64,000 nt of DNA, taken from NCBI RefSeq assembly GCF_000007705.1, contig NC_005085.1, positions 4,535,752 to 4,599,751 of the forward strand, written 5' to 3'. Shown piece by piece: positions 1 through 64,000 of the stretch. Made by a program: the position numbers and the translations under genes. Below the pieces are notes generated by a model. The model worked only from the letters and a program-made list of their open reading frames with translations. It had not been told where the DNA came from and did not search any database. The DNA comes from Chromobacterium violaceum ATCC 12472. GTDB lineage: Bacteria > Pseudomonadota > Gammaproteobacteria > Burkholderiales > Chromobacteriaceae. The stretch's first letter is position 1. Every line of letters begins with the position of its first letter.

Positions 1-350
1 TGCTGGCCGACACCGCCGGCCGCCTGCCGACGCAGCTGCACCTGATGGAAGAGATCAAGAAGGTGAAGCGCGTGATCCAGAAGGCGCTGCCGGACGCGCC
101 GCACGAGGTGGTGCTGGTGCTGGACGCCAATATCGGCCAGAACACCGTCAATCAGGTGAAGGCCTTCGACGACGCGCTGGGCCTGACCGGCCTGATCCTG
201 ACCAAGCTGGACGGCACCGCCAAGGGCGGCGTGATCGCCGCCATCGCCAAGCAGCGGCCGATTCCGCTGCGCTTCGTCGGCGTCGGCGAGAGCATCGACG
301 ACCTGCGGCCGTTCGACAGCCGCGACTACATCGACGCGCTGTTCGAATAA
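1..350 (+). CDS. ftsY: FtsY, signal recognition particle receptor (C-terminal part only)
   Basis: The reading frame is open from the left edge (first full codon at base 3) and stops at 348-350. It encodes about 115 residues of the GTPase NG domain of FtsY. Visible motifs are DTAGR at the edge (G3), TKLDGTAKGG (G4 and following), and the closing GVGES-DDLRPF typical of SRP GTPases. FtsY docks ribosome-SRP complexes at the inner membrane. The N-terminal part lies outside the window. It precedes ftsE and ftsX, as in the ftsYEX cluster of Proteobacteria, but a hairpin at 359-385 separates it from ftsE. The product is clear; only the start is unseen. Confidence 0.95.
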   Translation, partial: LADTAGRLPTQLHLMEEIKKVKRVIQKALPDAPHEVVLVLDANIGQNTVNQVKAFDDALGLTGLILTKLDGTAKGGVIAAIAKQRPIPLRFVGVGESIDDLRPFDSRDYIDALFE

Positions 351-358
351 GACATCTC

Positions 359-385
359 GCGGCCGCGCAGGCGGCCGCCTTTTCT
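359..385 (+). terminator. Hairpin terminator-like sequence after ftsY
   Basis: Eight-base arms GCGGCCGC (359-366 and 371-378) flank a GCAG loop and are followed by CTTTTCT. This could end or attenuate ftsY transcription before ftsE. Confidence 0.55.
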
Positions 386-410
386 CAGCCAACAAGCGGG
401 AAACCTCTCA

Positions 411-1064
411 ATGATACAGTTCGACCAGGTCACCAAGCGCTACCCGGGCGGCAACGAAGCCCTGAAGAACCTGTCGTTCACCATAGAAACCGGCGAGATG
501 GTGTTCCTCGCCGGCCATTCCGGCGCAGGCAAGTCCACCTTGCTCAAGCTGATCGCCGGCATCGAGCGCGCCACCAGCGGCGGCGTCATCGTCAACGGCC
601 AGAACCTGTCCAAGCTGCGCGCGAGCCAGGTGCCCTATGTGCGCCAGCATCTGGGCATGGTGTTCCAGGACCACAAGATCTTGTTCGACCGCAGCGTGTT
701 CGACAATGTGATGCTGCCGCTGGACATCATAGGCTTCGACCGCCGCGACGCCGCCAAGCGCGTGCGCGCGGCGCTGGACAAGGTCGGCCTGCTGCCCAAG
801 GAAAAGATGATGCCGATCCGCCTGTCCGGCGGCGAACAGCAGCGGCTGTGCATCGCCCGCGCCGTGGTCCACCGCCCCAGCATCCTGTTGGCCGACGAAC
901 CATCGGCCAACCTGGACCGCGCCTACGCGCTGGACATCATGGAATTGTTCAAATCCTTCCACCAGGTGGGGGTCACCGTGCTGATCTCGGCCCACGACGA
1001 AACCCTGATGGAAGATTACGGCCGCCGCATCATCCGCCTGAGGGAAGGACAGTTCGCCGCATGA
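411..1064 (+). CDS. ftsE: FtsE, cell division ABC transporter ATP-binding protein
   Basis: This 217-residue ABC ATPase forms the FtsEX complex with FtsX. FtsEX drives periplasmic peptidoglycan hydrolase activation at the septum rather than transport. Walker A is GHSGAGKS (about residues 35-42), the Q-loop follows at about residue 86, the signature is LSGGEQQR (about 138-145), and Walker B is SILLADEPS (about 157-165). The stop codon overlaps the ftsX start in an ATGA (1061-1064), so the two are translationally coupled. Length and motifs are typical for the family. Confidence 0.97.
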   Translation: MIQFDQVTKRYPGGNEALKNLSFTIETGEMVFLAGHSGAGKSTLLKLIAGIERATSGGVIVNGQNLSKLRASQVPYVRQHLGMVFQDHKILFDRSVFDNVMLPLDIIGFDRRDAAKRVRAALDKVGLLPKEKMMPIRLSGGEQQRLCIARAVVHRPSILLADEPSANLDRAYALDIMELFKSFHQVGVTVLISAHDETLMEDYGRRIIRLREGQFAA

Positions 1065-1969
1065 AACACTTTCTCTATCTGAACTGGCAAAGCGCCAAGC
1101 AGGCGCTGGCCAAGATCGTCCGCCAGCCGTTCGGCAGCCTGCTGACCCTGCTGATGCTGGCGCTGGCGCTGGCGCTGCCCTTGTCGCTGTATCTCGCCGT
1201 CAGCAGCGTGCAGGAGTGGGTGGGCCGCCTCACCGCCACGCCGCAGATCACGCTGTTCATGGAACAGGCCGCCGAGCAGGCCGACATCGCCGCGGTCAAC
1301 AGCACCCTGTCGCACCATCCCAAGGTGAAGAGCTTCACTTTCGTCAGCAAGGGCCAGGCGCTGCAGGATCTGGAAAAGCGCAACGGCCTGACCGGCCTGT
1401 CCGACGGGCTGGACGCCAATCCGCTGCCGGACGCCTTCGTGGTGACGCCGAAATCGCTGGAGCCGCGCGAGCTGGACATGCTGCAGAAGGAGTTGTCCGG
1501 CCTGCCGATGGTGGAGCTGGCGCAATTCGACGCCAGCTGGGCCAAACGCCTGTACGGCATGGTGGAGATGGGCAAGAAGCTGACCTGGTTCCTGGCCGCC
1601 GCGCTGGGCCTGGCGCTGGTGCTGGTCACCCACAACGCGATCCGGATGCAGATCCTGGCGCGCCAGGACGAGATCGAGGTCTCCAAACTGATCGGCGCCA
1701 CCGACAGCTTCATCCGCCGCCCCTTCATGTACCACGCGCTGTGGCAGGGCGTGCTGGCGGCGCTGCTGGCCTGGGGCCTCTCCAGCTGGCTGGCGGCGAT
1801 GGCCAACCCGGCCATCCGCGAGTTCGCGATGCTTTACGGCGAGCGGGTGGAGCTGCGCGCGCTGAACCTGCCCGAGCTGGCCGCGCTGATCGGCGTTTCC
1901 GCCGCGCTGGCGATGCTGGGCGCCCGCCTCGCGGCCGACCATCATCTGCGCAAGGTGGAACCGAAATAA
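1061..1969 (+). CDS. ftsX: FtsX, cell division permease-like protein
   Basis: This 302-residue membrane partner of FtsE starts at the ATG overlapping the ftsE stop. It has a first transmembrane segment at about residues 20-45, then a periplasmic domain of roughly 100-120 residues that in the family contacts murein hydrolase regulators. Three C-terminal membrane segments form the FtsX permease domain (around EIEVSKLIGAT). A longer open frame begins upstream at 848 inside ftsE, but the ATG at 1061 gives the correct N-terminus (MKHFLYLNWQ). It is followed by the rpoH regulatory region. Confidence 0.95.
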   Translation: MKHFLYLNWQSAKQALAKIVRQPFGSLLTLLMLALALALPLSLYLAVSSVQEWVGRLTATPQITLFMEQAAEQADIAAVNSTLSHHPKVKSFTFVSKGQALQDLEKRNGLTGLSDGLDANPLPDAFVVTPKSLEPRELDMLQKELSGLPMVELAQFDASWAKRLYGMVEMGKKLTWFLAAALGLALVLVTHNAIRMQILARQDEIEVSKLIGATDSFIRRPFMYHALWQGVLAALLAWGLSSWLAAMANPAIREFAMLYGERVELRALNLPELAALIGVSAALAMLGARLAADHHLRKVEPK

Positions 1970-1977
1970 TAATGACA

Positions 1978-2038
1978 AGCGAAAGGTTTCGGCTATCGGG
2001 GCCATTGTTAAATATCATTGACTCGGGAACCTTTCGCT
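1978..2038 (+). repeat. 11-bp inverted repeat upstream of the rpoH CIRCE site
   Basis: AGCGAAAGGTT at 1978-1988 and its exact reverse complement AACCTTTCGCT at 2028-2038 are separated by 39 bp. The right arm abuts the CIRCE element. It may be a second operator, or a long hairpin ending ftsX transcription. Its function is not determined by the sequence. Confidence 0.6.
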
Positions 2039-2039
2039 G

Positions 2040-2066
2040 CTAGCACTCTCAATATTCGAGTGCTAA
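2040..2066 (+). promoter_or_regulatory. CIRCE operator (HrcA binding site) in front of rpoH
   Basis: The sequence reads CTAGCACTC, then nine bases, then GAGTGCTAA. The CIRCE consensus is TTAGCACTC-N9-GAGTGCTAA, so 17 of 18 arm bases match and the spacing is exact. It ends 31 bp before the rpoH start. HrcA is the known repressor for CIRCE, and rpoH is the gene immediately downstream, so HrcA repression of the heat-shock sigma factor is the direct reading. Confidence 0.9.
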
Positions 2067-2097
2067 GATAGCACTACCCAAGGAGGTAGCCATCGCA

Positions 2098-2961
2098 ATG
2101 AACACAACATTTGCCCTTCCGGTCCCGTCGACCAGCGGCAGCCTGGAACAATACATCCAGGCCGTGAACAGCATCCCCATGCTGACGCCGGAACAGGAAA
2201 CCGAGCTCGCGACCCGTTTCCAGCAGGAAAACGACCTGGAAGCGGCGCGGCAGATGGTGCTGTCGCACCTGCGCGTGGTGGTGTCCGTGTCGCGCGGTTA
2301 CGCCGGCTACGGCCTGCAACAGGCCGACCTGATCCAGGAAGGCAATATCGGCCTGATGAAGGCGGTGAAGCGTTTCGAACCGGGCCGCGGCGTGCGTCTG
2401 TTCTCGTTCGCCATCCACTGGATCAAGGCCGAGATCCACGAATTCATCCTGCGCAACTGGCGCCTGGTGCGCATCGCCACCACCAAGCCGCAGCGCAAGC
2501 TGTTCTTCAACCTGCGCAGCATGAAGAGCGGTTTTTCGGCGCTGTCGGAGCAGGAAGCCAAGTCCATCGCCGAAGACTTGGGCGTCAAGCCCGAGGAAGT
2601 GCGCGAAATGGAAATCCGCATGACCGGCCAGGACGTGTCCCTGCTGGCCGACAGCGACGACGAGGACAGCTACGCGCCAATCGACTGGCTGGCCGACAGC
2701 CACAGCGAGCCAACCCGCGCGCTGGAGCGACGCGCCTTCGACATGCTGCAGTCGGAAGGCCTGGAATACGCGCTGTCGACCCTGGATCCGCGCAGCCGCC
2801 GCATCGTCGAGGCCCGCTGGCTGGCCGACGACAGCGGCGCCACGCTGCACGAGCTGGCCGCCGAGTTCGGCGTATCCGCGGAACGCATCCGCCAGATCGA
2901 AGCCAAGGCGCTGTCCAAGATGAAGGCCGCGCTCAGCGAAGGCGTGGTGCTGGACAACTGA
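2098..2961 (+). CDS. rpoH: RpoH, RNA polymerase sigma-32 (heat shock) factor
   Basis: This 287-residue sigma factor directs RNA polymerase to chaperone and protease promoters. Region 2 is at about residues 50-125 (LIQEGNIGLMKAV, SFAIHWIKAEIHEFI). The RpoH box QRKLFFNLR lies at residues 132-140, and region 4 closes with a helix-turn-helix (SAERIRQIEAKALSKMK). A strong AAGGAGG Shine-Dalgarno at 2080-2086 supports the start. It follows ftsX, the same order as in E. coli, but here a CIRCE site stands in the promoter region, suggesting HrcA control instead of, or in addition to, translational thermosensing. A bidirectional terminator follows. Confidence 0.97.
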   Translation: MNTTFALPVPSTSGSLEQYIQAVNSIPMLTPEQETELATRFQQENDLEAARQMVLSHLRVVVSVSRGYAGYGLQQADLIQEGNIGLMKAVKRFEPGRGVRLFSFAIHWIKAEIHEFILRNWRLVRIATTKPQRKLFFNLRSMKSGFSALSEQEAKSIAEDLGVKPEEVREMEIRMTGQDVSLLADSDDEDSYAPIDWLADSHSEPTRALERRAFDMLQSEGLEYALSTLDPRSRRIVEARWLADDSGATLHELAAEFGVSAERIRQIEAKALSKMKAALSEGVVLDN

Positions 2962-2978
2962 TTCCACCCGTCCGTCGC

Positions 2979-3015
2979 AAAAAAAGCCACTCGAAACATC
3001 GAGCGGCTTTTTTCA
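2979..3015. terminator. Bidirectional terminator between rpoH and the ligase gene
   Basis: AAAGCCACTCG (arm) and CGAGCGGCTTT (arm) enclose a short AAACAT loop, with an A-run before and a T-run after. It serves the converging rpoH and the minus-strand gene ending at 3052. Confidence 0.85.
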
Positions 3016-3051
3016 TGCCCTCCCCCGCCGATAGGGACGGGGGAACGCGCC

Positions 3052-4836
3052 TCACTCCTGCAAGGTGCGGAACTTGGCCGGCAGCTTGTCGTAGGCTTCG
3101 CGGCTGATGCGGCGCAGCGGCTCCCAGGCCGGATCCTGGTCGCCCAGCGTCTCCAGGAACTGGCCGGCGTAAGTCGGGAACGAGGCCAGCGTGGTGCGCA
3201 GCGTCCGTTCGGCCTTCTCCCGTTCCCCAGCCAGCAGCTCCAGCTGCGCGCGCTTTAGCATCACGTCCGGATACGGGCGGAACGCGGTCAGGCGGTCTTC
3301 CAGCGCCAGCTTTTGCCTCAAGTTGTCGCGATTCACCGGCAGATAGTCGTCCAGCGTGTACAAGGCATGGTAGGCGAACAGCGGCTTGGTCTCGACGATC
3401 TCGATCAGGCGCTCGGCGCGGACCTTGTCCTTGGACGCGTTGCCGGTCGGCACGTAGAGATTCACCAGCTCCCAGAACATCGACGTGGTGCTGATCGACA
3501 GCCAGCCCACCCACGCCAGCGCCGCCAGCAGCGGCAGGCGCAGCGGCCAGGCCAGCGCGCGCTCGCCGCGCGGCGCCATCGCCATGAACACCACCAGCAT
3601 CGCCAGGAAGTAGTAATACCACAGCGGGTACTCCAGCATGCTGTGGGTCAGCGTCACCGCGATGCAGCCCAATGCCAGCACGCCTTCGGGCTCGGCCTTG
3701 CGGCGGAAGAAGGGCAGCACCGCCCAGACGAAGCCTGCCACCACCAGCGCGGTCACCACGCCGCCCATCTCGGCCAGCAGCTGCATCAGCAGATTGTGCG
3801 CATTGGTGAACAGGCCGCTATTGTAGCCGGCGGCGGCGAACTGCGGCAGCGGCTGCAGGCGCACGCTCTCGGCAGCGTACTGCGACCAGCCCACGCCCCA
3901 CAGCGGATGCGCCTTGAACGCCAGCCAGGCCTTGTGCATCTCGGCGAAGCGGCGCGCGCCCATGTCGTCGCCGTTGGCAGCCAGCCGCGCCACGCCGGAC
4001 GCGTTCTCGACGTCGGAATGGGTCAGCAGCGAGATCAGGTGATTGAACAAGGGCAGCGCGAACTGGGCGGCCAGAATCGTGCCCGAGGCCGCCCACATCG
4101 CCAGCATCATCCGGCGCGAGTTCTCGTCCCTGCTGCGCCAATGCCACAGGCCGGCCAGCGCCGACAATGCCACTAGGTAAAGAAGAATGGTGCGGGAGCC
4201 GGCCCAGCCCAGCATCAGCGCCATCCACAACACCAGCGCGATCAGCCAGGCCCTGCCCAGGCGGCCGACGGCGAACAGGTAGACGCCGGACACCACCGAC
4301 CACATCAGGTAATGGGCGTACTGGTTGCGTTGGCCGATGTGGCCGAAGATGTTGCTGGTGGGGTGGGAGCCGTCGTAGAACAGCCCCAGCGCCGGCGCCA
4401 GGCCGGTCAGCTGGGCGGTGCCGATCAGCGACTGCGCCAGGCCGCCGACGATGACCGCACGCGCCAGCCACACGGCGAACTCGCGGTCGCCGAAGGCGCC
4501 GCGCAACGACAGCGTGACCGAGGCCAGCAGCGCCGTCGCCAGCCAGGCCAGCGCGGTGACGTAGCTCATGCCCGGGAACAGCAGGTGGACGAATTGCGGC
4601 TGCAGCGCCCAGGCGCCCGCCAGCGCCAGGCACAGCCAGCCGGCGCGCGGCATGGCGTCGAACAGCCGCCCTCCGGGCAGCAGGAAGGCGCCGGCGGCCA
4701 ACAGCAGCCAGATCACGTTGATCTCGCCGAACCACTGCGGCAGCGGCACGAAGTGGACGCGGGAAGCGAAAGGCACGATGGCGATCAGGCACAGGGCCAG
4801 CAAAGCCAGGCGCTCGGAAATCTTCTGAAAAGTCAT
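3052..4836 (-). CDS. PglL-like O-oligosaccharyltransferase / O-antigen ligase family protein (second copy)
   Basis: This 594-residue polytopic membrane protein has at least ten hydrophobic segments and a soluble C-terminal tail of about 130 residues. It carries hallmarks of pilin O-oligosaccharyltransferases of the PglL/Wzy_C superfamily: HIGQRNQYAHYLMW near residue 165, NAHNLLMQLLAEMGG and THSMLEYPLWYYYFL. These enzymes transfer lipid-linked glycan to serine or threonine of periplasmic or pilin proteins; O-antigen ligation is an alternative. It lies 92 bp downstream of a paralogue with the same motifs, and both follow a type IV pilin gene on the same strand. No strong Shine-Dalgarno is visible before the ATG at 4836. 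Acceptor and glycan cannot be told from the sequence. Confidence 0.85.
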   Translation of the reverse strand: MTFQKISERLALLALCLIAIVPFASRVHFVPLPQWFGEINVIWLLLAAGAFLLPGGRLFDAMPRAGWLCLALAGAWALQPQFVHLLFPGMSYVTALAWLATALLASVTLSLRGAFGDREFAVWLARAVIVGGLAQSLIGTAQLTGLAPALGLFYDGSHPTSNIFGHIGQRNQYAHYLMWSVVSGVYLFAVGRLGRAWLIALVLWMALMLGWAGSRTILLYLVALSALAGLWHWRSRDENSRRMMLAMWAASGTILAAQFALPLFNHLISLLTHSDVENASGVARLAANGDDMGARRFAEMHKAWLAFKAHPLWGVGWSQYAAESVRLQPLPQFAAAGYNSGLFTNAHNLLMQLLAEMGGVVTALVVAGFVWAVLPFFRRKAEPEGVLALGCIAVTLTHSMLEYPLWYYYFLAMLVVFMAMAPRGERALAWPLRLPLLAALAWVGWLSISTTSMFWELVNLYVPTGNASKDKVRAERLIEIVETKPLFAYHALYTLDDYLPVNRDNLRQKLALEDRLTAFRPYPDVMLKRAQLELLAGEREKAERTLRTTLASFPTYAGQFLETLGDQDPAWEPLRRISREAYDKLPAKFRTLQE

Positions 4837-4928
4837 GGCAGATCAGACGTCGGAAAGCAGGAAGCGGGCAGCATACCGCATGCGCCGCCCCGGCAAAACC
4901 CATCAAGTGTGTCGGCGCGTTACAAAGC

Positions 4929-6770
4929 TCAGAACAGCGTACTGCGCGTGACTGGTGCGGCCACCGTCATCACCGCGGCCATCCTGCCCGCGTCGGTGTT
5001 TGCCCCGTGCTCCTGGTAAGCCTGTGCCGCGCGCAGCGCCATCGCCTTCAAGGGACTGATTTCCGGCTCCTGCCAGGCTTGTAACGTAAACACTAACTTC
5101 GGCGCCTCGTCGGGATAATTGGCGATGGCCTGAGCGAGAGCATCGCGAGCCCCTTGCTCCCGCCCCGCCAGCGCCCGGCACAGGCTCAGCCTCAGCAGCA
5201 CGGCCACGTAAGGCTGGTCCCGGGCCAGTTTTTCATAAAAGGGCAGTGTGAGGTCGAGATGCTTGCGGTCCGGCATCAGATAATTGCCAAGCACTAGGTC
5301 GGCCGATTTCGCCCATAGGGGATCCACGCCCACCTTGCCGATGTAATCGACGCGACGCACGTTTTCCTCTGCCGACCGGCTGGGCGCGCTGTATTGCACG
5401 AAGCGCTGGAAAATCATGGCACCGCTGACCACATGCGCCACCATCAGCATACCACCGGCGATACAGGACCATCGCAACAGGCCGATAGGTGTGCGCAGCC
5501 GCCACCGCGGTGCGGGCCCCAGCGTGCAAACCGTCGTCAGCATCGCCAGGAAGGGCAGGTACCACAAGGGAAATTCGAACATGCTGTGCGTCAGCATCAT
5601 CATCGCCAGTAGCAGCAGCAACAGGTTTTCCGCGCTTTGCCTTCCCTTGCCAAAAAAGGGCAGCAGGCACGCCAGCAACCCGCCGACCGCGATCGCCGCG
5701 CCTAGTCCTCCAGTCTCCGCCAGCAGTTGAAAGACAAGGTTGTGACACTGGGTAAACAGCCAGTTCTCGGGCGCCTTGGGCAAACCGGCGAACACCTCCA
5801 GCCAGACCGACTGCGCCGCATAGCGCCCAAGACCAACGCCCAGCCACGGGTGCTCTACGAACACTTGCCAGGCCTTAGTCCATTCGATGCGCCGCCTCGC
5901 GCCGAATCCGGCGTCGAGAATCCGTTCCGAGCCGCTGAAAGTATGCACCGGAAGGCCTATCCAGTTGAGCAGCCAGACCAGTTCGCGATTGAACAGCTGC
6001 ACCAGGGCCAGCAGCAGCACAGACAAGGCCAGCGCGGTGGCCATGCGCCGCAGAACGGAGTCCGCTCCGGCGCGCCGGAGCCAGAACCAGGACACCAGAC
6101 AGATGCCCAGTCCATAGGCCAACGGCAGCCGAGCGCCGGACCAGGTGATCATCACCGCCAGCATAGCGACCAGCGCGACGCACAAGCCGGTTCTCAGGCG
6201 ATCTTGCGCATGGAGGTAGCAGGCGGCTGGTAATCCCCAACTCAGGTACTGCGCATACTGATTGCGTTGGGCCAGGTTGCCCATGACCGTAGTCGGCTCG
6301 TTATAATCGAACAACACCCACCCACGGCACCAGCGCGCGAGATCCAAGGCCTGGATCAGCCCCAGCACGATCTGAAGGCCGTTGCCCAGCAGAACCGCGC
6401 CAGCCAGCAGCAAGCAAATCCGCTGCAAGGGAAGGTCTATCCGATTGTCCAGCCACAAGGACAGCAACAGCATCGCCAACAAGCTGCCGACCGCCTGGCT
6501 GCTGCCCTTCGCATTGTCCAGTAACAAACCGTTGCTCGCCGCCAGCAGCATGGTCAGTAGCAGCAGCACCAGCGAAGCCGCCGGCAGCGCGAATCCTTCG
6601 CCTCCCCTTTTCAGGGTGAAGAGCGCCGCCAGCCCGATCGCGAGCACCACCGGTGCATCGCTCCACCAGTCCTGTAACGGCATGTAGCGCACGAAATTGA
6701 GAAACGGCAGGATGAAGCAAGCCGTGAAGAAGAGGAGCAAACCGCCCTCCGCCGCCCAGTGCCTGACCAT
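4929..6770 (-). CDS. PglL-like O-oligosaccharyltransferase / O-antigen ligase family protein (first copy)
   Basis: This 613-residue polytopic membrane protein is the paralogue of the gene at 3052-4836. The PglL-type signature GNLAQRNQYAQYLSWG is at about residue 170. HNLVFQLLAETGG and THSMFEFPLWYLPFL follow in the Wzy_C core, and a soluble, helical, TPR-like C-terminal tail of about 140 residues comes last. The ATG at 6770 was chosen because it has a GGGAG ribosome site and begins directly before the first membrane helix; upstream in-frame ATGs add a hydrophilic tail. It sits 130 bp downstream of the pilin gene, with a terminator between them. The likely role is O-glycosylation of the neighbouring pilin, an inference from context. 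Confidence 0.87.
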   Translation of the reverse strand: MVRHWAAEGGLLLFFTACFILPFLNFVRYMPLQDWWSDAPVVLAIGLAALFTLKRGGEGFALPAASLVLLLLTMLLAASNGLLLDNAKGSSQAVGSLLAMLLLSLWLDNRIDLPLQRICLLLAGAVLLGNGLQIVLGLIQALDLARWCRGWVLFDYNEPTTVMGNLAQRNQYAQYLSWGLPAACYLHAQDRLRTGLCVALVAMLAVMITWSGARLPLAYGLGICLVSWFWLRRAGADSVLRRMATALALSVLLLALVQLFNRELVWLLNWIGLPVHTFSGSERILDAGFGARRRIEWTKAWQVFVEHPWLGVGLGRYAAQSVWLEVFAGLPKAPENWLFTQCHNLVFQLLAETGGLGAAIAVGGLLACLLPFFGKGRQSAENLLLLLLAMMMLTHSMFEFPLWYLPFLAMLTTVCTLGPAPRWRLRTPIGLLRWSCIAGGMLMVAHVVSGAMIFQRFVQYSAPSRSAEENVRRVDYIGKVGVDPLWAKSADLVLGNYLMPDRKHLDLTLPFYEKLARDQPYVAVLLRLSLCRALAGREQGARDALAQAIANYPDEAPKLVFTLQAWQEPEISPLKAMALRAAQAYQEHGANTDAGRMAAVMTVAAPVTRSTLF

Positions 6771-6847
6771 AGGCTCCCTTTCCCCTCTGTAGACACAAGT
6801 TGTTCCGACATGATTATACTGGTCTCGGCCTATCATACCTTTCGCAT

Positions 6848-6877
6848 CAAAAATAAAGGAGGCACCGAGATGCCCCC
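6848..6877 (-). terminator. Terminator after the pilin gene (minus strand)
   Basis: On the minus strand GGGGGCA and TGCCTCC pair around a TCTCGG loop and are followed by TTTATTTTT. It should end most pilin transcripts before the ligase genes, leaving those at a lower level. Confidence 0.8.
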
Positions 6878-6900
6878 TGTTCACACACCAGCCCGTTGAC

Positions 6901-7368
6901 TTACTGACGGCAAGTGGATGGCACCCAGTTGGCGCTCAGTTGGCTAGCAGATGCGATGGCCGTTGTGCCGGAGCCGGTATAGGTGCAGTACCACTGCACC
7001 GAGCCCGCGCTGACGGTCGGCACCAGATCGACCAACGCACCATTCGATACTGTCGAATTGTAAGCGATCTGGACCACCCCGTTCGCCAGAACGTTGATGC
7101 TGCTCACCGAGTTACCCGTAATGGACGCCGCCAATCCGTAAGTCGTGTTAAAAGGCGCGGTGCCGGAGGCCCACGCGTTGTTGGTCGCGTAGTATTCGGT
7201 CACCGCCGTCTTGGCCGCGTCGGCCAGCGCCAACCCTTCCGACACCCGCGCGCGCTTGGTGTAGTCCTGATAGGCCGGAATGGCGATGGCGGCCAGGATG
7301 CCGACGATGGCGACCACGATCATCAGTTCGATCAGGGTGAAGCCCTGCTGTTTACGCTGTTTCTTCAT
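6901..7368 (-). CDS. Type IV major pilin-like protein (PilA/PilE family)
   Basis: This 155-residue prepilin has a nine-residue basic leader ending in glycine, then the processing site G/FTLIELM with Glu5 of the mature protein, and the long hydrophobic helix ([21 protein letters not shown]) cut here by the usual proline kink. Two C-terminal cysteines (WYC and PSTC) would form the D-region disulfide. The start at 7368 has a GGGAG ribosome site; an upstream in-frame extension is unlikely. The globular part is rich in Ser, Thr, Ala and Asn, giving many possible O-glycosylation sites. The chain ends CRQ, not with the C-terminal serine used by TfpO-type enzymes, which fits PglL-type internal glycosylation better. 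A sigma54 promoter lies about 120 bp upstream. Confidence 0.93.
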
Positions 7369-7484
7369 GTTGAACTCCCAGTGAGCCAAGCTTAGCCAAG
7401 GTGGAGCGCGGCGCGTTCCCACGCCTCTCCGTCTCATCTTCTAAAGATCGCGGGGTCTTCCCGTCGTGTTGTGCCGGCCCATCC

Positions 7485-7500
7485 AGCACGAAGCATGCCA
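7485..7500 (-). promoter_or_regulatory. Candidate sigma54 promoter of the pilin gene
   Basis: The minus strand reads TGGCATGCTTCGTGCT. Against TGGCACG-N4-TTGCW it keeps the GG at -24, the GC at -12 and the exact spacing, with two mismatches. Transcription would begin near 7474, about 105 bases before the ATG. Major pilin genes are commonly sigma54-dependent (PilSR). No pilSR is in this window. Confidence 0.7.
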
Positions 7501-7642
7501 GCCCGGCGGGAGGCCGGCCATCGACGCCAATCCGCGCGCAGTCTTGTCAGCATAGGTCAGAAACTGCCGTTTTTCGTCACCCGGACTGCCCGTTCGGACT
7601 GTGCTAGCATCGCTTTCCCACCCGCGACACAGGAGCCGCCTC

Positions 7643-8989
7643 ATGAGCAACCAAGCCTGGCTGGAACGCAGTTTCGCCGCCGTCTGGCATCCCTGCACCC
7701 AGATGAAGCGCCATGAGAGGCTGCCCATCGTGCCGATCGCCTCGGCGGACGGCGTCTGGCTGACCGACTTCGACGGCAAGCGCTACCTGGACGGCGTCAG
7801 CTCCTGGTGGGTGAACCTGTTCGGCCACGGCCATCCGCGCATCAAGCAGGCAGTGCGCAAGCAACTGGACAGCTTGGAGCATGTGATGCTGGCCGGCTTC
7901 ACCCACCGCCCGGTGGTGGAGCTGTCCGAGCGCCTCGCGGCGCTGTCCGGCCTAGGCCACGCCTTCTACGGCTCCGACGGCGCCAGCGCCACCGAAATCG
8001 CGCTGAAGATGAGCTTCCATTACTGGAAGAACGTAGGCCGGCCGCAAAAGACCCGCTTCGTCAGCCTGGAAAACAGCTACCACGGCGAGACCGTCGGCGC
8101 GCTGGCGGTCACCGATGTGCCGCTGTTCTCGTCCACCTACGCCGAGCTGCTGAAGCCGGGCCTGCGCGCGCCATCGCCTGACGCCCGGCAAGCCGTACCA
8201 GGCGAGCGCGCCGCCGACGTCGCGCTGCGCGCCGCCCGCTCGCTGGAAAACCTGCTGGCCAAGCATGGCGGCGAGATCGCAGCGGTGATCGTCGAGCCGC
8301 TGGTCCAGGGCGCCGCCGGCATGGCGATGCACGACCCGATCTACCTGACCGAGCTGCGCCGGCTGTGCGACCAATACCAGGTCCATCTGATCGCGGACGA
8401 AATCGCCGTCGGCTTCGGCCGCACCGGCAGTTTCTTCGCCTATCAGCAGGCCGGCATCACACCGGATTTCCTCTGTCTGTCCAAAGGCATCACCGGCGGC
8501 TTCCTGCCGCTGTCCTGCGTGCTGACCCGCGACGAAATCTACCAGGCCTTCTACCACGACGACGTGGCGCGCGGCTTCCTGCATTCGCACAGCTATACCG
8601 GCAACGCGCTCGCCTGCGCGGCGGCGCTGGCGGTGCTGGACATCTTCGACGACGAAGACGTGCTGGAGGCCAACCGCGTCAAGGCCGAGGGATTCACCCG
8701 GCAAATGCGCCCGCTGGCCGAGCGGCCCGAGATCCGCCATTTCCGCCAGCGCGGCATGATCTGGGCCTTCGACGTCGATACGGCGCGTTCCGACTTTGCA
8801 TTGGCCTATTTTTCGGCCATGCTGAATCGCGGATGCCTGTTGCGGCCGATAGGAAAGTCGGTCTATTTCATGCCGCCGTACACACTGAAATCCGAAGAGA
8901 TGGACTGGCTGGCATCGGCCAGCGTCGACGCGCTGGACGAGGTGCTGGCCGGAGAGAGCGTCGGCGGCGATCCGACCGCGCTGCCCTGA
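7643..8989 (+). CDS. bioA: BioA, adenosylmethionine-8-amino-7-oxononanoate aminotransferase
   Basis: This 448-residue class III PLP aminotransferase makes 7,8-diaminopelargonate (DAPA) in biotin synthesis, using S-adenosylmethionine as amino donor. Family features are WHPCTQM near the N-terminus, YLDGVSSWWVNLFGHGHP, YGSDGASATEIALKM, and the Schiff-base lysine in LSKGITGGFLPLS (about K281). The ATG at 7643 has AGGAG eight bases upstream; a longer frame from 7601 lacks such a site. No other bio gene is adjacent. It is divergent from the pilin gene, so the space 7369-7642 holds both promoters. Confidence 0.95.
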   Translation: MSNQAWLERSFAAVWHPCTQMKRHERLPIVPIASADGVWLTDFDGKRYLDGVSSWWVNLFGHGHPRIKQAVRKQLDSLEHVMLAGFTHRPVVELSERLAALSGLGHAFYGSDGASATEIALKMSFHYWKNVGRPQKTRFVSLENSYHGETVGALAVTDVPLFSSTYAELLKPGLRAPSPDARQAVPGERAADVALRAARSLENLLAKHGGEIAAVIVEPLVQGAAGMAMHDPIYLTELRRLCDQYQVHLIADEIAVGFGRTGSFFAYQQAGITPDFLCLSKGITGGFLPLSCVLTRDEIYQAFYHDDVARGFLHSHSYTGNALACAAALAVLDIFDDEDVLEANRVKAEGFTRQMRPLAERPEIRHFRQRGMIWAFDVDTARSDFALAYFSAMLNRGCLLRPIGKSVYFMPPYTLKSEEMDWLASASVDALDEVLAGESVGGDPTALP

Positions 8990-9071
8990 GCCGGCGGCGT
9001 TCCATTCCCTTCCTTAGCGCCCGTCTCGGAGCCCTGTCCGGATGCCACCACTCGTTTTGCCGAAGAAGGAT

Positions 9072-10574
9072 ATGGACCCGCAACTCGTCGATACCCAGCC
9101 GGCCAGCGTCGCCGCCTGGCTGGAGCGTCTGCCCTACACCGACTTGGCCGAATGCGGCAAGCTGCTCGGCCAGGGCTTGTACCAGCTGGGCCGCGTACCG
9201 ATGGATCCCGGGCAGCGCTACAAGCTGCTCAAGCTCTATCTGAAGGCGCTGGACCGTTATTATCCGCTGCTGGAGAACGAAGCCCAGCACGGCGACGCGG
9301 TCGCCTCGCCCAAAACGCGGCTGCTGGCGGCCATCAGCGTCAAGCTGTTCGCCAACCTGTTCCTGGCCTTCAAGCAAACCCTGCACGAAAAATTCTCCCG
9401 CCATTCGCTGCTGGAGCGCGAACAGCCCAAGCAGGAGCTGCTGCTGTACACGATGATGGCGGCGCGGCAATACCTGAACATCAGCCAGCAAAGCTACTGT
9501 CCGCTGCCAGCCGGCTTCTGGCTGGACTGCCACCAGCTGTACGCGCTGGCGCTGCAGCGCGGCTGGCAGGACAAGTCGCTGGCCGGCGACGACACGCTGG
9601 CCGTCATCTACCGCCAGCTGCTTCTGCTCGGTCTGACCGCCACCAACCGGCTGTCCCCCGCCGACCTGCAATTGGTCAGGCAACTGGCCTACGACCTGGC
9701 GCGACAGGTGACGCTGTTGCCGCTGGCGGACCTGACGGAGGCCCGCCAGGGCTATGTGCTGGACCTGGGCGAGGATGCCCCGCCGCGCTATCTGCCGGCC
9801 AGGCCATCGCCGTCCCAGCCAGGCGCTTACCTGCTCGAACTGGACGGCGCGCTGGCCGCGATGAAACGCAGCCTGGAACAACTGCGCAAGACCGCGGCGG
9901 GCGCCGCCTCTCCGGCGCTGAACGACGAAGTCCAGCTGCTGAGCCATCTGGCCGAGGCATGGCAGCGCCCGCGCCGACGCAAGCATGCCCGGGAATCGGT
10001 CGAGACGGTGGTGGAGATCACCGCCGGCGTGGCCGCCATCTGGCACCGCGCCAACGGCGGCAGCTGGCAGCCCGCCGGCGCCGACCCCGACGAGAACAGC
10101 GCCCACCTGCGCCCGCCGCCCGCCTCCTGCCTGCTGACTGTCGTCAACCAGAGCGAATCTGGCTACCTGCTGCGCGGCCTGCCTCGCGAGCAGCCCTTGC
10201 GCGCCGGCGAGGTGCTGTTGCTGGACCGGCCCGACCAGCCGGGCGAGTCGTGTCTGTGCGCAGTGCGCTGGGTATTGATGCAGCCCTCCGGCAAGGAAGT
10301 GGAATGCGGCGTCGAGACGCTGGGCCCGCTGCCGCAGCCGGTGAGGGCCATGCCCAGCATCACCCACAGCGGCGACAGTTTCCAACGGGGCTTGCGGCTG
10401 CCCGCCAACGGGAGCCGGCCGGCGCTGCTGCTGTTGCCCGGCCGTCCCTTCAGCCAGTTGCGCGAGTTCAGGCTGAGGGACGAAAACGGCGAGCAACTGG
10501 TCCGCGTTTCCAAGCTGCATCAGCAATCCCCCCATTTCCAGCTGATGGAATACCGCCCCAGCGAGCAATTTTGA
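9072..10574 (+). CDS. PilZ-domain protein, putative c-di-GMP receptor
   Basis: This 500-residue soluble protein has no signal or membrane segment. Residues 1-290 are mainly helical and not recognised. The C-terminal region has both PilZ motifs: RKHAR (R303-xxx-R307) and NQSESG (N359-x-S361-xx-G364), the RxxxR and [D/N]xSxxG residues that bind cyclic di-GMP, with about 50 residues between them, which is rather long. The ATG at 9072 follows GAAGGA; a longer frame starts at 9042. It is followed at once by a terminator, so it is monocistronic or co-transcribed with bioA 82 bp upstream. A pilus, flagellar or surface role is inference only. Confidence 0.7.
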   Translation: MDPQLVDTQPASVAAWLERLPYTDLAECGKLLGQGLYQLGRVPMDPGQRYKLLKLYLKALDRYYPLLENEAQHGDAVASPKTRLLAAISVKLFANLFLAFKQTLHEKFSRHSLLEREQPKQELLLYTMMAARQYLNISQQSYCPLPAGFWLDCHQLYALALQRGWQDKSLAGDDTLAVIYRQLLLLGLTATNRLSPADLQLVRQLAYDLARQVTLLPLADLTEARQGYVLDLGEDAPPRYLPARPSPSQPGAYLLELDGALAAMKRSLEQLRKTAAGAASPALNDEVQLLSHLAEAWQRPRRRKHARESVETVVEITAGVAAIWHRANGGSWQPAGADPDENSAHLRPPPASCLLTVVNQSESGYLLRGLPREQPLRAGEVLLLDRPDQPGESCLCAVRWVLMQPSGKEVECGVETLGPLPQPVRAMPSITHSGDSFQRGLRLPANGSRPALLLLPGRPFSQLREFRLRDENGEQLVRVSKLHQQSPHFQLMEYRPSEQF

Positions 10575-10598
10575 CCTGGCGCAAGCGCCGGGCTTTTT
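10575..10598 (+). terminator. Terminator after the PilZ gene
   Basis: CCTGGCGC and GCGCCGGG pair (one G-U) around AA and are followed by CTTTTTC. Confidence 0.8.
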
Positions 10599-10649
10599 CA
10601 GTTACACTGCCCTCTCTATAATTATTCGCTTTCATAGAGAGGTCCGTTG

Positions 10650-11768
10650 ATGCACTCGGTGATTCACGCTTCAGACCGCATCGTGGTCAAGGTAGGCTCC
10701 AGCCTGGTAACCAACGACGGCAGGGGGCTGGACCTGAACGCGCTGGCGCGCTGGGCGGAGGAAGTTGCCGAACTGAAACGCCGCGGCAAGCAGGTGGTGC
10801 TGGTCTCCAGCGGCGCCATCGCCGAAGGCTGCCAGCGCCTGGGCTGGACGGTGCGCCCGAAGGGCGTGCATGAGCTGCAGGCCGCAGCCGCCGTCGGCCA
10901 GATGGGCCTGTGCCAGGCCTACGAGAGCGCGTTCCGCTCCTTCGGCCTGCGCACCGCGCAGATCCTGCTGACCCACGAAGACCTGGCCGACCGCACCCGC
11001 TACCTGAACGCCCGCTCCACGCTGACCAGCCTGCTGAATCTGAACGTGGTGCCCATCATCAACGAGAATGACACCGTGGCCACCAGCGAAATCCGCTTCG
11101 GCGACAACGACACGCTGGGCGCGCTGGTGACCAACCTGATCGAAGCCGACGCCCTGGTGATCCTGACCGACCAGCGCGGACTCTACAGCGCCGACCCGCG
11201 CAAGCATCCCGACGCCGAGTTCATCCACCAGGCCGAAGCCGGCGACGAGCGCCTGGAGGACATGGCCGGCGGCGCCGGTTCCAGCGTCGGCACCGGCGGC
11301 ATGATCACCAAGATCCTGGCCGCCAAGCGCGCCGCCCGCAGCGGCGCCGCCACCGTGATCGCCAGCGGCCGCGAACCCCATGTGCTGTCTCGGCTGGCCG
11401 ACGGCGAAGCCATCGGCACCCAGCTGGTCGCCGCCACCAACCGCATGGCCGCCCGCAAGCAGTGGCTGGCCGACCACCTGAAGCTGGCCGGCCGCCTGCT
11501 GCTGGACGACGGCGCCGCGCTGGCGATACGCGAGCGCGGCACCAGCCTGCTGCCGGTGGGCGTCAGCGCGGTGGAAGGCGATTTCCTGCGCGGCGAGGCG
11601 GTGGCCTGCGTCGACGCGGCGGGGCACGAGGTGGCGCGCGGCCTGGTCAACTACAGCTCGGACGAAGCGCGTCAGATCATGCGCAAAAGCACGCGCGAGA
11701 TCGAAGCCGCGCTCGGTTACATCGTAGAACCGGAGTTGATCCACCGGGACAATATGGTCGCGCTCTGA
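10650..11768 (+). CDS. proB: ProB, glutamate 5-kinase
   Basis: This 372-residue enzyme phosphorylates L-glutamate with ATP in the first step of proline synthesis. The amino-acid kinase domain shows [11 protein letters not shown] at the N-terminus, VSSGAIAEG, and [23 protein letters not shown] in the glutamate site. A PUA domain occupies about residues 280-372. The ATG at 10650 has an AGAGAGG ribosome site; a TTG directly before it is an unlikely alternative. proA is not adjacent. It has its own terminator at 11801. Confidence 0.97.
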
Positions 11769-11800
11769 GTCATCGCCGCCAGCGGCAAACGTTTTTCCCG

Positions 11801-11827
11801 ACCCCTGCCCGGCAGGGGTTAGTTTTT
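11801..11827 (+). terminator. Terminator after proB
   Basis: ACCCCTGCC and GGCAGGGGT form a tight hairpin followed by TAGTTTTT. Confidence 0.85.
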
Positions 11828-11861
11828 GCAACGCCAAATAATCAATTAGGATTTTCCGTAT

Positions 11862-12935
11862 ATGAACAAGATCGCCCTGGCCGCCTTGTTGGCGGTGGCC
11901 TGCGGTTCGGCCGCAGCCGAAGACGTGCTGCACATCTACAACTGGAACAACGCGCTGTCGCCTGACACCGCCAAGCGCTTCGAGCAGTCGTGCAAGTGCA
12001 AGCTGGTGCAGGACTACTACGGCGACAACGAAGAGATGCTGGCCAAGCTGGCCGCCGGAGCCAAGGGCTACGACATGGTGTTTCCCACCGCTTTCGCGGT
12101 GAACACGCTGCTGAAACAGGGCAAGCTGCAGCCGCTGGACAAGAGCAGGCTGCCCAACTGGAAGAACCTGAACAGCGGCTATCTGGCGCTGAACCAGCCC
12201 TTCGACCCCGGCAACCGCTACGCCGCGCCGACCGTGGTGTCGCTGACGCTGATCGGCTACAACGCCACCCAGCTGAAGAAGGCCGGCGTCGAGGGCAAGT
12301 CCAACAGCTGGGCGCTGGTATTCGACCCCGCGCTGCTGGCCAAGATCAAGGGCAAGGTCACCGTGCTGGACAGCCAGCGCGAACTGATGGCCGCCGCGCT
12401 GATGTATCTGGGCAAGGACGCCAACTCCACCAACCCGGCCGACTGGAAGGCCGCGGCGGAAACCATACGCAAGGCCAAGCCGTACTGGGCGGCGTTCAAC
12501 AACCAGAGCTACATCAAGGAGCTGACCGTCGGCAACATCTGGGTGGCGCTGGGCTATTCCAACGACCTTTTCCAGGCCCAGCAGGACGCGAAGAACGCCA
12601 AGCGGCCGTTCGAGCTCGCCTACCGCCCGCAGCAGGAAGGCAATGTGCTGGCCATCGACAACATGACCATCCTGAAGGACGCGCCGCGGCCGGACCTGGC
12701 GCACAAGTTCATCAACTTCATGCTGGACGGCAAAAACGCGTCGGAAATCTCCAACCAGATCGGCGCGACCAATCCGGTGAAGGCGGCCGAAGCCTTCTTC
12801 AAGCCGCAGATCAAGGCCAATCCGGTGATCATGCTGGATCCGTCCAAGGGCAAGTACGTGGCGCTGAAGGATCTGGACGTGAAGTCCCGCCGCGAGCTGA
12901 ACCGCCTGTGGTCGCAAGTGAAGATCGGCCGCTGA
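11862..12935 (+). CDS. Periplasmic polyamine-type ABC transporter substrate-binding protein (PotD/PotF family)
   Basis: This 357-residue secreted protein has a signal peptide ending near AAA/EDVLH. It then shows the typical PotD/PotF opening LHIYNWNNALSPDTAKRFE, the GYDMVFPTAFAVNTL segment, and the YRPQQEG-N domain hinge. The family binds putrescine or spermidine for an ABC importer. No permease or ATPase gene is nearby, so it is an orphan component whose partners are elsewhere. Ligand identity (putrescine, spermidine or another amine) is not decided. It sits between two strong terminators and is therefore monocistronic. Confidence 0.87.
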   Translation: MNKIALAALLAVACGSAAAEDVLHIYNWNNALSPDTAKRFEQSCKCKLVQDYYGDNEEMLAKLAAGAKGYDMVFPTAFAVNTLLKQGKLQPLDKSRLPNWKNLNSGYLALNQPFDPGNRYAAPTVVSLTLIGYNATQLKKAGVEGKSNSWALVFDPALLAKIKGKVTVLDSQRELMAAALMYLGKDANSTNPADWKAAAETIRKAKPYWAAFNNQSYIKELTVGNIWVALGYSNDLFQAQQDAKNAKRPFELAYRPQQEGNVLAIDNMTILKDAPRPDLAHKFINFMLDGKNASEISNQIGATNPVKAAEAFFKPQIKANPVIMLDPSKGKYVALKDLDVKSRRELNRLWSQVKIGR

Positions 12936-12947
12936 GCGGCCGCCTGA

Positions 12948-12980
12948 TGAAAAACGCCGGCAACCCGCCGGCGTTTTTCA
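12948..12980. terminator. Bidirectional terminator
   Basis: Perfect 13-base arms (TGAAAAACGCCGG at 12948-12960 and its complement at 12968-12980) form a hairpin with A- and T-runs. It serves the binding-protein gene and the converging nucleotidyltransferase gene, whose last codons overlap it. Confidence 0.92.
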
Positions 12981-13562
12981 TTCCAGGACCACCGTCACCC
13001 GGGGCCAGCGCGCCTGGTAGCGCTTCTGCGCCACCCGCTGGCGGTAAATCTCCAGGCTGGCCCTGGCCGGGTTGCGGCGCACCGTCATGGCGAACAGGTC
13101 GTCCAGCCCGAAAGGCGCGATGATGCGCAGGCTGTCGTCGGCGTTCAGCGCGACGCCGACCGCGGTCGCGTACTCCGGCCAGGTCGCCAGTGCCGCCTCC
13201 AGCGACGGCAAGGGCTCGACCGGGTAGCCGAAACGATCGGCAAACCACAGATGCACCGCCGCCTGATTGGTCACCTCCCAAGGCAGGTCGGGATGGACGG
13301 ACGCCAGCCGGCGCTGCAGCGCGGCCTCGCGATCGGGCGACAGGTTTTCGGCGTCGAAATAGACCAGATCGAGATCGGACAAGGCAGAAGGCTCGGACGC
13401 GAAGCCATGCAGCGCGTCCCACACCAGGCCGCGCACCGCGCCGGCGCCGATGCACCAGTCGGAAAGGCCCAGCGCCCTGGCCGCGCGCAAGGCGCGCATC
13501 AGCCAGGGCGAGGCCAGAACCAGTCCGCTCAGCTGTTGTTCGAGGCGGCCCTCACTCGGCAT
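12978..13562 (-). CDS. Nucleotidyltransferase family protein (DUF925 / NTP_transf_6 type)
   Basis: This 194-residue protein resembles the DUF925 nucleotidyltransferase-like family. CIGAGAVRGLVWDALHG is followed by LSDLDLVYFDAE, giving the G-x-R and D-x-D type residues of the nucleotidyltransferase fold. Then comes PWEVTNQAAVHLWF and a C-terminal PFGLDDLFAMTVRRNP. Family substrates are unknown. Its start overlaps the end of the upstream membrane protein gene by 11 bp, so they form an operon. The stop lies inside the shared terminator. Confidence 0.8.
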   Translation of the reverse strand: MPSEGRLEQQLSGLVLASPWLMRALRAARALGLSDWCIGAGAVRGLVWDALHGFASEPSALSDLDLVYFDAENLSPDREAALQRRLASVHPDLPWEVTNQAAVHLWFADRFGYPVEPLPSLEAALATWPEYATAVGVALNADDSLRIIAPFGLDDLFAMTVRRNPARASLEIYRQRVAQKRYQARWPRVTVVLE

Positions 13563-13968
13563 CGCGCGGATGGCCGGCCTCTTCGCGGCGGAATTCCACC
13601 GCGCGCATGATCGCGTAGGCCAGCATCGCGCACAGGAAGAACAGCAGCACCACCCAGGCGATGGACTGCAGCGTGCTGATGAAGGCCTGGAACAGCTCCA
13701 GCAGCCAGCGCTCGCCGCTCAGCTGCAGCTGGGTCGTGCCCTTGCCCGGCGCCGGCGGCAGGTACTGCTGCAGCGACCACTGGCGCACGCCGCCGGAAAT
13801 GCCGCTGACCACGATGGCGAAGAACACGTACTTGCGCCAGGCGTCGGCCAGGTCCTGTCCCAGCGTGCGGCCGAGTATCTTGCCGACGGCAGGATCGAAG
13901 AAGCGGGCTGCTGCGCCGGCGGTAAGCACCACCACGGCCAGGATGGTAATGAACAACACGTAGAACAT
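13552..13968 (-). CDS. Small membrane protein of unknown function
   Basis: This 138-residue protein has a hydrophobic segment at residues 2-20, a probable second at about 48-60, and a third at about 98-122, with a charged tail ending REEAGHPRDAE. I do not recognise the family. It overlaps the following nucleotidyltransferase gene by 11 bp and is likely co-transcribed with it. Confidence 0.75.
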   Translation of the reverse strand: MFYVLFITILAVVVLTAGAAARFFDPAVGKILGRTLGQDLADAWRKYVFFAIVVSGISGGVRQWSLQQYLPPAPGKGTTQLQLSGERWLLELFQAFISTLQSIAWVVLLFFLCAMLAYAIMRAVEFRREEAGHPRDAE

Positions 13969-14080
13969 GATGGCTTGCTCGATCGGGAAACACTGTCATT
14001 GTACGCGCAATGCATGCGCTCCACCCGACCAGCCTTTGCGCGCGGACAAGCATGACCGCCTTCCGCCGCATGCCGGGCGC

Positions 14081-14103
14081 GAAAACGGCCCCGCCGGGCC
14101 GTT
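14081..14103 (-). terminator. Terminator after ruvB
   Basis: On the minus strand AACGGCCC and GGGCCGTT pair around four bases and are followed by TTC. The T-run is short. Confidence 0.6.
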
Positions 14104-14125
14104 CAACAAATCATATGGCGGGTGC

Positions 14126-15163
<1,038 letters not shown>

Positions 15164-15253
15164 CGGGGACTCTTGAAAGATGAATCTTGCTGCCGACATT
15201 CTAACACCACGCTATACTCGCCGCTGGCCGCGCGACACGCGGCCGCAAGCTTA

Positions 15254-15396
15254 CGTCTTCGGGGCGGGGTGCAACTCCCCACCGGCGGTATGGCGCGCAA
15301 GCGCCGAGCCCGCGAGCGCCTTTGCCTGACGGCAAAGGGTCAGCAGATCTGGTGAAACGCCAGAGCCGACGGTAATAGTCCGGATGAGAGAAGACG
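15254..15396 (+). ncRNA. FMN riboswitch (RFN element)
   Basis: The conserved RFN core is visible: CGTCTTCGGGGCGGGGTG, CTCCCCACCGGCGGTA, GTCAGCAGATCTGGTG, CCAGAGCCGACGGTAATAGT and CCGGATGAGAGAAGACG. The ends pair to form P1 (CGTCTTC with GAAGACG). It lies 135 bp upstream of ribB and on its strand. FMN binding would turn off ribB-ribE. Close to the gene, CTCAA (15503-15507) and TTGAG (15516-15520) can pair over the ribosome site region, pointing to translational control. Confidence 0.95.
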
Positions 15397-15530
15397 ACGC
15401 CAGCTCCCGCCGCGCCCGCGGCCGGAGGCACGTGTCGTATCCGCGCGGTTTCCCGCGCCGGATGGCTTTGCGCTATCCGCTTCAAGCCCGAGGGACGTGT
15501 TTCTCAATCTTGTTTTTGAGGACCGTTTCC

Positions 15531-16163
15531 ATGAACGCCAACACCGACATCCTATCCCTGCGCGTCCACGCCGCGCTGGACGCCTTGCGCCGCGGCCTGC
15601 CGGTCATCGTCGCCGACGACGCCGACCGCGAGAACGAGGCCGACCTGATCCTGGCCGCCGACACGCTCACCGTGCCCGAAATGGCGCGGATGATCCGCGA
15701 CGGCAGCGGCATCGTCTGCCTGTGCCTCACGCCGGAGCGCGCCGAACGGCTGCAGTTGCCGCCGATGGCCGCCGAGAACGGCAGCCGCTACGGCACCGCC
15801 TTCACCGTCGCCATCGAGGCAGCCCAAGGCGTCACCACCGGCGTGTCCGCAGCCGACCGCACCACCACCATCCGCGCCGCCATCCATCCCGACGCCAAGC
15901 CCGGCGACCTGGTGCGGCCCGGCCACGTCTATCCCATCGTCGCCCGCGCCGGCGGCGTGCGCGAGCGCCGCGGCCACACCGAGGCCTCGGTGGAGCTGGC
16001 GCGGCTGGCCGGCTTCAGCCCGGCCGGCGTGCTGTGCGAGCTGATGAACCCGGACGGCACGATGATGCGCGGCCAGCAAGTGCAGGATTACGCCGAGCGC
16101 CACGATCTGCCGCAGCTGTCGGTCGCCGAGCTGGCCGAATGGCTGCAGCGCGAACCGGCTTGA
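15531..16163 (+). CDS. ribB: RibB, 3,4-dihydroxy-2-butanone 4-phosphate synthase
   Basis: This 210-residue enzyme converts ribulose 5-phosphate into the four-carbon unit of riboflavin. Motifs are [16 protein letters not shown] (acidic metal and substrate loop), [56 protein letters not shown], and [16 protein letters not shown] near the end. There is no GTP cyclohydrolase II domain, so this is the stand-alone form. The ATG at 15531 follows TTGAGGA. It starts an FMN-riboswitch operon with ribE 11 bp downstream. Confidence 0.96.
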
Positions 16164-16174
16164 GGAGGCGCGAC

Positions 16175-16885
16175 ATGTTCACCGGCATCACCCAGGCCGT
16201 CGGCCGCATCGCCGCCATCTCCGAAGGCGAAGCCAGCCGCCGCGTCGCCATCGACTTCCCGGACGGCTTCTGCGCCGGCCTCGCCCAAGGCTGCAGCGTT
16301 TCCATCGACGGCGCCTGCCTGACCGTGGCCGCGCCGCCGCGGGGCGAGCGCGCCGAGTTCGACCTGATCCTGCCGACGCTGGTCACCAGCACGCTGGCCG
16401 CGTGCCGCGTCGGCGACGCGGTCAACGCCGAGCGCGCGCTGCGCGACGGCGCCGAGATCGGCGGCCACGCGCTGTCCGGCCACGTCGACTATCAAGCCGT
16501 GGTCGAGCAGCGCAAGGAATGCGGCGACAACCTGTGCCTGCGGCTGTCGGTGCCGGCCGGCGCGCTGCGCTACCTGTTCGCCAAGGGCTACGCGGCGCTG
16601 GACGGCGTCAGCCTGACCATCGCCGACATCGACAAGCAGGCCGGCTGGATCGAAGTGTGGCTGATCCCGGAAACCCGCCGCGCCACCTCGCTCGGCGCCA
16701 AGCAACCCGGCTGCCGGCTGAACCTGGAAATCGAGCGCGACACCCAGGTGCTGGTCGACACCATGCGCGAAGCGCTGGAGGACAAGCTGGCGGCCTTGAT
16801 GCCGCTGCTCGCGCCCAGGCTGGACGAACTGGCACCCGCGCTGTTGCCGGCGGCCCGCCGCCAGCCGGCGCTGGCCGCGCGCTGA
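16175..16885 (+). CDS. ribE: Riboflavin synthase alpha chain
   Basis: This 236-residue enzyme dismutates two 6,7-dimethyl-8-ribityllumazines to riboflavin. Two homologous lumazine-binding halves are visible: MFTGITQAVG with IDGACLTV, then GGHALSGHVD with LDGVSLTI. The IDGACLTV motif has Asp where most enzymes have Asn, and the C-terminus has an extra roughly 25-residue Ala/Pro/Leu-rich tail. Both are small departures from the family; a lumazine-binding paralogue is therefore possible. A GAGGAGG ribosome site precedes the ATG at 16175. It shares the FMN-riboswitch transcript with ribB. The ribH and ribA genes are not here. Confidence 0.88.
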   Translation: MFTGITQAVGRIAAISEGEASRRVAIDFPDGFCAGLAQGCSVSIDGACLTVAAPPRGERAEFDLILPTLVTSTLAACRVGDAVNAERALRDGAEIGGHALSGHVDYQAVVEQRKECGDNLCLRLSVPAGALRYLFAKGYAALDGVSLTIADIDKQAGWIEVWLIPETRRATSLGAKQPGCRLNLEIERDTQVLVDTMREALEDKLAALMPLLAPRLDELAPALLPAARRQPALAAR

Positions 16886-16928
16886 CCGCAGGCGGCGGCG
16901 AACCAATCGGCCTCCCGCCTGTCTGCTG

Positions 16929-16962
16929 AACAGGGGCGCATCCGCGCCCCTGTTCCACTTTC
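16929..16962 (+). terminator. Hairpin after ribE
   Basis: AACAGGGGCG and CGCCCCTGTT form a ten-base stem with a six-base loop, followed by CCACTTT. The T-run is weak, so it may only partly separate ribE from the kinase gene starting at 16971. Confidence 0.55.
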
Positions 16963-16970
16963 ATGACGCC

Positions 16971-18374
16971 ATGCTCCGCTTCATTTCCTTCCGAGGCCTG
17001 CTGTTGACGGGCTTCCTCGGCGTCGCGCTGACTCCCGCCGCGGCGCTGATGCAGTTGCGCCACGAACTGGGCCTGGCCGCCGACAGCGCCCAGCACCACC
17101 AGCGGCAAGCCCAGCGCTGGCAGGACATCGCCCGCCTGTCCCAGGAGCAGGCAGTTCAATTCGAACGCGCCAGCCGGCAGGCGGCGATCCTGCGCGACCG
17201 CAAGCTCACCGAAACCGCCAGCCAGGCGCGCGGCGAACTGCAACGCGCGCAGCGGACGCTGCGGCTGGACGCGCCGCCCGAGGCGCTGCCCGGCATAGAC
17301 GCCGCGCTCGGCCTCGCCGCGCAGTTGCAGACGCTTCCGCCCTCCCGCCGCCAGCAGCGCGACGCCCTTTTCCGCCAGCTGAACCGCGTGCTGGACCAAC
17401 AGCAGCAAACGCTGGCCCAGGCCGGCGAAAAACGTCAGGCCAGCTGGCGCGACGACATCGAGCGGATGCGGCTGCAGGCCAACCGGCTGGCCTGGCTGGC
17501 GCTGGCCGCCGCCGTGCTGCTGGCGCTGATCGTCACCCTGCTGATCCACGCCCCGCTGCGCGGCCTGCAACGCCGCATCGCCCGGCTGGCCGGCGGCGCG
17601 CGCCAGCTGAATTGGCGGCAGACGGGACCTGCCGACCTGCAGCGCCTGGGCCGGGAACTGGAACAACTGGATTTGCGCCTGGTGGAGCTGGAGCAGCAAA
17701 AGACCCGCTTCTTCCGCCAGGTGTCGCACGAGCTGAAAACGCCGCTGGCGTCGATACACGAGGCCGCCGCGCTGCTGCGGGAACAGGTGGCCGGCCCGCT
17801 CAATCCGCAGCAGCGCCACATCGTCGACATCCTGGGCAACAACGCGCAGACGCTGCGCCAGCGCGTGGAGGCGCTGCTGAGGCAGGACGCCGGCCCCTGG
17901 CTGTCCAGCGCGCTGAACATTTCCGCCTTCCCCCTGCGCAGCCTGATCGAAGACCGCCTAGCGAGCTGCCAGCCGCTATGGCAGGCCAAGCGGCTGACCG
18001 TCGCGCTGGACGGCCCGGCCGGGCTGGTGCGCGGCGACGCGTCCAAGGTAGAGACCATCGTCGACAACCTGTTGCTCAACGCCATCCGCCACAGCCCCCC
18101 GGGAGGACGGCTGGCGCTGCGCTTCGCGCGCGAGCGCGGCCAGGTCTGGCTGGAAGTGGCCGATCAGGGGGCCGGCGTGCCCGGCGAGCTGCGCGACAGG
18201 ATATTCGAACCTTTCTGGAGCGGACCCGCGCCCGACGGCGAGCGTCCCGGCAGCGGCCTCGGCCTGACCATGGCGCGCGGCTACGCGCAGCTGATGGGCG
18301 GCGAGCTGCGGCTGCTGGGCGACGGCCCAGGCACCTGCTTCCGCCTCCATTGGCCTGAACCGGAGCCGATATGA
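16971..18374 (+). CDS. glrK: GlrK/QseE-type sensor histidine kinase
   Basis: This 467-residue inner-membrane kinase is the sensor for the adjacent sigma54 activator. A membrane helix at about residues 10-26, a periplasmic helical coiled region of about 140 residues, a second helix at about 173-193, a HAMP-like linker, and HisKA with phospho-acceptor H253 (FRQVSHELKTPLASI) come in order. The HATPase follows with the N box DNLLLNAIRHSP, G1 VADQGAGVP and G2 GSGLGLTMA. Its stop overlaps the lipoprotein gene start (ATGA, 18371-18374). The order kinase-lipoprotein-regulator is that of glrK-qseG-glrR. The signal is not visible from the sequence; envelope stress is the family expectation. Confidence 0.9.
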   Translation: MLRFISFRGLLLTGFLGVALTPAAALMQLRHELGLAADSAQHHQRQAQRWQDIARLSQEQAVQFERASRQAAILRDRKLTETASQARGELQRAQRTLRLDAPPEALPGIDAALGLAAQLQTLPPSRRQQRDALFRQLNRVLDQQQQTLAQAGEKRQASWRDDIERMRLQANRLAWLALAAAVLLALIVTLLIHAPLRGLQRRIARLAGGARQLNWRQTGPADLQRLGRELEQLDLRLVELEQQKTRFFRQVSHELKTPLASIHEAAALLREQVAGPLNPQQRHIVDILGNNAQTLRQRVEALLRQDAGPWLSSALNISAFPLRSLIEDRLASCQPLWQAKRLTVALDGPAGLVRGDASKVETIVDNLLLNAIRHSPPGGRLALRFARERGQVWLEVADQGAGVPGELRDRIFEPFWSGPAPDGERPGSGLGLTMARGYAQLMGGELRLLGDGPGTCFRLHWPEPEPI

Positions 18375-18855
18375 CCCCAATCGTTTTCCCGCGCCGCTGG
18401 CTGCCGCTGTTGTCGCTGCCGCTGCTCGCCGCCTGCGCCGGCGTCCAGCCGCCGCCCGCGCCGATACGCTACTGCCCCGGCAGCGACGCGCTGCTGATCT
18501 CGCTGGATGCGCCCGACGACGCCGTCCGCCAGCGCTGGCAAGGCTACGAAGCCTGCGACGGCTACCGCCTGCTGCGCGCGCTGCGCGCCAACCGCGGCGA
18601 CCCCGTCCGCCTGGCCGGCGAACTGGACAAGCTGCTGGCCGACAAGAGCCTGTCGCCGGCCGGCGCCGCGCTGGCCCGGCTGCAATTGCGCCAGGCATTG
18701 GCCCAGTCCAAATTGCAAGACCAGTCCGAGCGCCAGCAGCAGCAGTTGCGCGATCAGCAAAAGCGCATCGACGACCAGGCCGCCAAGCTGGAGGCGCTGC
18801 GCCGGCTGGAGCTGGACCTGCCCAAGCCCAACGGCCTGAATGGAGGGAGCAAGCG

Positions 18856-18859
<4 letters not shown>
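18371..18859 (+). CDS. qseG: QseG/YfhG-like lipoprotein
   Basis: This 162-residue lipoprotein has a signal sequence ending in lipobox LLAAC (Cys22). A conserved CPGSDALL segment follows, and a long C-terminal coiled coil rich in Gln, Leu and Arg begins at about residue 115. In enterobacteria QseG is an outer membrane lipoprotein that interacts with the GlrK/QseE kinase. Position between kinase and regulator with four-base overlaps on both sides supports the same role here. Sequence identity to characterised QseG cannot be judged without a search. Confidence 0.82.
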
Positions 18860-20196
<1,337 letters not shown>

Positions 20197-20199
20197 GCC

Positions 20200-20217
20200 T
20201 GTCGCCGAACAGCGACA
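20200..20217 (+). promoter_or_regulatory. GlrR-type upstream activating site 1
   Basis: TGTC, ten bases, GACA: the TGTC-N10-GACA motif reported for enterobacterial GlrR. It is embedded in a longer palindrome with arms CCTGTCGC and GCGACAGG. It begins three bases after the glrR stop codon. Confidence 0.8.
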
Positions 20218-20221
20218 GGCC

Positions 20222-20234
20222 CAAGCCATTGATA
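20222..20234 (+). promoter_or_regulatory. IHF consensus site 1
   Basis: CAAGCCATTGATA matches YAA-N4-TTGATW, the reverse complement of the IHF consensus, at every defined position. It is part of a 14-bp direct repeat (20222-20235) also present at 20327-20340. Confidence 0.65.
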
Positions 20235-20266
20235 TGACTGCCCTTTTTCCGCATCGCCATCTCCGC

Positions 20267-20284
20267 TGTCGCCTGCAGGCGACA
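20267..20284 (+). promoter_or_regulatory. GlrR-type upstream activating site 2
   Basis: TGTCGCCTGCAGGCGACA is a perfect 18-base palindrome and fits TGTC-N10-GACA. Its centre is 67 bp from the centre of site 1 and about 109 bp upstream of the predicted sigma54 start. Confidence 0.82.
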
Positions 20285-20326
20285 AAATCCGGATGGATCG
20301 CCGGCCGCCAATCGCAGAAGTCATCG

Positions 20327-20339
20327 CAAGCCATTGATA
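20327..20339 (+). promoter_or_regulatory. IHF consensus site 2
   Basis: A second exact copy of CAAGCCATTGATA, between activating site 2 and the sigma54 promoter. That is where IHF bending normally helps the activator reach the holoenzyme. Confidence 0.7.
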
Positions 20340-20358
20340 TAAAAATAAAAACAAGGAC

Positions 20359-20374
20359 TGGCACGGCGATTGCT
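20359..20374 (+). promoter_or_regulatory. Consensus sigma54 promoter of the BON-domain gene
   Basis: TGGCACGGCGATTGCT fits TGGCACG-N4-TTGCW at all defined positions. The start would be near 20385, about 75 bases before the BON-domain gene ATG. Confidence 0.92.
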
Positions 20375-20459
20375 CAATGACAGGCCAAGCGCCGCGGACA
20401 GGCCAAACCGCCGAGCCGCGGCAATGACCATCATCCCAGTCCACAAGGAGACTCATACC

Positions 20460-20795
20460 ATGCGTAAAGCCCTGATCCTCGCCAGCCTGATTCCCGCTCT
20501 GTACGCCGGCACCAGCTTCGCCGAGCAGACCCAGCCCGCCAGCGCGCCGGTCGCGCAACAGCACGCCGCCGCCAGCGCCGCCGACGCGGAACTGGGCCGC
20601 CAGGTCAATCAAGTGCTCGCCAAGGCGGCTGCCCAACTGGGCGCCAAGGTCGAAGCCCAAGTCAACAACGGCGACGTCGTATTGAACGGCACCGCGCCGA
20701 ACCAGGACGCGATCTCCCGCATCGCCGAGGAAGTATCCCGCGTGCACGGCGTGAAGAGCGTGCGCAGCCAGGTCAACCTGCAGCCCGCCGGCTAA
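20460..20795 (+). CDS. BON-domain periplasmic protein
   Basis: This 111-residue secreted protein has a signal peptide (MRKALILASLIPALYAGTSFA, cut before EQT, written here across its cleavage region only as family-typical) and a low-complexity Ala/Gln linker. One BON domain spans about residues 40-108: VEAQVNNGDVVLNGTAPNQ, ISRIAEEVSRVHGVKSVRSQVNL. BON domains (as in OsmY) are thought to bind phospholipid or envelope surfaces. AAGGAG lies ten bases before the ATG. A consensus sigma54 promoter and GlrR-type sites stand upstream, so it is probably the main local target of the GlrKR system. It is monocistronic with its own terminator. Confidence 0.88.
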   Translation: MRKALILASLIPALYAGTSFAEQTQPASAPVAQQHAAASAADAELGRQVNQVLAKAAAQLGAKVEAQVNNGDVVLNGTAPNQDAISRIAEEVSRVHGVKSVRSQVNLQPAG

Positions 20796-20844
20796 ATCGG
20801 ATTCTGCCGTCCGTCCCGGGCGGCAACCGTCCCGCATCCGTCTT

Positions 20845-20869
20845 GCCCGCTGCCACAGCGGGCTTTTTT
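20845..20869 (+). terminator. Terminator after the BON-domain gene
   Basis: GCCCGCT and AGCGGGC pair around GCCAC and are followed by six T. Confidence 0.88.
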
Positions 20870-20877
20870 CGTCGCGC

Positions 20878-21675
20878 TCAGCGCCACAAGGCCGTTTCGG
20901 TCTCCGATGCCGTCATGTAGCGGTTGATCAGCCTGCGCATGGTGCCGTCGTGGTTCATCTTGTCCACCAGCGCCTGCCACTGGCGGATGTCAGGCTCGGG
21001 AAACGTCTGCTTGGTGAATACGATGCCGCGCGGGCTCGGCGCGGACACCTTGTCCCAGTCGGCCACCCGCACGCTGTCGTCCAGATTGAATTCGCGCAGC
21101 TTCTCGCGGTAAACCATGGGCGTGGAGAAAATGCCGGCCACGCGGTTCTGGGCCAGCAGCCGATACAGCGCGTCCTCCGCCGGCACCTCCACCACCCGGC
21201 CCTTGGCCGCCAGTTGGGCGATCAGCGGATCGTAATACTCGCTGGTGCTGTAGCTGCGGACGATGGCCCAGCGCCAGGGCTCCCCCGCCTGGATGAAGCT
21301 TTCCATCGAGCGGATGCTCGCCGGCAGCTTGGGCGACAACAGCACGTATTGCTTGAGCTGGATGTAATTGAGAAACCAGTAAATGCGCTCGCGCTCGGGC
21401 GTGGAGATCGCCGACAGCGTGATGTCCAGCCTGCCCGCCTCCAGCTCCCGCCAGATGCGGGCCCGCGGCATGACCGCGTATTCGAAGCGGCAGCCGCTGC
21501 GGCGGCGCAGTTCCTCGGCCACGTCCCAATCCAGGCCGTTGCGGTCGGTATAGAACAAGCCGATAGGATAAAAGGCGAGGCGGATCGGATGATCGGGACA
21601 ATGGAAGGACGGGGTGGATGCCATCGCCATTCCCAGGCTCGCCGCCAACGCCCCCGCCGCGCATCGCCACGCCAT
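20878..21675 (-). CDS. Periplasmic solute-binding protein (SBP_bac_3-like)
   Basis: This 265-residue secreted protein has an N-terminal signal (MAWRCAAGALAASLGMAMAS) and the fold pattern of family 3 amino-acid-type binding proteins: DWDVAEELRRRSGCRFEYAVMPRARIWRELEAGRLD early, and GIVFTKQTFP with a closing helix later. It has no adjacent permease. Such stand-alone proteins in Chromobacterium-like genomes often lack a known ligand. It is separated from ruvA by 53 bp on the same strand. Confidence 0.78.
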   Translation of the reverse strand: MAWRCAAGALAASLGMAMASTPSFHCPDHPIRLAFYPIGLFYTDRNGLDWDVAEELRRRSGCRFEYAVMPRARIWRELEAGRLDITLSAISTPERERIYWFLNYIQLKQYVLLSPKLPASIRSMESFIQAGEPWRWAIVRSYSTSEYYDPLIAQLAAKGRVVEVPAEDALYRLLAQNRVAGIFSTPMVYREKLREFNLDDSVRVADWDKVSAPSPRGIVFTKQTFPEPDIRQWQALVDKMNHDGTMRRLINRYMTASETETALWR

Positions 21676-21728
21676 GTCCGCTCCCTAGTCGATGCAGCGA
21701 TATACAAGCCGCATCGACAGTATAGGCA

Positions 21729-22322
21729 TCAAACCTTCATCAGGCTCTTCAGGGCCAGGCGCACGCCCTCGCTGACGGTCACATCGGCCGGCAGGCTCTT
21801 GGTGGCCGCCGCCGCCTCCTTCTCGTTGTAGCCCAGCGCCAGCAGCGCGTTGACGATGTCGCTCTTCTCGTCCGGCGTGGCGGCGAAAGGCAGTCCGCCC
21901 GGCACCGTCAGGTTGCCGCCGGTGGCCAGCTTGCCGCGCAGCTCCAGCACCAGCCGCTCGGCGGTCTTCTTGCCGATGCCCGGCACCGCCGACAGCCGCT
22001 TGATGTCCTCGCTGGCCACCGCGATCGCCAGCTCGTCGGCGGTCATGCCGGACAGGATGGCCAGCGCGATCTTGGCGCCGATGCCGGTCACCTTGATCAG
22101 CTGGCGGAAAGTCTGTCTCTCTTCCTTGCTGGCGAAGCCGTACAGCAAATGGGCGTCCTCGCGCACCGCCAGGTGGGTGAACAAGGTGCAGGGCTGTCCC
22201 AGCGCCGGCAACTGGTAGAAGGTGGTCATCGGCACGTCCACTTCGTAGCCGACGCCGTTCACATCCACCACCACTTGCGGCGGCAATTTTTCGATCAGTT
22301 TTCCGGAAAGACGTCCGATCAT
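21729..22322 (-). CDS. ruvA: RuvA, Holliday junction DNA-binding protein
   Basis: This 197-residue protein binds four-way junctions as a tetramer and loads RuvB. The N-terminal OB fold ([25 protein letters not shown]), two helix-hairpin-helix motifs ([13 protein letters not shown] and [20 protein letters not shown]) and the C-terminal RuvB-binding three-helix domain are all present. The start at 22322 (MIGRLSG) matches the family; the open frame continues upstream without support. It is followed on the same strand by the binding-protein gene, and upstream of it lies an AT-rich gap and an oppositely oriented protease. Confidence 0.97.
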
Positions 22323-22858
22323 CTTGGCATTCTCGCAATCAGGCCCGCGCCGGACTGGCGCGGCTGCCGGCATTATCCCACAAGCCGCGCCCGCGCCCAT
22401 CCAGCTTGTCCGGCAAGGCCAGATGCAGGCGCGCGCCTCGCCGCGGAAAACCATGGCTGGCCGTTTTCATATTCCTCCATGACATGTTCAAATATCTAAA
22501 AGTAACTGCGCCTAAAATAAATCAGGTCCGTACTATTTATCGCCAAAACCTCGGTGAATATTCACAAGACGGCTATTTCATTTCAGACCGGCATCGCCTC
22601 GGCCAATCATTTAGCGGCTTCGGCGGCGCCGAATTCAAATTCAGATAAAACCGAAAATTAAATGTCATTGAAAAATCCGGCGCGGATTCGGCATTCTCCA
22701 TTCCACAAATATCTTCGCCGGGCATAATGAATCGGCAAGGGCAAACTAGAAGGAATCAAGAATATCAATACTGGAAATATCAACCCATCCTTGCTGATAC
22801 TCATTTTGACAGCGGCGGGAAAAGCCGCCTTGATTCCCCATACCAAAGGAAATCATCC
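22323..22858. other. AT-rich gap between ruvA and the serine protease gene
   Basis: No convincing gene is seen in these 536 bases. From about 22480 to 22860 the base composition is visibly richer in A and T than the flanking genes, which suggests a promoter region brought in with the protease gene. A small hairpin (GCGGC and GCCGC, 22812-22828) lies directly before the protease ribosome site. Short open frames (for example 54 codons from 22484) lack ribosome sites. Confidence 0.6.
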
Positions 22859-23611
22859 GTGAAGAAACCGCTTGCCGTTTCATGCCTGCTGGCATGGGCC
22901 CAATTCGCCGCCGCCGCCCCTTTTTCGCCTCAGGAAACCAATTACATCAAGCTGGACTTTCAGAATCAGAATGGCAGCCGGAATATCTGCGGCGGGTCGC
23001 TGGTGGGGAAAGATCTGGTGCTGACCGCCTCGCATTGCATCCTGGACAACTGGGCCGGCGTCACCGCCTACTACGGCCGGAATTTTGAAAACCAGGCCAG
23101 CGCCCGGCGCGACAACGACCGGCCCAACTGGATCAAATTCGACCATCACGGCGTAGCCGTGGACCTGGCCCTGCTCAAGCTGTCCCAGCCGATCGCCGGC
23201 CGCAATGGCGCCCGGATCGTCCCGGTGGTGGCGCAGGAAGATTGCAATGCCGGCATCGGCGCGATGCAGGCCCAGCGAAGGATGGACGACCAGGGCTACC
23301 AGTTGGGGCACAGCCTGATGCAGGTCAGCGTCGCCAACATCGTCCGCCTGGGGCCGTCGCCGCTGGCCAATGGCGTGTCCCTGCTGGCCAATGGCAATGT
23401 CGGCCGCGGCGGCGACTCCGGCAGCCCGCTGCTCTCGGCCAAGGGCGTTCAAGTGGGGGTGTACAACGGCAATGCCGGCAATGTTTCCGCCTTCGCCGCG
23501 CTGTGCAAATACGCCAACCATATCCAGGCCTGGTCGGAAACGCTCAGCCCGGCAAGCAGCCAGACGCCGCCTCCCGGCGACTGGGTGTGGCCGGATGCCC
23601 GGCGGCGCTGA
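22859..23611 (+). CDS. Secreted trypsin-like serine protease (family S1)
   Basis: This 250-residue protein starts at GTG 22859 with AAAGGA eight bases upstream. A signal peptide ends in FAAAA/PFSPQ. The S1 triad is present: His59 in LTASHC, Asp102 in DLALLKL, and Ser187 in GRGGDSGSP. Cys44, Cys60, Cys129 and a late Cys could make disulfides. A longer open frame from 22727 would hide the signal peptide and is not favoured. It is likely secreted to the periplasm or outside. It interrupts the ruvC-ruvA order on the opposite strand and has an AT-rich leader, so it may be acquired. Confidence 0.9.
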   Translation: MKKPLAVSCLLAWAQFAAAAPFSPQETNYIKLDFQNQNGSRNICGGSLVGKDLVLTASHCILDNWAGVTAYYGRNFENQASARRDNDRPNWIKFDHHGVAVDLALLKLSQPIAGRNGARIVPVVAQEDCNAGIGAMQAQRRMDDQGYQLGHSLMQVSVANIVRLGPSPLANGVSLLANGNVGRGGDSGSPLLSAKGVQVGVYNGNAGNVSAFAALCKYANHIQAWSETLSPASSQTPPPGDWVWPDARRR

Positions 23612-23625
23612 CGCGTTCGGAAAAG

Positions 23626-23657
23626 GCAACAAAGCGGCCCGCGGGCCGCTTTGTTGC
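23626..23657. terminator. Bidirectional terminator between protease and ruvC
   Basis: Fifteen-base perfect arms (23626-23640 and 23643-23657) meet around two bases. The core is AAAGCGGCCC pairing with GGGCCGCTTT, and the outer GCAAC/GTTGC gives A- and T-rich flanks. Confidence 0.8.
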
Positions 23658-23688
23658 GGACGGCGGCCACAACCGCCTGGCCGAGGTC

Positions 23689-24219
23689 CTACACCAAGCG
23701 GCCGCCCCGCACCTTCAGGCCCCGCAGCGCCAGCTTGCCGATGGCCCCGCCGCTATGATTCGCATGGGTCAGCGCCACCGCCAGCGCGTCGGCGGCGTCG
23801 GCCTGCGGCGTGCCGGACAGGTTCAGCATGCGCACCACCATGTACTGCACCTGCTCCTTCGGCGCCTTGCCCTGACCGACCACGGATTGCTTGACCTGCA
23901 GCGCCGTGTATTCGGCCACCGGCAAATCCTTCAGCACCAGCGCGGTCATGCAGGCGCCGCGCGCCTGTCCCAGCATCAGCGTGGCCGCCGGATTGACGTT
24001 GACGAACACCCGTTCCAGCGCCGCCTCGGTGGGCCGATAGGTGTCTATCACCTGATGGATGCCGTCCACCAGCACCTTGACCCGCTCGGCCAGCGGCGAT
24101 CCGCTCTTGGTGCGGATCGCGCCGGAAGCGACGTAATGGCGCTGGTTGCCCACCACGTCGATGACGCCGAAGCCGGTGATCAGGCTGCCGGGATCGATGC
24201 CTAAGATGCGCCGGCTCAT
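23689..24219 (-). CDS. ruvC: RuvC, Holliday junction resolvase
   Basis: This 176-residue nuclease cuts Holliday junctions. The acidic catalytic residues are visible: [14 protein letters not shown] (D7), [12 protein letters not shown] (E in the second motif), and [16 protein letters not shown] near the C-terminus (two Asp). The ATG overlaps the stop of murU (24216-24219), so it is expressed with the murein recycling genes. ruvA lies 1.4 kb further along the same strand beyond the protease. Confidence 0.96.
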
Positions 24220-24914
24220 CTCGTCCAGCCGGAGGCGATGCGGCCGGCTTCGGCCAGCCGCTCCGGCGTGCCGACGTCCAGCCACAAGCCGGTCTGCACC
24301 TCGCCGCGGATCCGGCCCCGCTCCATCGCCGCCAGCAGCCATGGCAGCAAGGGGCTGGCCGCGCCGGTCGCCACCTCGCGGAAGAAGGCCGGGTGGTAGG
24401 CGGCCAGGCCGCAGAAGGTGTACGGCGTGTCGCCGTCCCCGCAGGCGGCCACGCGCCCGTCGGCGCGCAGCGTCAGATCGCGCCCGGTCTGGTAGCCCGC
24501 CTTGGGCGTCAATACCAGATGAGCCTGCGCGGCGTCGCCGTCCAGGCGGCCCGCCGCCTCGACCAGCCGCGCGACCGGGAAGTCGGTCAGCACGTCGCCG
24601 TTCAGCACCAGGAAGGGATTGTCTCCCAGCAACGGCAGCGCGGTGGCGATGCCGCCGGCGGTTTCCAGCGCGCAGCCTTCCGGCGAATAGGCGATGGACG
24701 CGCCGAAGCGGCTGCCGTCGCCCAGCGCCGCTTCGATCTTCTCGCCCAGCCAGGCATGGTTGATCACCAGATCGGTGACGCCGGCGTGGACCAGGCGCTC
24801 GATATGCCACTGGATCAGCGGCTTGCCGCCCGCCATCAGCAGCGGCTTGGGCGTATGGTCGGTCAGCGGCCGCATCCGCTCGCCGCGGCCGGCCGCCAAT
24901 ATCATTGCCTTCAT
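24216..24914 (-). CDS. murU: MurU, N-acetylmuramate alpha-1-phosphate uridylyltransferase
   Basis: This 232-residue nucleotidyltransferase converts MurNAc-1-phosphate and UTP into UDP-MurNAc in cell-wall recycling. Signature [23 protein letters not shown] is at the N-terminus (read as [10 protein letters not shown] with the PKPLL lysine), and [13 protein letters not shown] holds the metal-binding Asp. GAG-AAG lies before the ATG at 24914. An alternative ATG at 24929 overlaps the upstream stop (ATGA) and would add five residues. The kinase partner amgK is one gene upstream on the same transcript, which supports MurU over other sugar nucleotidyltransferases. Confidence 0.88.
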
Positions 24915-24925
24915 GTTCTTCTCGT

Positions 24926-25582
24926 TCATTTCGGGAACAGCCGCTCGGCCGGGAAGTCGCCTTCGTTCTCCCAGAAGCCGCGCGCGCTGCGCTCGGTCAG
25001 CCGCCATTGGCCATCCTGCAGCTTCAGACGGCGATAGCTGACGCGGAAGGTTTCGCCGTCCCACTCGCCCTTGGCCGGGAAGTCCGGCGCGCAGGACACC
25101 AGCAGGAAGCCATCCCGCGCCTCTTTCCAGCCGCTCTTCAGCGCGCTCGCCATCGCGAACGGCTGGGCCGGATCGCCGCCCTGCGGCTGGGCGAAGCGGA
25201 TGCCGCGCGCGCCGACGGTGAACGGCCGCGCCTCGACGCCGGAGTAAGAGCCGAAACCCGCGGCATGGTCTTCCTTGAGCAGAAACACTGGCTTGCCTCC
25301 GTCGCTGAGCCGGGTTCGCTCAATCATGGACAGCCGTCCCACCCGCAGGCGCGACAACTGGCCGCCCTGACTGTCGTAGATGCGCAACTCGGCCGGCGCC
25401 AAGGCCGGCTTCCACTCGTCGCCCTCGCTTCCGCCGAAACCGCCGTCCTGCAGCGCGGCGAGCCTGGCATCCTGCCACAGGCACACGCGCAAGGCCTGCG
25501 ACGGGAAACACTGCCGCTGCCTGAGATCGGCGGCGCCGGCCGCCAGCGGCAGCAGCAACAGGCAAAGGATCTGCCAGCGCAT
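24926..25582 (-). CDS. Secreted protein of unknown function in the amgK-murU operon
   Basis: This 218-residue protein has a signal peptide ([18 protein letters not shown], then DLRQRQ). The mature part is polar with scattered Trp and Tyr and two conserved-looking segments: [16 protein letters not shown] near the start and [19 protein letters not shown] near the end, which looks like a beta-rich periplasmic domain. No catalytic motif is recognised. Its start shares one base with the amgK stop (TGATG), and its stop overlaps a possible murU start, so all three are translationally linked. A periplasmic role in murein turnover is inference from position. Confidence 0.8.
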
Positions 25583-26616
25583 CAATGGCCTTTCACGCCC
25601 AGCACCGGGTAGCTGGACTGCAATTCCTCGTCGGTGGCGTCGCGGCCCACCAGGTCGACCAGCAGTTGGTAGAACGGCGCCAGCTCGGCGTAACGGCGGG
25701 TGGTCCGCTTCAGGTATTTGATGAAGCGCGGAATCTCGGCCAGATACTTGTCCTTGCCGTCGCGGTGGTACAGGCGGGCGAAGATGCCGGCCACCTTCAG
25801 GTGGCGCTGCACGCCCATCCATTCGAAGGCGCGATAGAAATCGTCGAAGGCTTCCGGCACCGGCAGGCCTGCGGCGCGCGCCTTCTCCCAGTAGCGGATC
25901 GCCAGGTCCAGCACGAATTCCTCGTCCCACTCGATGAAGGCGTCGCGCAGCAGCGACACCGCGTCGTAGCTGATCGGGCCGTACACCGCGTCCTGGAAGT
26001 CCAGCACGCCGGGCGTGCCGGGCGTCAGCATCAGGTTGCGGACGATGAAGTCGCGGTGCACGAAAACCTTGGGCTGGGTCAGCAGCGCCGGCAGCAGCGC
26101 CTGGACGCCGGCATCCCAAAGCTGGCGCTGCTTGAAGTTCAGCGGCTTGCCGAGCTCCTTGGCGCAGAACCACTCCGGAAACAGGTTCAGCTCGCGCGTC
26201 AGCAGCGTTTCGTCGTATTCAGGCAACACTTCCGGCTGGCTGGCCTTCTGGATGTCCACCAGGGTGTCCAGCGCCTCCAGCAGCAGGTGGCGGTGCACGA
26301 ACGGTCTTTCGTCATGCTGCAGCGCCGCGAGGTAGGTGACCTTTCCCAGATCCTCCATCACGATGAAGCCCTGGTCGCGGTCGCGAAGGTAAATCTCGGG
26401 CACTTTTACCATCGAGAAGATGTCTCGCACCTTGACGTAGGCGTCGGTGCCGATGTGTTCCGGCGGCGCGTCCATCACGATGCGGCTTGCGCCGTCGGGC
26501 CAGATTGCACGGAAATAGCGGCGGAAGTCGGCGTCGGCCGCGGCGAATTCAAGCTGGATTTCGTCGCCGGGGTATTGTTCCGCCAGCCATTTCTTGAGCT
26601 GTTCCTGTCTTTGCAT
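25582..26616 (-). CDS. amgK: AmgK, anomeric MurNAc/GlcNAc kinase
   Basis: This 344-residue aminoglycoside-phosphotransferase-fold kinase phosphorylates MurNAc or GlcNAc at C1. It allows UDP-MurNAc recycling that bypasses de novo, fosfomycin-sensitive synthesis. The catalytic loop is VFVHRDFIVRNLM, and metal-binding is LDFQDAVYGPISYD. The N-terminal lobe includes ADADFRRYFRAIWPDG and VMDAPPEH. It is the first gene of the amgK / secreted protein / murU / ruvC cluster. It is divergent from lptD with about 60 bp between the starts. Confidence 0.9.
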   Translation of the reverse strand: MQRQEQLKKWLAEQYPGDEIQLEFAAADADFRRYFRAIWPDGASRIVMDAPPEHIGTDAYVKVRDIFSMVKVPEIYLRDRDQGFIVMEDLGKVTYLAALQHDERPFVHRHLLLEALDTLVDIQKASQPEVLPEYDETLLTRELNLFPEWFCAKELGKPLNFKQRQLWDAGVQALLPALLTQPKVFVHRDFIVRNLMLTPGTPGVLDFQDAVYGPISYDAVSLLRDAFIEWDEEFVLDLAIRYWEKARAAGLPVPEAFDDFYRAFEWMGVQRHLKVAGIFARLYHRDGKDKYLAEIPRFIKYLKRTTRRYAELAPFYQLLVDLVGRDATDEELQSSYPVLGVKGH

Positions 26617-26677
26617 GTCGCTTTATCGTGGTGCTGATAGAATTGGACGATTTTATACCGCCCACTGCCCCCAAGAT

Positions 26678-28951
26678 ATGGCTTTGTGCATGCACAGACA
26701 AAAACTGAATCCGCTGGCGCTGGCCCTGGCCGCCGCCTTTGCCCTGAATGCCCCCGCGGCGCTCGCCGATGACGAAGAGCCGCCGATAGCCGTCCCCGCC
26801 CCGCCCAAGGAGCCAGGCCAGACCGTGGTCCACGCCGACGACATGGACGGCGAGATGAGCGTGATCCTGCACGCCAAGGGCAATGTGGTGGCGACCCGCG
26901 ACGACCAGAGGGTGGAATCCGACTGGCTGGACTATTACCAGACCAAGAACCGGGTCAAGGCCGGCGACCGCTTCCGCATGACCCGCGGCGGCGACGTCAT
27001 CACCGGCACCACGCTGGACTACAACGTGGACACCTACAGCGGCACCGGCATGGACCCGGTGTTCTCGATGGCCAGGCAGAATCAGACCGCGGTCAAGCCG
27101 GCGCCCGGCGCGCCGCCCGCCAAACCGGTGACCCTGCGCGGCGACGGCAGCCAGGTGGATTTCCAGGGACAAAACCAATATCGCGTCTACGGCAGCCGGA
27201 TGACCACCTGCGATCCCGGCGACGAAGCCTGGTATCTGAAGTCGTCGCGCACCGACCTCGATTACAACACCGGCGTCGGCGTCGCCCACAACGCCTGGAT
27301 GCAGTTCTACGGCGTGCCCATCCTGTATTCGCCATGGCTGGACTTTCCGCTCAACAGCAATCGCAAGTCCGGCTTCCTGATGCCGACCTTCAAGACCGGC
27401 AGCTCGGGCACCGAATTCTCGCTGCCCTACTACTGGAACATCGCGCCCAACTACGACGCCACCATCACGCCGCACATCAACGTCAAGCACGGCAACATGC
27501 TGGCCGGCGAATTCCGCTACCTGCAGCCCGACTACAGCGGCCGCATCTACACCGAGCAGTTGCCGAAAGACAAGCTGACCGGCGAGTCCCGCTACGCCTG
27601 GAGCGCCAGCCATAGCCAGAACTTCGGCCATGGCCTGAGCTTCGGCATGGATTTCAACCAGGTATCGGACAACAACTACTTCACCGATTTCGGCGATCAG
27701 GTGGCCATCGCATCCAACGTCAACCTGAACCGGGAAGCCTGGCTGAACTATGCCTTGGGTTGGCAGGGCGGCGGCGGCAACGTCACCCTGCGTGCCCAGC
27801 GCTACCAGAACCTGACCATCAATCCGGTCCCCGGCGACATCCCCTACGCCAAGATGCCGCAGCTGACCTTCAACGCGAATCAAAGCCTGCCGTCCGGTTT
27901 CTCGGCCAATCTGATCTCGGATCTGACCCGCTTCGACCATCCCTCGCTGCAGAATGCGGAGCGGCTGGTGCTGTACCCCAGCGTCAGCTGGAACTTCGAC
28001 CGTAGCTGGGGCTTCCTGCGGCCGAAATTGGGGGTCAACTACACCCACTACAACCTGGACGCCTTCCAAGGCAGTCCAAGCCATGTCCAGACCCGCACGC
28101 TGCCGATCTTCAGCACCGACGCCGGCCTGTATTTCGACCGCGACACCCAGTTCCTGGGACGAGACCACCTGATGACGCTGGAGCCCAGGCTGTTCTACGT
28201 CAACATTCCCAACAACAGGGATCAGAACTCGCTGCCGATGTTCGACACATCGGTCAACGACATCAATTTCGCGCAGCTGTTCACCGAAAACCGCTACTCC
28301 GGCTACGACCGCATCAACGGCGCCAACCAGATCACCACCGCGCTGACCAGCCGCTTCATCGACCAGAGCAATGGTCTGGAACGACTGCGTTTGGCGGTGG
28401 GCAAGCGTTTTTATCTGAAAGACGATGTCACGCAGACCGTCAACCAGCCCAGTTCCGACCTGCTGCTGTCCGCCGGCGGCGACCTGACCCGCGAATGGCG
28501 CTTCGACAGCAGCTATCAGTACAACCAGCAACTGGGCATGACCGAGCGCTACAACGCCCAGTTGCGCTACAACCCGGCGGCCGGCAAGATCGCCAGCGTG
28601 CGCTACCGCTTCGGCCGCTACGAACAGCTGGACAACTCCAACAACTACGGTCCGATGCGCCAGGTGGACGTGGCCGCGCAATGGCCGATCGCCCGCCGCT
28701 GGTACGCGATCGGCCGCTACAACTACTCCTTCATCGAGCGCAAGCCTATTGAGCGGCTGGCCGGCTTCGAGTACAACGATGGCTGCTGGTCGTTGCGGAT
28801 GTATAGCCAACGCTACGTCACCGACCCGACCACCACCAAGAACGCGTGGTTCTTCCAGCTGGAACTCAAGGGCCTCGGCGCCCTGGGCAACAACGGCGTG
28901 CAGGACACGCTGCGTCTGGCCGTACCCGGCTACACCAAGATTAACGAGTAA
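26678..28951 (+). CDS. lptD: LptD, LPS-assembly outer membrane protein
   Basis: This 757-residue protein inserts lipopolysaccharide into the outer leaflet with LptE. The signal peptide (LALALAAAFALNAPAALA) is followed by the N-terminal jellyroll OstA domain (about residues 50-180, VVHADDMDGEMSVILHAKGN). The C-terminal beta-barrel of about 550 residues has CDPGDEAWYLKSS and FYGVPILYSPWLDFPL at its entry. Cysteines before and after the barrel (CDPGDE and GCWSL) fit the disulfide pattern. The ATG at 26678 was chosen; 26690 is also possible, as neither has a clear ribosome site. It heads lptD-surA-pdxA. Confidence 0.95.
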   Translation: MALCMHRQKLNPLALALAAAFALNAPAALADDEEPPIAVPAPPKEPGQTVVHADDMDGEMSVILHAKGNVVATRDDQRVESDWLDYYQTKNRVKAGDRFRMTRGGDVITGTTLDYNVDTYSGTGMDPVFSMARQNQTAVKPAPGAPPAKPVTLRGDGSQVDFQGQNQYRVYGSRMTTCDPGDEAWYLKSSRTDLDYNTGVGVAHNAWMQFYGVPILYSPWLDFPLNSNRKSGFLMPTFKTGSSGTEFSLPYYWNIAPNYDATITPHINVKHGNMLAGEFRYLQPDYSGRIYTEQLPKDKLTGESRYAWSASHSQNFGHGLSFGMDFNQVSDNNYFTDFGDQVAIASNVNLNREAWLNYALGWQGGGGNVTLRAQRYQNLTINPVPGDIPYAKMPQLTFNANQSLPSGFSANLISDLTRFDHPSLQNAERLVLYPSVSWNFDRSWGFLRPKLGVNYTHYNLDAFQGSPSHVQTRTLPIFSTDAGLYFDRDTQFLGRDHLMTLEPRLFYVNIPNNRDQNSLPMFDTSVNDINFAQLFTENRYSGYDRINGANQITTALTSRFIDQSNGLERLRLAVGKRFYLKDDVTQTVNQPSSDLLLSAGGDLTREWRFDSSYQYNQQLGMTERYNAQLRYNPAAGKIASVRYRFGRYEQLDNSNNYGPMRQVDVAAQWPIARRWYAIGRYNYSFIERKPIERLAGFEYNDGCWSLRMYSQRYVTDPTTTKNAWFFQLELKGLGALGNNGVQDTLRLAVPGYTKINE

Positions 28952-28963
28952 CAAAGCCTGACC

Positions 28964-30253
28964 ATGAAAAAGACCCTGCTTGCCCTGTTGATCGCCAGCG
29001 TGATGCAAAGCGCCCTGGCGGCCCCCGCCACCCCGGTACGCGAAGTGGATCGCATCGTCGCCGTGGTCAACAAGAACGTGATCACCTGGCAAGAGCTGCA
29101 GGCGCGCGTCAACGAAGCGATCAAGCAGCTGGAAGCGCAAAAGGTGGCGCCGCCGCCGCGCGAAGTGCTGGAACGCCAGGTGCTGGAGCAGATGATCACC
29201 GAGGAAGTCCAGCTGCAGTACGCGGCCAGCGGCGGCTTGCGCATCGAGGACGCCGCGGTCGACCAGGCGGTGGCCAACCTCGCCAAGCAGAACAAGTTGA
29301 GCGAAGCGGGCCTGAAGGCCCAGCTGGCCAAAGACGGCATCACCCTGGATCGCCTGCGCGCAGACATCCGCCGCGAACTGACCATCTCCCGCCTGCGGGA
29401 CAGCGAAGTGGCGTCCCGCGTCAACGTCAGCGACAGCGAAGTGGATCAGGCGATGAAGAGCGCCCAGAGCGCCAACCGCACCGAATACCACCTGGCCAGC
29501 ATCCTGGTCGCCGTGCCGGAGCGGGCCGACGCCAAGCAAATCGACCAGCTGTCGCAGAAAGTCCACAAGGCCCAGGCCGACCTGGCCGCCGGCCAGCCGT
29601 TCGCCAAAGTGTCCGCCGCTTACTCCGACGCGCCCAACGCGCTGAAGGGCGGCGACATGGGCTGGCGCAGCGCCACCTCGCTGCCGCAGGAATTCGTCCA
29701 GTTGCTGGAGCAGATGAAGGTCGGCGCCGACACCGACGTGATCCGCACCCAGCAGGGCTTCTTCATCTTCAAGCTGGTGGACAAACGCAGCGGCGGCGCG
29801 CCGATGATGGTGGAGCAGTACCACCCGCGCCACATCCTGATCCGCACCAACGAGGCGGTGTCCGAAGCCGACGCCAAGGCCCGCATCGACCAGGTGCGCG
29901 ACCGCATCATGCGCGGCGCTAAGTTCGCCGACATGGCCAAGCTGTACTCTGAAGACGGCAGCAACGCCAAGGGCGGCGACCTGGGCTGGGTGAACATGGG
30001 CGACCTGGTGCCGGAATTCGAGAAGGCGATGGTGTCGCTGCCCATCGGCCAGGTGTCGCAGCCGGTGCGCACGCCGTTCGGCTGGCACCTTATTCTGGTC
30101 GAGGGCAAGCGCAACCAGGACGTCTCCAGCGACCACGAGAAAATGGCGGTCAAGCAACAGATCCGCGCGCGCAAGATGGAGCAGGCTTACACCGACTGGG
30201 TGCGCCAGCTGCGCGACTCCGCCTTCGTCGAAGAACACCTGGACGAGAAATGA
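28964..30253 (+). CDS. surA: SurA, periplasmic chaperone and peptidyl-prolyl isomerase
   Basis: This 429-residue protein carries outer membrane proteins to the BAM complex. After a signal peptide ([13 protein letters not shown]) comes the N-terminal chaperone domain ([18 protein letters not shown]), two parvulin domains (about 170-275 and 285-385, each with a GGDMGW or GGDLGW strand), and a C-terminal helix. It is 12 bp from lptD, its most important client. Its stop overlaps the pdxA start (30250-30253). Confidence 0.97.
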
Positions 30254-31239
30254 TGCCCAAGCGGCCCGTCCTGGCCGTCACCGCCGGCGAGCCGGCCGGC
30301 ATCGGCCCCGACCTGGTGCTGCGGCTACCCGAGCTGGCGCCGGAGGCCCGTTGCGTGGCGATCGCCGATCACGCCTTGCTGGCGGATCGCGCCGCGGCGC
30401 TGGGCCTGAACCTGGAGCTGGCCGATTACCGCCGGGACCGGCCGGCGCCGGCCGGCGCGCTGGAGGTGCTGCACGTGCCGCTGGCCGCCCCGGCGCAAGC
30501 CGGCAGGCTGGATCCGGCCAATGGCCGCTACGTGCTCGCCACGCTGGACGCGGCGATAGACGGCTGCGTGTCCGGCGAGTTCGCCGCCATGGTGACCGCC
30601 CCGGTGCACAAAGGCGTGATCAACGACGCCGGCGTGCCGTTCACCGGCCACACCGAATACCTGGCGGAACGCACCGGCACGGGAAAAGTGGTGATGATGC
30701 TGGCCGGCGGCGGCATGCGCGTCGCGCTCGCCACCACCCACCTGCCCTTGCGCGAGGTCGCCGACGCGATCACCGCGCCGCTGCTGAATGAGGTGATCCG
30801 CATCCTGCACGCCGACCTGGAAAACAAGTTCGGCATAGACGCGCCGCGCATCCTGGTGGCCGGCCTGAATCCGCACGCCGGCGAAGGCGGCCACATGGGC
30901 CGCGAGGAAATCGACGTCATCGAACCCGCGCTGGACGCGCTGCGCGCCGAAGGCATCAATCTGATCGGCCCGCTGCCGGCCGACACGCTGTTCAATCCCG
31001 ACAAGCTGGCCGCCGCCGACGCGGTGCTGGCGATGTACCACGACCAGGGCCTGCCGGTGCTCAAGCACGCCAGCTTCGGCGCCGGCATCAACGTCACGCT
31101 GGGCCTGCCCATCGTCCGCACCTCGGTCGACCACGGCACCGCGCTGGACTTGGCCGGCAGCGGCCGCGCCGACCCGGGCAGCCTGCTGGAGGCGGTGCGG
31201 CTGGCGGAACAGCTGGCCGGCCACGCGGGCAGGCGCTGA
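30250..31239 (+). CDS. pdxA: PdxA, 4-hydroxythreonine-4-phosphate dehydrogenase
   Basis: This enzyme of about 329 residues oxidises 4-phosphohydroxy-L-threonine in pyridoxal phosphate synthesis. Motifs are [14 protein letters not shown] at the start, [24 protein letters not shown], metal histidines in ATTHLPL and [14 protein letters not shown], and [12 protein letters not shown]. There are two adjacent ATGs (30250 and 30253). The first overlaps the surA stop. rsmA, which often follows, is absent here. The gene ends 16 bp before the converging TPM-domain gene. Confidence 0.96.
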
Positions 31240-31255
31240 AGCCCTGCGAAACGGC

Positions 31256-31759
31256 TCAGCGCACCACCACCTGGTCCGGCAGCTCGTTGACGAAGGGCTC
31301 GCCGTTGCGCGGCGCGTGCGCCAGCAACAAGGCGTGGATGCGCCGCAAGCCCGACTCCAGTCCTTCCACGTGCGCTCCGGCGGCGAAAGCCCGCTGCATA
31401 TCGGCGCAGATGCCGGCCCACTCGCCTGCCGGCGCCAGGCGGTGGATGCCGCGGTCGGCGACAATTTCTATCCTGCGCTCGGCCAATAGCAGATACACCA
31501 GCACGCCGGTGTTGTCCTCGGTATCCCATACCCGGAGTTCGCCGAACCACTGCAGCGCCCGCTCCCTGGCGCTCATGCCGCGCCAGGCGGCGCGCCAGTC
31601 CAGCGCCGACTCCACCACGAAGCGCAACTGCCCCCGATGCGCCCGCTCCGACTCGGCGATCTGCCGCTCCAGCCGCTTCAGTTGAGCGGCAGGGAATTGC
31701 CGCCGCGCCTGCCAGCCGGTGCTGCACAGGTGGCGCCATGCGCGTTGCCATCGATTCAT
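31256..31759 (-). CDS. TPM-domain protein (short form)
   Basis: This 167-residue protein has no signal peptide. It carries a TPM/YgcG-type fold: SERAHRGQLRFVVESALDW, ALQWFGELRVWDTEDNTGVLVYLLLAERRIEIVADRGI (the conserved strand), and a C-terminal helix with HALLLAHAPRNGE. It lies one base after the longer TPM gene and is the last gene of the lemA-TPM-TPM operon. Family function is unclear; a phosphatase or membrane-protein maintenance role has been proposed for relatives. Confidence 0.85.
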   Translation of the reverse strand: MNRWQRAWRHLCSTGWQARRQFPAAQLKRLERQIAESERAHRGQLRFVVESALDWRAAWRGMSARERALQWFGELRVWDTEDNTGVLVYLLLAERRIEIVADRGIHRLAPAGEWAGICADMQRAFAAGAHVEGLESGLRRIHALLLAHAPRNGEPFVNELPDQVVVR

Positions 31760-31760
31760 C

Positions 31761-32606
31761 TCACCAGTCTCCCGAAGCGCCGCCGCCGCCGAAATCCCCG
31801 CCGCCGCCGGACCATCCGCTGCCGCCATCCGAACCCGAACCGCCACCGCCGCCCCAATTGCCCCAGTTGGCCAAGGACAGGCCATGCTCGCCCAGGACCA
31901 GGCACAAGCCGGCGGCCATCGCGCCTATCAGCAGCGCCGTCAGCATGTCGGCGCCCAACACCGCCGCCAGGCCTATGCTGAGGCAGCCGATGATGAAGCT
32001 GCCGACCAGCCGGCCGAACAGCTTGCCGGCGACGCCGGAGCCGATCAGCAGGAAGAAGGCCAGCAAGGGCCAGCTGTCGCTCCAGCCGCTTCCCTGCGTG
32101 GCCGGCTTGGCCGGTTCAGGCAGCTTCTCGCCGTCTATCAGGCCCTCGATCTGCGCCGTCGCCGCCTGGATGCCCTGGAAGCGCAGCCCCTGCTTGAACA
32201 GTGGCCGCAGCGTGTCCTGCAGGATGCGCTTGGCGTAGATATCCGGAATCGCGCCCTCCAGGCCGCGTCCGACCAGCAGCTGGGTCTTGCGCGACTCGGC
32301 GACGATCAGCAGCAGCGCGCCGTCGTCCACGCCCTTGCGCCCCAGCTTCCAGCTGTCCATCACCCGAGTGCCGTAATCGAACGGCGTTTCCGGATCGACG
32401 GTCGGCACGATCAGCACCGCCAGCTGGCTGCCCTTGCGCTGGCGGAAATCCAGCAGTTGCTTTTCCAGCTCGCCGCGCTCGGCGTCGGTCAGGAAAGCCG
32501 CCTGATCGATCACCGGCGAGGTCGGCGGCGGCACCGCCACCTCGGCCCGAACCGCGCCCGCCAGCAGGCACAGCGCAAGCCACAGCCAGGACCATGCGCG
32601 GCTCAT
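31761..32606 (-). CDS. TPM-domain membrane protein (YgcG-like)
   Basis: This 281-residue protein has a signal peptide (ending VRA/EVAVP), a periplasmic TPM domain at about residues 30-155 (VIDQAAFLTDAERGEL, YGTRVMDSWKLGRKGVDDGALLLI, RGLEGAIPD), and two or three membrane helices at about 180-245. The low-complexity tail is Gly/Ser-rich (GGGGDFGGGGASG). This is the usual YgcG architecture next to lemA. It is 1 bp from lemA and is co-transcribed with it. Confidence 0.9.
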   Translation of the reverse strand: MSRAWSWLWLALCLLAGAVRAEVAVPPPTSPVIDQAAFLTDAERGELEKQLLDFRQRKGSQLAVLIVPTVDPETPFDYGTRVMDSWKLGRKGVDDGALLLIVAESRKTQLLVGRGLEGAIPDIYAKRILQDTLRPLFKQGLRFQGIQAATAQIEGLIDGEKLPEPAKPATQGSGWSDSWPLLAFFLLIGSGVAGKLFGRLVGSFIIGCLSIGLAAVLGADMLTALLIGAMAAGLCLVLGEHGLSLANWGNWGGGGGSGSDGGSGWSGGGGDFGGGGASGDW

Positions 32607-32607
32607 C

Positions 32608-33204
32608 TCACTTGCCTTGCTGGTCGAAGTTCACCTGCGGCGGCGCCGAGATGGCCTTCTCGTTTTCCACGGCGAAGTTGGGCCGGGTCTTCAGGCTGAA
32701 CATCATCGCGGTCAGGTTGTTGGGGAAGCTGCGCACGGTGACGTTGTAGGCCTGCACCGAATCGATGTAACGCTTGCGCGCCAACGCGATGCGGTTCTCG
32801 GTGCCTTCCAGCTGCGCCTGCAGGTCGCGGAACGACTGGTCGGCCTTCAGCTGCGGGTAGTTTTCCGACACCACCAGCAGTCGAGACAGCGCCGAGCCCA
32901 GCTGATTCTGCGCGGCGGCGAACTGCTTGAGCTTGTTCTCGTCGGTGGCCGCAGCAGCGTCCATCTGGATGCTGCCGACGCGGGCGCGCGCCTCGGTCAC
33001 CTGGGTCAGCACGTCCTTCTCGTGCTTGGCGTAGCCCTGCACCGTCTTCACCAGATTGGGAATCAGGTCGGCGCGGCGCTGGTACTGGTTGAGCACCTCG
33101 GACCAGGCGGCGTTGGCCGCTTCGTCCTGGGCCTGCATCGCGTTATAGCCGCAGCCGCTCAACGTGGCCGCCAGCGTGAAGACCAGCAACAGTTTTTTCC
33201 ACAT
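32608..33204 (-). CDS. lemA: LemA family protein
   Basis: This 198-residue protein has one N-terminal hydrophobic segment with a lipobox-like LSGCG, so it is probably a lipoprotein. A long helical LemA domain follows, with NQYQRRADLIPNLV, TEARARVGS, LSRLLVVSENYPQLKAD and FRDLQAQLEGTENRIALARKRYIDSVQAYN, all family signatures. The ATG at 33204 has GGAAAGG at a fitting distance; ATGs at 33213 and 33222 are alternatives. First gene of lemA-TPM-TPM. Confidence 0.93.
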   Translation of the reverse strand: MWKKLLLVFTLAATLSGCGYNAMQAQDEAANAAWSEVLNQYQRRADLIPNLVKTVQGYAKHEKDVLTQVTEARARVGSIQMDAAAATDENKLKQFAAAQNQLGSALSRLLVVSENYPQLKADQSFRDLQAQLEGTENRIALARKRYIDSVQAYNVTVRSFPNNLTAMMFSLKTRPNFAVENEKAISAPPQVNFDQQGK

Positions 33205-33420
33205 CTTCGCCATCCTTTCCATATTGCGAAACGCCCGCTAGGAACGTATTCAAAAGCGATAGCTTACCGAAAAACGCCGCCGCGCCGGAAACCAAAAAAA
33301 CTCATGGCCGCGGGATTGGCGGCAGAAAATGACGCGAATGGCGCCGGGCTTTACGATCCCGATTGAATAAAATATTCACGCCGACGCCCATGAGCGCGCA
33401 TCATGCCGGACGGCAATATC

Positions 33421-33449
33421 TTGATCTAGAGAGGAAAACCCCCTATTCA
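33421..33449 (+). promoter_or_regulatory. Candidate sigma70 promoter for the large oxidoreductase gene
   Basis: TTGATC, 17 bases, TATTCA. It lies within the 321-base gap between lemA and the oxidoreductase gene (33205-33525); nothing else in that gap is recognised except promoter-like AT-rich stretches. Confidence 0.4.
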
Positions 33450-33525
33450 ACTCGTATTTTTCGCATCGCAGCAATTACGTTAAACTGGCAGGCACTCCTC
33501 TAAATAAAACCCAGCTTGCGGACAA

Positions 33526-36500
33526 ATGACAGCCATCACCAGCGAACAGCGCCTGCGGGAGATCCCGTACAACTACACCTCGTATTCCGACCGTGAAATC
33601 GTGATCCGCCTGCTGGGCGAATCGATGTGGCAATTGCTGGACGAATTGCGCGGCGAGCGCAGGACCGGCCGCTCGGCGAGGATGCTGTTCGAGGTGCTGG
33701 GCGATATCTGGGTGGTGGACCGCAACCCCTACCTGGTGGACGACCTGCTCGACAATCCCAAGCGCCTGGCCGCGCTGGTGGAGGCGATGCGCCACCGGCT
33801 GACCGAGATCGAGAAGCGCCGCGACGGCAACGACAAGGTGCAGCGGATGATCGCCGCCGCCCGCGAGGCGGTGGACGCGTTCGCGCGCCAGTTCGAGGAA
33901 ACCCGCGCGCTGCGCGCCCGCGTGCTGAAGCGGCTGACCCGGCTGACCCGGCGCGACAACATCCTGTTCGACGGCCTGTCCCGCGTCGCCCACGTCACCG
34001 ACGCCACCGACTGGCGCGTCGAGTACCCGTTCGTGGTGCTGAGCCCGGACAGCGAGGCCGAGATGGCGCCGCTGGTGCGCGCCTGCATCGAGCTGGGCCT
34101 GACCATCATCCCGCGCGGCGGCGGCACCGGCTACACCGGCGGCGCGGTGCCGCTGGACCGGATGAGCGCGGTGATCAACACCGAGAAGCTGGACCGCCAC
34201 CTGGGCGTGGAGCATATCGAGCTGCCGGGCCTCACCGGCAAGCGCGCCACCATTTCCTGCGGCGCCGGCGTGGTCACCGCCCGCGTGTCCGAAGCCGCCG
34301 CCGCCGCCGGCCTGGTGTTCGCGGTGGACCCGACCTCGGCCGAGGCCTCCTGTATCGGCGGCAATATCGCGATGAACGCCGGCGGCAAGAAGGCGGTGTT
34401 GTGGGGCACCACGCTGGACAATCTGGCCAGCTGGAAGATGGTGGACCCTGACGGCCATTGGCAGCTGGTGGAACGCATCGGCCACAACTACGGCAAGATC
34501 CACGACGTGGCCGAGGCCCGTTTCCGCGTGTCGCGGCTGGCCGACGACGGCAAGACCGTGCTCGACAGCCGCGAGCTAGTGATTCCCGGCAGCGCGTTCC
34601 GCAAAGTGGGCCTGGGCAAGGACGTCACCGACAAATTCCTGGCCGGTCTGCCCGGCGTGCAGAAGGAAGGCTGCGACGGCATCATCACCAGCGCCCGCTT
34701 CGTGCTGCACAAGATGCCGAAGCACACCCGCACCGTGTGCCTGGAGTTCTTCGGCACCGTGGCCGAGGCGACGCCGGCCATCGTCGAAATCACCGACCTG
34801 TTCAAGCCGGGCGGCGCCTGCCTGGCCGCAGGCGTGCAGCTGGCAGGCCTGGAGCACCTGGATTGGCGCTACGTGCGCGCAGTCGGCTACGCCACCAAGG
34901 CCAAGAGCAAGGGCCGGCCCAAGATGGTGCTGATCGCCGACATCGTGTCCGACGACGAAAACGCCGCCGCCGAAGCCGCCAGCCAGGTGGTGCGCATCGC
35001 CAACGCCCGTCACGGCGAAGGCTTCATCGCGGTGACGCCGGAGGCGCGCAAGACCTTCTGGCTGGACCGCAGCCGCACCGCCGCCATCGCCAAGCACACC
35101 AACGCGTTCAAGATCAACGAGGACGTGGTGATCCCGCTGCCGCGCCTCGGCGACTACAGCGACGGCATCGAGCGCATCAACATCGAGCTGTCGATCGCCA
35201 ACAAGATCGAGCTGCTGGACACGCTGACCGAGTATTTCCACGGCCGGCTGCCGGTGGACAAGATGGACACCAACCTGCCGTCCGAGGAACTGATCGGCGA
35301 TAGGCGGGCCGCCGCGCTGTCGCTGCTGGCCGTCAGCCGCGACCGCTGGCAATGGCTGCTGGACCATATGGACGCGCCTTTCCACGAATACGCGGCGCGC
35401 TGGCCGGACGCGCCGCTGGAAGACCGCGCCGCCCGGCCGGACACCGTGTTCCACGCGCTGCGCGACTTCGCGCTGCGCGTCAGCTGGAAACGCGAGGTGC
35501 TGGCCGAGCTGGAGCAGATTTTCTCCGGCACCGCCGCCGCCGGCATCCGCGCCGCCATCCGCGAGCTGCAGCAGCACGTGCTGCGCGGCCGCGTGTTCGT
35601 CGCGCTGCACATGCACGCCGGCGACGGCAACGTGCACACCAACCTGCCGGTCAACTCCGACAACTACCGGATGCTGCAGACCGCCCACCGCGCGGTGGAA
35701 CGCATCATGGCGCTGGCGCGGCGGCTGGGCGGCGTGATCTCCGGCGAGCACGGCATCGGCATCACCAAGCTGGAATTCCTCAACGACGACGAAATCGGCC
35801 CGTTCCGCGCCTACAAGGAGCGGGTGGACCCGAATGGCCACTTCAACCGCGGCAAGCTGCTGCCCGGCGCAGACCTGCGCCTGGCTTACACGCCGTCGTT
35901 CTCGCTGCTGGGCGCCGAATCGCTGATCCTGGAACAGTCCGACATCGGCGAAATCAACAATTCGATCAAGGACTGCCTGCGCTGCGGCAAGTGCAAGCCG
36001 GTATGCTCCACCCACGTGCCGCGCGCCAACCTGCTGTACAGCCCGCGCAACAAGATTCTCGGCGTCGGCCTGCTGACCGAGGCCTTCCTGTACGAGGAGC
36101 AGACCCGGCGCGGCGTCAGCCTCAAGCATTTCGAAGAGCTGTCCGACGTGGCCGACCACTGCACGGTCTGCCACCGCTGCGTCAAGCCCTGCCCGGTGAA
36201 GATCGATTTCGGCGACGTGTCGGTGGCGATGCGCAATTTTCTGCGCAAGTCCGGCAAGAAGAAGTTCAATCCCGGCACCGCGCTGGGCATGGCCTTCCTC
36301 ACCGCCAAGGATCCGGCCACGGTCAAGACCATACGCGCCGGCCTGGTCGGCGTCGGCTACAGGGCGCAGCGGCTGGGCAACCAGTTCGGCAAGCGCCTGG
36401 GCCTGATCGGCGGGCAGAAGAAGCAGCCGCCGTCCACCATCGGCCCGGCCCCGATCAAGGAGCAGGTGATCCACTTCATCAACCGGCCGATGCCGGGCGG

Positions 36501-37380
36501 ACTGCCGAAGAAGACCGCGCGCGCGCTGCTGGACGTGGAAGACCCGCACGTGGTGCCGGTGATACGCAACCCCAAGGCGGCCGAGGACGCCGAGGCGGTG
36601 TTCTATTTCCCCGGCTGCGGCTCCGAGCGCCTGTTCAGCCAGGTCGGCCTCGCCACCCAGGCGATGCTGTGGCACATCGGCGCGCAGACGGTGCTGCCGC
36701 CCGGCTACTTGTGCTGCGGCTACCCGCAGACCAGCGCCGGCTACCAGGACAAGGGCGACGCCATCACCACCGAGAACCGCGTGCTGTTCCACCGCGTCGC
36801 CAACACGCTGAACTATCTGGACATCAAGACCGTGGTGGTCAGCTGCGGCACCTGCTTCGACCAGCTGGCCCACTACCGCTTCGAGGACATCTTCCCCGGC
36901 TGCCGCGTGATCGACATCCATGAATACCTGATGGAAAAGGGCGTCAAGCTGGACGGCATCCAGGGCCAGCAGTATCTCTATCACGACCCCTGCCACACGC
37001 CGATGAAGACCCACCAGCCGCTCAAGGTGGTCAACGAGCTGATGGGCGGCGGCGTGCCGCTGACCGACCGCTGCTGCGGCGAAGCCGGCACCTTCGCCGC
37101 CAGCCGGCCGGACATCTCCACCCAGGTGCGCGCGCGCAAGGAAGAAGAGATCCGCAACAACCTGCAGGCGCTGACCGGCGGCCAGGCGCCCGCCAAGCCG
37201 GTGAAGATCCTCACTTCCTGCCCGTCCTGCCTGCAAGGCCTGTCGCGCTACAACGACGACACCGGCACCGAGGCCGACTACATCGTGGTGGAGATCGCCC
37301 GTCACATTCTGGGCGAGAACTGGCTGCCGGAGTACGTGGCCCGCGCCCGCGACGGCGGCATCGAACGGGTATTGCTGTAA
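33526..37380 (+). CDS. Large FAD/Fe-S oxidoreductase (DUF3683, FAD-linked oxidase and GlpC-like domains fused)
   Basis: This 1284-residue cytoplasmic protein has these domains in order: a DUF3683-type N-terminus ([28 protein letters not shown]), a VAO-type FAD domain (about 170-310, [20 protein letters not shown]), the FAD-oxidase C domain to about 800 ([31 protein letters not shown]), and two 4Fe-4S motifs ([11 protein letters not shown] near 816 and [11 protein letters not shown] near 878). Two CCG heterodisulfide-reductase-type domains end it (about 1025-1240, [21 protein letters not shown]). The architecture suggests a D-2-hydroxyacid (D-lactate-like) dehydrogenase passing electrons to quinone through a fused GlpC-like subunit. 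The substrate is not certain. Confidence 0.88.
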
Positions 37381-37389
37381 CGGCCGGTC

Positions 37390-37420
37390 TTGACCTTGCC
37401 CTTGCGGCAAGGTCCACACT
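37390..37420 (+). promoter_or_regulatory. MerR-type operator and promoter of the MerR/GyrI gene
   Basis: TTGACC (-35) and CACACT (-10) are 19 bp apart, the over-long spacer characteristic of MerR-controlled promoters. The spacer holds a perfect dyad ACCTTGCC-CTTGC-GGCAAGGT (37393-37413). It is 30 bp before the regulator gene, so autoregulation is expected. Confidence 0.75.
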
Positions 37421-37450
37421 GCCTCCATCCGCCACCACGCATTTCGACCC

Positions 37451-38245
37451 ATGCTCACCATCGGACAACTGGCCCGCTGCCACGGCCTCAGCACCAAGAC
37501 GCTGCGCCACTACGACAGCATCGGCCTGTTCCGCCCGGCGCTGACCGGCCGCGACAACGGCTACCGCTACTACCTGCCGGCGCAGGTGGCGGAGCTGGGG
37601 CGCATCGTCATGCTGCGCGAGCTGGGCCTGCCGCTGGACGAGATCGCCAAGCTGCTGCCCGCCGACGAGGCGGCGCTGCGCCGCGCGCTGCGCGAACATG
37701 CGGCGCGGCTGCGGGATGAGATCGAAGCGCGGCGCGAGCGGATCGCGCGCATCGAGCGCCGCCTCGACCAAACCGAATGGAGCCAGACCATGATTCAGAC
37801 ACCCGATATCGTCGCCCTGCCCGCCTTCCGCGTGGTCGGCCTCGCCTGGAGTCCCCAGGACGAGGGCGACATCCCGGCCATGTGGCAACGCTTCCTCGAA
37901 CGCGAGCATGAAATCGCCGACGCCCGTCCCGGCAGCAGCTACGGCCTGTGCCAGCCGCTGCCGGACGGCGGCTGGCGCTACCTGGCCGCGCTGCAAACCG
38001 CGCCGGACGCGCCGGTGCCGGACGGCATGGCCGCCGTGGACGTGCCGGCGCAGCGCTACGCCCGCTTCCACCACGTCGGCCCGGTGAGCGGACTGCCCGC
38101 CACCTTCCAGGCGATACACGGCAGCTGGCTGCCCGCGGCCGGCCTGGCGGCGGTGGAGGGCATCGAGTTCGAGTACATGGACGCGCGCTTCCTCGCGCCC
38201 GATCATCCCGACTCGCTGACCGAGCTGTACATCCCGATACGCTGA
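37451..38245 (+). CDS. MerR family regulator with GyrI-like effector domain (BmrR type)
   Basis: This 264-residue protein has a MerR winged helix (MLTIGQLARCHGLSTKTLRHYDSIGLFRP, residues 1-70), a dimerising coiled coil (about 75-112), and a C-terminal GyrI-like ligand domain (about 118-264, VVGLAWSPQDEGDIPAMWQRF to the closing ELYIPIR). Such proteins respond to cationic drugs or other hydrophobic ligands. No pump gene is adjacent, so the visible target is its own promoter. The start matches the family N-terminus. Confidence 0.9.
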   Translation: MLTIGQLARCHGLSTKTLRHYDSIGLFRPALTGRDNGYRYYLPAQVAELGRIVMLRELGLPLDEIAKLLPADEAALRRALREHAARLRDEIEARRERIARIERRLDQTEWSQTMIQTPDIVALPAFRVVGLAWSPQDEGDIPAMWQRFLEREHEIADARPGSSYGLCQPLPDGGWRYLAALQTAPDAPVPDGMAAVDVPAQRYARFHHVGPVSGLPATFQAIHGSWLPAAGLAAVEGIEFEYMDARFLAPDHPDSLTELYIPIR

Positions 38246-38379
38246 GCCCCGCCGCGCGGCCCCCGCCCGGATGCGTGCCCGGGCCGCGACCCATTCATTC
38301 CTGTTCACAGCTGACGTAGACGCTCGAAACGCCTATCTTCATATTAGAATTCGCGCTTTCGTCACTCTGAAGGGTAGCC

Positions 38380-39852
38380 GTGTCCGGCCCATTTTCTCGC
38401 TATCGCCTGGCCATCATCGTCGCCCTGCTGTTGCTTGCCGGCATCTTCGTCAATGCCGGCCTGTACTACCGGCAGGGCAGTCAGGACATCCGCCACGGCA
38501 TTGTCGAGCAAGGGCTGCCGCTGACCGGCGACACCATTTTTTCCGAAATAGACAAAAGCATCCTGCGCCCGCTGTCCGTCGCCGCGCTGATGGCGAACGA
38601 CACCTTCCTGCAGGACTGGCTGAAAGACGGCGAACGCGACCCCGAACGCGTCGCCCGCTACTTGGCCGCCATCAACGGCCGCTACGGCATCACCGGCAGC
38701 TTCCTGGTTTCGGAAAACAGCCGCCGCTACTATTACGCCGGCGGCGTGCTGAAAACCGTGTCGCCCGCCGACCGCGAGGATGTCTGGTACTTCCATAGCC
38801 GCCAGATCAAGGAAGCCTACGACATCACCCTGGACGAGGACATGACCAACGGCGGCAAGACCACGTTGTTCATCAACCACCGGATGCTGGACGGCAAAGG
38901 CAAGCTGCTGGGCGTGATCGGCGTCGGTCTGCCGCAGCTGGAGCTGAGCGCGCAGCTGGCCGCGCACGAACAACGCTTCCAGCGCCGCATCTACTTCATC
39001 GACCGGAGCGGGCGCATCGTGCTGGACAGCTCGGGCACCACGCCCCGCAGGCTGGCCGAGCAGCCCGGCCTGGCGAACCTGGCCTCCGCCATCCTTGCCG
39101 GCGGTACTGAGCCCAAAAAACTGGAATACAGCCGCGACGGCAACCGCTACCTGCTGACCAGCCGCCTGCTGCCGGAGCTGGGCTGGCACCTGCTGGTGGA
39201 ACAGAACGAAACCCTGGCGCTGCAGCCGCTGCACGCCGCGCTGCAGGTGAACCTGGCCATCAACACCACCATCCTGCTGCTGGTGCTGATCGCCGTGCTG
39301 GCCACCTTGCAGCATTACCAGCGGCGGATGCGGCAACTGGCCACCACCGATCCGCTGACCGGATGCCTGAACCGGCTGGCCTTTCTCGACCTGCTGCCCG
39401 GCTGGCTGCGCGCCTGCGAGCGCACCGGCGCCGAACCCCAGCTGCTGATGATAGACATCGACCACTTCAAGCAGGTCAACGACAAGCACGGCCACCAGAT
39501 CGGCGATCAGGTACTGCGCGAAATCGCCGACCTGCTGCGCTCGCAGCTGCGCGGCAGCGACCTGCTGATCCGCTGGGGAGGAGAGGAATTCGTGGTGCTG
39601 GTGGGCAGCCATGGCGAAGACGACGCGCTGGCCGAGCGCCTGCGCACCGCCGTCGCCCGCCACGTGATGAGCGCCTCCGGCAAGCGGCTGACCGTGACCG
39701 TCAGCCTGGGCCTGTGCCAATGGCTGCCGCCGGAGACGCTGGAAGCCGCGGTCGCCCGCGCCGATCTGGCCTTGTATGCCGCCAAGCAGGGCGGCCGCAA
39801 CCGCGTCTGCCACGCCGCGCCCTATCAGCCGATAGACGAGCCGATCGCATGA
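38380..39852 (+). CDS. Membrane diguanylate cyclase (GGEEF)
   Basis: This 490-residue protein starts at GTG 38380 after AGGGTAG. The order is a membrane helix (about 9-30), a periplasmic Cache-like sensor (about 35-280), a second helix (about 290-310) and a GGEEF domain. The active site is GGEEF at residues 400-404, with the substrate motif DIDHFKQVNDKHGHQIGDQVL. The inhibitory I-site RGSD (391-394) sits five residues before GGEEF, so product feedback is likely. It makes cyclic di-GMP in response to an external ligand. A PilZ protein is elsewhere in the window (9072-10574). Confidence 0.93.
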   Translation: MSGPFSRYRLAIIVALLLLAGIFVNAGLYYRQGSQDIRHGIVEQGLPLTGDTIFSEIDKSILRPLSVAALMANDTFLQDWLKDGERDPERVARYLAAINGRYGITGSFLVSENSRRYYYAGGVLKTVSPADREDVWYFHSRQIKEAYDITLDEDMTNGGKTTLFINHRMLDGKGKLLGVIGVGLPQLELSAQLAAHEQRFQRRIYFIDRSGRIVLDSSGTTPRRLAEQPGLANLASAILAGGTEPKKLEYSRDGNRYLLTSRLLPELGWHLLVEQNETLALQPLHAALQVNLAINTTILLLVLIAVLATLQHYQRRMRQLATTDPLTGCLNRLAFLDLLPGWLRACERTGAEPQLLMIDIDHFKQVNDKHGHQIGDQVLREIADLLRSQLRGSDLLIRWGGEEFVVLVGSHGEDDALAERLRTAVARHVMSASGKRLTVTVSLGLCQWLPPETLEAAVARADLALYAAKQGGRNRVCHAAPYQPIDEPIA

Positions 39853-39867
39853 TAAATGATTACAATA

Positions 39868-39889
39868 TGGACTTTGACCGTAAAGTCCA
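39868..39889. repeat. Palindrome (possible operator) before a 57-codon ORF
   Basis: TGGACTTT and AAAGTCCA are exact inverted repeats around GACCGT. A TACAAT-like hexamer lies at 39861-39866, just upstream. The size and spacing fit a dimeric regulator site of MerR or similar type. It stands three bases before the short ORF. Confidence 0.55.
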
Positions 39890-39892
39890 CCC

Positions 39893-40066
39893 ATGCCTCC
39901 CATCCAGCTGCTGATGCGCGACGATTGCTGGAACATCGGCCCGGAGCTGGCCGAACTGCACCGGGATCCCGGCTATCGCTGCGCCAGCGTCGACGACCTG
40001 TCCCGGCTGCCTGACGCCGACGCCGCTCTGGCAAGGCAGCAGGTGTCGGCCCAGCAAGCGATATGA
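39893..40066 (+). CDS. Short hypothetical ORF (57 aa)
   Basis: An ATG-to-TGA frame with an in-frame acidic, non-repetitive peptide (MPPIQLLMRDDCWNIGPELA to ARQQVSAQQAI). No Shine-Dalgarno is visible: the palindrome comes directly before the start, so translation would be leaderless or weak. It resembles no family I recognise and may be a remnant of a larger gene. The 382-base stretch 39853-40234 otherwise holds only a GCCAGGCGG / CCGCCTGGC hairpin at 40093-40117. Confidence 0.35.
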   Translation: MPPIQLLMRDDCWNIGPELAELHRDPGYRCASVDDLSRLPDADAALARQQVSAQQAI

Positions 40067-40234
40067 GGAAGCGAACCATGCGCCGCCGCGGGGCCAGGCG
40101 GCTGAAACCCGCCTGGCGCAACGCCGTCCACCTCTTCGAAGGCGACGCGTCGCATGCGCTAACCCGGAAGCCTTGATCTGAAGCCCCATGCCGCAGGCGC
40201 CGCCTGCCGGCAGCACCCATCCAGGAGAAAAGCC

Positions 40235-40759
40235 ATGTCCGATACCGCCCTGCTGATCATCGACGTCCAGGTCGGCGTCGTCGAGGGGGAGCCGCGCGCC
40301 GCCCGCCTCGACTCGGTGCTCGACAGCCTCAACCTCGCCATCCTCAAGGCCCGCCAGCGCGGCATGCCGGTGATTTTCGTCCAGCATGAGGAAGACGATC
40401 TGCCGCGCGGCTCCGACGCCTGGCAACTGCATCCCAAGCTCGCGCGGCAGGACGGCGACCCCATCATCTACAAGCGCTACGGCGACAGCTTCTGCGAAAC
40501 CGATCTGGCGCAGCTGCTGTCGGCGCGCGGCGCGAGCAAGCTGTGGGTAGGCGGCGCCGCCACCGATTTCTGCGTCGACAGCACCTTGCGCAACGCGGTG
40601 TCCCGCGGCTATCAGGTCACCGCCATCGCCGACGGCCATACCACGCTCAGCGCCTTCGCCTTGAGCGGCGAGCAGGTGATCGACCATTTCAACGCCATCT
40701 GGCAAGCCTCCAGCGCCACGCCTCAGCCGTTGCGAGTGCTGCCGGCGGCGGAACTGTAA
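40235..40759 (+). CDS. Isochorismatase family cysteine hydrolase
   Basis: This 174-residue protein has the triad of the family: Asp10 in LLIIDVQ, Lys80 in IIYKRYGDSF, and Cys113 in ATDFCVDSTLRNAVSRGY, with the non-proline cis-peptide region GGAATDFC before it. Relatives cleave isochorismate, nicotinamide, N-carbamoylsarcosine or similar amides. The substrate cannot be assigned, and no neighbouring pathway gene helps. AGGAGAA lies before the ATG. A bidirectional terminator follows. Confidence 0.9.
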   Translation: MSDTALLIIDVQVGVVEGEPRAARLDSVLDSLNLAILKARQRGMPVIFVQHEEDDLPRGSDAWQLHPKLARQDGDPIIYKRYGDSFCETDLAQLLSARGASKLWVGGAATDFCVDSTLRNAVSRGYQVTAIADGHTTLSAFALSGEQVIDHFNAIWQASSATPQPLRVLPAAEL

Positions 40760-40775
40760 ATCCGTTCCAGCCATG

Positions 40776-40804
40776 AAAAACGGCGGGGAATCCCCGCCGT
40801 TTTT
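40776..40804. terminator. Bidirectional terminator between isochorismatase and chitinase genes
   Basis: AAAAACGGCGGGGA and TCCCCGCCGTTTTT are perfect arms with a minimal loop. It serves both converging genes. Confidence 0.92.
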
Positions 40805-40818
40805 CCGTCCTCGCACGC

Positions 40819-42441
40819 TTACTTCTTGGCCGCTTTGGCTTTGGCCGCGGCAGCGGCTGCCGCGCGGCGCTGGGCGGCCGTCGCCGCGTCCAGCCTCACC
40901 TCGGCGCTGGTCTTCAGCAAGGTGGACTGCGCGTCGTCGCCATCCAGCGACCAGCTGAACACGCCGCCCAGCTGCTGCGAGCGCACGTAATCGAGCTTGC
41001 CGCGGATGGTGGCGGGGTCGTCGTAGCTCCAGAACTCGTTGCCGTCGTAGGTCCACAGCTGCTTGGCCACCGGGCTGTTGAACTGCTTGGCGCTGCGCTT
41101 CACCAGGATGCGGTAATCCTCGATGCCCTGCTCGTAGGTGCCCTTGGCCGGGCCGGTGGCCACCTGGTACAAGCCGTCCCCCTTCGGACCGGCGGCGACG
41201 CCCGCCCAGCCGCGGCCGTAGAACGGCAGGCCGACGTTGATCTTGGCGCGCGGCACGCCGGCGTTCACCAGGGTTTTCACCGCGTCGTCGACTGTGTAGT
41301 AGACCTGGTCGCCAGTCACCGGCGCGGCCGGATCGCGGTAGAGATTGGACTGGAAGTTGGTCGGCCCCTTGGCGTCCCAGCCGCCGTGGAAGTCGTAGGT
41401 CATCACGTTGATCCAGTCGAGATAGCTGCTGTAGGCGGCCGGCTCGGTGTTGCGGATCTTGTCGACGCCTGAGCCGATGGCGGCGGTCAGGTAGTAGCGG
41501 CGCTTGTTGGCCGTGGACAGCGCGTTCAGCTGGTTGCGGAACTCGGCCATCAGCAGCGTGTAGTTCTGCTTGTCGTTGGGATCGACGGTATTGGTCGGCA
41601 GCCCGCCGCCGCCCGGGTATTCCCAATCGATGTCGAAGCCGTCGAACACGCCGAGCGCCGCCGCCTGTCCGCCGGCGTTCTCGCCCACCGGCAGATTGCC
41701 CTTGATGTAGAGGTCGATGCACGAGCTGACCATCGCCTTGCGGCCGGCGTCGGTGGCGGCGAACTTGCCGAAGTTCTTCGACCAGGTCCAGCCGCCCAGC
41801 GAGATCAGCACCTTCAGTTGCGGGTTGGCCAGCTTCAGCTTGCGCAGCTGATTGAAGTTGCCGCGCAGCGGATCGTTCCAGCTGTCGGCCTTGCCGTCCA
41901 CCGACTCGTTGGCGGCGAAGGAACGCTGGTAGTCGGCCCAGGCGTCGCCGCCATCGCCGTTGCCGTTCTCGGCGCGGGTGACCATGCCGCACTTGCCGTC
42001 GGCGTAGACGTTGCCGAACGCGTAGTTGAGGAAGGTCAGTTGCTTGTCGCCGCCGGACTTCACCAGGTTGAAGACCTTGTAGTTGCGGTCGTAGATGCCC
42101 CACTGGGCGAAGTAGGAGCCGACATGGCGGCCGACGGTGGGCTTGGGCTCGGGCGGCACACCGCTGCCGGGATTGCCCGGGGTGCCCGGGTCGCCGTTGT
42201 CTGGCACGCACTCGCTGGCCGGACGCTCCTGCCAGGCGCCCCATTGGCTGCTGCCGGGCTGCTCGCCCTGGGTCCACCAGCTGGCGCGCCAAGTCTTGCC
42301 GTTGAAGGTGGCGTAATCGCCGGCGTTATAAACCTTGCCGCTGGCCCACGGCGAGCAAGACGGCGCGGCCCAAACCGCCTGGGACAGCGCGAAGGCGGCG
42401 CCGACTGCCAGCAGCGCGCGCGACAACGGGAAATGCATCAT
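40819..42441 (-). CDS. Secreted GH18 chitinase with N-terminal chitin-binding module
   Basis: This 540-residue exoenzyme hydrolyses beta-1,4-GlcNAc chains. A signal peptide (cut after QAVWA) is followed by a CBM5/12 module at about 27-71 (WASGKVYNAGDYATFNGKTWRASWWTQGEQPG shortened here to its Trp-rich core WRASWWTQGEQPG). A Pro/Gly linker leads to a GH18 barrel with DGFDIDWE at 267-274, where E274 is the acid catalyst. MTYDFHGGWD and WSLDGDD are later conserved strands. The ATG at 42441 has AGGAGAA upstream. The C-terminus ends with an unusual Ala/Lys tail of about 20 residues. A lux-box-like site lies 140-160 bp upstream; chitinase is a known quorum-sensing target in Chromobacterium. Confidence 0.93.
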   Translation of the reverse strand: MMHFPLSRALLAVGAAFALSQAVWAAPSCSPWASGKVYNAGDYATFNGKTWRASWWTQGEQPGSSQWGAWQERPASECVPDNGDPGTPGNPGSGVPPEPKPTVGRHVGSYFAQWGIYDRNYKVFNLVKSGGDKQLTFLNYAFGNVYADGKCGMVTRAENGNGDGGDAWADYQRSFAANESVDGKADSWNDPLRGNFNQLRKLKLANPQLKVLISLGGWTWSKNFGKFAATDAGRKAMVSSCIDLYIKGNLPVGENAGGQAAALGVFDGFDIDWEYPGGGGLPTNTVDPNDKQNYTLLMAEFRNQLNALSTANKRRYYLTAAIGSGVDKIRNTEPAAYSSYLDWINVMTYDFHGGWDAKGPTNFQSNLYRDPAAPVTGDQVYYTVDDAVKTLVNAGVPRAKINVGLPFYGRGWAGVAAGPKGDGLYQVATGPAKGTYEQGIEDYRILVKRSAKQFNSPVAKQLWTYDGNEFWSYDDPATIRGKLDYVRSQQLGGVFSWSLDGDDAQSTLLKTSAEVRLDAATAAQRRAAAAAAAKAKAAKK

Positions 42442-42581
42442 GGTGGTTCTCCTCTTCTTGATGAGTGAACGGCGGAGGGATTCGCTCCTGCCAATGCGCA
42501 CACCGACATGAGCGTCTCATGTGGTATTACATTGGTATCAGGATCGAATATCCAGACCCAAATTCAAGAACAGGCAGAATC

Positions 42582-42601
42582 CTCTGTCATTTTGTACAGG
42601 T
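42582..42601 (-). promoter_or_regulatory. Candidate lux box upstream of chitinase
   Basis: On the minus strand ACCTGTACAAAATGACAGAG fits the classical 20-bp LuxR-type box at about 16 of 20 positions, with CTGT-N8-ACAG symmetry. The 269-base gap 42442-42710 holds this site and the terminator at 42651; no gene was seen. The chitinase start is 141 bp downstream of the box edge. No luxI/luxR pair lies in the window. Confidence 0.45.
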
Positions 42602-42650
42602 TCTATTCATACAGAATGACAGATATACAACAGAATCTTCAAAAAGAGCG

Positions 42651-42682
42651 CAAAAATAAAAAGGAGGCCTTAAGCCTCCTTT
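42651..42682 (-). terminator. Terminator after the His-rich gene
   Basis: On the minus strand AAGGAGGC and GCCTCCTT pair around a TTAAG loop and are followed by TTTATTTTT. Confidence 0.9.
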
Positions 42683-42710
42683 CTCTCACATCCGGAGATG
42701 ACCCGGCCGA

Positions 42711-42956
42711 TCAGGCCGCTTTCTTCACGTGGTGATGCTTTTTGTGATGGTGATGCTTGCCGTGCTTCTTGGCGGCTTGCGCCTTTTGCGCGGCCGGAGC
42801 CGAGCTGGCTTTCTTGGCGTGGTGCTTCTTGTGATGCTTGTGATGCTTGGCCGGCGCGGCGGCCTTGGCGGCCGGCGCGGAAGCGTCGGCGGCGTAGGTG
42901 GCGGCGGAACCCAGGCCCAGAGCGGCGGCCAGCAGGAGGGCGGTCAGTTTCTTCAT
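42711..42956 (-). CDS. Small secreted His/Lys-rich protein
   Basis: This 81-residue protein has a signal peptide (ending ATYA/ADAS) and a mature part of about 58 residues made almost only of His, Lys and Ala, with 14 histidines in two clusters (HHKHHKKHH and HGKHHHHKKHHH). No fold is expected. Candidate roles are metal binding (Ni, Cu, Zn), acid-shock buffering as in Asr-like proteins, or polyanion binding. The ATG at 42956 has GGGAG seven bases away; 42962 is a possible earlier ATG. Monocistronic. Confidence 0.82.
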   Translation of the reverse strand: MKKLTALLLAAALGLGSAATYAADASAPAAKAAAPAKHHKHHKKHHAKKASSAPAAQKAQAAKKHGKHHHHKKHHHVKKAA

Positions 42957-43089
42957 GGTCATGCTCCCGAATACGAGTGTAAGGATTCTGTTTCTGAGGC
43001 GCTGTTTCCGGCGTCCTTGAACCTATAGTAGGCAGGCCGCCCCATCCCGTCTGTGAGGCCTGTGTAAGCGGGTGTAACCAATCGTAATG

Positions 43090-44406
43090 TCAGCGGGCGG
43101 ACTCGCCTTCGGCCGGCGCCGGCGGGATCAGCGTCACCAGCAGCTGGTCGATCCGGTAGTTGTCGATGTCCACCACCTCGAATTTGTAGCCTTCGAACTC
43201 CACGCTGTCGGTGCGCTTGGGGATCCGCCGCAGCATGTACATCATGAAGCCGGCGATGGTTTCGTAGTTCTCGTCGTCGGGGAAGGATTCGATGTCCAGC
43301 GCGCGCAGCACGTCCTCCACCGGAGTCGCCCCGTCCACCAGCCAGGAGCGGTCGTCGCGGCGGACGATCTGTTCCTCCTGGAACTGGCTGACCAGGTCGC
43401 CCATCACGGTGCTCATCAGGTCGTTCAGCGTGATCACGCCCACCACCAGCGCGTATTCGTTCATCACCACGGCGAAGTCCTCGCGCGAGGCCTTGAAGCG
43501 CTCCAACAGCTCGGACAAGGTCAGCGAATCGGGAATGATCAGCACATTGCGTATCGTCAGCTCGCGCTTCATCGACAGGCTCTGCTGGTTGATCAGCCGC
43601 ATCAGGATGTCCTTGGAGTCGACATAGCCGATCACCGAGTCGATCACGCCGTCGCAGACCAGGAACTTGGTGTGCGGATGCTCGGCGATCTTCTGCTTGA
43701 TGCTGGCCTCGTCCTCGTGCAGCGTGAAGTAGACGATGCTTTCGCGCGCGGTCATCGACGAAGGCACGGTGCGGCTTTCCAGCTCGAACACGTTTTCGAT
43801 CAGGTGGTGCTCCTTCTGCTGCAGCACGCCGGCCTCGGCGCCGGCGTCCATCATCGCCAGCAGATCGGCCGGAGTCAGATCCTCCGCCCGCGCGGTCGGC
43901 ACCCCCAGCATGCGGAAAAACACGTTGGCCAGGCCATTGAACAGCCACACCAGCGGCCGGAACAGGGCGACGCAGAACAGCATCGGCCGCACCACCAGCA
44001 GCGCGATGCGCTCCGGCGCCACCATGCCCAGCCGCTTCGGCATCAGGTCGGCGAACAGCACGAACAGCGACGTGACGGCGGCGAAGGACAGCACGAAGCT
44101 CAAGTGCTCGACCCAACCCGCCGGCGTCACCAGATGCAGCATCGCGGCGAAATAGGGCGTGAACGCCGCTTCGCCCAGGATGCCGGCCAGGATGGCCACC
44201 GCGTTCAGGCCGATCTGCACCACGGTGAAGAAGTGGCCCGGCTGCTGCTGCAGCTCCAGCACCCGCTCGGCGTTGAGGTTGCCCTCTTCCGCCAGCAGCC
44301 TGAGCTTGATCTTGCGCGCGGCGGCCAGGGAAATCTCCGACACCGAGAAAAAGGCGCTGGCGGCGATCAGCAGGAGGATGATGGAAAGATTGTTTGCAAG
44401 GCTCAC
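43090..44406 (-). CDS. CorC/HlyC-type membrane protein with CNNM and CBS domains
   Basis: This 438-residue protein probably starts at GTG 44406 (MSLANNLSII). Its parts are a CNNM (DUF21) transmembrane domain (about 1-190, three or four helices), two CBS domains (about 205-330, SKDILMRLINQQSL and NEYALVVGVITLNDL), and a CorC_HlyC transporter-associated domain (about 345-425, DDENYETIAGFMMYML). The family is linked to magnesium/cobalt export and resistance. Upstream in-frame ATGs to 44514 add a polar stretch and are less likely. The older name hemolysin is misleading. Confidence 0.87.
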   Translation of the reverse strand: MSLANNLSIILLLIAASAFFSVSEISLAAARKIKLRLLAEEGNLNAERVLELQQQPGHFFTVVQIGLNAVAILAGILGEAAFTPYFAAMLHLVTPAGWVEHLSFVLSFAAVTSLFVLFADLMPKRLGMVAPERIALLVVRPMLFCVALFRPLVWLFNGLANVFFRMLGVPTARAEDLTPADLLAMMDAGAEAGVLQQKEHHLIENVFELESRTVPSSMTARESIVYFTLHEDEASIKQKIAEHPHTKFLVCDGVIDSVIGYVDSKDILMRLINQQSLSMKRELTIRNVLIIPDSLTLSELLERFKASREDFAVVMNEYALVVGVITLNDLMSTVMGDLVSQFQEEQIVRRDDRSWLVDGATPVEDVLRALDIESFPDDENYETIAGFMMYMLRRIPKRTDSVEFEGYKFEVVDIDNYRIDQLLVTLIPPAPAEGESAR

Positions 44407-44568
44407 GATAAGTCCCGAACAAGTGCTTGCGCCCCGCCGCGAATAAGACCACCCGATTCGCGAGACTGAACGCATGGATTTGATGTCCAGTATAACAGAG
44501 CCGTTTTCGCCCACCGCCCCGCCGCCGCCGGCCGCGCGTACAATCGGGCCATTTCATCGGAGGAACGT

Positions 44569-44970
44569 ATGAGCTGCGAACTGTGCCGGCAACCCGCCGG
44601 CGACCTGCTGTACCAGAACGACAAGCTGTGGCTGGTGCTGGTGGACGAGCCCGGCTACCCGGGCTTCTGCCGCGTGGTCTGGAAGGCCCACGTCAAGGAG
44701 ATGACCGATCTCTCCGCAGACGAGCGCCAGCACCTGATGGACTGGGTGTGGCGCGCCGAGGCGGCCGTCCGCCAAGTCATGCAGCCGGCCAAGGTCAACC
44801 TGGCCAGCCTGGGCAATGTGGTGCCCCACCTGCACTGGCACGTGATTCCCCGCTTCGAGGACGACGCCCACTTCCCCAGCCCGATCTGGGCCGCGCCGCG
44901 CCGCGAAGCGCCGGCGCGCGCCTGGCCGGGCCTGGCCGACCGGCTGCGCCAGGCGCTGCTGGCCGGCTGA
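44569..44970 (+). CDS. HIT family protein
   Basis: This 133-residue nucleotide-binding protein ends its core with the histidine triad HLHWHVIPR. The N-terminal CELCRQPAGDLLYQNDKLWLVL with two cysteines may bind zinc. Family members hydrolyse nucleotide phosphoramidates or dinucleoside polyphosphates. A GGAGGA ribosome site lies before the ATG. Its substrate is unknown. It stands alone between divergent and convergent neighbours. Confidence 0.92.
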   Translation: MSCELCRQPAGDLLYQNDKLWLVLVDEPGYPGFCRVVWKAHVKEMTDLSADERQHLMDWVWRAEAAVRQVMQPAKVNLASLGNVVPHLHWHVIPRFEDDAHFPSPIWAAPRREAPARAWPGLADRLRQALLAG

Positions 44971-44978
44971 CCGCCGCC

Positions 44979-46628
44979 TCAGGCGGTGCGAAAGCGGCTG
45001 ATCGCCTCGTCCAGGCTGTGCGCCAGGCCAGACAGCTGGCTGGCCATCGCCGACGACGACTCCACCGACTGGCCGTTTTCCGAACCCATATTGGCGATGC
45101 GCTCGACATTCTTGGCCGCCTCGTTGCTGGCGGTGCTCTGCTCGCGCATCGCCGCGGCGATCTCGCTGGTCTTGTCCAACAGGCCGGAGGACAGCGTGCG
45201 GATCTGCTCCAGCCGTTCGCTGAGCTGCCCGCTGAGCGCCACGCCGCTGGACACGCGCTCCGCCGCCTCGCGCATGCTGGCCGCCGCGGTGGAGGTGTCG
45301 CCCTGCACCGCCTGGATCTTCTCGGAGATCTCGCCGGTGGCTTGAGCGGTGCGCTCGGCCAGCTTTCTCACCTCGTCGGCCACCACCGCGAAGCCGCGGC
45401 CCATCTCGCCGGCGCGCGCCGCCTCGATCGCCGCGTTCAGCGCCAGCAGATTGGTCTGCTCGGCGATGTCGTGGATCACGTCGACGATGTTGCCGATCTC
45501 GTCCGAGCGCTGGTTCAGGCCGCTGATGATGGTTTCCGAGCGCCCGATCACCCGCGCGATCTCCTGCATCTGCCCGGCGGTCTCGCCCGCCGTCTCGCTG
45601 CCGCTGACCGCCGCGCTCATGCTGCTCTTGGCCTCGCTGGCCATTTCCGCGGCGTGCTCCGCTACCAGGTTGATGCTGACCGTCATCTGCTCCACCGCCG
45701 CCGCGGTGGACGACGAGGCGTCGGTCTGCACCCTGGAGGCGTCGGCGATGCGGCGCGACACCTCGGACAGCGCGTGGGCGGTGTCGTTGACCTGCTTCGC
45801 GTCTTCGCGCGTCTGGCCGATGAAGGCGCGCAGATTGGCCAGCAGTTGGGCCAGCGCGCGGCCGGTCTCGCTAACCTCGTCGCGGCCGGTCTGATCCACC
45901 GCGATGGTCAGGTCGTTGTGCTCGGCCGCGTGGCGCATGCTGTCCTGCATCGCCCGCAGCGGCGCGGTGATCGAGCGCACGATCACCCAGGCCAGCGCCA
46001 CGCCGACCAGCAGCGCCAGCAGCAATACCGTCAGCATGCCTTGCTGGGTGCGCGCCATGCTGGTTTCCAGATCGGTTTCCGCCTGCTGCGCGCTGTCGTC
46101 CGCCAGCTTGCTCAGCTTGTCCAGCGCCCCGCGCGCCGCGTACAGCTTGGGCTTGAACGGCGCGATGCCGGCGTCGCCGATATTGGCCGCGGCGATCTCG
46201 CCGGAAGCGATCTTCTGGTACAGGCCGCCCATCCCTTGCTCATAGCCGGCGATGCCCTCCAGCATGCCGTCGAACTCGCCCTGATGGTCCGCCGCCATCG
46301 CCATGCCCTTGGCCTTGGCCACGCCGGACCTGAAATCGGCGATGTGCTTGTCCAGCAGCTGCTTGTTGGTCTGGATGCTCTGATCGGAATTGGCCGGATT
46401 GCCGATGCTGATGAAAATGTTCTTCTCGTCCTGGCGGATGTGCAGCATGGTCCGCTGCAGATCGTCCATCTGGTGCCGGAACGCGATCTTCTGGTCGAAC
46501 AACGCGGTCAGCTCGCGGTTGATCTTGTCCATCGACCACCAGCCTACGCCGCCCACCACCCCCACCGCCAGCAGCAAGGCTCCCGCCAGCGCCGCGATGC
46601 GCTGGCCGATTGAAAATTGGCTCAACAT
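44979..46628 (-). CDS. Methyl-accepting chemotaxis protein
   Basis: This 549-residue chemoreceptor has a membrane helix (about 11-30), a periplasmic four-helix-bundle sensor (about 31-190), a second helix (about 190-212), a HAMP domain (about 213-265) and the long cytoplasmic signalling helix pair. The hairpin tip is [19 protein letters not shown], and [18 protein letters not shown] follows. The ATG at 46628 follows GGGAAG. The ligand is not predictable. The flanking 46629-46848 region is AT-rich and carries its promoter. Confidence 0.95.
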
Positions 46629-46848
46629 GACTTCCCCGTCTCTGTTTGGTTTATCAATTTGTTTTGAAATTCTACGCTGATAAATAAAGTATCGATTTGA
46701 TACTAATACTAATTTATTTGGTCTGTGAAAATTCACTTGCGAATGATTTATTCGGCGCGCATCCCAGGACATCCGGACAGGCCGGGCTTGCCAAAGCCGC
46801 TGTGATAACCATAGGCTGGACGCTTGTTCGATACCAAGGCCGACAATC

Positions 46849-47685
46849 ATGTACACCACGCTGATTTCCTGCCGACAGCTGATGGAAGCGCCCGCCGAAT
46901 CGCTGATCGTGCTGGACTGCCGCTTCCAGCTGGACAATCCCGACTACGGCCACGCCGCCTACGAGCAGGGCCACATCCCGGGCGCCCACTACCTGCACCT
47001 CGACTACCACCTGTCCGGCAGCAAGAACGGCCAGAACGGCCGCCATCCTTTGCCGGACGGCCAGCGGCTGGCGGTGGACCTGGGCGCGCTTGGCGTGGGC
47101 GAGAACACCCAGGTGGTGGCCTACGACGACGGAGCAGGACAGTACGCGGCGCGCGCCTGGTGGCTGCTGCGCTGGCTGGGCCACGACAAGGTCGCGGTGC
47201 TGGACGGCGGCTTCGCCGCCTGGAAAGCGGCCGGCGGCGCGGTGGACGCCGAGCCGCCGCAGCGCCGCCCCTGCCGCTTCTCCATCCGCCGCCCGCTGCA
47301 GGCGACGGTGGACGCCGGCGCGGTGCAAGCCAATCTGGATGAAAAAACGTTCACGGTGGTGGACGCCCGCAGCCCGGAACGCTTCCGCGGCTTGGGCGAG
47401 ACGATAGACCCGGTGGGCGGCCACATTCCCGGCGCCGCCAACCGCTTCTTCATGGACAACCTGGACGCAGGCCGCTACAAGCCCGCCGCGCGGCTGCGCG
47501 CCGAGTGGGAGGCCTTGCTGGGCGAGGGCTTCGATCCCGCCGCCATCGTCCACCAATGCGGCTCCGGCGTCACCGCCTGCCATAATCTGCTGGCGATGGA
47601 GATCGCCGGCCTACCCGGCAGCCGGCTCTACCCCGGCTCCTGGAGCGAGTGGTGCAGCGACCCGGCGCGGCCGGTCGCGCGCTGA
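46849..47685 (+). CDS. sseA: Sulfurtransferase of the SseA type (tandem rhodanese domains)
   Basis: This 278-residue enzyme has two rhodanese domains. The first (about 10-125) is inactive with [13 protein letters not shown] at the active loop position. The second (about 150-275) carries the catalytic cysteine in [10 protein letters not shown]. The CGSGVTA loop is that of 3-mercaptopyruvate sulfurtransferases rather than thiosulfate rhodaneses (CRKGVT), so mercaptopyruvate is the probable donor. No operon partner. Confidence 0.88.
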
Positions 47686-47692
47686 TCTGCGC

Positions 47693-47722
47693 GCCATAAA
47701 GAAAGCCCGGCCTGGCCGGGCT
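47693..47722 (-). terminator. Terminator for the minus-strand hydrolase gene
   Basis: AGCCCGGCC and GGCCGGGCT pair; on the minus strand they are followed by TTCTTTATGG, while the plus side lacks a T-run. Confidence 0.6.
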
Positions 47723-47755
47723 CTCGATCGCAACCGCGCGGGGACAGGTTTACCG

Positions 47756-48352
47756 CTACCCCAGGATCAGCCGCTGCAGCAGGCGCTGCCCGGCTGGCCA
47801 GCTGCCGAGGCCGGCGTGGCTGCCCATATGGCCGGCCATGCCGCCGTCGACGAATTCCGCGCCCCACAGCTCGGCCATCCGCCTCGCCTCTTCGAACTCG
47901 CAGAACGGATCGTCGCGGCTGGCCACCAACAGCGCCGGCACCGGCAGCTTGCGCTCCGGCAGCGTTTCGAAGCCGGCGAAAGTCGGCAGCGGCGCGCCTT
48001 CCGGCAGTTCCCCGCTGGCGCGGGCGCGCTCGTCGGTCAGCGGAATCGCCGGCGGCGCCACCAGCAGCGCGCCCTTCACCTTGCGCTGCTCCAGCAGCGT
48101 CGCCTGCAGCAGCCAGGCGACCGTCGTATGGCAGCCCAGACTGTGGGCGGCGATCACCAGTTTCCCCGGAATCTCCGCCACCGCCGCGGCCAGACCGGCC
48201 ACCCATTCGTCGCGGGTCGGGTATAGCCAGTCGCGCTGCTCGGCGCGGCGCGCCAGCGGATAGGTTTTTTCCCAGTAGCCGTGCCAGTGCGTGTCGCCGG
48301 AATTGCCCCAGCCGGGCACCGTCAGCAGCGTGACGTCATCGTCGTCCCACAT
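47756..48352 (-). CDS. RBBP9/YdeN-type alpha/beta hydrolase
   Basis: This 198-residue serine hydrolase has the N-terminal VPGWGNSGDTHWHGYWEK, typical of the RBBP9/DUF1234 family, nucleophile Ser in IAAHSLGCHTTVAW, Asp in SRDDPFC, and His in GHMGSHAGLGSW. The substrate is unknown. Its start shares bases with the xthA stop (TGATG), so it is co-expressed with exonuclease III. Confidence 0.88.
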   Translation of the reverse strand: MWDDDDVTLLTVPGWGNSGDTHWHGYWEKTYPLARRAEQRDWLYPTRDEWVAGLAAAVAEIPGKLVIAAHSLGCHTTVAWLLQATLLEQRKVKGALLVAPPAIPLTDERARASGELPEGAPLPTFAGFETLPERKLPVPALLVASRDDPFCEFEEARRMAELWGAEFVDGGMAGHMGSHAGLGSWPAGQRLLQRLILG

Positions 48353-49128
48353 CACAGGCTCCGCCGGTAGTCGACGATCAGCGGCGCGTGGTCGGAGAAT
48401 TTCTCGTCCTTGTACACGCTGGCGGACTCGGCCAGCTCCATCAGCGACGGCGTGACGATCTGGTAGTCGATGCGCCAGCCGACGTCCTTGGCGTAGGCCT
48501 GGCCGCGGTTGCTCCACCAGGTGTAGCCCGGCGCTTCCGGGTACAGATTGCGCCACACGTCGCGCCAGCCGACGCGGCCCAACAGATCGGTCATCCAGGC
48601 GCGCTCCTCCGGCAGGAAGCCGGAGTTCTTCAGATTGCCCTTCCAGTTCTTCAGGTCGATCTCGTTGTGGGCGATGTTCCAGTCGCCGCAGATCACGATG
48701 TCGCGGCCTTCGGCGCGCAGTTTTTCCAGGTGCGGCATGAACACGTCGAGGAAGTCGAACTTCACTTGCTGGCGCTCGTCGCTGCTGGAGCCGGACGGCA
48801 GATACAGCGACACCACCGACAGCTTGCCGAAGTCCAGCTGCAGAAAGCGGCCCTCGGCGTCGATCCAGTCCACGCCCAACCCTTCCACTACCGCGTCCGG
48901 CTGGTGCCGGGTGTAGAGGCCTACTCCGCTGTAGCCCTTCTTCTCGGCGTAGTGGAAGTAGCCGGCCAGGCCGTCCGGATTGCGCATCCGCTCGGACAGG
49001 TCGCCCGCCTGCGCCTTCAGCTCCTGCACGCAGACGAAGTCGGCGTCGATGCCGGCCAGCCAGTCGAAAAAGCCTTTCTTGTCCGCCGAGCGGATGCCGT
49101 TGAGATTGGCGGAAACGATTCGAAGCAT
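48352..49128 (-). CDS. xthA: XthA, exodeoxyribonuclease III
   Basis: This 258-residue AP endonuclease and 3'-exonuclease has family motifs: SANLNGIRSADKKGFFDWL, CVQELKAQ, GYSGVGLYTR, ICGDWNIAHNEIDLKNWKGN, WWSNRGQAYAKDVGWRIDYQIV and FSDHAPLIVDY. All catalytic Asp, Glu and His residues are present. It is divergent from pyrE with 74 bp between the starts. Confidence 0.96.
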   Translation of the reverse strand: MLRIVSANLNGIRSADKKGFFDWLAGIDADFVCVQELKAQAGDLSERMRNPDGLAGYFHYAEKKGYSGVGLYTRHQPDAVVEGLGVDWIDAEGRFLQLDFGKLSVVSLYLPSGSSSDERQQVKFDFLDVFMPHLEKLRAEGRDIVICGDWNIAHNEIDLKNWKGNLKNSGFLPEERAWMTDLLGRVGWRDVWRNLYPEAPGYTWWSNRGQAYAKDVGWRIDYQIVTPSLMELAESASVYKDEKFSDHAPLIVDYRRSL

Positions 49129-49202
49129 TGTGTCTCCCGTGCTATGCTTGCGGCGGTTTTTTTCAGCCGTTCAAACAGTTAACGATTCGATAAGGAATGA
49201 GG

Positions 49203-49847
49203 ATGAGCGACTTTCGTCAGGATTTTATTCGTTTTGCGCTCGACAAGCAGGTGCTGAAATTTGGCGAGTTCATCACCAAGGCGGGCCGCAAGTCGCCGTA
49301 CTTCTTCAACGCCGGCCTGTTCAACGACGGCCTGTCCACGCTGAACCTGTCGCGATTCTACGCCAAGTCCATCCAGCAAAGCGGCATCCAGTTCGACATG
49401 CTGTTCGGGCCGGCCTATAAAGGCATCATACTGGCCGCCGCCGCCGGCATGGCGCTGGCCGAGCAGGGCCGCAACGTGCCGTTCGCCTACAACCGCAAGG
49501 AAGCCAAGGACCACGGCGAGGGCGGCACCCTGGTCGGCGCGCCGCTGAAGGGCAAGGTGCTGATCATCGACGACGTGATCTCGGCCGGCACCTCGGTGCG
49601 CGAGTCGGTGGAGCTGATCCGCGCCGCCGGCGCCGAACCGGCCGGCGTCGCCATCGCGCTGGACCGGATGGAGCGCGGCCAGGGCGAATTGTCGGCGGTG
49701 CAGGAAGTGGCCCAGCAACATGGCCTGCCGGTGGTCGCCATCGCCACGCTGAAAGACCTGCTGGGTTTCCTGGAAAACAGCCCGGAACTGGCCGCCCACC
49801 TCGACGCGGTGCGCGCCTACCGCGCCCAATACGGAGTCGACGACTGA
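49203..49847 (+). CDS. pyrE: PyrE, orotate phosphoribosyltransferase
   Basis: This 214-residue enzyme joins orotate and PRPP to make OMP. PRPP site [16 protein letters not shown], catalytic loop [12 protein letters not shown], and [10 protein letters not shown] are present. The ATG at 49203 with AAGGA seven bases upstream was chosen over 49197. Stop and the next ATG are one base apart, so it is co-transcribed with the DUF4124 gene. Confidence 0.96.
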
Positions 49848-49848
49848 C

Positions 49849-50436
49849 ATGAAAGCGCTTGCCGGACTCACGCTGCTGTTGTGCTCGCTGGCCCAGGCCG
49901 GCGTCTACAAATGGGTGGACGAGGCCGGCAACACGCATTACAGCGACGCGCCGCCGCTGGAGAAGCAGAACCGCGGCGTCGCCGAACTGAGCAAGCAGGG
50001 CGCGATCAACAAGCCAGCCGAGACCGAAGCGCAGCGCCAGGCGCGCGAAGCGTCCGCCGCCGCGGCCCGGCAACAGCAGCAGCAACGGTTGGATGCCGCC
50101 CGCCACGATCAGGCGCTGGTGCAAAGCTACCCGACGCTGGCCGATCTGCAGGCCGACCGCGAGCGCCAGCTGGCGGTGCTGCAATCCTCCTACCACGCGC
50201 TGGAGCTGCGCGGCCAGGGACTGGCGCTGCAACGCAGCCATCTGGAGCAGGACCTCGAACGCAGCCGGCAGCAGCAACCGACGCCGCCAGCCGCCGCCGC
50301 CGTGCGCAATCTTCAGCTGCTGCGGCAATCGCAGCAGGACCTGCAGCGGCAGATCGCCGCCAAGCGCGCCGAACTGGACGCGTTCCGCCAGCGGATGCAG
50401 CAGGACATCGCCCGCTACCGCCAGCTCAATCCCTGA
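49849..50436 (+). CDS. DUF4124-domain secreted protein
   Basis: This 195-residue protein has a short signal peptide (MKALAGLTLLLCSLAQA) directly followed by the DUF4124 motif GVYKWVDEAGNTHYSDAPP. The rest is a Gln/Arg/Ala-rich coiled coil. Family role is unknown; many members are envelope-associated. It follows pyrE by one base and ends exactly where the converging small gene ends (50436/50437). Confidence 0.85.
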   Translation: MKALAGLTLLLCSLAQAGVYKWVDEAGNTHYSDAPPLEKQNRGVAELSKQGAINKPAETEAQRQAREASAAAARQQQQQRLDAARHDQALVQSYPTLADLQADRERQLAVLQSSYHALELRGQGLALQRSHLEQDLERSRQQQPTPPAAAAVRNLQLLRQSQQDLQRQIAAKRAELDAFRQRMQQDIARYRQLNP

Positions 50437-50766
50437 TCACTGCCCGCTTTCCTTGCGCTGCCAGGCCTGGTTCAGCGTCTGCGTCGCCTGGTCCAGCCCC
50501 TGCTTGGCGCGCGCCTGCGCGTCGGTGGCGGCCGCCAGTTCGGCATTGGCCTTGTCCAGCGCCGCCTGGGCGCCGGCCAGCCGCTGTTCGGCGAGCGCCT
50601 TTTCGTCCTGCGCCGCCTTCAGCTTGCCATCCAGCAGCCTCTGCTGGCTCTGCGCCTGCTGGAAAGCCATCTGCGCGGCCAGCAGCTGCTCGTCGGCGCT
50701 CTGCGCCCAAGCCGCGCCGGAGGCCAGCGCCGCCAGCAGCGGCGCGCCCAACACCAGTTTGTTCAT
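50437..50766 (-). CDS. Small secreted coiled-coil protein
   Basis: This 109-residue protein has a signal peptide (ASGAAWA/QSADE). The mature part is nearly all coiled coil with Ala, Gln, Lys and Leu repeats. Resembles Lpp-like or TolA-like helical periplasmic proteins only in composition. No further function is visible. The region 50767-50912 to the tRNA terminator is empty. Confidence 0.72.
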   Translation of the reverse strand: MNKLVLGAPLLAALASGAAWAQSADEQLLAAQMAFQQAQSQQRLLDGKLKAAQDEKALAEQRLAGAQAALDKANAELAAATDAQARAKQGLDQATQTLNQAWQRKESGQ

Positions 50767-50912
50767 TATGTTCCCCTTGTCGAATGTCAGCCGACATTAT
50801 GCGGCAAGCCGGCCGGCCGGCGCATCCGGCCTCGCCAATCGAATGCTTGCCTCGCTCCGCGGCTCGGAAAGCCGGGAGGCGATCAATGCGCTGCGGCGGA
50901 ACAGCGTGGGCG

Positions 50913-50947
50913 GAGAAAAGCGAAGGGCCCGGACAATAGCCGGGCCC
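50913..50947 (-). terminator. Terminator of the tRNA-Lys operon
   Basis: GGGCCCGG and CCGGGCCC pair around ACAATAG-type loop bases; on the minus strand this is followed by TTCGCTTTT. It is 13 bases after the last tRNA. Confidence 0.82.
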
Positions 50948-50960
50948 TCGCGGGAATGCT

Positions 50961-51036
50961 TGGTGGGTCGTGCGGGATTCGAACCTGCGACCAACGGATT
51001 AAAAGTCCGCTGCTCTACCAGCTGAGCTAACGACCC
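50961..51036 (-). tRNA. tRNA-Lys (anticodon TTT)
   Basis: 76-nt cloverleaf on the minus strand with GGGTCGT / ACGACCC acceptor arms, encoded CCA, and anticodon loop CTTTTAA. Fifth gene of a five-tRNA array. Confidence 0.97.
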
Positions 51037-51074
51037 ATCGGGATGTATTCGTATCGGGGAGGGTGCAGGGATGG

Positions 51075-51150
51075 TGGTGGGTCGTGAGTGGCTCGAACAC
51101 TCGACCTACGGATTAAGAGTCCGCTGCTCTACCAACTGAGCTAACGACCC
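51075..51150 (-). tRNA. tRNA-Lys (anticodon CTT)
   Basis: 76-nt cloverleaf with the same acceptor arm, encoded CCA and anticodon loop CTCTTAA. It differs from the TTT type also in the T-arm and variable loop. Fourth in the array. Confidence 0.97.
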
Positions 51151-51185
51151 ATCCGGTCTGCACAAAAGACAGAAATGAACTTGAT

Positions 51186-51261
51186 TGGTGGGTCGTGCGG
51201 GATTCGAACCTGCGACCAACGGATTAAAAGTCCGCTGCTCTACCAGCTGAGCTAACGACCC
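51186..51261 (-). tRNA. tRNA-Lys (anticodon TTT)
   Basis: Same sequence type as the gene at 50961-51036. Third in the array. Confidence 0.97.
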
Positions 51262-51289
51262 GCACAACGTACGGCGGCATGTCTGAGGA

Positions 51290-51365
51290 TGGTGGGTCGT
51301 GAGTGGCTCGAACACTCGACCTACGGATTAAGAGTCCGCTGCTCTACCAACTGAGCTAACGACCC
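51290..51365 (-). tRNA. tRNA-Lys (anticodon CTT)
   Basis: Same sequence type as the gene at 51075-51150. Second in the array. Confidence 0.97.
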
Positions 51366-51402
51366 GTCCGGGACATGCTACTACACTATATCAAGCTTTC
51401 TC

Positions 51403-51478
51403 TGGTGGGTCGTGCGGGATTCGAACCTGCGACCAACGGATTAAAAGTCCGCTGCTCTACCAGCTGAGCTAACGACCC
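51403..51478 (-). tRNA. tRNA-Lys (anticodon TTT)
   Basis: First gene of the array, directly after the promoter at 51493-51521; same sequence type as the other TTT copies. Confidence 0.97.
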
Positions 51479-51492
51479 ATCGAGAGCTCGCA

Positions 51493-51521
51493 ACTATAAT
51501 GAAACGTTTCAGTCGAGTCAA
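51493..51521 (-). promoter_or_regulatory. Sigma70 promoter of the tRNA-Lys operon
   Basis: On the minus strand TTGACT, exactly 17 bases, TATAGT, followed by a GC-rich stretch (TGCGAGC) typical of stringently controlled tRNA promoters. The start would be near 51486. Confidence 0.88.
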
Positions 51522-51608
51522 GCTGTATCGCGAAAAAATTTCCCCGTCCGCCTCTTAATCATGGGAACGAAACCGGCCGGAAAACAGTCGGAACAAACCG
51601 GCCCGTGA

Positions 51609-51953
51609 TTATTCGCCACTTGAAACCACGCTGTTCGATACCCATGTGAGATAAGAGGGCAATCCCTGCGCCAGCGGCAGCGCGACGATCTCCGGCACCT
51701 GGTACGGGTGCAGCGCCGCCAGCTTGGCCTCCAGTTGCGGATACGCGTCAGCGCGGGTCTTGATCAGCAGCGGAATTTCCTCGGCCTGCTCCACCGCGCC
51801 CTGCCAGCGGTACACTGAACGGCAGGGTGCCAGAATATTGACGCAGGCGGCCAGTTGCTCGGTCACCAGCGTCGTCGCGATGCGCTCGGCGGTTTCCGCG
51901 TCCGGCGCGTTGCAGACAACCAGTAAACAATCGTTAGATGGAATCGGATTCAA
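51609..51953 (-). CDS. cutA: CutA, divalent cation tolerance protein
   Basis: This 114-residue trimeric PII-like protein has family motifs: VVCNAPDAETAERIATTLVTEQLAACVNI, YRWQGAVEQAEEIPLLIKT, and LHPYQVPEIVALPL. No ATG is available: the frame opens at TTG 51953, with GGGAGA at about ten bases. That start is one base from the divergent fxsA ATG, so the two genes must use promoters lying inside each other or very close overlapping signals. Confidence 0.92.
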   Translation of the reverse strand: MNPIPSNDCLLVVCNAPDAETAERIATTLVTEQLAACVNILAPCRSVYRWQGAVEQAEEIPLLIKTRADAYPQLEAKLAALHPYQVPEIVALPLAQGLPSYLTWVSNSVVSSGE

Positions 51954-51954
51954 G

Positions 51955-52395
51955 ATGCGCGTTCTCCCGCTGCTGTTGCTGATTTACCCGTTCGCCGAAA
52001 TCGCCGCCCTGGTGGCGCTGGCCGACCGCATCGGCGGCCTGGCGGTCTTCCTCTTGGTGCTGCTGTCCTCGATGCTGGGGCTGTGGATGCTGCGCAACCA
52101 GAAGCTGGGCGCGCTGCTGACGCTGGGCAGCGTGATGCGCCAGGGCGACAAGGTTTCGCTGTACTCGCTGCTGTGGCCGCTGCGCTATGCGCTGGCCGGC
52201 CTGCTGTTCCTGCTGCCCGGCCTGCTCAGCGACGTGGCCGCCGTCCTGCTGCTGCTGCCGCTGAAAGGCCCGGACATCTCGCTGCGCGCCACCGGCGCGG
52301 GGCCGGCCGCCGGACCGGCCGGAGGCAGCGACATCATAGAAGGAGAATTCAGCCGCGTGGACGAAACCACGCCGCCGGGACGCCGCATTCAGTGA
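51955..52395 (+). CDS. fxsA: FxsA family membrane protein
   Basis: This 146-residue inner membrane protein has three or four hydrophobic segments (about 2-20, 25-48, 70-100). FxsA signatures are LLLIYPFAEIAALVALADRIGG and LLFLLPGLLSDVAAVLLLLP. In E. coli, FxsA relieves exclusion of phage T7 by the F plasmid. The C-terminal tail is polar. It is divergent from cutA and its last bases overlap the converging DUF167 gene by seven. Confidence 0.9.
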   Translation: MRVLPLLLLIYPFAEIAALVALADRIGGLAVFLLVLLSSMLGLWMLRNQKLGALLTLGSVMRQGDKVSLYSLLWPLRYALAGLLFLLPGLLSDVAAVLLLLPLKGPDISLRATGAGPAAGPAGGSDIIEGEFSRVDETTPPGRRIQ

Positions 52396-52685
52396 AAGCC
52401 CAGACGGTCCAGCGCCTCGGCGGCATCGAGCCCGCAGGCGATCCTCACCACCTTGTGCCGGCTCTTGTCGCCGGACAACAATTCCACGTCGCGCTTGGCG
52501 ACGCCGAAACGATCGGCCAGCCAGGCCAGCAGCGCGGCATTGGCCTTGCCGTCCACCGGCGGCGCGGCCAGCCTGAGCTTCAGGCACTCGCCATGTTCGC
52601 CGGCCGCCTCGGTCTTTTTGGCGCCCGGCTGCACATGCAGCGTCAGACGGACATGGCCGTCATGGCACGACAACCAAGGTTTCAT
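52389..52685 (-). CDS. DUF167 / YggU family protein
   Basis: This 98-residue small basic protein has family motifs: [39 protein letters not shown], and [16 protein letters not shown]. No biochemical function is established for the family. It converges with fxsA and overlaps its end. Confidence 0.92.
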
Positions 52686-52761
52686 CCCATTTCCCGCTCA
52701 AAACGGGAAGTGTAGTCCAAAACGCGGCCTGGAAGCAGCGCCGCCAAAAAGGAGCATCGTC

Positions 52762-53229
52762 ATGGATATCGGCATCAACGAACAAGATCGCCAGGAAATC
52801 GCCCACGGCCTGTCCCGCCTGCTGGCAGACAGCTACACCCTGTACCTGAAGACGCACAACTTCCACTGGAACGTCACCGGGCCGATGTTCAACACCCTGC
52901 ACCTGATGTTCGAGACCCAGTACAACGAACTGGCGCTGGCGGTGGACGCCGTCGCCGAGCGCATCCGCGCGCTCGGCCACTACGCGCCGGGCAGCTACGC
53001 CGACTACGCCAAGCTGACCGCCATTCCGGAAGCCGCCGGCACGCCGCCGAAGGCCGAGGACATGATCCGCCAGCTGGTGGACGGCCACGAAACCGTCTGC
53101 CGCACCGCCCGCAGCGTGTTCGCCGTGGTGGAGCGCGCCTCCGACGAGCCCAGCGCCGATCTGCTGACCCAGCGCCTGCAAGTGCACGAGAAAACCGCCT
53201 GGATGCTGCGCAGCCTGCTGGAAAAATAA
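52762..53229 (+). CDS. dps: Dps family DNA-protecting ferritin
   Basis: This 155-residue protein forms a 12-mer that oxidises iron and protects DNA. The ferroxidase site is shared between subunits: [15 protein letters not shown] (two His) and [25 protein letters not shown] (Asp and Glu). The ATG at 52762 follows AAAGGAG. N-terminal Lys-rich DNA-binding tail is absent, so DNA binding may be weak. A terminator follows. Confidence 0.95.
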
Positions 53230-53250
53230 GCCGGCCGCGCGCCGCCGCCG

Positions 53251-53276
53251 AAACGCCGCCTCCGCGCGGCGTTTTT
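53251..53276 (+). terminator. Terminator after dps
   Basis: AAACGCCGC and GCGGCGTTT pair around CTCCGC and are followed by more T. Confidence 0.88.
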
Positions 53277-53318
53277 GCATGGCCGCGTGCTACACTCTGG
53301 CAAAATCCGGAACCCGCG

Positions 53319-54155
53319 ATGGCCGACCACTTGTACCGTCCCCGCCCATCCGCGTCCAGCGGCCCGCTGCTGTGGCTGACGCTGGCCGCGTCGCTGCTGG
53401 CCCACCTGCTGATCCTCAGCCTGGGCGGCGGCGCTGCCGCGCCCGACCGCCGGCCGGATCCCCCCGCGGCGCGCCAGATCAGCATCCGCCTGGCCCGCCA
53501 AGCGGCGCCGGCCGCGCCGCGGACGGAACGGCTGGCCGAGGCCGACCGCGCCGGCTCCGGCAACAGCGCCGAGCCGGAACAGCTGCTCAGCCGCCGCGAG
53601 CCGCCCAGGCCCAAGCCTGCGGCCGAGACGGCGGAAACGCCGACGCCTGCCACGCCCATCGCCCGACCGACGCCCGCCCCGGCCAAGGTCCAGCCGCCGC
53701 CGCCCAGCGGCCAGGTCAGCACCGGCTCGCTGCTGGCCCAGGTCGGCGCGCTGTCGCGCGGCGGCGACAGCGCCATGGCCGACAGCGACAAGGAAAGCGG
53801 CCAGGCCGGCAACGCGCTCGGCGAGGCGGCGCGCGGCTACCCGTGGGCTCGCTACCAGGCCGACTGGCGGCTGAAGGTGGAACGCATCGGCAATCTGAAT
53901 TACCCGGAGGAGGCGCGGCGCCAAGGCCTGCATGGCGCGGTGACGCTGGAGGTGACGATAGCGGCCGACGGCAGCCTGCAGGGGCAGCGGGTCACCCGCA
54001 GTTCCGGCAGCCCGGTGCTGGACGACGCCGCCCAGCGCATCGTCGAGCTGTCGTCGCCGTTCCCGCCGTTCCCGCCGGCGCTGGCGCGCGCCCAGGCGAT
54101 GCGCATCAAGCAGAAATTCGTCTTCACCCGGGACAATCTCCTATCCAGCCATTGA
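53319..54155 (+). CDS. TonB-like energy transducer
   Basis: This 278-residue protein has one N-terminal membrane helix (LLWLTLAASLLAHLLILSLGG), a long Pro/Ala/Arg-rich periplasmic spacer (about 45-140), and a TonB C-terminal domain (about 190-275, NYPEEARRQGLHGAVTLEVTIAADGSL, SSGSPVLDDAAQRIV). No exbB or exbD is adjacent, so it must share a motor complex or act as a solitary TonB. It begins a short plus-strand cluster with 54170. Confidence 0.88.
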   Translation: MADHLYRPRPSASSGPLLWLTLAASLLAHLLILSLGGGAAAPDRRPDPPAARQISIRLARQAAPAAPRTERLAEADRAGSGNSAEPEQLLSRREPPRPKPAAETAETPTPATPIARPTPAPAKVQPPPPSGQVSTGSLLAQVGALSRGGDSAMADSDKESGQAGNALGEAARGYPWARYQADWRLKVERIGNLNYPEEARRQGLHGAVTLEVTIAADGSLQGQRVTRSSGSPVLDDAAQRIVELSSPFPPFPPALARAQAMRIKQKFVFTRDNLLSSH

Positions 54156-54169
54156 ACCAAGGATCCATC

Positions 54170-54547
54170 ATGTTTGAAGTCAACCGCAGCATCGCGCTGC
54201 TGCGCCCGCAGGCCCCCTTCCTCGCCTGGCTGAAAAGCCTGCCCGGCGGCATCGACCCGCAGCTGACGCTGGACGCGTTGTCCGCCGATTGCAACGCGCT
54301 GCTGATCCCGCCGGCGGAAGACGCCGACGACGCGCGCCGCTTCGTCCAGCAGCGCTACCGCCAGCTGTTCGAGGCCGAGCTCGCCGACTGGTGCGAGGAC
54401 GAAAGCCTGTGGCCGCAGAACATCAGTCCCAACCTGTTCCAGCAATGGTTCAGGGTGGAAATCCACTCGGTGCTGACCGACCTGGTCGAAGAGCCGCTGG
54501 AACGGGAGGCCTTCGCGCCGCTGGATCTGGACGGCCGCGCCGAATAA
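54170..54547 (+). CDS. Conserved-looking hypothetical protein (125 aa)
   Basis: A soluble, acidic 125-residue protein beginning MFEVNRSIALLRPQAPFLAW, with CNALLIPPAEDADDARRF and LADWCEDESLWPQ. AAGGA lies before the ATG. No signal, membrane segment or motif is recognised. It is 14 bp after the tonB-like gene and 31 bp before the thioesterase gene, so it is probably in the same transcript. Confidence 0.78.
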   Translation: MFEVNRSIALLRPQAPFLAWLKSLPGGIDPQLTLDALSADCNALLIPPAEDADDARRFVQQRYRQLFEAELADWCEDESLWPQNISPNLFQQWFRVEIHSVLTDLVEEPLEREAFAPLDLDGRAE

Positions 54548-54578
54548 CCGCCACGCCACACAACAGAGGGGAAAACAC

Positions 54579-54992
54579 ATGGCGCATCACACCCGCATCA
54601 AGGTCCGCGGCTATCACCTGGACCTGTTCGGCCACGTCAATAACGCGCGTTACCTGGAATTCCTGGAAGAAGCGCGCTGGAGCCAGTTCGAGGAACAGGG
54701 CGGGCTGGACTGGTTCCTGCAATCCGGCCTGGCGCTGGCCGTGGTCAACATCAACATCGACTACCGCCGCCCGGCGCTGATGGGCGAGCAGCTGGTGATC
54801 GAAACCGGCATGAAGTCCATCGGCAACCGCAGCGCGGTGATCCACCAACGCGTGCTGCTGGAAGGCACCGACACCGTGGTAGCCGAGGCCGACGTCACCT
54901 TCGTGGTGTTCGACGCCAAGCAGAACAAGGCGGTGGTGCTGGAAGGGCAATTGAAGGCCATGCTGGAACAGATGACCGCCTCTACGGTCTGA
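54579..54992 (+). CDS. Acyl-CoA thioesterase of the YbgC/4HBT hotdog family
   Basis: This 137-residue hotdog-fold enzyme has the catalytic Asp in YHLDLFGHVNNARYLEFLEEAR and the long central helix. Later strands are VVNINIDYRRPALMGEQL and ADVTFVVFDAKQNKAV. It hydrolyses acyl-CoA or acyl-ACP thioesters; chain length is not predictable. AGAGGGG lies before the ATG. Confidence 0.9.
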   Translation: MAHHTRIKVRGYHLDLFGHVNNARYLEFLEEARWSQFEEQGGLDWFLQSGLALAVVNINIDYRRPALMGEQLVIETGMKSIGNRSAVIHQRVLLEGTDTVVAEADVTFVVFDAKQNKAVVLEGQLKAMLEQMTASTV

Positions 54993-55021
54993 ACCGGCGG
55001 CAGACACGACAGGAAATCGAG

Positions 55022-55507
55022 ATGAAGAAGGGTTTGATCATTGCGCTGGCGCTGCTGGTCGCGGCCGGCGCCGCCTACAAGCTGATGTTCTCCGGCAGCC
55101 CGGCTCCCGAGGTCAAACTGACCTCGCTGACCGGCGCCGTCACCAGCACCTCGGCGCTGAAAGGCAAGGTGGTGCTGGTGAACTTCTGGGCCACCAGCTG
55201 TCCCGGCTGCGTCGAGGAAATGCCGGAGATCAAGAAGCTGCACCAGGAATACGGCGGCAAGGGACTCAACGTGCTGGCGGTGGCGATGAGCTACGATCCG
55301 CCCAACTACGTGCAGAATTTCGTCGCCAAGAACCAGTTGCCCTTCTTCGTCGCGCTGGACCCGCAAGGCGCCACGGCCAAGGCCTTCGGCGACATCCAGC
55401 TGGCGCCCACCACCTTCCTGATCGACAAGCAGGGCAACATCATCAAGCGCTACGTCGGGGTGATGAACTTCGCCGAAGTGCGCAAGCTGATCGAGCAGCA
55501 TCTGTAA
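55022..55507 (+). CDS. TlpA-like membrane-anchored thioredoxin
   Basis: This 161-residue protein has an N-terminal membrane helix (LIIALALLVAAGAAYKLMF) and a periplasmic thioredoxin fold of the TlpA/ResA type with FWATSCPGCVEEMPEIKKL, cis-Pro in APTTFLID, and the family insert. The redox motif is CPGC rather than the usual CPPC or CEPC, which may alter potential. Role: thiol reduction, often for cytochrome c or copper-protein assembly. A REP-like palindrome follows directly. Confidence 0.9.
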   Translation: MKKGLIIALALLVAAGAAYKLMFSGSPAPEVKLTSLTGAVTSTSALKGKVVLVNFWATSCPGCVEEMPEIKKLHQEYGGKGLNVLAVAMSYDPPNYVQNFVAKNQLPFFVALDPQGATAKAFGDIQLAPTTFLIDKQGNIIKRYVGVMNFAEVRKLIEQHL

Positions 55508-55513
55508 TCCCCG

Positions 55514-55605
55514 GTAGGGCGGAAGCCCCCTTGGGGCGTTCCGCCGCCCGCCTAACCTAGCTACCTCGGCGGAACTCCCGGCTAAAAGCCGGGATTCCGC
55601 CCTAC
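55514..55605. repeat. REP-like compound palindrome
   Basis: The outer 11-base ends GTAGGGCGGAA (55514-55524) and TTCCGCCCTAC (55595-55605) are exact inverted repeats. Inside are two smaller stems: GCCCCC/GGGGC near 55525 and TCCCGGCT/AGCCGGGA at about 55577-55594. This resembles bacterial interspersed palindromic (REP/BIME) elements and probably occurs elsewhere in the genome. It also could stop transcription from both convergent neighbours. Confidence 0.75.
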
Positions 55606-55626
55606 GGCCCTGACCAGATCGCAAGT

Positions 55627-56394
55627 TCATGCGCCCCCGCATACGGCGCAAGCAGGATCGCGCGGCACGCGGATCTGCTTGAAGCTTCCGTCCAGCGCGT
55701 CGTACAGGGTCAGCTTGCCCAGCGCCGGCGGGACGCCGGCCAGCAGCTTGACCGCCTCCACCGCTTGCAGGCTGCCTATCGCGCCCACCAAGGGCGACAG
55801 CACGCCGAAGGTGGCGCAGGGGCCGTCGCTGGCCTCGCCCTCGTCCGGAAACAGGCAGTGGTAGCACGGCGAGGCCGCGTCGCGGCTGTCGAACACCGCC
55901 AGCTGGCCGGAGAAGCGCACCGCCGCGCCGGACACCAGCGGCACCCTGGCGGCCACGCAGGCGCGGTTGACCGCGTGGCGGGTGGCGAAATTGTCCGAGC
56001 AATCCAGCACCAGGTCGTGGGCGGCAACTTCGTCCATCAATCTCTGGCCAGATAGCCGCTCGGCCAGCGGCCTGGCCTCTATGGTGGGATTCAAGGCCAG
56101 CATGCGCCGCGCGGCGGATGCCGCCTTGCCCTGGCCCAGGCTGGCGGTATCGTGGGCGATCTGGCGCTGCAGATTGGACAGTTCCACCGCGTCGTCGTCG
56201 ACGATGGTGATGCGGCCGACGCCGGCGCTGGCCAGGTACAGCGCCGCCGGCGAGCCCAGGCCGCCGGCGCCGACGATCAGCGCGCGCGCCGCCAGCAGCC
56301 GGCGCTGGCCGGCGATGTCGATCTCCGGCAACAGGATGTGGCGGCTGTAGCGCAGCAGCGCCTCGTCGTCCAGTTCGCGGTCTTCCATGCTCAT
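55627..56394 (-). CDS. moeB: MoeB/ThiF/HesA family adenylyltransferase
   Basis: This 255-residue E1-like enzyme adenylates the C-terminal Gly of a ubiquitin-fold sulfur carrier (MoaD or ThiS). ATP site GAGGLGSPAALYLASAGVG with TIVDDDAVELSNLQRQI, and the NRAC-VAARVPLVSGAAVRF segment are clear. Cys pairs CYHC and CAVC would bind zinc. There is no rhodanese domain. Whether MoaD or ThiS is the partner is undecided; neither is near. Alternative start at 56388. Confidence 0.88.
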   Translation of the reverse strand: MSMEDRELDDEALLRYSRHILLPEIDIAGQRRLLAARALIVGAGGLGSPAALYLASAGVGRITIVDDDAVELSNLQRQIAHDTASLGQGKAASAARRMLALNPTIEARPLAERLSGQRLMDEVAAHDLVLDCSDNFATRHAVNRACVAARVPLVSGAAVRFSGQLAVFDSRDAASPCYHCLFPDEGEASDGPCATFGVLSPLVGAIGSLQAVEAVKLLAGVPPALGKLTLYDALDGSFKQIRVPRDPACAVCGGA

Positions 56395-56402
56395 GCTCCA
56401 GA

Positions 56403-56431
56403 ATGCGAAACGCCAGCCGGAAAGGCTGGCG
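56403..56431 (-). terminator. Terminator after ntrX
   Basis: CGCCAGCC and GGCTGGCG pair around five bases; on the minus strand TTTCGCATT follows. Confidence 0.65.
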
Positions 56432-56453
56432 TCGATAAGCGATTTGTGTCGAG

Positions 56454-56526
56454 CAAAACGCCTGAGACGAGGCGCGCCTGCGCAAATAGTACGGCGAGGA
56501 GGCGCAACGCCGTATCAGGCGTTTTG
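56454..56526. repeat. 12-bp inverted repeat between moeB and ntrX
   Basis: CAAAACGCCTGA (56454-56465) and TCAGGCGTTTTG (56515-56526) are exact inverted repeats with 49 bases between. The right arm ends two bases before the ntrX stop. Function unknown; could be a mobile-palindrome remnant or part of termination. Confidence 0.6.
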
Positions 56527-56528
56527 TC

Positions 56529-57797
56529 TTACTCTTCCGCCACCTTGCGGGCGAACTTGATGCCCAACTGCTTCAGTTTGCGGTACAAGTGCGTGCGCTC
56601 CAGGCCTACCTTCTGCGCCACCCGGCTCATATTGCCGTTTTCCAGCGAGATGTGGTACTCGAAATAGCGGCGCTCCAGCTGCTCGCGCAGTTCGCGCAGC
56701 GGGATGTTGAAATCGAAGCCCGACTCCTCCACCGGCTTCTCGTGGCGGAACTGGGCCAGCACCTTGTTGACCTCGGCGGCGTCCACTTCGTCGGACTCGG
56801 CGGTCAGCGCCAGGCTCTTGATGATGCTGCGCAGCTGTTCCAGGTTGCCCGGCCAGTCGTACTGGCGCATCGCGTTCAGCGCCGCGGTGGTCAGCTTGCG
56901 CGCCGGCACCTGCTTGGACTCCACCAGCTCCACCAGGATCTGCTCGGCGATGAAGGTGATGTCCTCGGCGTGCTCGCGCAGCGGCGGAATCGGCACGATC
57001 ACGCTGGACAGCGCGGTCAGCAGCCGGTTGTCGCATTCGGGGTCCACCAGCAGCTCCTGCAGCGGGCGGCTGCAGGAACAGATCAGGCGCACGTTGAAGC
57101 GGTCGAGCTTGGACAGCAGGAACAGCAGGCCCTGCTGCACGCGGCGGCTGTACTGGCCGATCTCCGGCAGGTAGAGCACGCCGTTGTTGGCCTTCTGCAG
57201 CAGCTCAAGCGGCGCGTCGGCCAGTTGCTCCAGCTTGGCCGGCGTCACCCACGGCGTGTTGCCCTGGTGGAAGAAGCGCGCCACCAGCTCGAAGCCGGAG
57301 CCAGACTCGCCGGTCAGCAGCACCGGCGACTTGACCTTGGCCACGCGCTCGAGCTGGCGCTTCAGCTCCTGGATGGGCTCGCTGCGGCCCAGCTTGTCCA
57401 GGTTCAGCGAAGTGTTGGCCTGCATGTCGCCGTATTTCAGCGCGCGCTGAACGGTGGTGAGCAGCTTCTGCAGCGCGATCGGCTTTTCCAGGAAGTCGAA
57501 GGCGCCGATGCGGGTGGCCTCCACCGCGGTGTCTATGCTGGCGTGGCCGGACATCATCACCACCGGCATGTTGAGCAGGCCGGACTTGGCCCATTCCTTC
57601 AGCAGGGTGACGCCGTCGCAGTCGGGCATCCAGATGTCCAGCAGCACCAGCGCCGGCCGGGTCTGGTTGCGCAATTGGCGGGCCACTTCGGCGTTTTCCG
57701 CCAGGGCCACGGTATAACCTTCATCCTGCAGGATCTCGGAGAGCAGTTCTCGGATGCCGATCTCGTCGTCCACAATCAAAATATCGCTGCTACGCAT
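56529..57797 (-). CDS. ntrX: NtrX response regulator with a degenerate sigma54-activator domain
   Basis: This 422-residue regulator has an intact receiver (DD at 10-11, D54, K105) and a Fis-type C-terminal helix-turn-helix (NMSRVAQKVGLERTHLYRKL). The central AAA+ domain is recognisable but broken. Walker A reads GESGSGF, with Phe169 in place of the ATP-binding Lys. The GAFTGA region is missing. Walker B reads LYLPEIG, with Pro211 in place of Asp. It therefore should not hydrolyse ATP or activate sigma54, and probably acts as a plain DNA-binding regulator. It overlaps ntrY by one base. Confidence 0.93.
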   Translation of the reverse strand: MRSSDILIVDDEIGIRELLSEILQDEGYTVALAENAEVARQLRNQTRPALVLLDIWMPDCDGVTLLKEWAKSGLLNMPVVMMSGHASIDTAVEATRIGAFDFLEKPIALQKLLTTVQRALKYGDMQANTSLNLDKLGRSEPIQELKRQLERVAKVKSPVLLTGESGSGFELVARFFHQGNTPWVTPAKLEQLADAPLELLQKANNGVLYLPEIGQYSRRVQQGLLFLLSKLDRFNVRLICSCSRPLQELLVDPECDNRLLTALSSVIVPIPPLREHAEDITFIAEQILVELVESKQVPARKLTTAALNAMRQYDWPGNLEQLRSIIKSLALTAESDEVDAAEVNKVLAQFRHEKPVEESGFDFNIPLRELREQLERRYFEYHISLENGNMSRVAQKVGLERTHLYRKLKQLGIKFARKVAEE

Positions 57798-59908
57798 TAG
57801 GCCTCCAGCAATGGCAGGGAGAGAAGGACACGCGCGCCTTGCTGCTCGGCGTTCCCCAAAATGACCTGTCCATGGTGTTCTTCCATAATCTTCTTGACCA
57901 CGGCCAGTCCTAGACCGGTTCCCTTGGCTTTACTGGTCACGTACGGCTCGAACGCGCGCCTGAGAATGTCCGGGCCGAAGCCCGCGCCATTGTCCTCGAC
58001 GCAAACGAGCGCGTTTCCTTCTTCTTGTCGGCTGCTAATTTGAATCATCGGGATGCCAACGTCAAGGACTGCATCCTGAGCGTTTTGCATCAGGTTATGC
58101 AGCACCTGGCGCAGCAGAGCCGCATCCCCCATGATCATCAGCGGAACTTCGTCCAGCGCAATCTTAACAGCAGGATTGGATTCGTAAAGAGCCATGACCT
58201 CCCGGATCACCTGATTGAGATCAAGTTTCACCAGTTTGATCTTGGGCGCGCGAGCATAGTCGCGGAAAGCTTCCACCATGCTTTTCAACGCGCCCACCTG
58301 CTTGATGATGGTGTCGGTGGAGCGCTTGAGCATGTCGGCATCCGGCCCTTCCAGCTTGTCGGCCAGCTTCATCGCCAGCCGCTCGGCGGACAGCTGGATG
58401 GGCGTCAGCGGGTTGCGGATCTCATGCGCCAGCCGCTTGGCCACCTCGCCCCAGGCCGCGTCGCGCTGGGCGCGGGCCAGCTCGGTGATGTCGTTGAACA
58501 CCAGCACGTAGCCGTCGCTGGAATGCTCGGGCAGCCGCGCGCCGCGCACCAGCAGCGTGCGCTCGCCCTGGGCGGTGTCATAGCCGAGCTGGGTCTGCCA
58601 GTCGCTCTCCACGTCGCTGTCCGCGTGCTGCATCACCGTTTCCACCAGGCTGGCCACCGCCGGCATCACGCCGCCCCACTCCGGGAAGCGGTGCTCGGCC
58701 AACTGGCTGAAATCCACGCCCAGAATGCGCGAAGCGCTGGTATTGGCGGCCCGGATATGCCAGTCGCCGCTAAAAGCAATGACGCCGGCCGACAGATTGG
58801 CCAGTATGCTTTCCAGATAAAGCTTGCCGCCTTCCAGCTCGCCGCGGCTCTTTTCCGCCACCTGCCGCGCCTCGTCCAATTGCTGCGTCATGCGGTTGAA
58901 CAGCGTGGTCAGCATGCCCAATTCGTCGCGCCGGTACACCGGGTGGCGCTTGGAGAAGTCGCCCTGCGCCACCGCGCGGGTGCCGGCGGCCAGCTCGGAC
59001 AGCGGCGCGGACAACCGCTCGGACAGGAACAGCGCGAAGGCCAGCGCCGCCGTCAGCGCCAGCAGCACCGCCAGCGCCAGCGTCAGCATGTAGAAGGTGC
59101 GCAGGCCCTGGCGCGCCAGCAGCAACTGGCGGTATTCGGAGCGCGCGCTTTCTATCTGCTCGGCGTCGCGGCTGATGTCGGCCGGCGCCGCCTGCAGCAA
59201 TTGCAGCACGCGGGTTTGCTCGCCCGGCCCGCGGTAGGCAAGCAAAACTTTCAAGGCCAGGCCATTGTTGCCGTCGTTTTCTATGCTCTGCTGCGGCGTG
59301 CGCAGCTTGACCGCGCGCAGCGCCTCATGGCCGGGCGATTGCGGCAGCTTGCGCGCATCGCCGCCGGCGAAGGCCAACAACTGGCCGTTGCCGCGATTGA
59401 AAACGGCGATTTCCTTCAGCCCCAGCTGCTCGCGCAGCCGCTCCAGCCGCACCGGCAGCACGCCGTCCGACAGCGGCTCCACTTCCTCCTGCACCATCCG
59501 CCCCTTGCGGCCGACATCGTCCAGCACGTAGTTGAGCGCGCTGCGGCCCAGCACCAGGCCGCGGTCCAGCGCCGCCTCGACACGCACGTCGAACCAGCTC
59601 TCGATGCTGCGGGTCAGGAACTGGGCGGACACGGTGAACACCAGCAGGCCGGGCACCAGCGCGACGCCGGCGAACATCAGCGCCAGCTTCTGCGTCAGCT
59701 TGGCGCCGAACACGCGGTTCCGCACCCGCTGCCGCAAGCGCAGCAGCTGGCGGCCCACCACGCCCAGCAGGGCCAGCAGCAGCAGGCTGTTCAGCCCGAA
59801 CACCCACCAGTAGTAATCGTTGAGCTTGGACGCGTTGCCGGTGGCCACCGCCAGCAGATACAGCAGGATGGCCCCGACCGTCGCCATCGCGATGGTGGCG
59901 TAGCGCAT
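57797..59908 (-). CDS. ntrY: NtrY sensor histidine kinase
   Basis: This 703-residue kinase has four membrane helices (two at about 5-55, one near 75-95, one near 270-295), a periplasmic domain between, then HAMP, PAS, HisKA with H in LAHEIRNPLTPIQLSAERL, and HATPase (NLMQNAQDAVLD, EDNGAGFGPD, GTGLGLAVVKKI). It should phosphorylate NtrX. Family signals include redox or nitrogen status; in related Neisseria it is linked to respiration. Its stop overlaps the ntrX start and its start overlaps the DUF4390 stop. Confidence 0.94.
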   Translation of the reverse strand: MRYATIAMATVGAILLYLLAVATGNASKLNDYYWWVFGLNSLLLLALLGVVGRQLLRLRQRVRNRVFGAKLTQKLALMFAGVALVPGLLVFTVSAQFLTRSIESWFDVRVEAALDRGLVLGRSALNYVLDDVGRKGRMVQEEVEPLSDGVLPVRLERLREQLGLKEIAVFNRGNGQLLAFAGGDARKLPQSPGHEALRAVKLRTPQQSIENDGNNGLALKVLLAYRGPGEQTRVLQLLQAAPADISRDAEQIESARSEYRQLLLARQGLRTFYMLTLALAVLLALTAALAFALFLSERLSAPLSELAAGTRAVAQGDFSKRHPVYRRDELGMLTTLFNRMTQQLDEARQVAEKSRGELEGGKLYLESILANLSAGVIAFSGDWHIRAANTSASRILGVDFSQLAEHRFPEWGGVMPAVASLVETVMQHADSDVESDWQTQLGYDTAQGERTLLVRGARLPEHSSDGYVLVFNDITELARAQRDAAWGEVAKRLAHEIRNPLTPIQLSAERLAMKLADKLEGPDADMLKRSTDTIIKQVGALKSMVEAFRDYARAPKIKLVKLDLNQVIREVMALYESNPAVKIALDEVPLMIMGDAALLRQVLHNLMQNAQDAVLDVGIPMIQISSRQEEGNALVCVEDNGAGFGPDILRRAFEPYVTSKAKGTGLGLAVVKKIMEEHHGQVILGNAEQQGARVLLSLPLLEA

Positions 59909-60504
59909 CAGCCGGCGTCCTTGACGTCCAGCTTGACCCAGCCGGAATCCAGCGACCAGTCGTCCGAGCCCAGCGCGTTCATCTGGAACGGCTTGGGCAA
60001 TTCGCCGATGTCCAGCAGCAGCCGGACCTGGCCGGCCACCTGGCCGGGCTTCTTCGGATCCAGCGTGCCGGCGCCGAGCACGCGCCAGCCCTGGATCGCG
60101 CCGATGGCGGCCAAGGCTTCGCGCAAGGTGGGATAGTAGTTGGACAGGCTGCCGATGGTGACGCGATATCGGCCGGTGAGCGGCTGATAGGACAGTTTGA
60201 AGGCAAGCTGGGCATGGGGATCAAACCATTCCCGCAGCGACAGGTAATAAGACGTGGTGCGCGGCTTGGTCAGCTCGAACTCCAGGCGGAAGCCCAGCAC
60301 CACCCCCTGCTCCAGCGCCTCGCTGAGGCTGGGGGTCAGCTTGGTGAGGAAGCGGGTGCTGACGGACAGCGTGCCGTCCGGCATCACCTCCGCCTCGGCG
60401 CGGCGCGACGCGATGGTGTCGGCCAGCGCCGGCGGCAGCAGGCAGCAAAGCAGAGCCAACAACAGGCTAATGTTTCTCAAGCAGCGCGTAATAGAAGCCG
60501 TCAT
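59908..60504 (-). CDS. DUF4390 secreted protein
   Basis: This 198-residue protein has a signal peptide (SLLLALLCCLLPPALA/DTIAS). The body matches the DUF4390 pattern of genes located between rsmB and ntrY: LEQGVVLGFRLEFELTKPR, YQPLTGRYRVTIGSLSNYYPTLREALAAIG, and VRLLLDIGELPKPFQMNAL. It overlaps the rsmB end by 38 bp. An earlier GTG at 60513 is possible. Conserved place beside ntrYX suggests it may work with NtrY in the periplasm, an inference. Confidence 0.87.
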   Translation of the reverse strand: MTASITRCLRNISLLLALLCCLLPPALADTIASRRAEAEVMPDGTLSVSTRFLTKLTPSLSEALEQGVVLGFRLEFELTKPRTTSYYLSLREWFDPHAQLAFKLSYQPLTGRYRVTIGSLSNYYPTLREALAAIGAIQGWRVLGAGTLDPKKPGQVAGQVRLLLDIGELPKPFQMNALGSDDWSLDSGWVKLDVKDAG

Positions 60505-61717
60505 GTCGCTCACAAGGCAGCAGTTGCTCCTCCTTCAGGCACGACGCATCCGGGTGGCGCTTGAGGAAGCCTTCCAACTGCAGGCGGTTTTCTTCGGGAA
60601 AAATCGAGCAGGTAGCGTATAGCATTTTTCCCCTGCTGGCGAGCAGCGGCCACAGCGCATCGGCCATCCCCGCCTGCTGCTCTCCCAGCGCCGCGAAATC
60701 GCCGGGCCGGCGCAGCCACTTGATGTCGGGATGGCGCCGCACCACGCCGGAGGCGGAGCAAGGCACATCGGCCAGGATGCGGTCGAAGGGGCGGCCGCCC
60801 CACCATTCGTCCGGCCTCGACGCGTCGGCCTCGATCAACTGGGCGGACAGGCCCAGGCGGCGCAGATTGTCGCCGACGCGGGCCAAACGGGCGTTGTCGA
60901 TGTCCAGCGCGGTGACTTCGACGTCGGCCATCTCCAGCATGTGGCCGGTCTTGCCGCCCGGCGCGGCGCAGGCATCCAGCACCCGCATGCCGGGCTTCAG
61001 GTCCAGCCAGTACGCGGCGCGCTGCGCGCCCTCGTCCTGCACCGATGCCAGGCCTTCGGCAAAGCCGGGCAGGTCGCGCACCGCCACCGGCCGCGCCAGC
61101 TGCACCGCGTCACCGCCCAGCGCCTTGGCCGCCAGGCCCGCCTCCTCCAGCCGGCGCAGGTAGTCGTCCACCGAGATGCGGCGGCGATTGACGCGCAGCG
61201 TCAGCGGCGGATGGACATTGCTGGCCTCCAGGATGGCGCGCCATTCGGCGGGGTAGGCTTCTTTCAGCCGCGCCACCCACCAGTCGGGATGGTTGGCCTG
61301 CGCCACTTCATCGGCGGCGGCATTGGCCAGCAGTTCGTCGCGGCGGCGCTGGAAGTTGCGCAGCACGCCGTTGACCAGCGCCTTGAACTTGCCGCGCGCC
61401 ATCATGCCGGCCAGCGTCACCGCCTCGTGCACCACCGCGTACTGCGCGGCGCGGGTGTACTGCAGCTGGTACAGCGCGATCAGCAGCAGGCGCTCCACCT
61501 GCGGCTCCGGCAGCGGATGCGGCACCAGTTGGCGCAGGCAATGGCGCAATACGCCCAGATGGCGCAGGCTGCCGTAGCTCAGGTCCTGCAGCGCGCCGCG
61601 CTCGGCCGGCGTCAGCTTGCCGGCCTGCCGCTGGACGTCGGCCAGCGCGTCGGTGAGGGTGGTGCCGGCCTCGATGCGCGCCAGGATCTCGGCGGCCAGT
61701 TGCTGGATTTGATACAT
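60467..61717 (-). CDS. rsmB: RsmB, 16S rRNA m5C967 methyltransferase
   Basis: This 416-residue enzyme has an N-terminal NusB-like domain (about 1-140) and a SAM-dependent domain. SAM motif I is VLDACAAPGGKTGHMLE, motif IV is DVPCSASGVVRRHPDIKWLR, motif VI is LYATCSIFPEEN. Both catalytic cysteines (PCSASG and TCS) are present. The ATG at 61717 matches family starts (MYQIQQLAAEIL). Confidence 0.95.
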   Translation of the reverse strand: MYQIQQLAAEILARIEAGTTLTDALADVQRQAGKLTPAERGALQDLSYGSLRHLGVLRHCLRQLVPHPLPEPQVERLLLIALYQLQYTRAAQYAVVHEAVTLAGMMARGKFKALVNGVLRNFQRRRDELLANAAADEVAQANHPDWWVARLKEAYPAEWRAILEASNVHPPLTLRVNRRRISVDDYLRRLEEAGLAAKALGGDAVQLARPVAVRDLPGFAEGLASVQDEGAQRAAYWLDLKPGMRVLDACAAPGGKTGHMLEMADVEVTALDIDNARLARVGDNLRRLGLSAQLIEADASRPDEWWGGRPFDRILADVPCSASGVVRRHPDIKWLRRPGDFAALGEQQAGMADALWPLLASRGKMLYATCSIFPEENRLQLEGFLKRHPDASCLKEEQLLPCERHDGFYYALLEKH

Positions 61718-61730
61718 GGTGTGTCTTTCG

Positions 61731-61760
61731 ATAAAACAAGGCCAGTCCGGGGGACTGGCC
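61731..61760 (-). terminator. Terminator after htpX
   Basis: GGCCAGTC and GACTGGCC pair around five bases; on the minus strand TTGTTTTAT follows. It partly separates htpX from rsmB. Confidence 0.75.
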
Positions 61761-61783
61761 GCGGGTCGGTTCAAGGGCCTGCG

Positions 61784-62638
61784 CTAGTAGACGCCGCGCG
61801 CCAGCGCCTGCAGCCGCTCTATGCGATCGGCGGTATGCGGATGGGTGCGGAACAGATCGCCCACGCCGCCGCCGGACAAGGGATTAATGATCATCATCTG
61901 CGCGGTCTCCGGATGCGCCTCGGCGGACGGCATCGAGATGCCCTGGGCATAATATTCGATTTTCTGCAGCGCGGAAGCCAGCGCCAGCGGATCGCCGCAA
62001 ATCTCGGCCCCGCCGCGGTCGGCCTCGAACTCGCGCGCGCGCGAGATCGCCATCTGGATCAGGCTGGCCGCCACCGGGGCGAGGAAAGCCACCGCCAGCC
62101 GCGGCAGCAGGCCGACCGGCTGGCCGTTCTCGTCGCGGCCGCCGAAGAACATCGCGAAGTTGGCCAGCGCGGAAATGGCGCCGGCCATCGTCGCCGAGAT
62201 AGTGGAGATCAGGGTGTCGCGGTGCTTGACGTGGGCCAGCTCGTGGGCCATCACGCCGCGCAGCTCGCGGTAGTCGAGCATGCGCATGATGCCGCTGGTG
62301 GCCGCCACCGCCGCGTTTTCCGGGTTGCGCCCGGTGGCGAAGGCGTTGGGCTGGTCCTCGTGGATCACGTAGACGCGCGGCATCGGCAGGCCGGCGCGCT
62401 GCGCCAGCTCGGCCACCATGCCGTAGAATTCGGGCGCGCTGTTGGCGTCCACTTCCTGCGCGTTGTACATCGACAGCACCATGCGGTCGGAATTCCACCA
62501 GGCGAACAAGTTCATGCCGCCGCCGAACAGCAGCGCCAGCAGCATGCCGCCCTTGCCGCCCAGCATGCCGCCTATCAGGACGAACAGCGCCATGATGGCG
62601 GCCATCAGCATCGTGGTCTTCAGCCAGTTGTCGTTCAT
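61784..62638 (-). CDS. htpX: HtpX, membrane metalloprotease
   Basis: This 284-residue zinc protease (family M48) degrades damaged inner membrane proteins. Four membrane segments (about 10-28, 30-48, 145-165, 180-200), zinc site [10 protein letters not shown], and third ligand in [12 protein letters not shown]. It is normally a heat/envelope stress gene. Lies between fmt and rsmB, as in other betaproteobacteria. Confidence 0.96.
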
Positions 62639-62680
62639 GCTCTCCTCTCGAAACTGCGGGTTTGCCTGAAACTTAGTGCG

Positions 62681-63604
62681 TCAAACGCCCAGACGGGTTC
62701 CCGCCGGCAGGCTCTTGCCGGCGACGAAATCGCGGGCGGCGAGCCGCTTGCCGCCCGCGGCCTGCAATACGGACACGCGCACCAGCCCTTGCCCTGCGCC
62801 TACCAGCACGCCGTCGGCGTCGGCGGACACCACCGCACCCGGCTCGGCGGAGCCCGGCTCGGCGCTCGCCATCCACAGCTTCAGCGGCTCGCCGCCAAGC
62901 TGGGTGAAGGCGCCCGGCGCCGGGTTGTAGGCGCGGATCGCGCGCGCGACCTGCTCGGCCGGCAGCGCCCAGTCGACCTCGGCTTCGGCCTTGGACAGCT
63001 TCTGCGCGTAGGTGACGCCGTCTTCCGGCTGCTTCCGCGGAACGATCCGGTCCAGGCGGCCCAATGTCTCGACGATCGCTTGCGCGCCGCAGGCGGCCAG
63101 CTTGTCGTGCAGCGTGGCGGCGGTCTCGTCGGCGGCGATCGCCACCGGGTGGATGCTCAGCATGTCGCCGGTGTCGAGGCCGACGTCCATCTGCATGATG
63201 GTGATGCCGGTCTCGTCATCGCCGGCCAGGATGGCGCGCTGGATCGGCGCCGCGCCGCGCCAGCGCGGCAGCAGGGACGCGTGGATGTTCAGGCAGCCGC
63301 GCGCGGGAATGTCCAGAACGTCCTGCGGCAGGATCAGTCCGTAGGCGGCCACCACCATGACATCGGCCTGGATGTCGCGCAGCATCTGCTGCGCTTCCTG
63401 ATTGCCGCGCAGCTTCTCCGGCTGCTCGACGCGCAGGCCGTGGGCCAGCGCCACTTCCTTCACCGGGCTCGGTTTCAGCTTCATGCCGCGGCCGGCCGGG
63501 CGGTCCGGCTGGGTCAGCACCAGCGCGATCTCGTGGCCGGCGGCGATCAGCTCGCGCAGCGCGGCGGCGGCGAATTCCGGCGTGCCGGCAAAAATCAATT
63601 TCAT
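62681..63604 (-). CDS. fmt: Fmt, methionyl-tRNA formyltransferase
   Basis: This 307-residue enzyme formylates initiator Met-tRNA using 10-formyl-THF. Motifs are IFAGTPEFAAAAL at the start, TQPDRPAGRGMKLKPSPVK, AYGLILPQDVLDIP, the SLLPRWRGAAPIQRAILAGD active-site region with Asn and His in NIHASLLP, and DTGDML. C-terminal OB domain is present. 74 bp from def on the same strand. Confidence 0.97.
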   Translation of the reverse strand: MKLIFAGTPEFAAAALRELIAAGHEIALVLTQPDRPAGRGMKLKPSPVKEVALAHGLRVEQPEKLRGNQEAQQMLRDIQADVMVVAAYGLILPQDVLDIPARGCLNIHASLLPRWRGAAPIQRAILAGDDETGITIMQMDVGLDTGDMLSIHPVAIAADETAATLHDKLAACGAQAIVETLGRLDRIVPRKQPEDGVTYAQKLSKAEAEVDWALPAEQVARAIRAYNPAPGAFTQLGGEPLKLWMASAEPGSAEPGAVVSADADGVLVGAGQGLVRVSVLQAAGGKRLAARDFVAGKSLPAGTRLGV

Positions 63605-63678
63605 CTTGGTTCGGTCCCCGACAAAGACAGCGGCGCCGTCGCGCGGCGCCGCCCAATCCTGACCCTGCGGCCGGATGA

Positions 63679-64000
63679 TCACATGTTCTGCTTTTCGCGC
63701 TTTTTCAGCTTGGTCTTGATCCGCTGCTGCTTCATCTGCGACAGGCGCTCGACAAAGACCACGCCGTTCAGATGGTCCAGCTCATGCTGGATGCAGATCG
63801 CCAGCAGGCCGTCGGCCTCCAGCTCGAACGGCTTGCCGTCGCGGTCCTGCGCCTTGACCTTGACGCGCTCGGCGCGGGTCACCTTGTCGTAGATGCCGGG
63901 CACCGACAGGCAGCCTTCCTCGTAGACGGTCTCGCCGTCCTTCTCGACGATTTCCGGGTTGATGAACACCCGGCGCTCGTCGCGCTCCTCCGAGATGTCC
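63679..64000 (-). CDS. def: Def, peptide deformylase (N-terminal part outside window)
   Basis: The frame is open to the right edge (residues [18 protein letters not shown] before the visible part). Metalloprotease motifs EEGCLSVPG and HELDHLNG are intact, giving the Cys and two His that bind iron or another divalent metal, and the catalytic Glu-analogue region. The C-terminal tail is Lys/Arg-rich. It removes formyl groups added through fmt. It is the first of the def-fmt-htpX-rsmB-DUF4390-ntrY-ntrX cluster. Confidence 0.95.

Follow-up and report, generated by a model that had tools for sequence, protein, structure and literature searches.

A putative glmY-type GlrR/IHF/sigma54 promoter probably controls the gene of a secreted BON-domain protein in Chromobacterium violaceum

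Introduction

In enterobacteria, the response regulator GlrR (QseF) is familiar from its targets glmY and rpoE. The glmY promoter of Escherichia coli is described as carrying three GlrR (QseF) sites, being helped by IHF and using sigma54, with phosphorylated QseF on the upstream sites (passages of PMC6075780), and the sequence TGTC-N10-GACA has been given as the QseF (GlrR) consensus (passage of PMC8745638). The GlrK-GlrR pair was noted in beta-proteobacteria by a 2022 paper (excerpt of PMC8895600), and a survey from 2011 groups QseF-like regulators with outer-membrane protein production (excerpt of PMC3162934); a text search of that survey returned neither a BON domain nor GlrR. Among the matches listed for the open-licence literature, no link between GlrR and a BON gene was encountered, nor a phasing of promoter elements as described below.

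In Chromobacterium violaceum ATCC 12472, candidate GlrR sites lie directly behind a glrR-like gene and in front of a gene encoding a small BON-domain protein. These genes are located in a stretch of 64,000 nucleotides (the window) of a genome of 4,751,080 bp that consists of one contig. The locus raises the question of whether these sites form a GlrR-dependent promoter, and which product such a promoter would deliver.

This paper describes the comparative analysis of the locus within its family and order. The comparison makes it highly probable that the BON gene is controlled from this array, which would represent a glmY-type GlrR/IHF/sigma54 promoter with a periplasmic protein as its output. 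The GlrR consensus and the use of IHF and sigma54 are known features, and a promoter of this type with a periplasmic-protein output would be a variant on them, in which the switch known from enterobacteria appears to aim at a secreted envelope protein.

Results and Discussion

The operon preceding the array

Three overlapping genes on the plus strand precede the array. The first (16971-18374) encodes a GlrK/QseE-like sensor histidine kinase of 467 aa with HisKA and HATPase_c domains (Pfam), which aligns with E. coli GlrK at 30% identity across 421 positions (BLAST/alignment). The second (18371-18859) is a small ORF of 162 aa at the position of qseG, which is considered lipoprotein-like on basis of a lipobox-like LLAAC motif and its place in the operon, both judged by eye; family searches (Pfam, NCBIfam) gave no match for this ORF, and BLAST detected no significant match to E. 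coli QseG, partial resemblance being seen by global alignment alone. The third gene, glrR (18856-20196), encodes a response regulator of the NtrC type that combines receiver, sigma54-activating AAA+ and HTH_8 domains (Pfam). GlrR was the best of the 107 NCBIfam models matching this product (596.3 bits, the next model scoring 420.5), at a score below the GlrR equivalog cut-off of 763, and alignment of the protein with E. coli GlrR (444 positions) gave 55% identity, including an identical HTH stretch, RNRTEFY. The overlaps make these genes one operon of a kinase, a lipoprotein-like ORF and a sigma54-activating regulator, which is the architecture of the GlrK-QseG-GlrR (QseEGF) two-component system. 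Moreover, rpoN and ihfA are both present in the source genome. Elsewhere in the window, Rfam detected an FMN riboswitch (15251-15399) in front of apparent riboflavin genes, and five tandem tRNA genes with near-equal scores on the minus strand (50964-51478).

Elements of the promoter array

Pattern scans of the region 3' of glrR revealed five elements in the order GlrR1, IHF1, GlrR2, IHF2 and sigma54. The first GlrR-type palindrome (TGTCGCCGAACAGCGACA; 20200-20217, plus strand) starts 4 bp past the glrR stop codon, and the second (TGTCGCCTGCAGGCGACA; 20267-20284, plus strand) follows 67 bp after it; both are exact matches to TGTC-N10-GACA. An IHF-type site, TATCAATGGCTTG, lies on the minus strand between the palindromes (20222-20234), and a copy of it (20327-20339, minus strand) starts 32 bp before the sigma54 promoter element TGGCACGGCGATTGCT (20359-20374, plus strand), which itself lies 92 bp after the second palindrome (start to start). 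The two IHF-type sites sit inside a 14-bp direct repeat, CAAGCCATTGATAT, and are the sole exact matches to WATCAANNNNTTR within 64 kb (0.23 expected), while TGGCACGGCGATTGCT is the only TGGCAC-N5-TTGCW sequence in the window (0.13 expected). Transcription would presumably start near 20385, if the spacing that we take to be usual for sigma54 promoters applies, which places the start 75 bp, and the end of the sigma54 element 85 bp, before the ATG at 20460. An earlier note on this DNA had proposed two such palindromes directly after glrR, two identical IHF sites in a 14-bp direct repeat and a consensus sigma54 promoter 75 bp upstream of the BON gene; all three were recovered at the above positions, the figure of 75 bp counting from the predicted start. 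The region thus contains the elements of a glmY-type promoter, i.e., at least two TGTC-N10-GACA palindromes, IHF sites and a sigma54 element. A consensus search for sigma70-type promoters between 20100 and 21000 found none, which is weak evidence because only 0.2 were expected from shuffling.

Such elements might be chance matches in a GC-rich genome. The palindrome occurs five times in the window, where shuffling predicts 0.48, and lone exact palindromes are frequent, with 112 in the genome versus 68 for a reversed control pattern, so that significance rests on the pair in its context. The conservation of the array, the paralogue control, the 10.5-bp phasing and the enrichment of IHF sites presented below contradict a chance origin, and leave it a negligible probability.

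The BON-domain gene

The predicted target gene (20460-20795, plus strand) encodes a secreted protein of 111 aa with a single BON domain, and has a signal peptide and an AAGGAG ribosome site, both recognized by eye. Pfam BON matches residues 42-108 in one stretch (E = 1.7e-12; 47.9 bits, gathering threshold 27), and a YscD BON-like model gave a further match of 23.4 bits, short of its cut-off of 27. The predicted structure has a BON-like alpha-beta-beta-alpha-beta core with block means of pLDDT of 79-86 over residues 41-110, in a model that was built from 3 sequences and has an overall mean pLDDT of 71.4. Behind the gene, an intrinsic-terminator-like hairpin followed by a T-run is found on the plus strand (20845-20869), which is weak evidence by itself as 1.0 was expected in shuffled sequences and one was found.

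The BON domain is shared with DolP (YraP), OsmY and Kbp of E. coli, DolP being the best match by sequence among solved structures, albeit a weak one (E = 0.0033). According to the sections of PMC7806268 that treat these proteins, DolP and OsmY each carry a pair of BON domains, whereas the window protein has one; DolP is a lipoprotein that acts at the outer membrane, whereas the window protein appears by eye to have a plain signal peptide; and Kbp combines BON with LysM and lacks a signal, whereas the window protein is a lone BON domain with a signal peptide (by eye).

Conservation within the family

In a GlrR search over 61 genomes of the family, orthologues stood out at 71-100% identity, the genomes without one giving only matches of about 50% or less. 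An orthologue is present in 27 of these genomes (the copy in G167 being cut by a contig end), and its distribution is patchy even inside the genus of the window (11 of 19 genomes). Within 300 nt of the glrR stop codon, every one of the 27 loci shows a sigma54 element and one or more exact GlrR sites. Two GlrR sites with at most one mismatch each, among them a counterpart of palindrome 1, are likewise present in all 27. The BON protein occurs in 26 of the 27 genomes with GlrR versus one of the 34 without it (G180, E = 3.3e-4), an association with a Fisher p of 6e-15 before any correction for shared ancestry. The remaining GlrR genome (G158) is 61% complete, and its contig stops 333 nt after glrR, truncating a BON-gene-like start of 34 codons. 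Across this family, the BON gene encodes a secreted single-BON protein. In one subgroup of the genus of the window, L116 and its relatives, tandem 17-aa repeats (ASAPAEQAQRATAAK...) are inserted between the signal peptide and the BON domain.

Conservation across the order and the paralogue control

The set of 135 glrR loci of the order comprised the 27 loci of the own family and 108 of 34 other families, of which 80 were chosen among the matches listed and 28 came from another search. In the stretch from -30 to +300 scanned past glrR, an exact GlrR site was found in 84 loci, a sigma54 element in 84, and both in 67. A separate scan downstream of glrR left 48 of the 135 loci with no exact site and 49 with no sigma54 element, showing that the array is not universal. 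The scan from -30 to +300 of 62 loci of other NtrC-type regulators (67 selected, 5 dropped for too little sequence), taken from many phyla and unmatched in base composition, yielded no exact GlrR site, nine sigma54-like elements and no locus with both.

These counts bear on the reading in which the array works for a different regulator or gene, as in feedback on glrKGR, with the BON gene as a bystander neighbour. Palindrome 1 lies 4 bp behind glrR and falls within the glrR end in some relatives, which would suit such a role. The palindrome is the published GlrR consensus cited above, however, and it was absent from all paralogue loci; the sigma54 element is oriented toward the BON gene, and GlrR and BON co-occur. 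We therefore regard this reading as quite unlikely.

Thirteen named GlrR-like loci (L031-L042 and L063), taken from the best 80 matches, were kept outside the 135. Six of these have exact GlrR sites 2-3 kb before the glrR match, i.e., a gamma-proteobacterial bin, one of two Halomonas, Kushneria, Neptuniibacter, Arsenophonus and a Propionivibrio bin (L033, L034, L035, L037, L038, L040), and two have exact sites past it (L039 at 5436; L063 at 6003 and 6068). No exact site was found in the other five (L031, L032, L036, L041, L042), of which L031 and L032 have a sigma54 element and a BON gene downstream.

Helical phasing and IHF placement

Of the 135 loci, 77 (36 genera, 21 families) allowed the spacing to be measured; in these, a rule blind to phase could place both the sigma54 element and a proximal GlrR site with no more than one mismatch. 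Start-to-start distances between GlrR2 and sigma54 fall into classes of 70-72, 80-84, 92-95, 101-104, 112-114, 123, 128, 135-136 and 146 bp, and the best period in the tested range of 5-20 bp is 10.5-10.6 bp. At 10.5 bp the resultant R amounts to 0.78 over all loci, to 0.68 when each genus contributes a single locus and to 0.68 when each family does. For none of the three sets did a value this high arise in 20000 uniform draws, and when the observed distances were jittered by up to 5 bp, R was reached in 0, 0 and 1 of 20000 trials, respectively. In 72 loci the distance is no more than 2 bp off the mean phase, and two deviate by more than 2.5 bp, namely L014 (95 bp, deviation 2.7) and L165 (128 bp, deviation 4.2).

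The spacing between the two GlrR sites is 64-68 bp at 72 of 75 loci and 77, 77 and 96 bp at the other three. An IHF match with at most one mismatch occurs between GlrR2 and sigma54 in 55 of 77 loci versus a shuffle mean of 9.0, and between both GlrR sites in 52 of 75 versus 4.6. In 36 of the 55 loci, IHF2 starts 32 bp before sigma54. Since IHF2 most often keeps this distance and the GlrR2-sigma54 distances fall into classes, changes in promoter length seem to occur mainly between GlrR2 and IHF2 and in whole helical turns. Distance classes about 10.5 bp apart, combined with an IHF2 most often at 32 bp, are as would be expected of a looped enhancer held on one helix face. Expression from synthetic sigma54 enhancers is periodic at 10.5 bp (passages of PMC4740811), and thus the natural spacing pattern fits known physics. 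What the present data add is the same pattern in natural promoters. From the comparison of loci, this is evidence that a sigma54 enhancer assisted by IHF has to lie on a single helix face, and the spacings that occur in nature also supply ready variants for looping tests.

Comparison with E. coli targets and the nature of the transcript

The present locus resembles the E. coli glmY region (L152) in its TGTC-N10-GACA sites, its TGGCAC sigma54 element and its kinase-lipoprotein-regulator operon, and an IHF-like site starts 31 bp before sigma54 in glmY, compared to 32 bp at the present locus. The two differ in the number of GlrR sites, which is three in glmY (-230, -197 and -134, with sigma54 at -27) and two in the present array, and in product and place, glmY yielding a small RNA from a gene upstream of glrK, whereas the present array would yield a secreted BON protein from a gene downstream of glrR. 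Furthermore, the glmY sites share one phase that is about half a turn off that of the order set (deviations 4.2, 4.2 and -4.8). This speaks against a universal phase rule, glmY being the one promoter of its type with published tests that entered the comparison. At the QseF-activated P2 promoter of E. coli rpoE, GlrR and sigma54 likewise control an envelope-related protein gene (passage of PMC6075780), although the target there is a sigma factor and in the window the adjacent secreted protein. Two other directions were set aside: the Bordetella sigma54 regulator BP2158 (PMC11722255) was considered, and a text search of that paper gave neither GlrR or QseF nor a BON gene; passages of PMC8262913 (osmY in Pseudomonas) and PMC12194929 have no bearing on a GlrR/BON promoter.

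As glmY is the E. coli target of GlrR, the sigma54 transcript might mainly be a GlmY-like small RNA starting near 20385, to which the BON ORF would be secondary; the BON leader can form a 7-bp GC stem, with a fold z-score of -2.1 (4 of 200 shuffles being as good). Against this, GlmY (RF00128) was found in the E. coli control and in none of the 61 family genomes, in a search whose stricter filters can lose weak matches. Rfam gave no match above gathering near the BON promoter in the scan of the 64-kb window, five weak matches over 16800-21000 that were all far below gathering and none of them GlmY, and none above gathering with eight weak matches below it over eight second-target or related loci. 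Moreover, leader length and sequence vary among relatives, whereas the ribosome site, ATG and signal peptide are kept (by eye), and the BON gene accompanies GlrR. A small RNA as the main product is therefore improbable. The earlier note had named a secreted BON-domain protein as the nearest target rather than a small RNA; the Pfam match bears out the domain, secretion agrees with the signal peptide seen by eye, and the 61 genomes agree with a protein target within the sensitivity of the filtered search.

With the BON protein as the preferred output, the following sequence of events can be envisaged. By analogy with E. coli, phosphorylated GlrR would occupy the two palindromes 67 bp apart, and IHF would bend the DNA between the palindromes and again between palindrome 2 and the promoter. 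The resulting loop would deliver the AAA+ ring of GlrR to the sigma54-RNA polymerase waiting at 20359-20374, where ATP hydrolysis would open the promoter and allow synthesis of the mRNA for the secreted BON protein, which would then act in the periplasm. Element conservation, helical spacing and the co-occurrence of GlrR and BON lend strong support to the proposed wiring, in which GlrR, IHF and sigma54 act on the BON gene. Binding by GlrR and IHF, dependence on sigma54 and phosphorylation by the kinase are presumed. Judging by E. coli and by the type of product, the signal may come from the envelope and the system may report envelope state; the BON protein would presumably act on the outer membrane or its lipids. 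That the switch points at a secreted envelope protein suggests that the GlrR system may serve to make an envelope protein on demand.

Output genes elsewhere and the size of the regulon

BON genes outside the family were called with a profile made from the family of the window, which placed one behind glrR at 23 loci from ten further families. Fifteen of these loci (seven families) combine a GlrR site (at most one mismatch) with a sigma54 element, 13 of them belonging to the measured set, and eight have no recognised pair of site and sigma54 element. The BON gene is a clear candidate target of GlrR outside the enterobacteria, in the family of the window and several others. The downstream ORF was assigned in 103 of the 135 loci by a simple rule that made some errors, for instance at L111 and L120, which are BON genes that were miscalled. 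In single representatives with measured arrays, Pfam identified a lone BON domain (L159), BON preceded by a longer N-terminal part (L192), EF-hand plus BON (L215, L030), only an EF-hand (L183) and glycine zipper 2TM (L214, L226, L011); the remaining loci were assigned by eye or left unclassified. Secreted EF-hand-BON proteins follow glrR in several families, with a measured array at L215 and L030 and without a complete array being seen at L188 and L219, hinting at calcium as a factor in these outputs.

Some genomes have further arrays. In two sister genera, a second in-phase GlrR/IHF/sigma54 array precedes the gene of a small secreted A/Q/S-rich peptide (L139-L141 in genus g3, L142-L144 in genus g96), with ORFs of 59-71 aa as called in the six loci. 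G183 has a further array before the gene of a secreted double-BON protein (L147).

An array profile was made from the GlrR2-to-sigma54 stretch of 28 loci. In the source genome it found one significant place, the array at 20267-20374, whose E of 2.9e-16 follows by construction from its presence in the training set; the next match had an E of 0.25, with 150 of the 1522 first-look candidates scored. Across the genus, the 11 genomes with GlrR scored 5.9e-12 or better and the eight without it 9.9e-4 or worse. The profile would miss targets that are loosely built or differently spaced.

GlrR may control the BON gene within a wider regulon, the BON gene not being its main output. The second arrays in the two sister genera and in G183 speak for this reading, and the lack of a second significant array in the source genome speaks against it, although loosely built targets would escape the profile; we consider it possible, if somewhat doubtful. 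Tentatively, and at somewhat less than even confidence, we propose that the GlrR switch of Burkholderiales is near-dedicated, serving few promoters, and that it directly drives a small envelope protein, either secreted or in the membrane (BON, EF-hand-BON, EF-hand or glycine-zipper), the geometry being held to the helix while the effector is swapped. If loop geometry is kept and the effector swapped, the enterobacterial small RNA would be one of several interchangeable outputs.

Several candidate targets were rejected. A scan for a site followed by N60..90 and a sigma54 element gave matches in 43 of the 61 genomes, many of which resemble conserved coding sequence and were set aside on this appearance, for instance G000:C1:4471863, whose sequence also occurs in genomes without GlrR. 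A second profile match in G170 (L241, G170:C1 near 3895200, E = 2.7e-7) has different palindromes, of the TGTCC-N8-GGACA type, and is probably a promoter of another enhancer-binding protein; by eye, this IHF/sigma54 promoter precedes an HlyD-like operon.

Finally, GlrR palindrome 1 doubles as an intrinsic-terminator-like hairpin (for example CCCCTGTCGCC..GGCGACAGGGG followed by a T-run) in 11 of the 108 loci with a first site, located just after the glrR stop codon (L125, L126, L127, L128, L129, L130, L131, L132, L002, L122 and L124). Palindrome 1 of the window has the hairpin arms and no T-run after them. Because the palindrome combines a hairpin with a T-run in these 11 loci, the same sequence may be an operator in the DNA and a terminator in the RNA.
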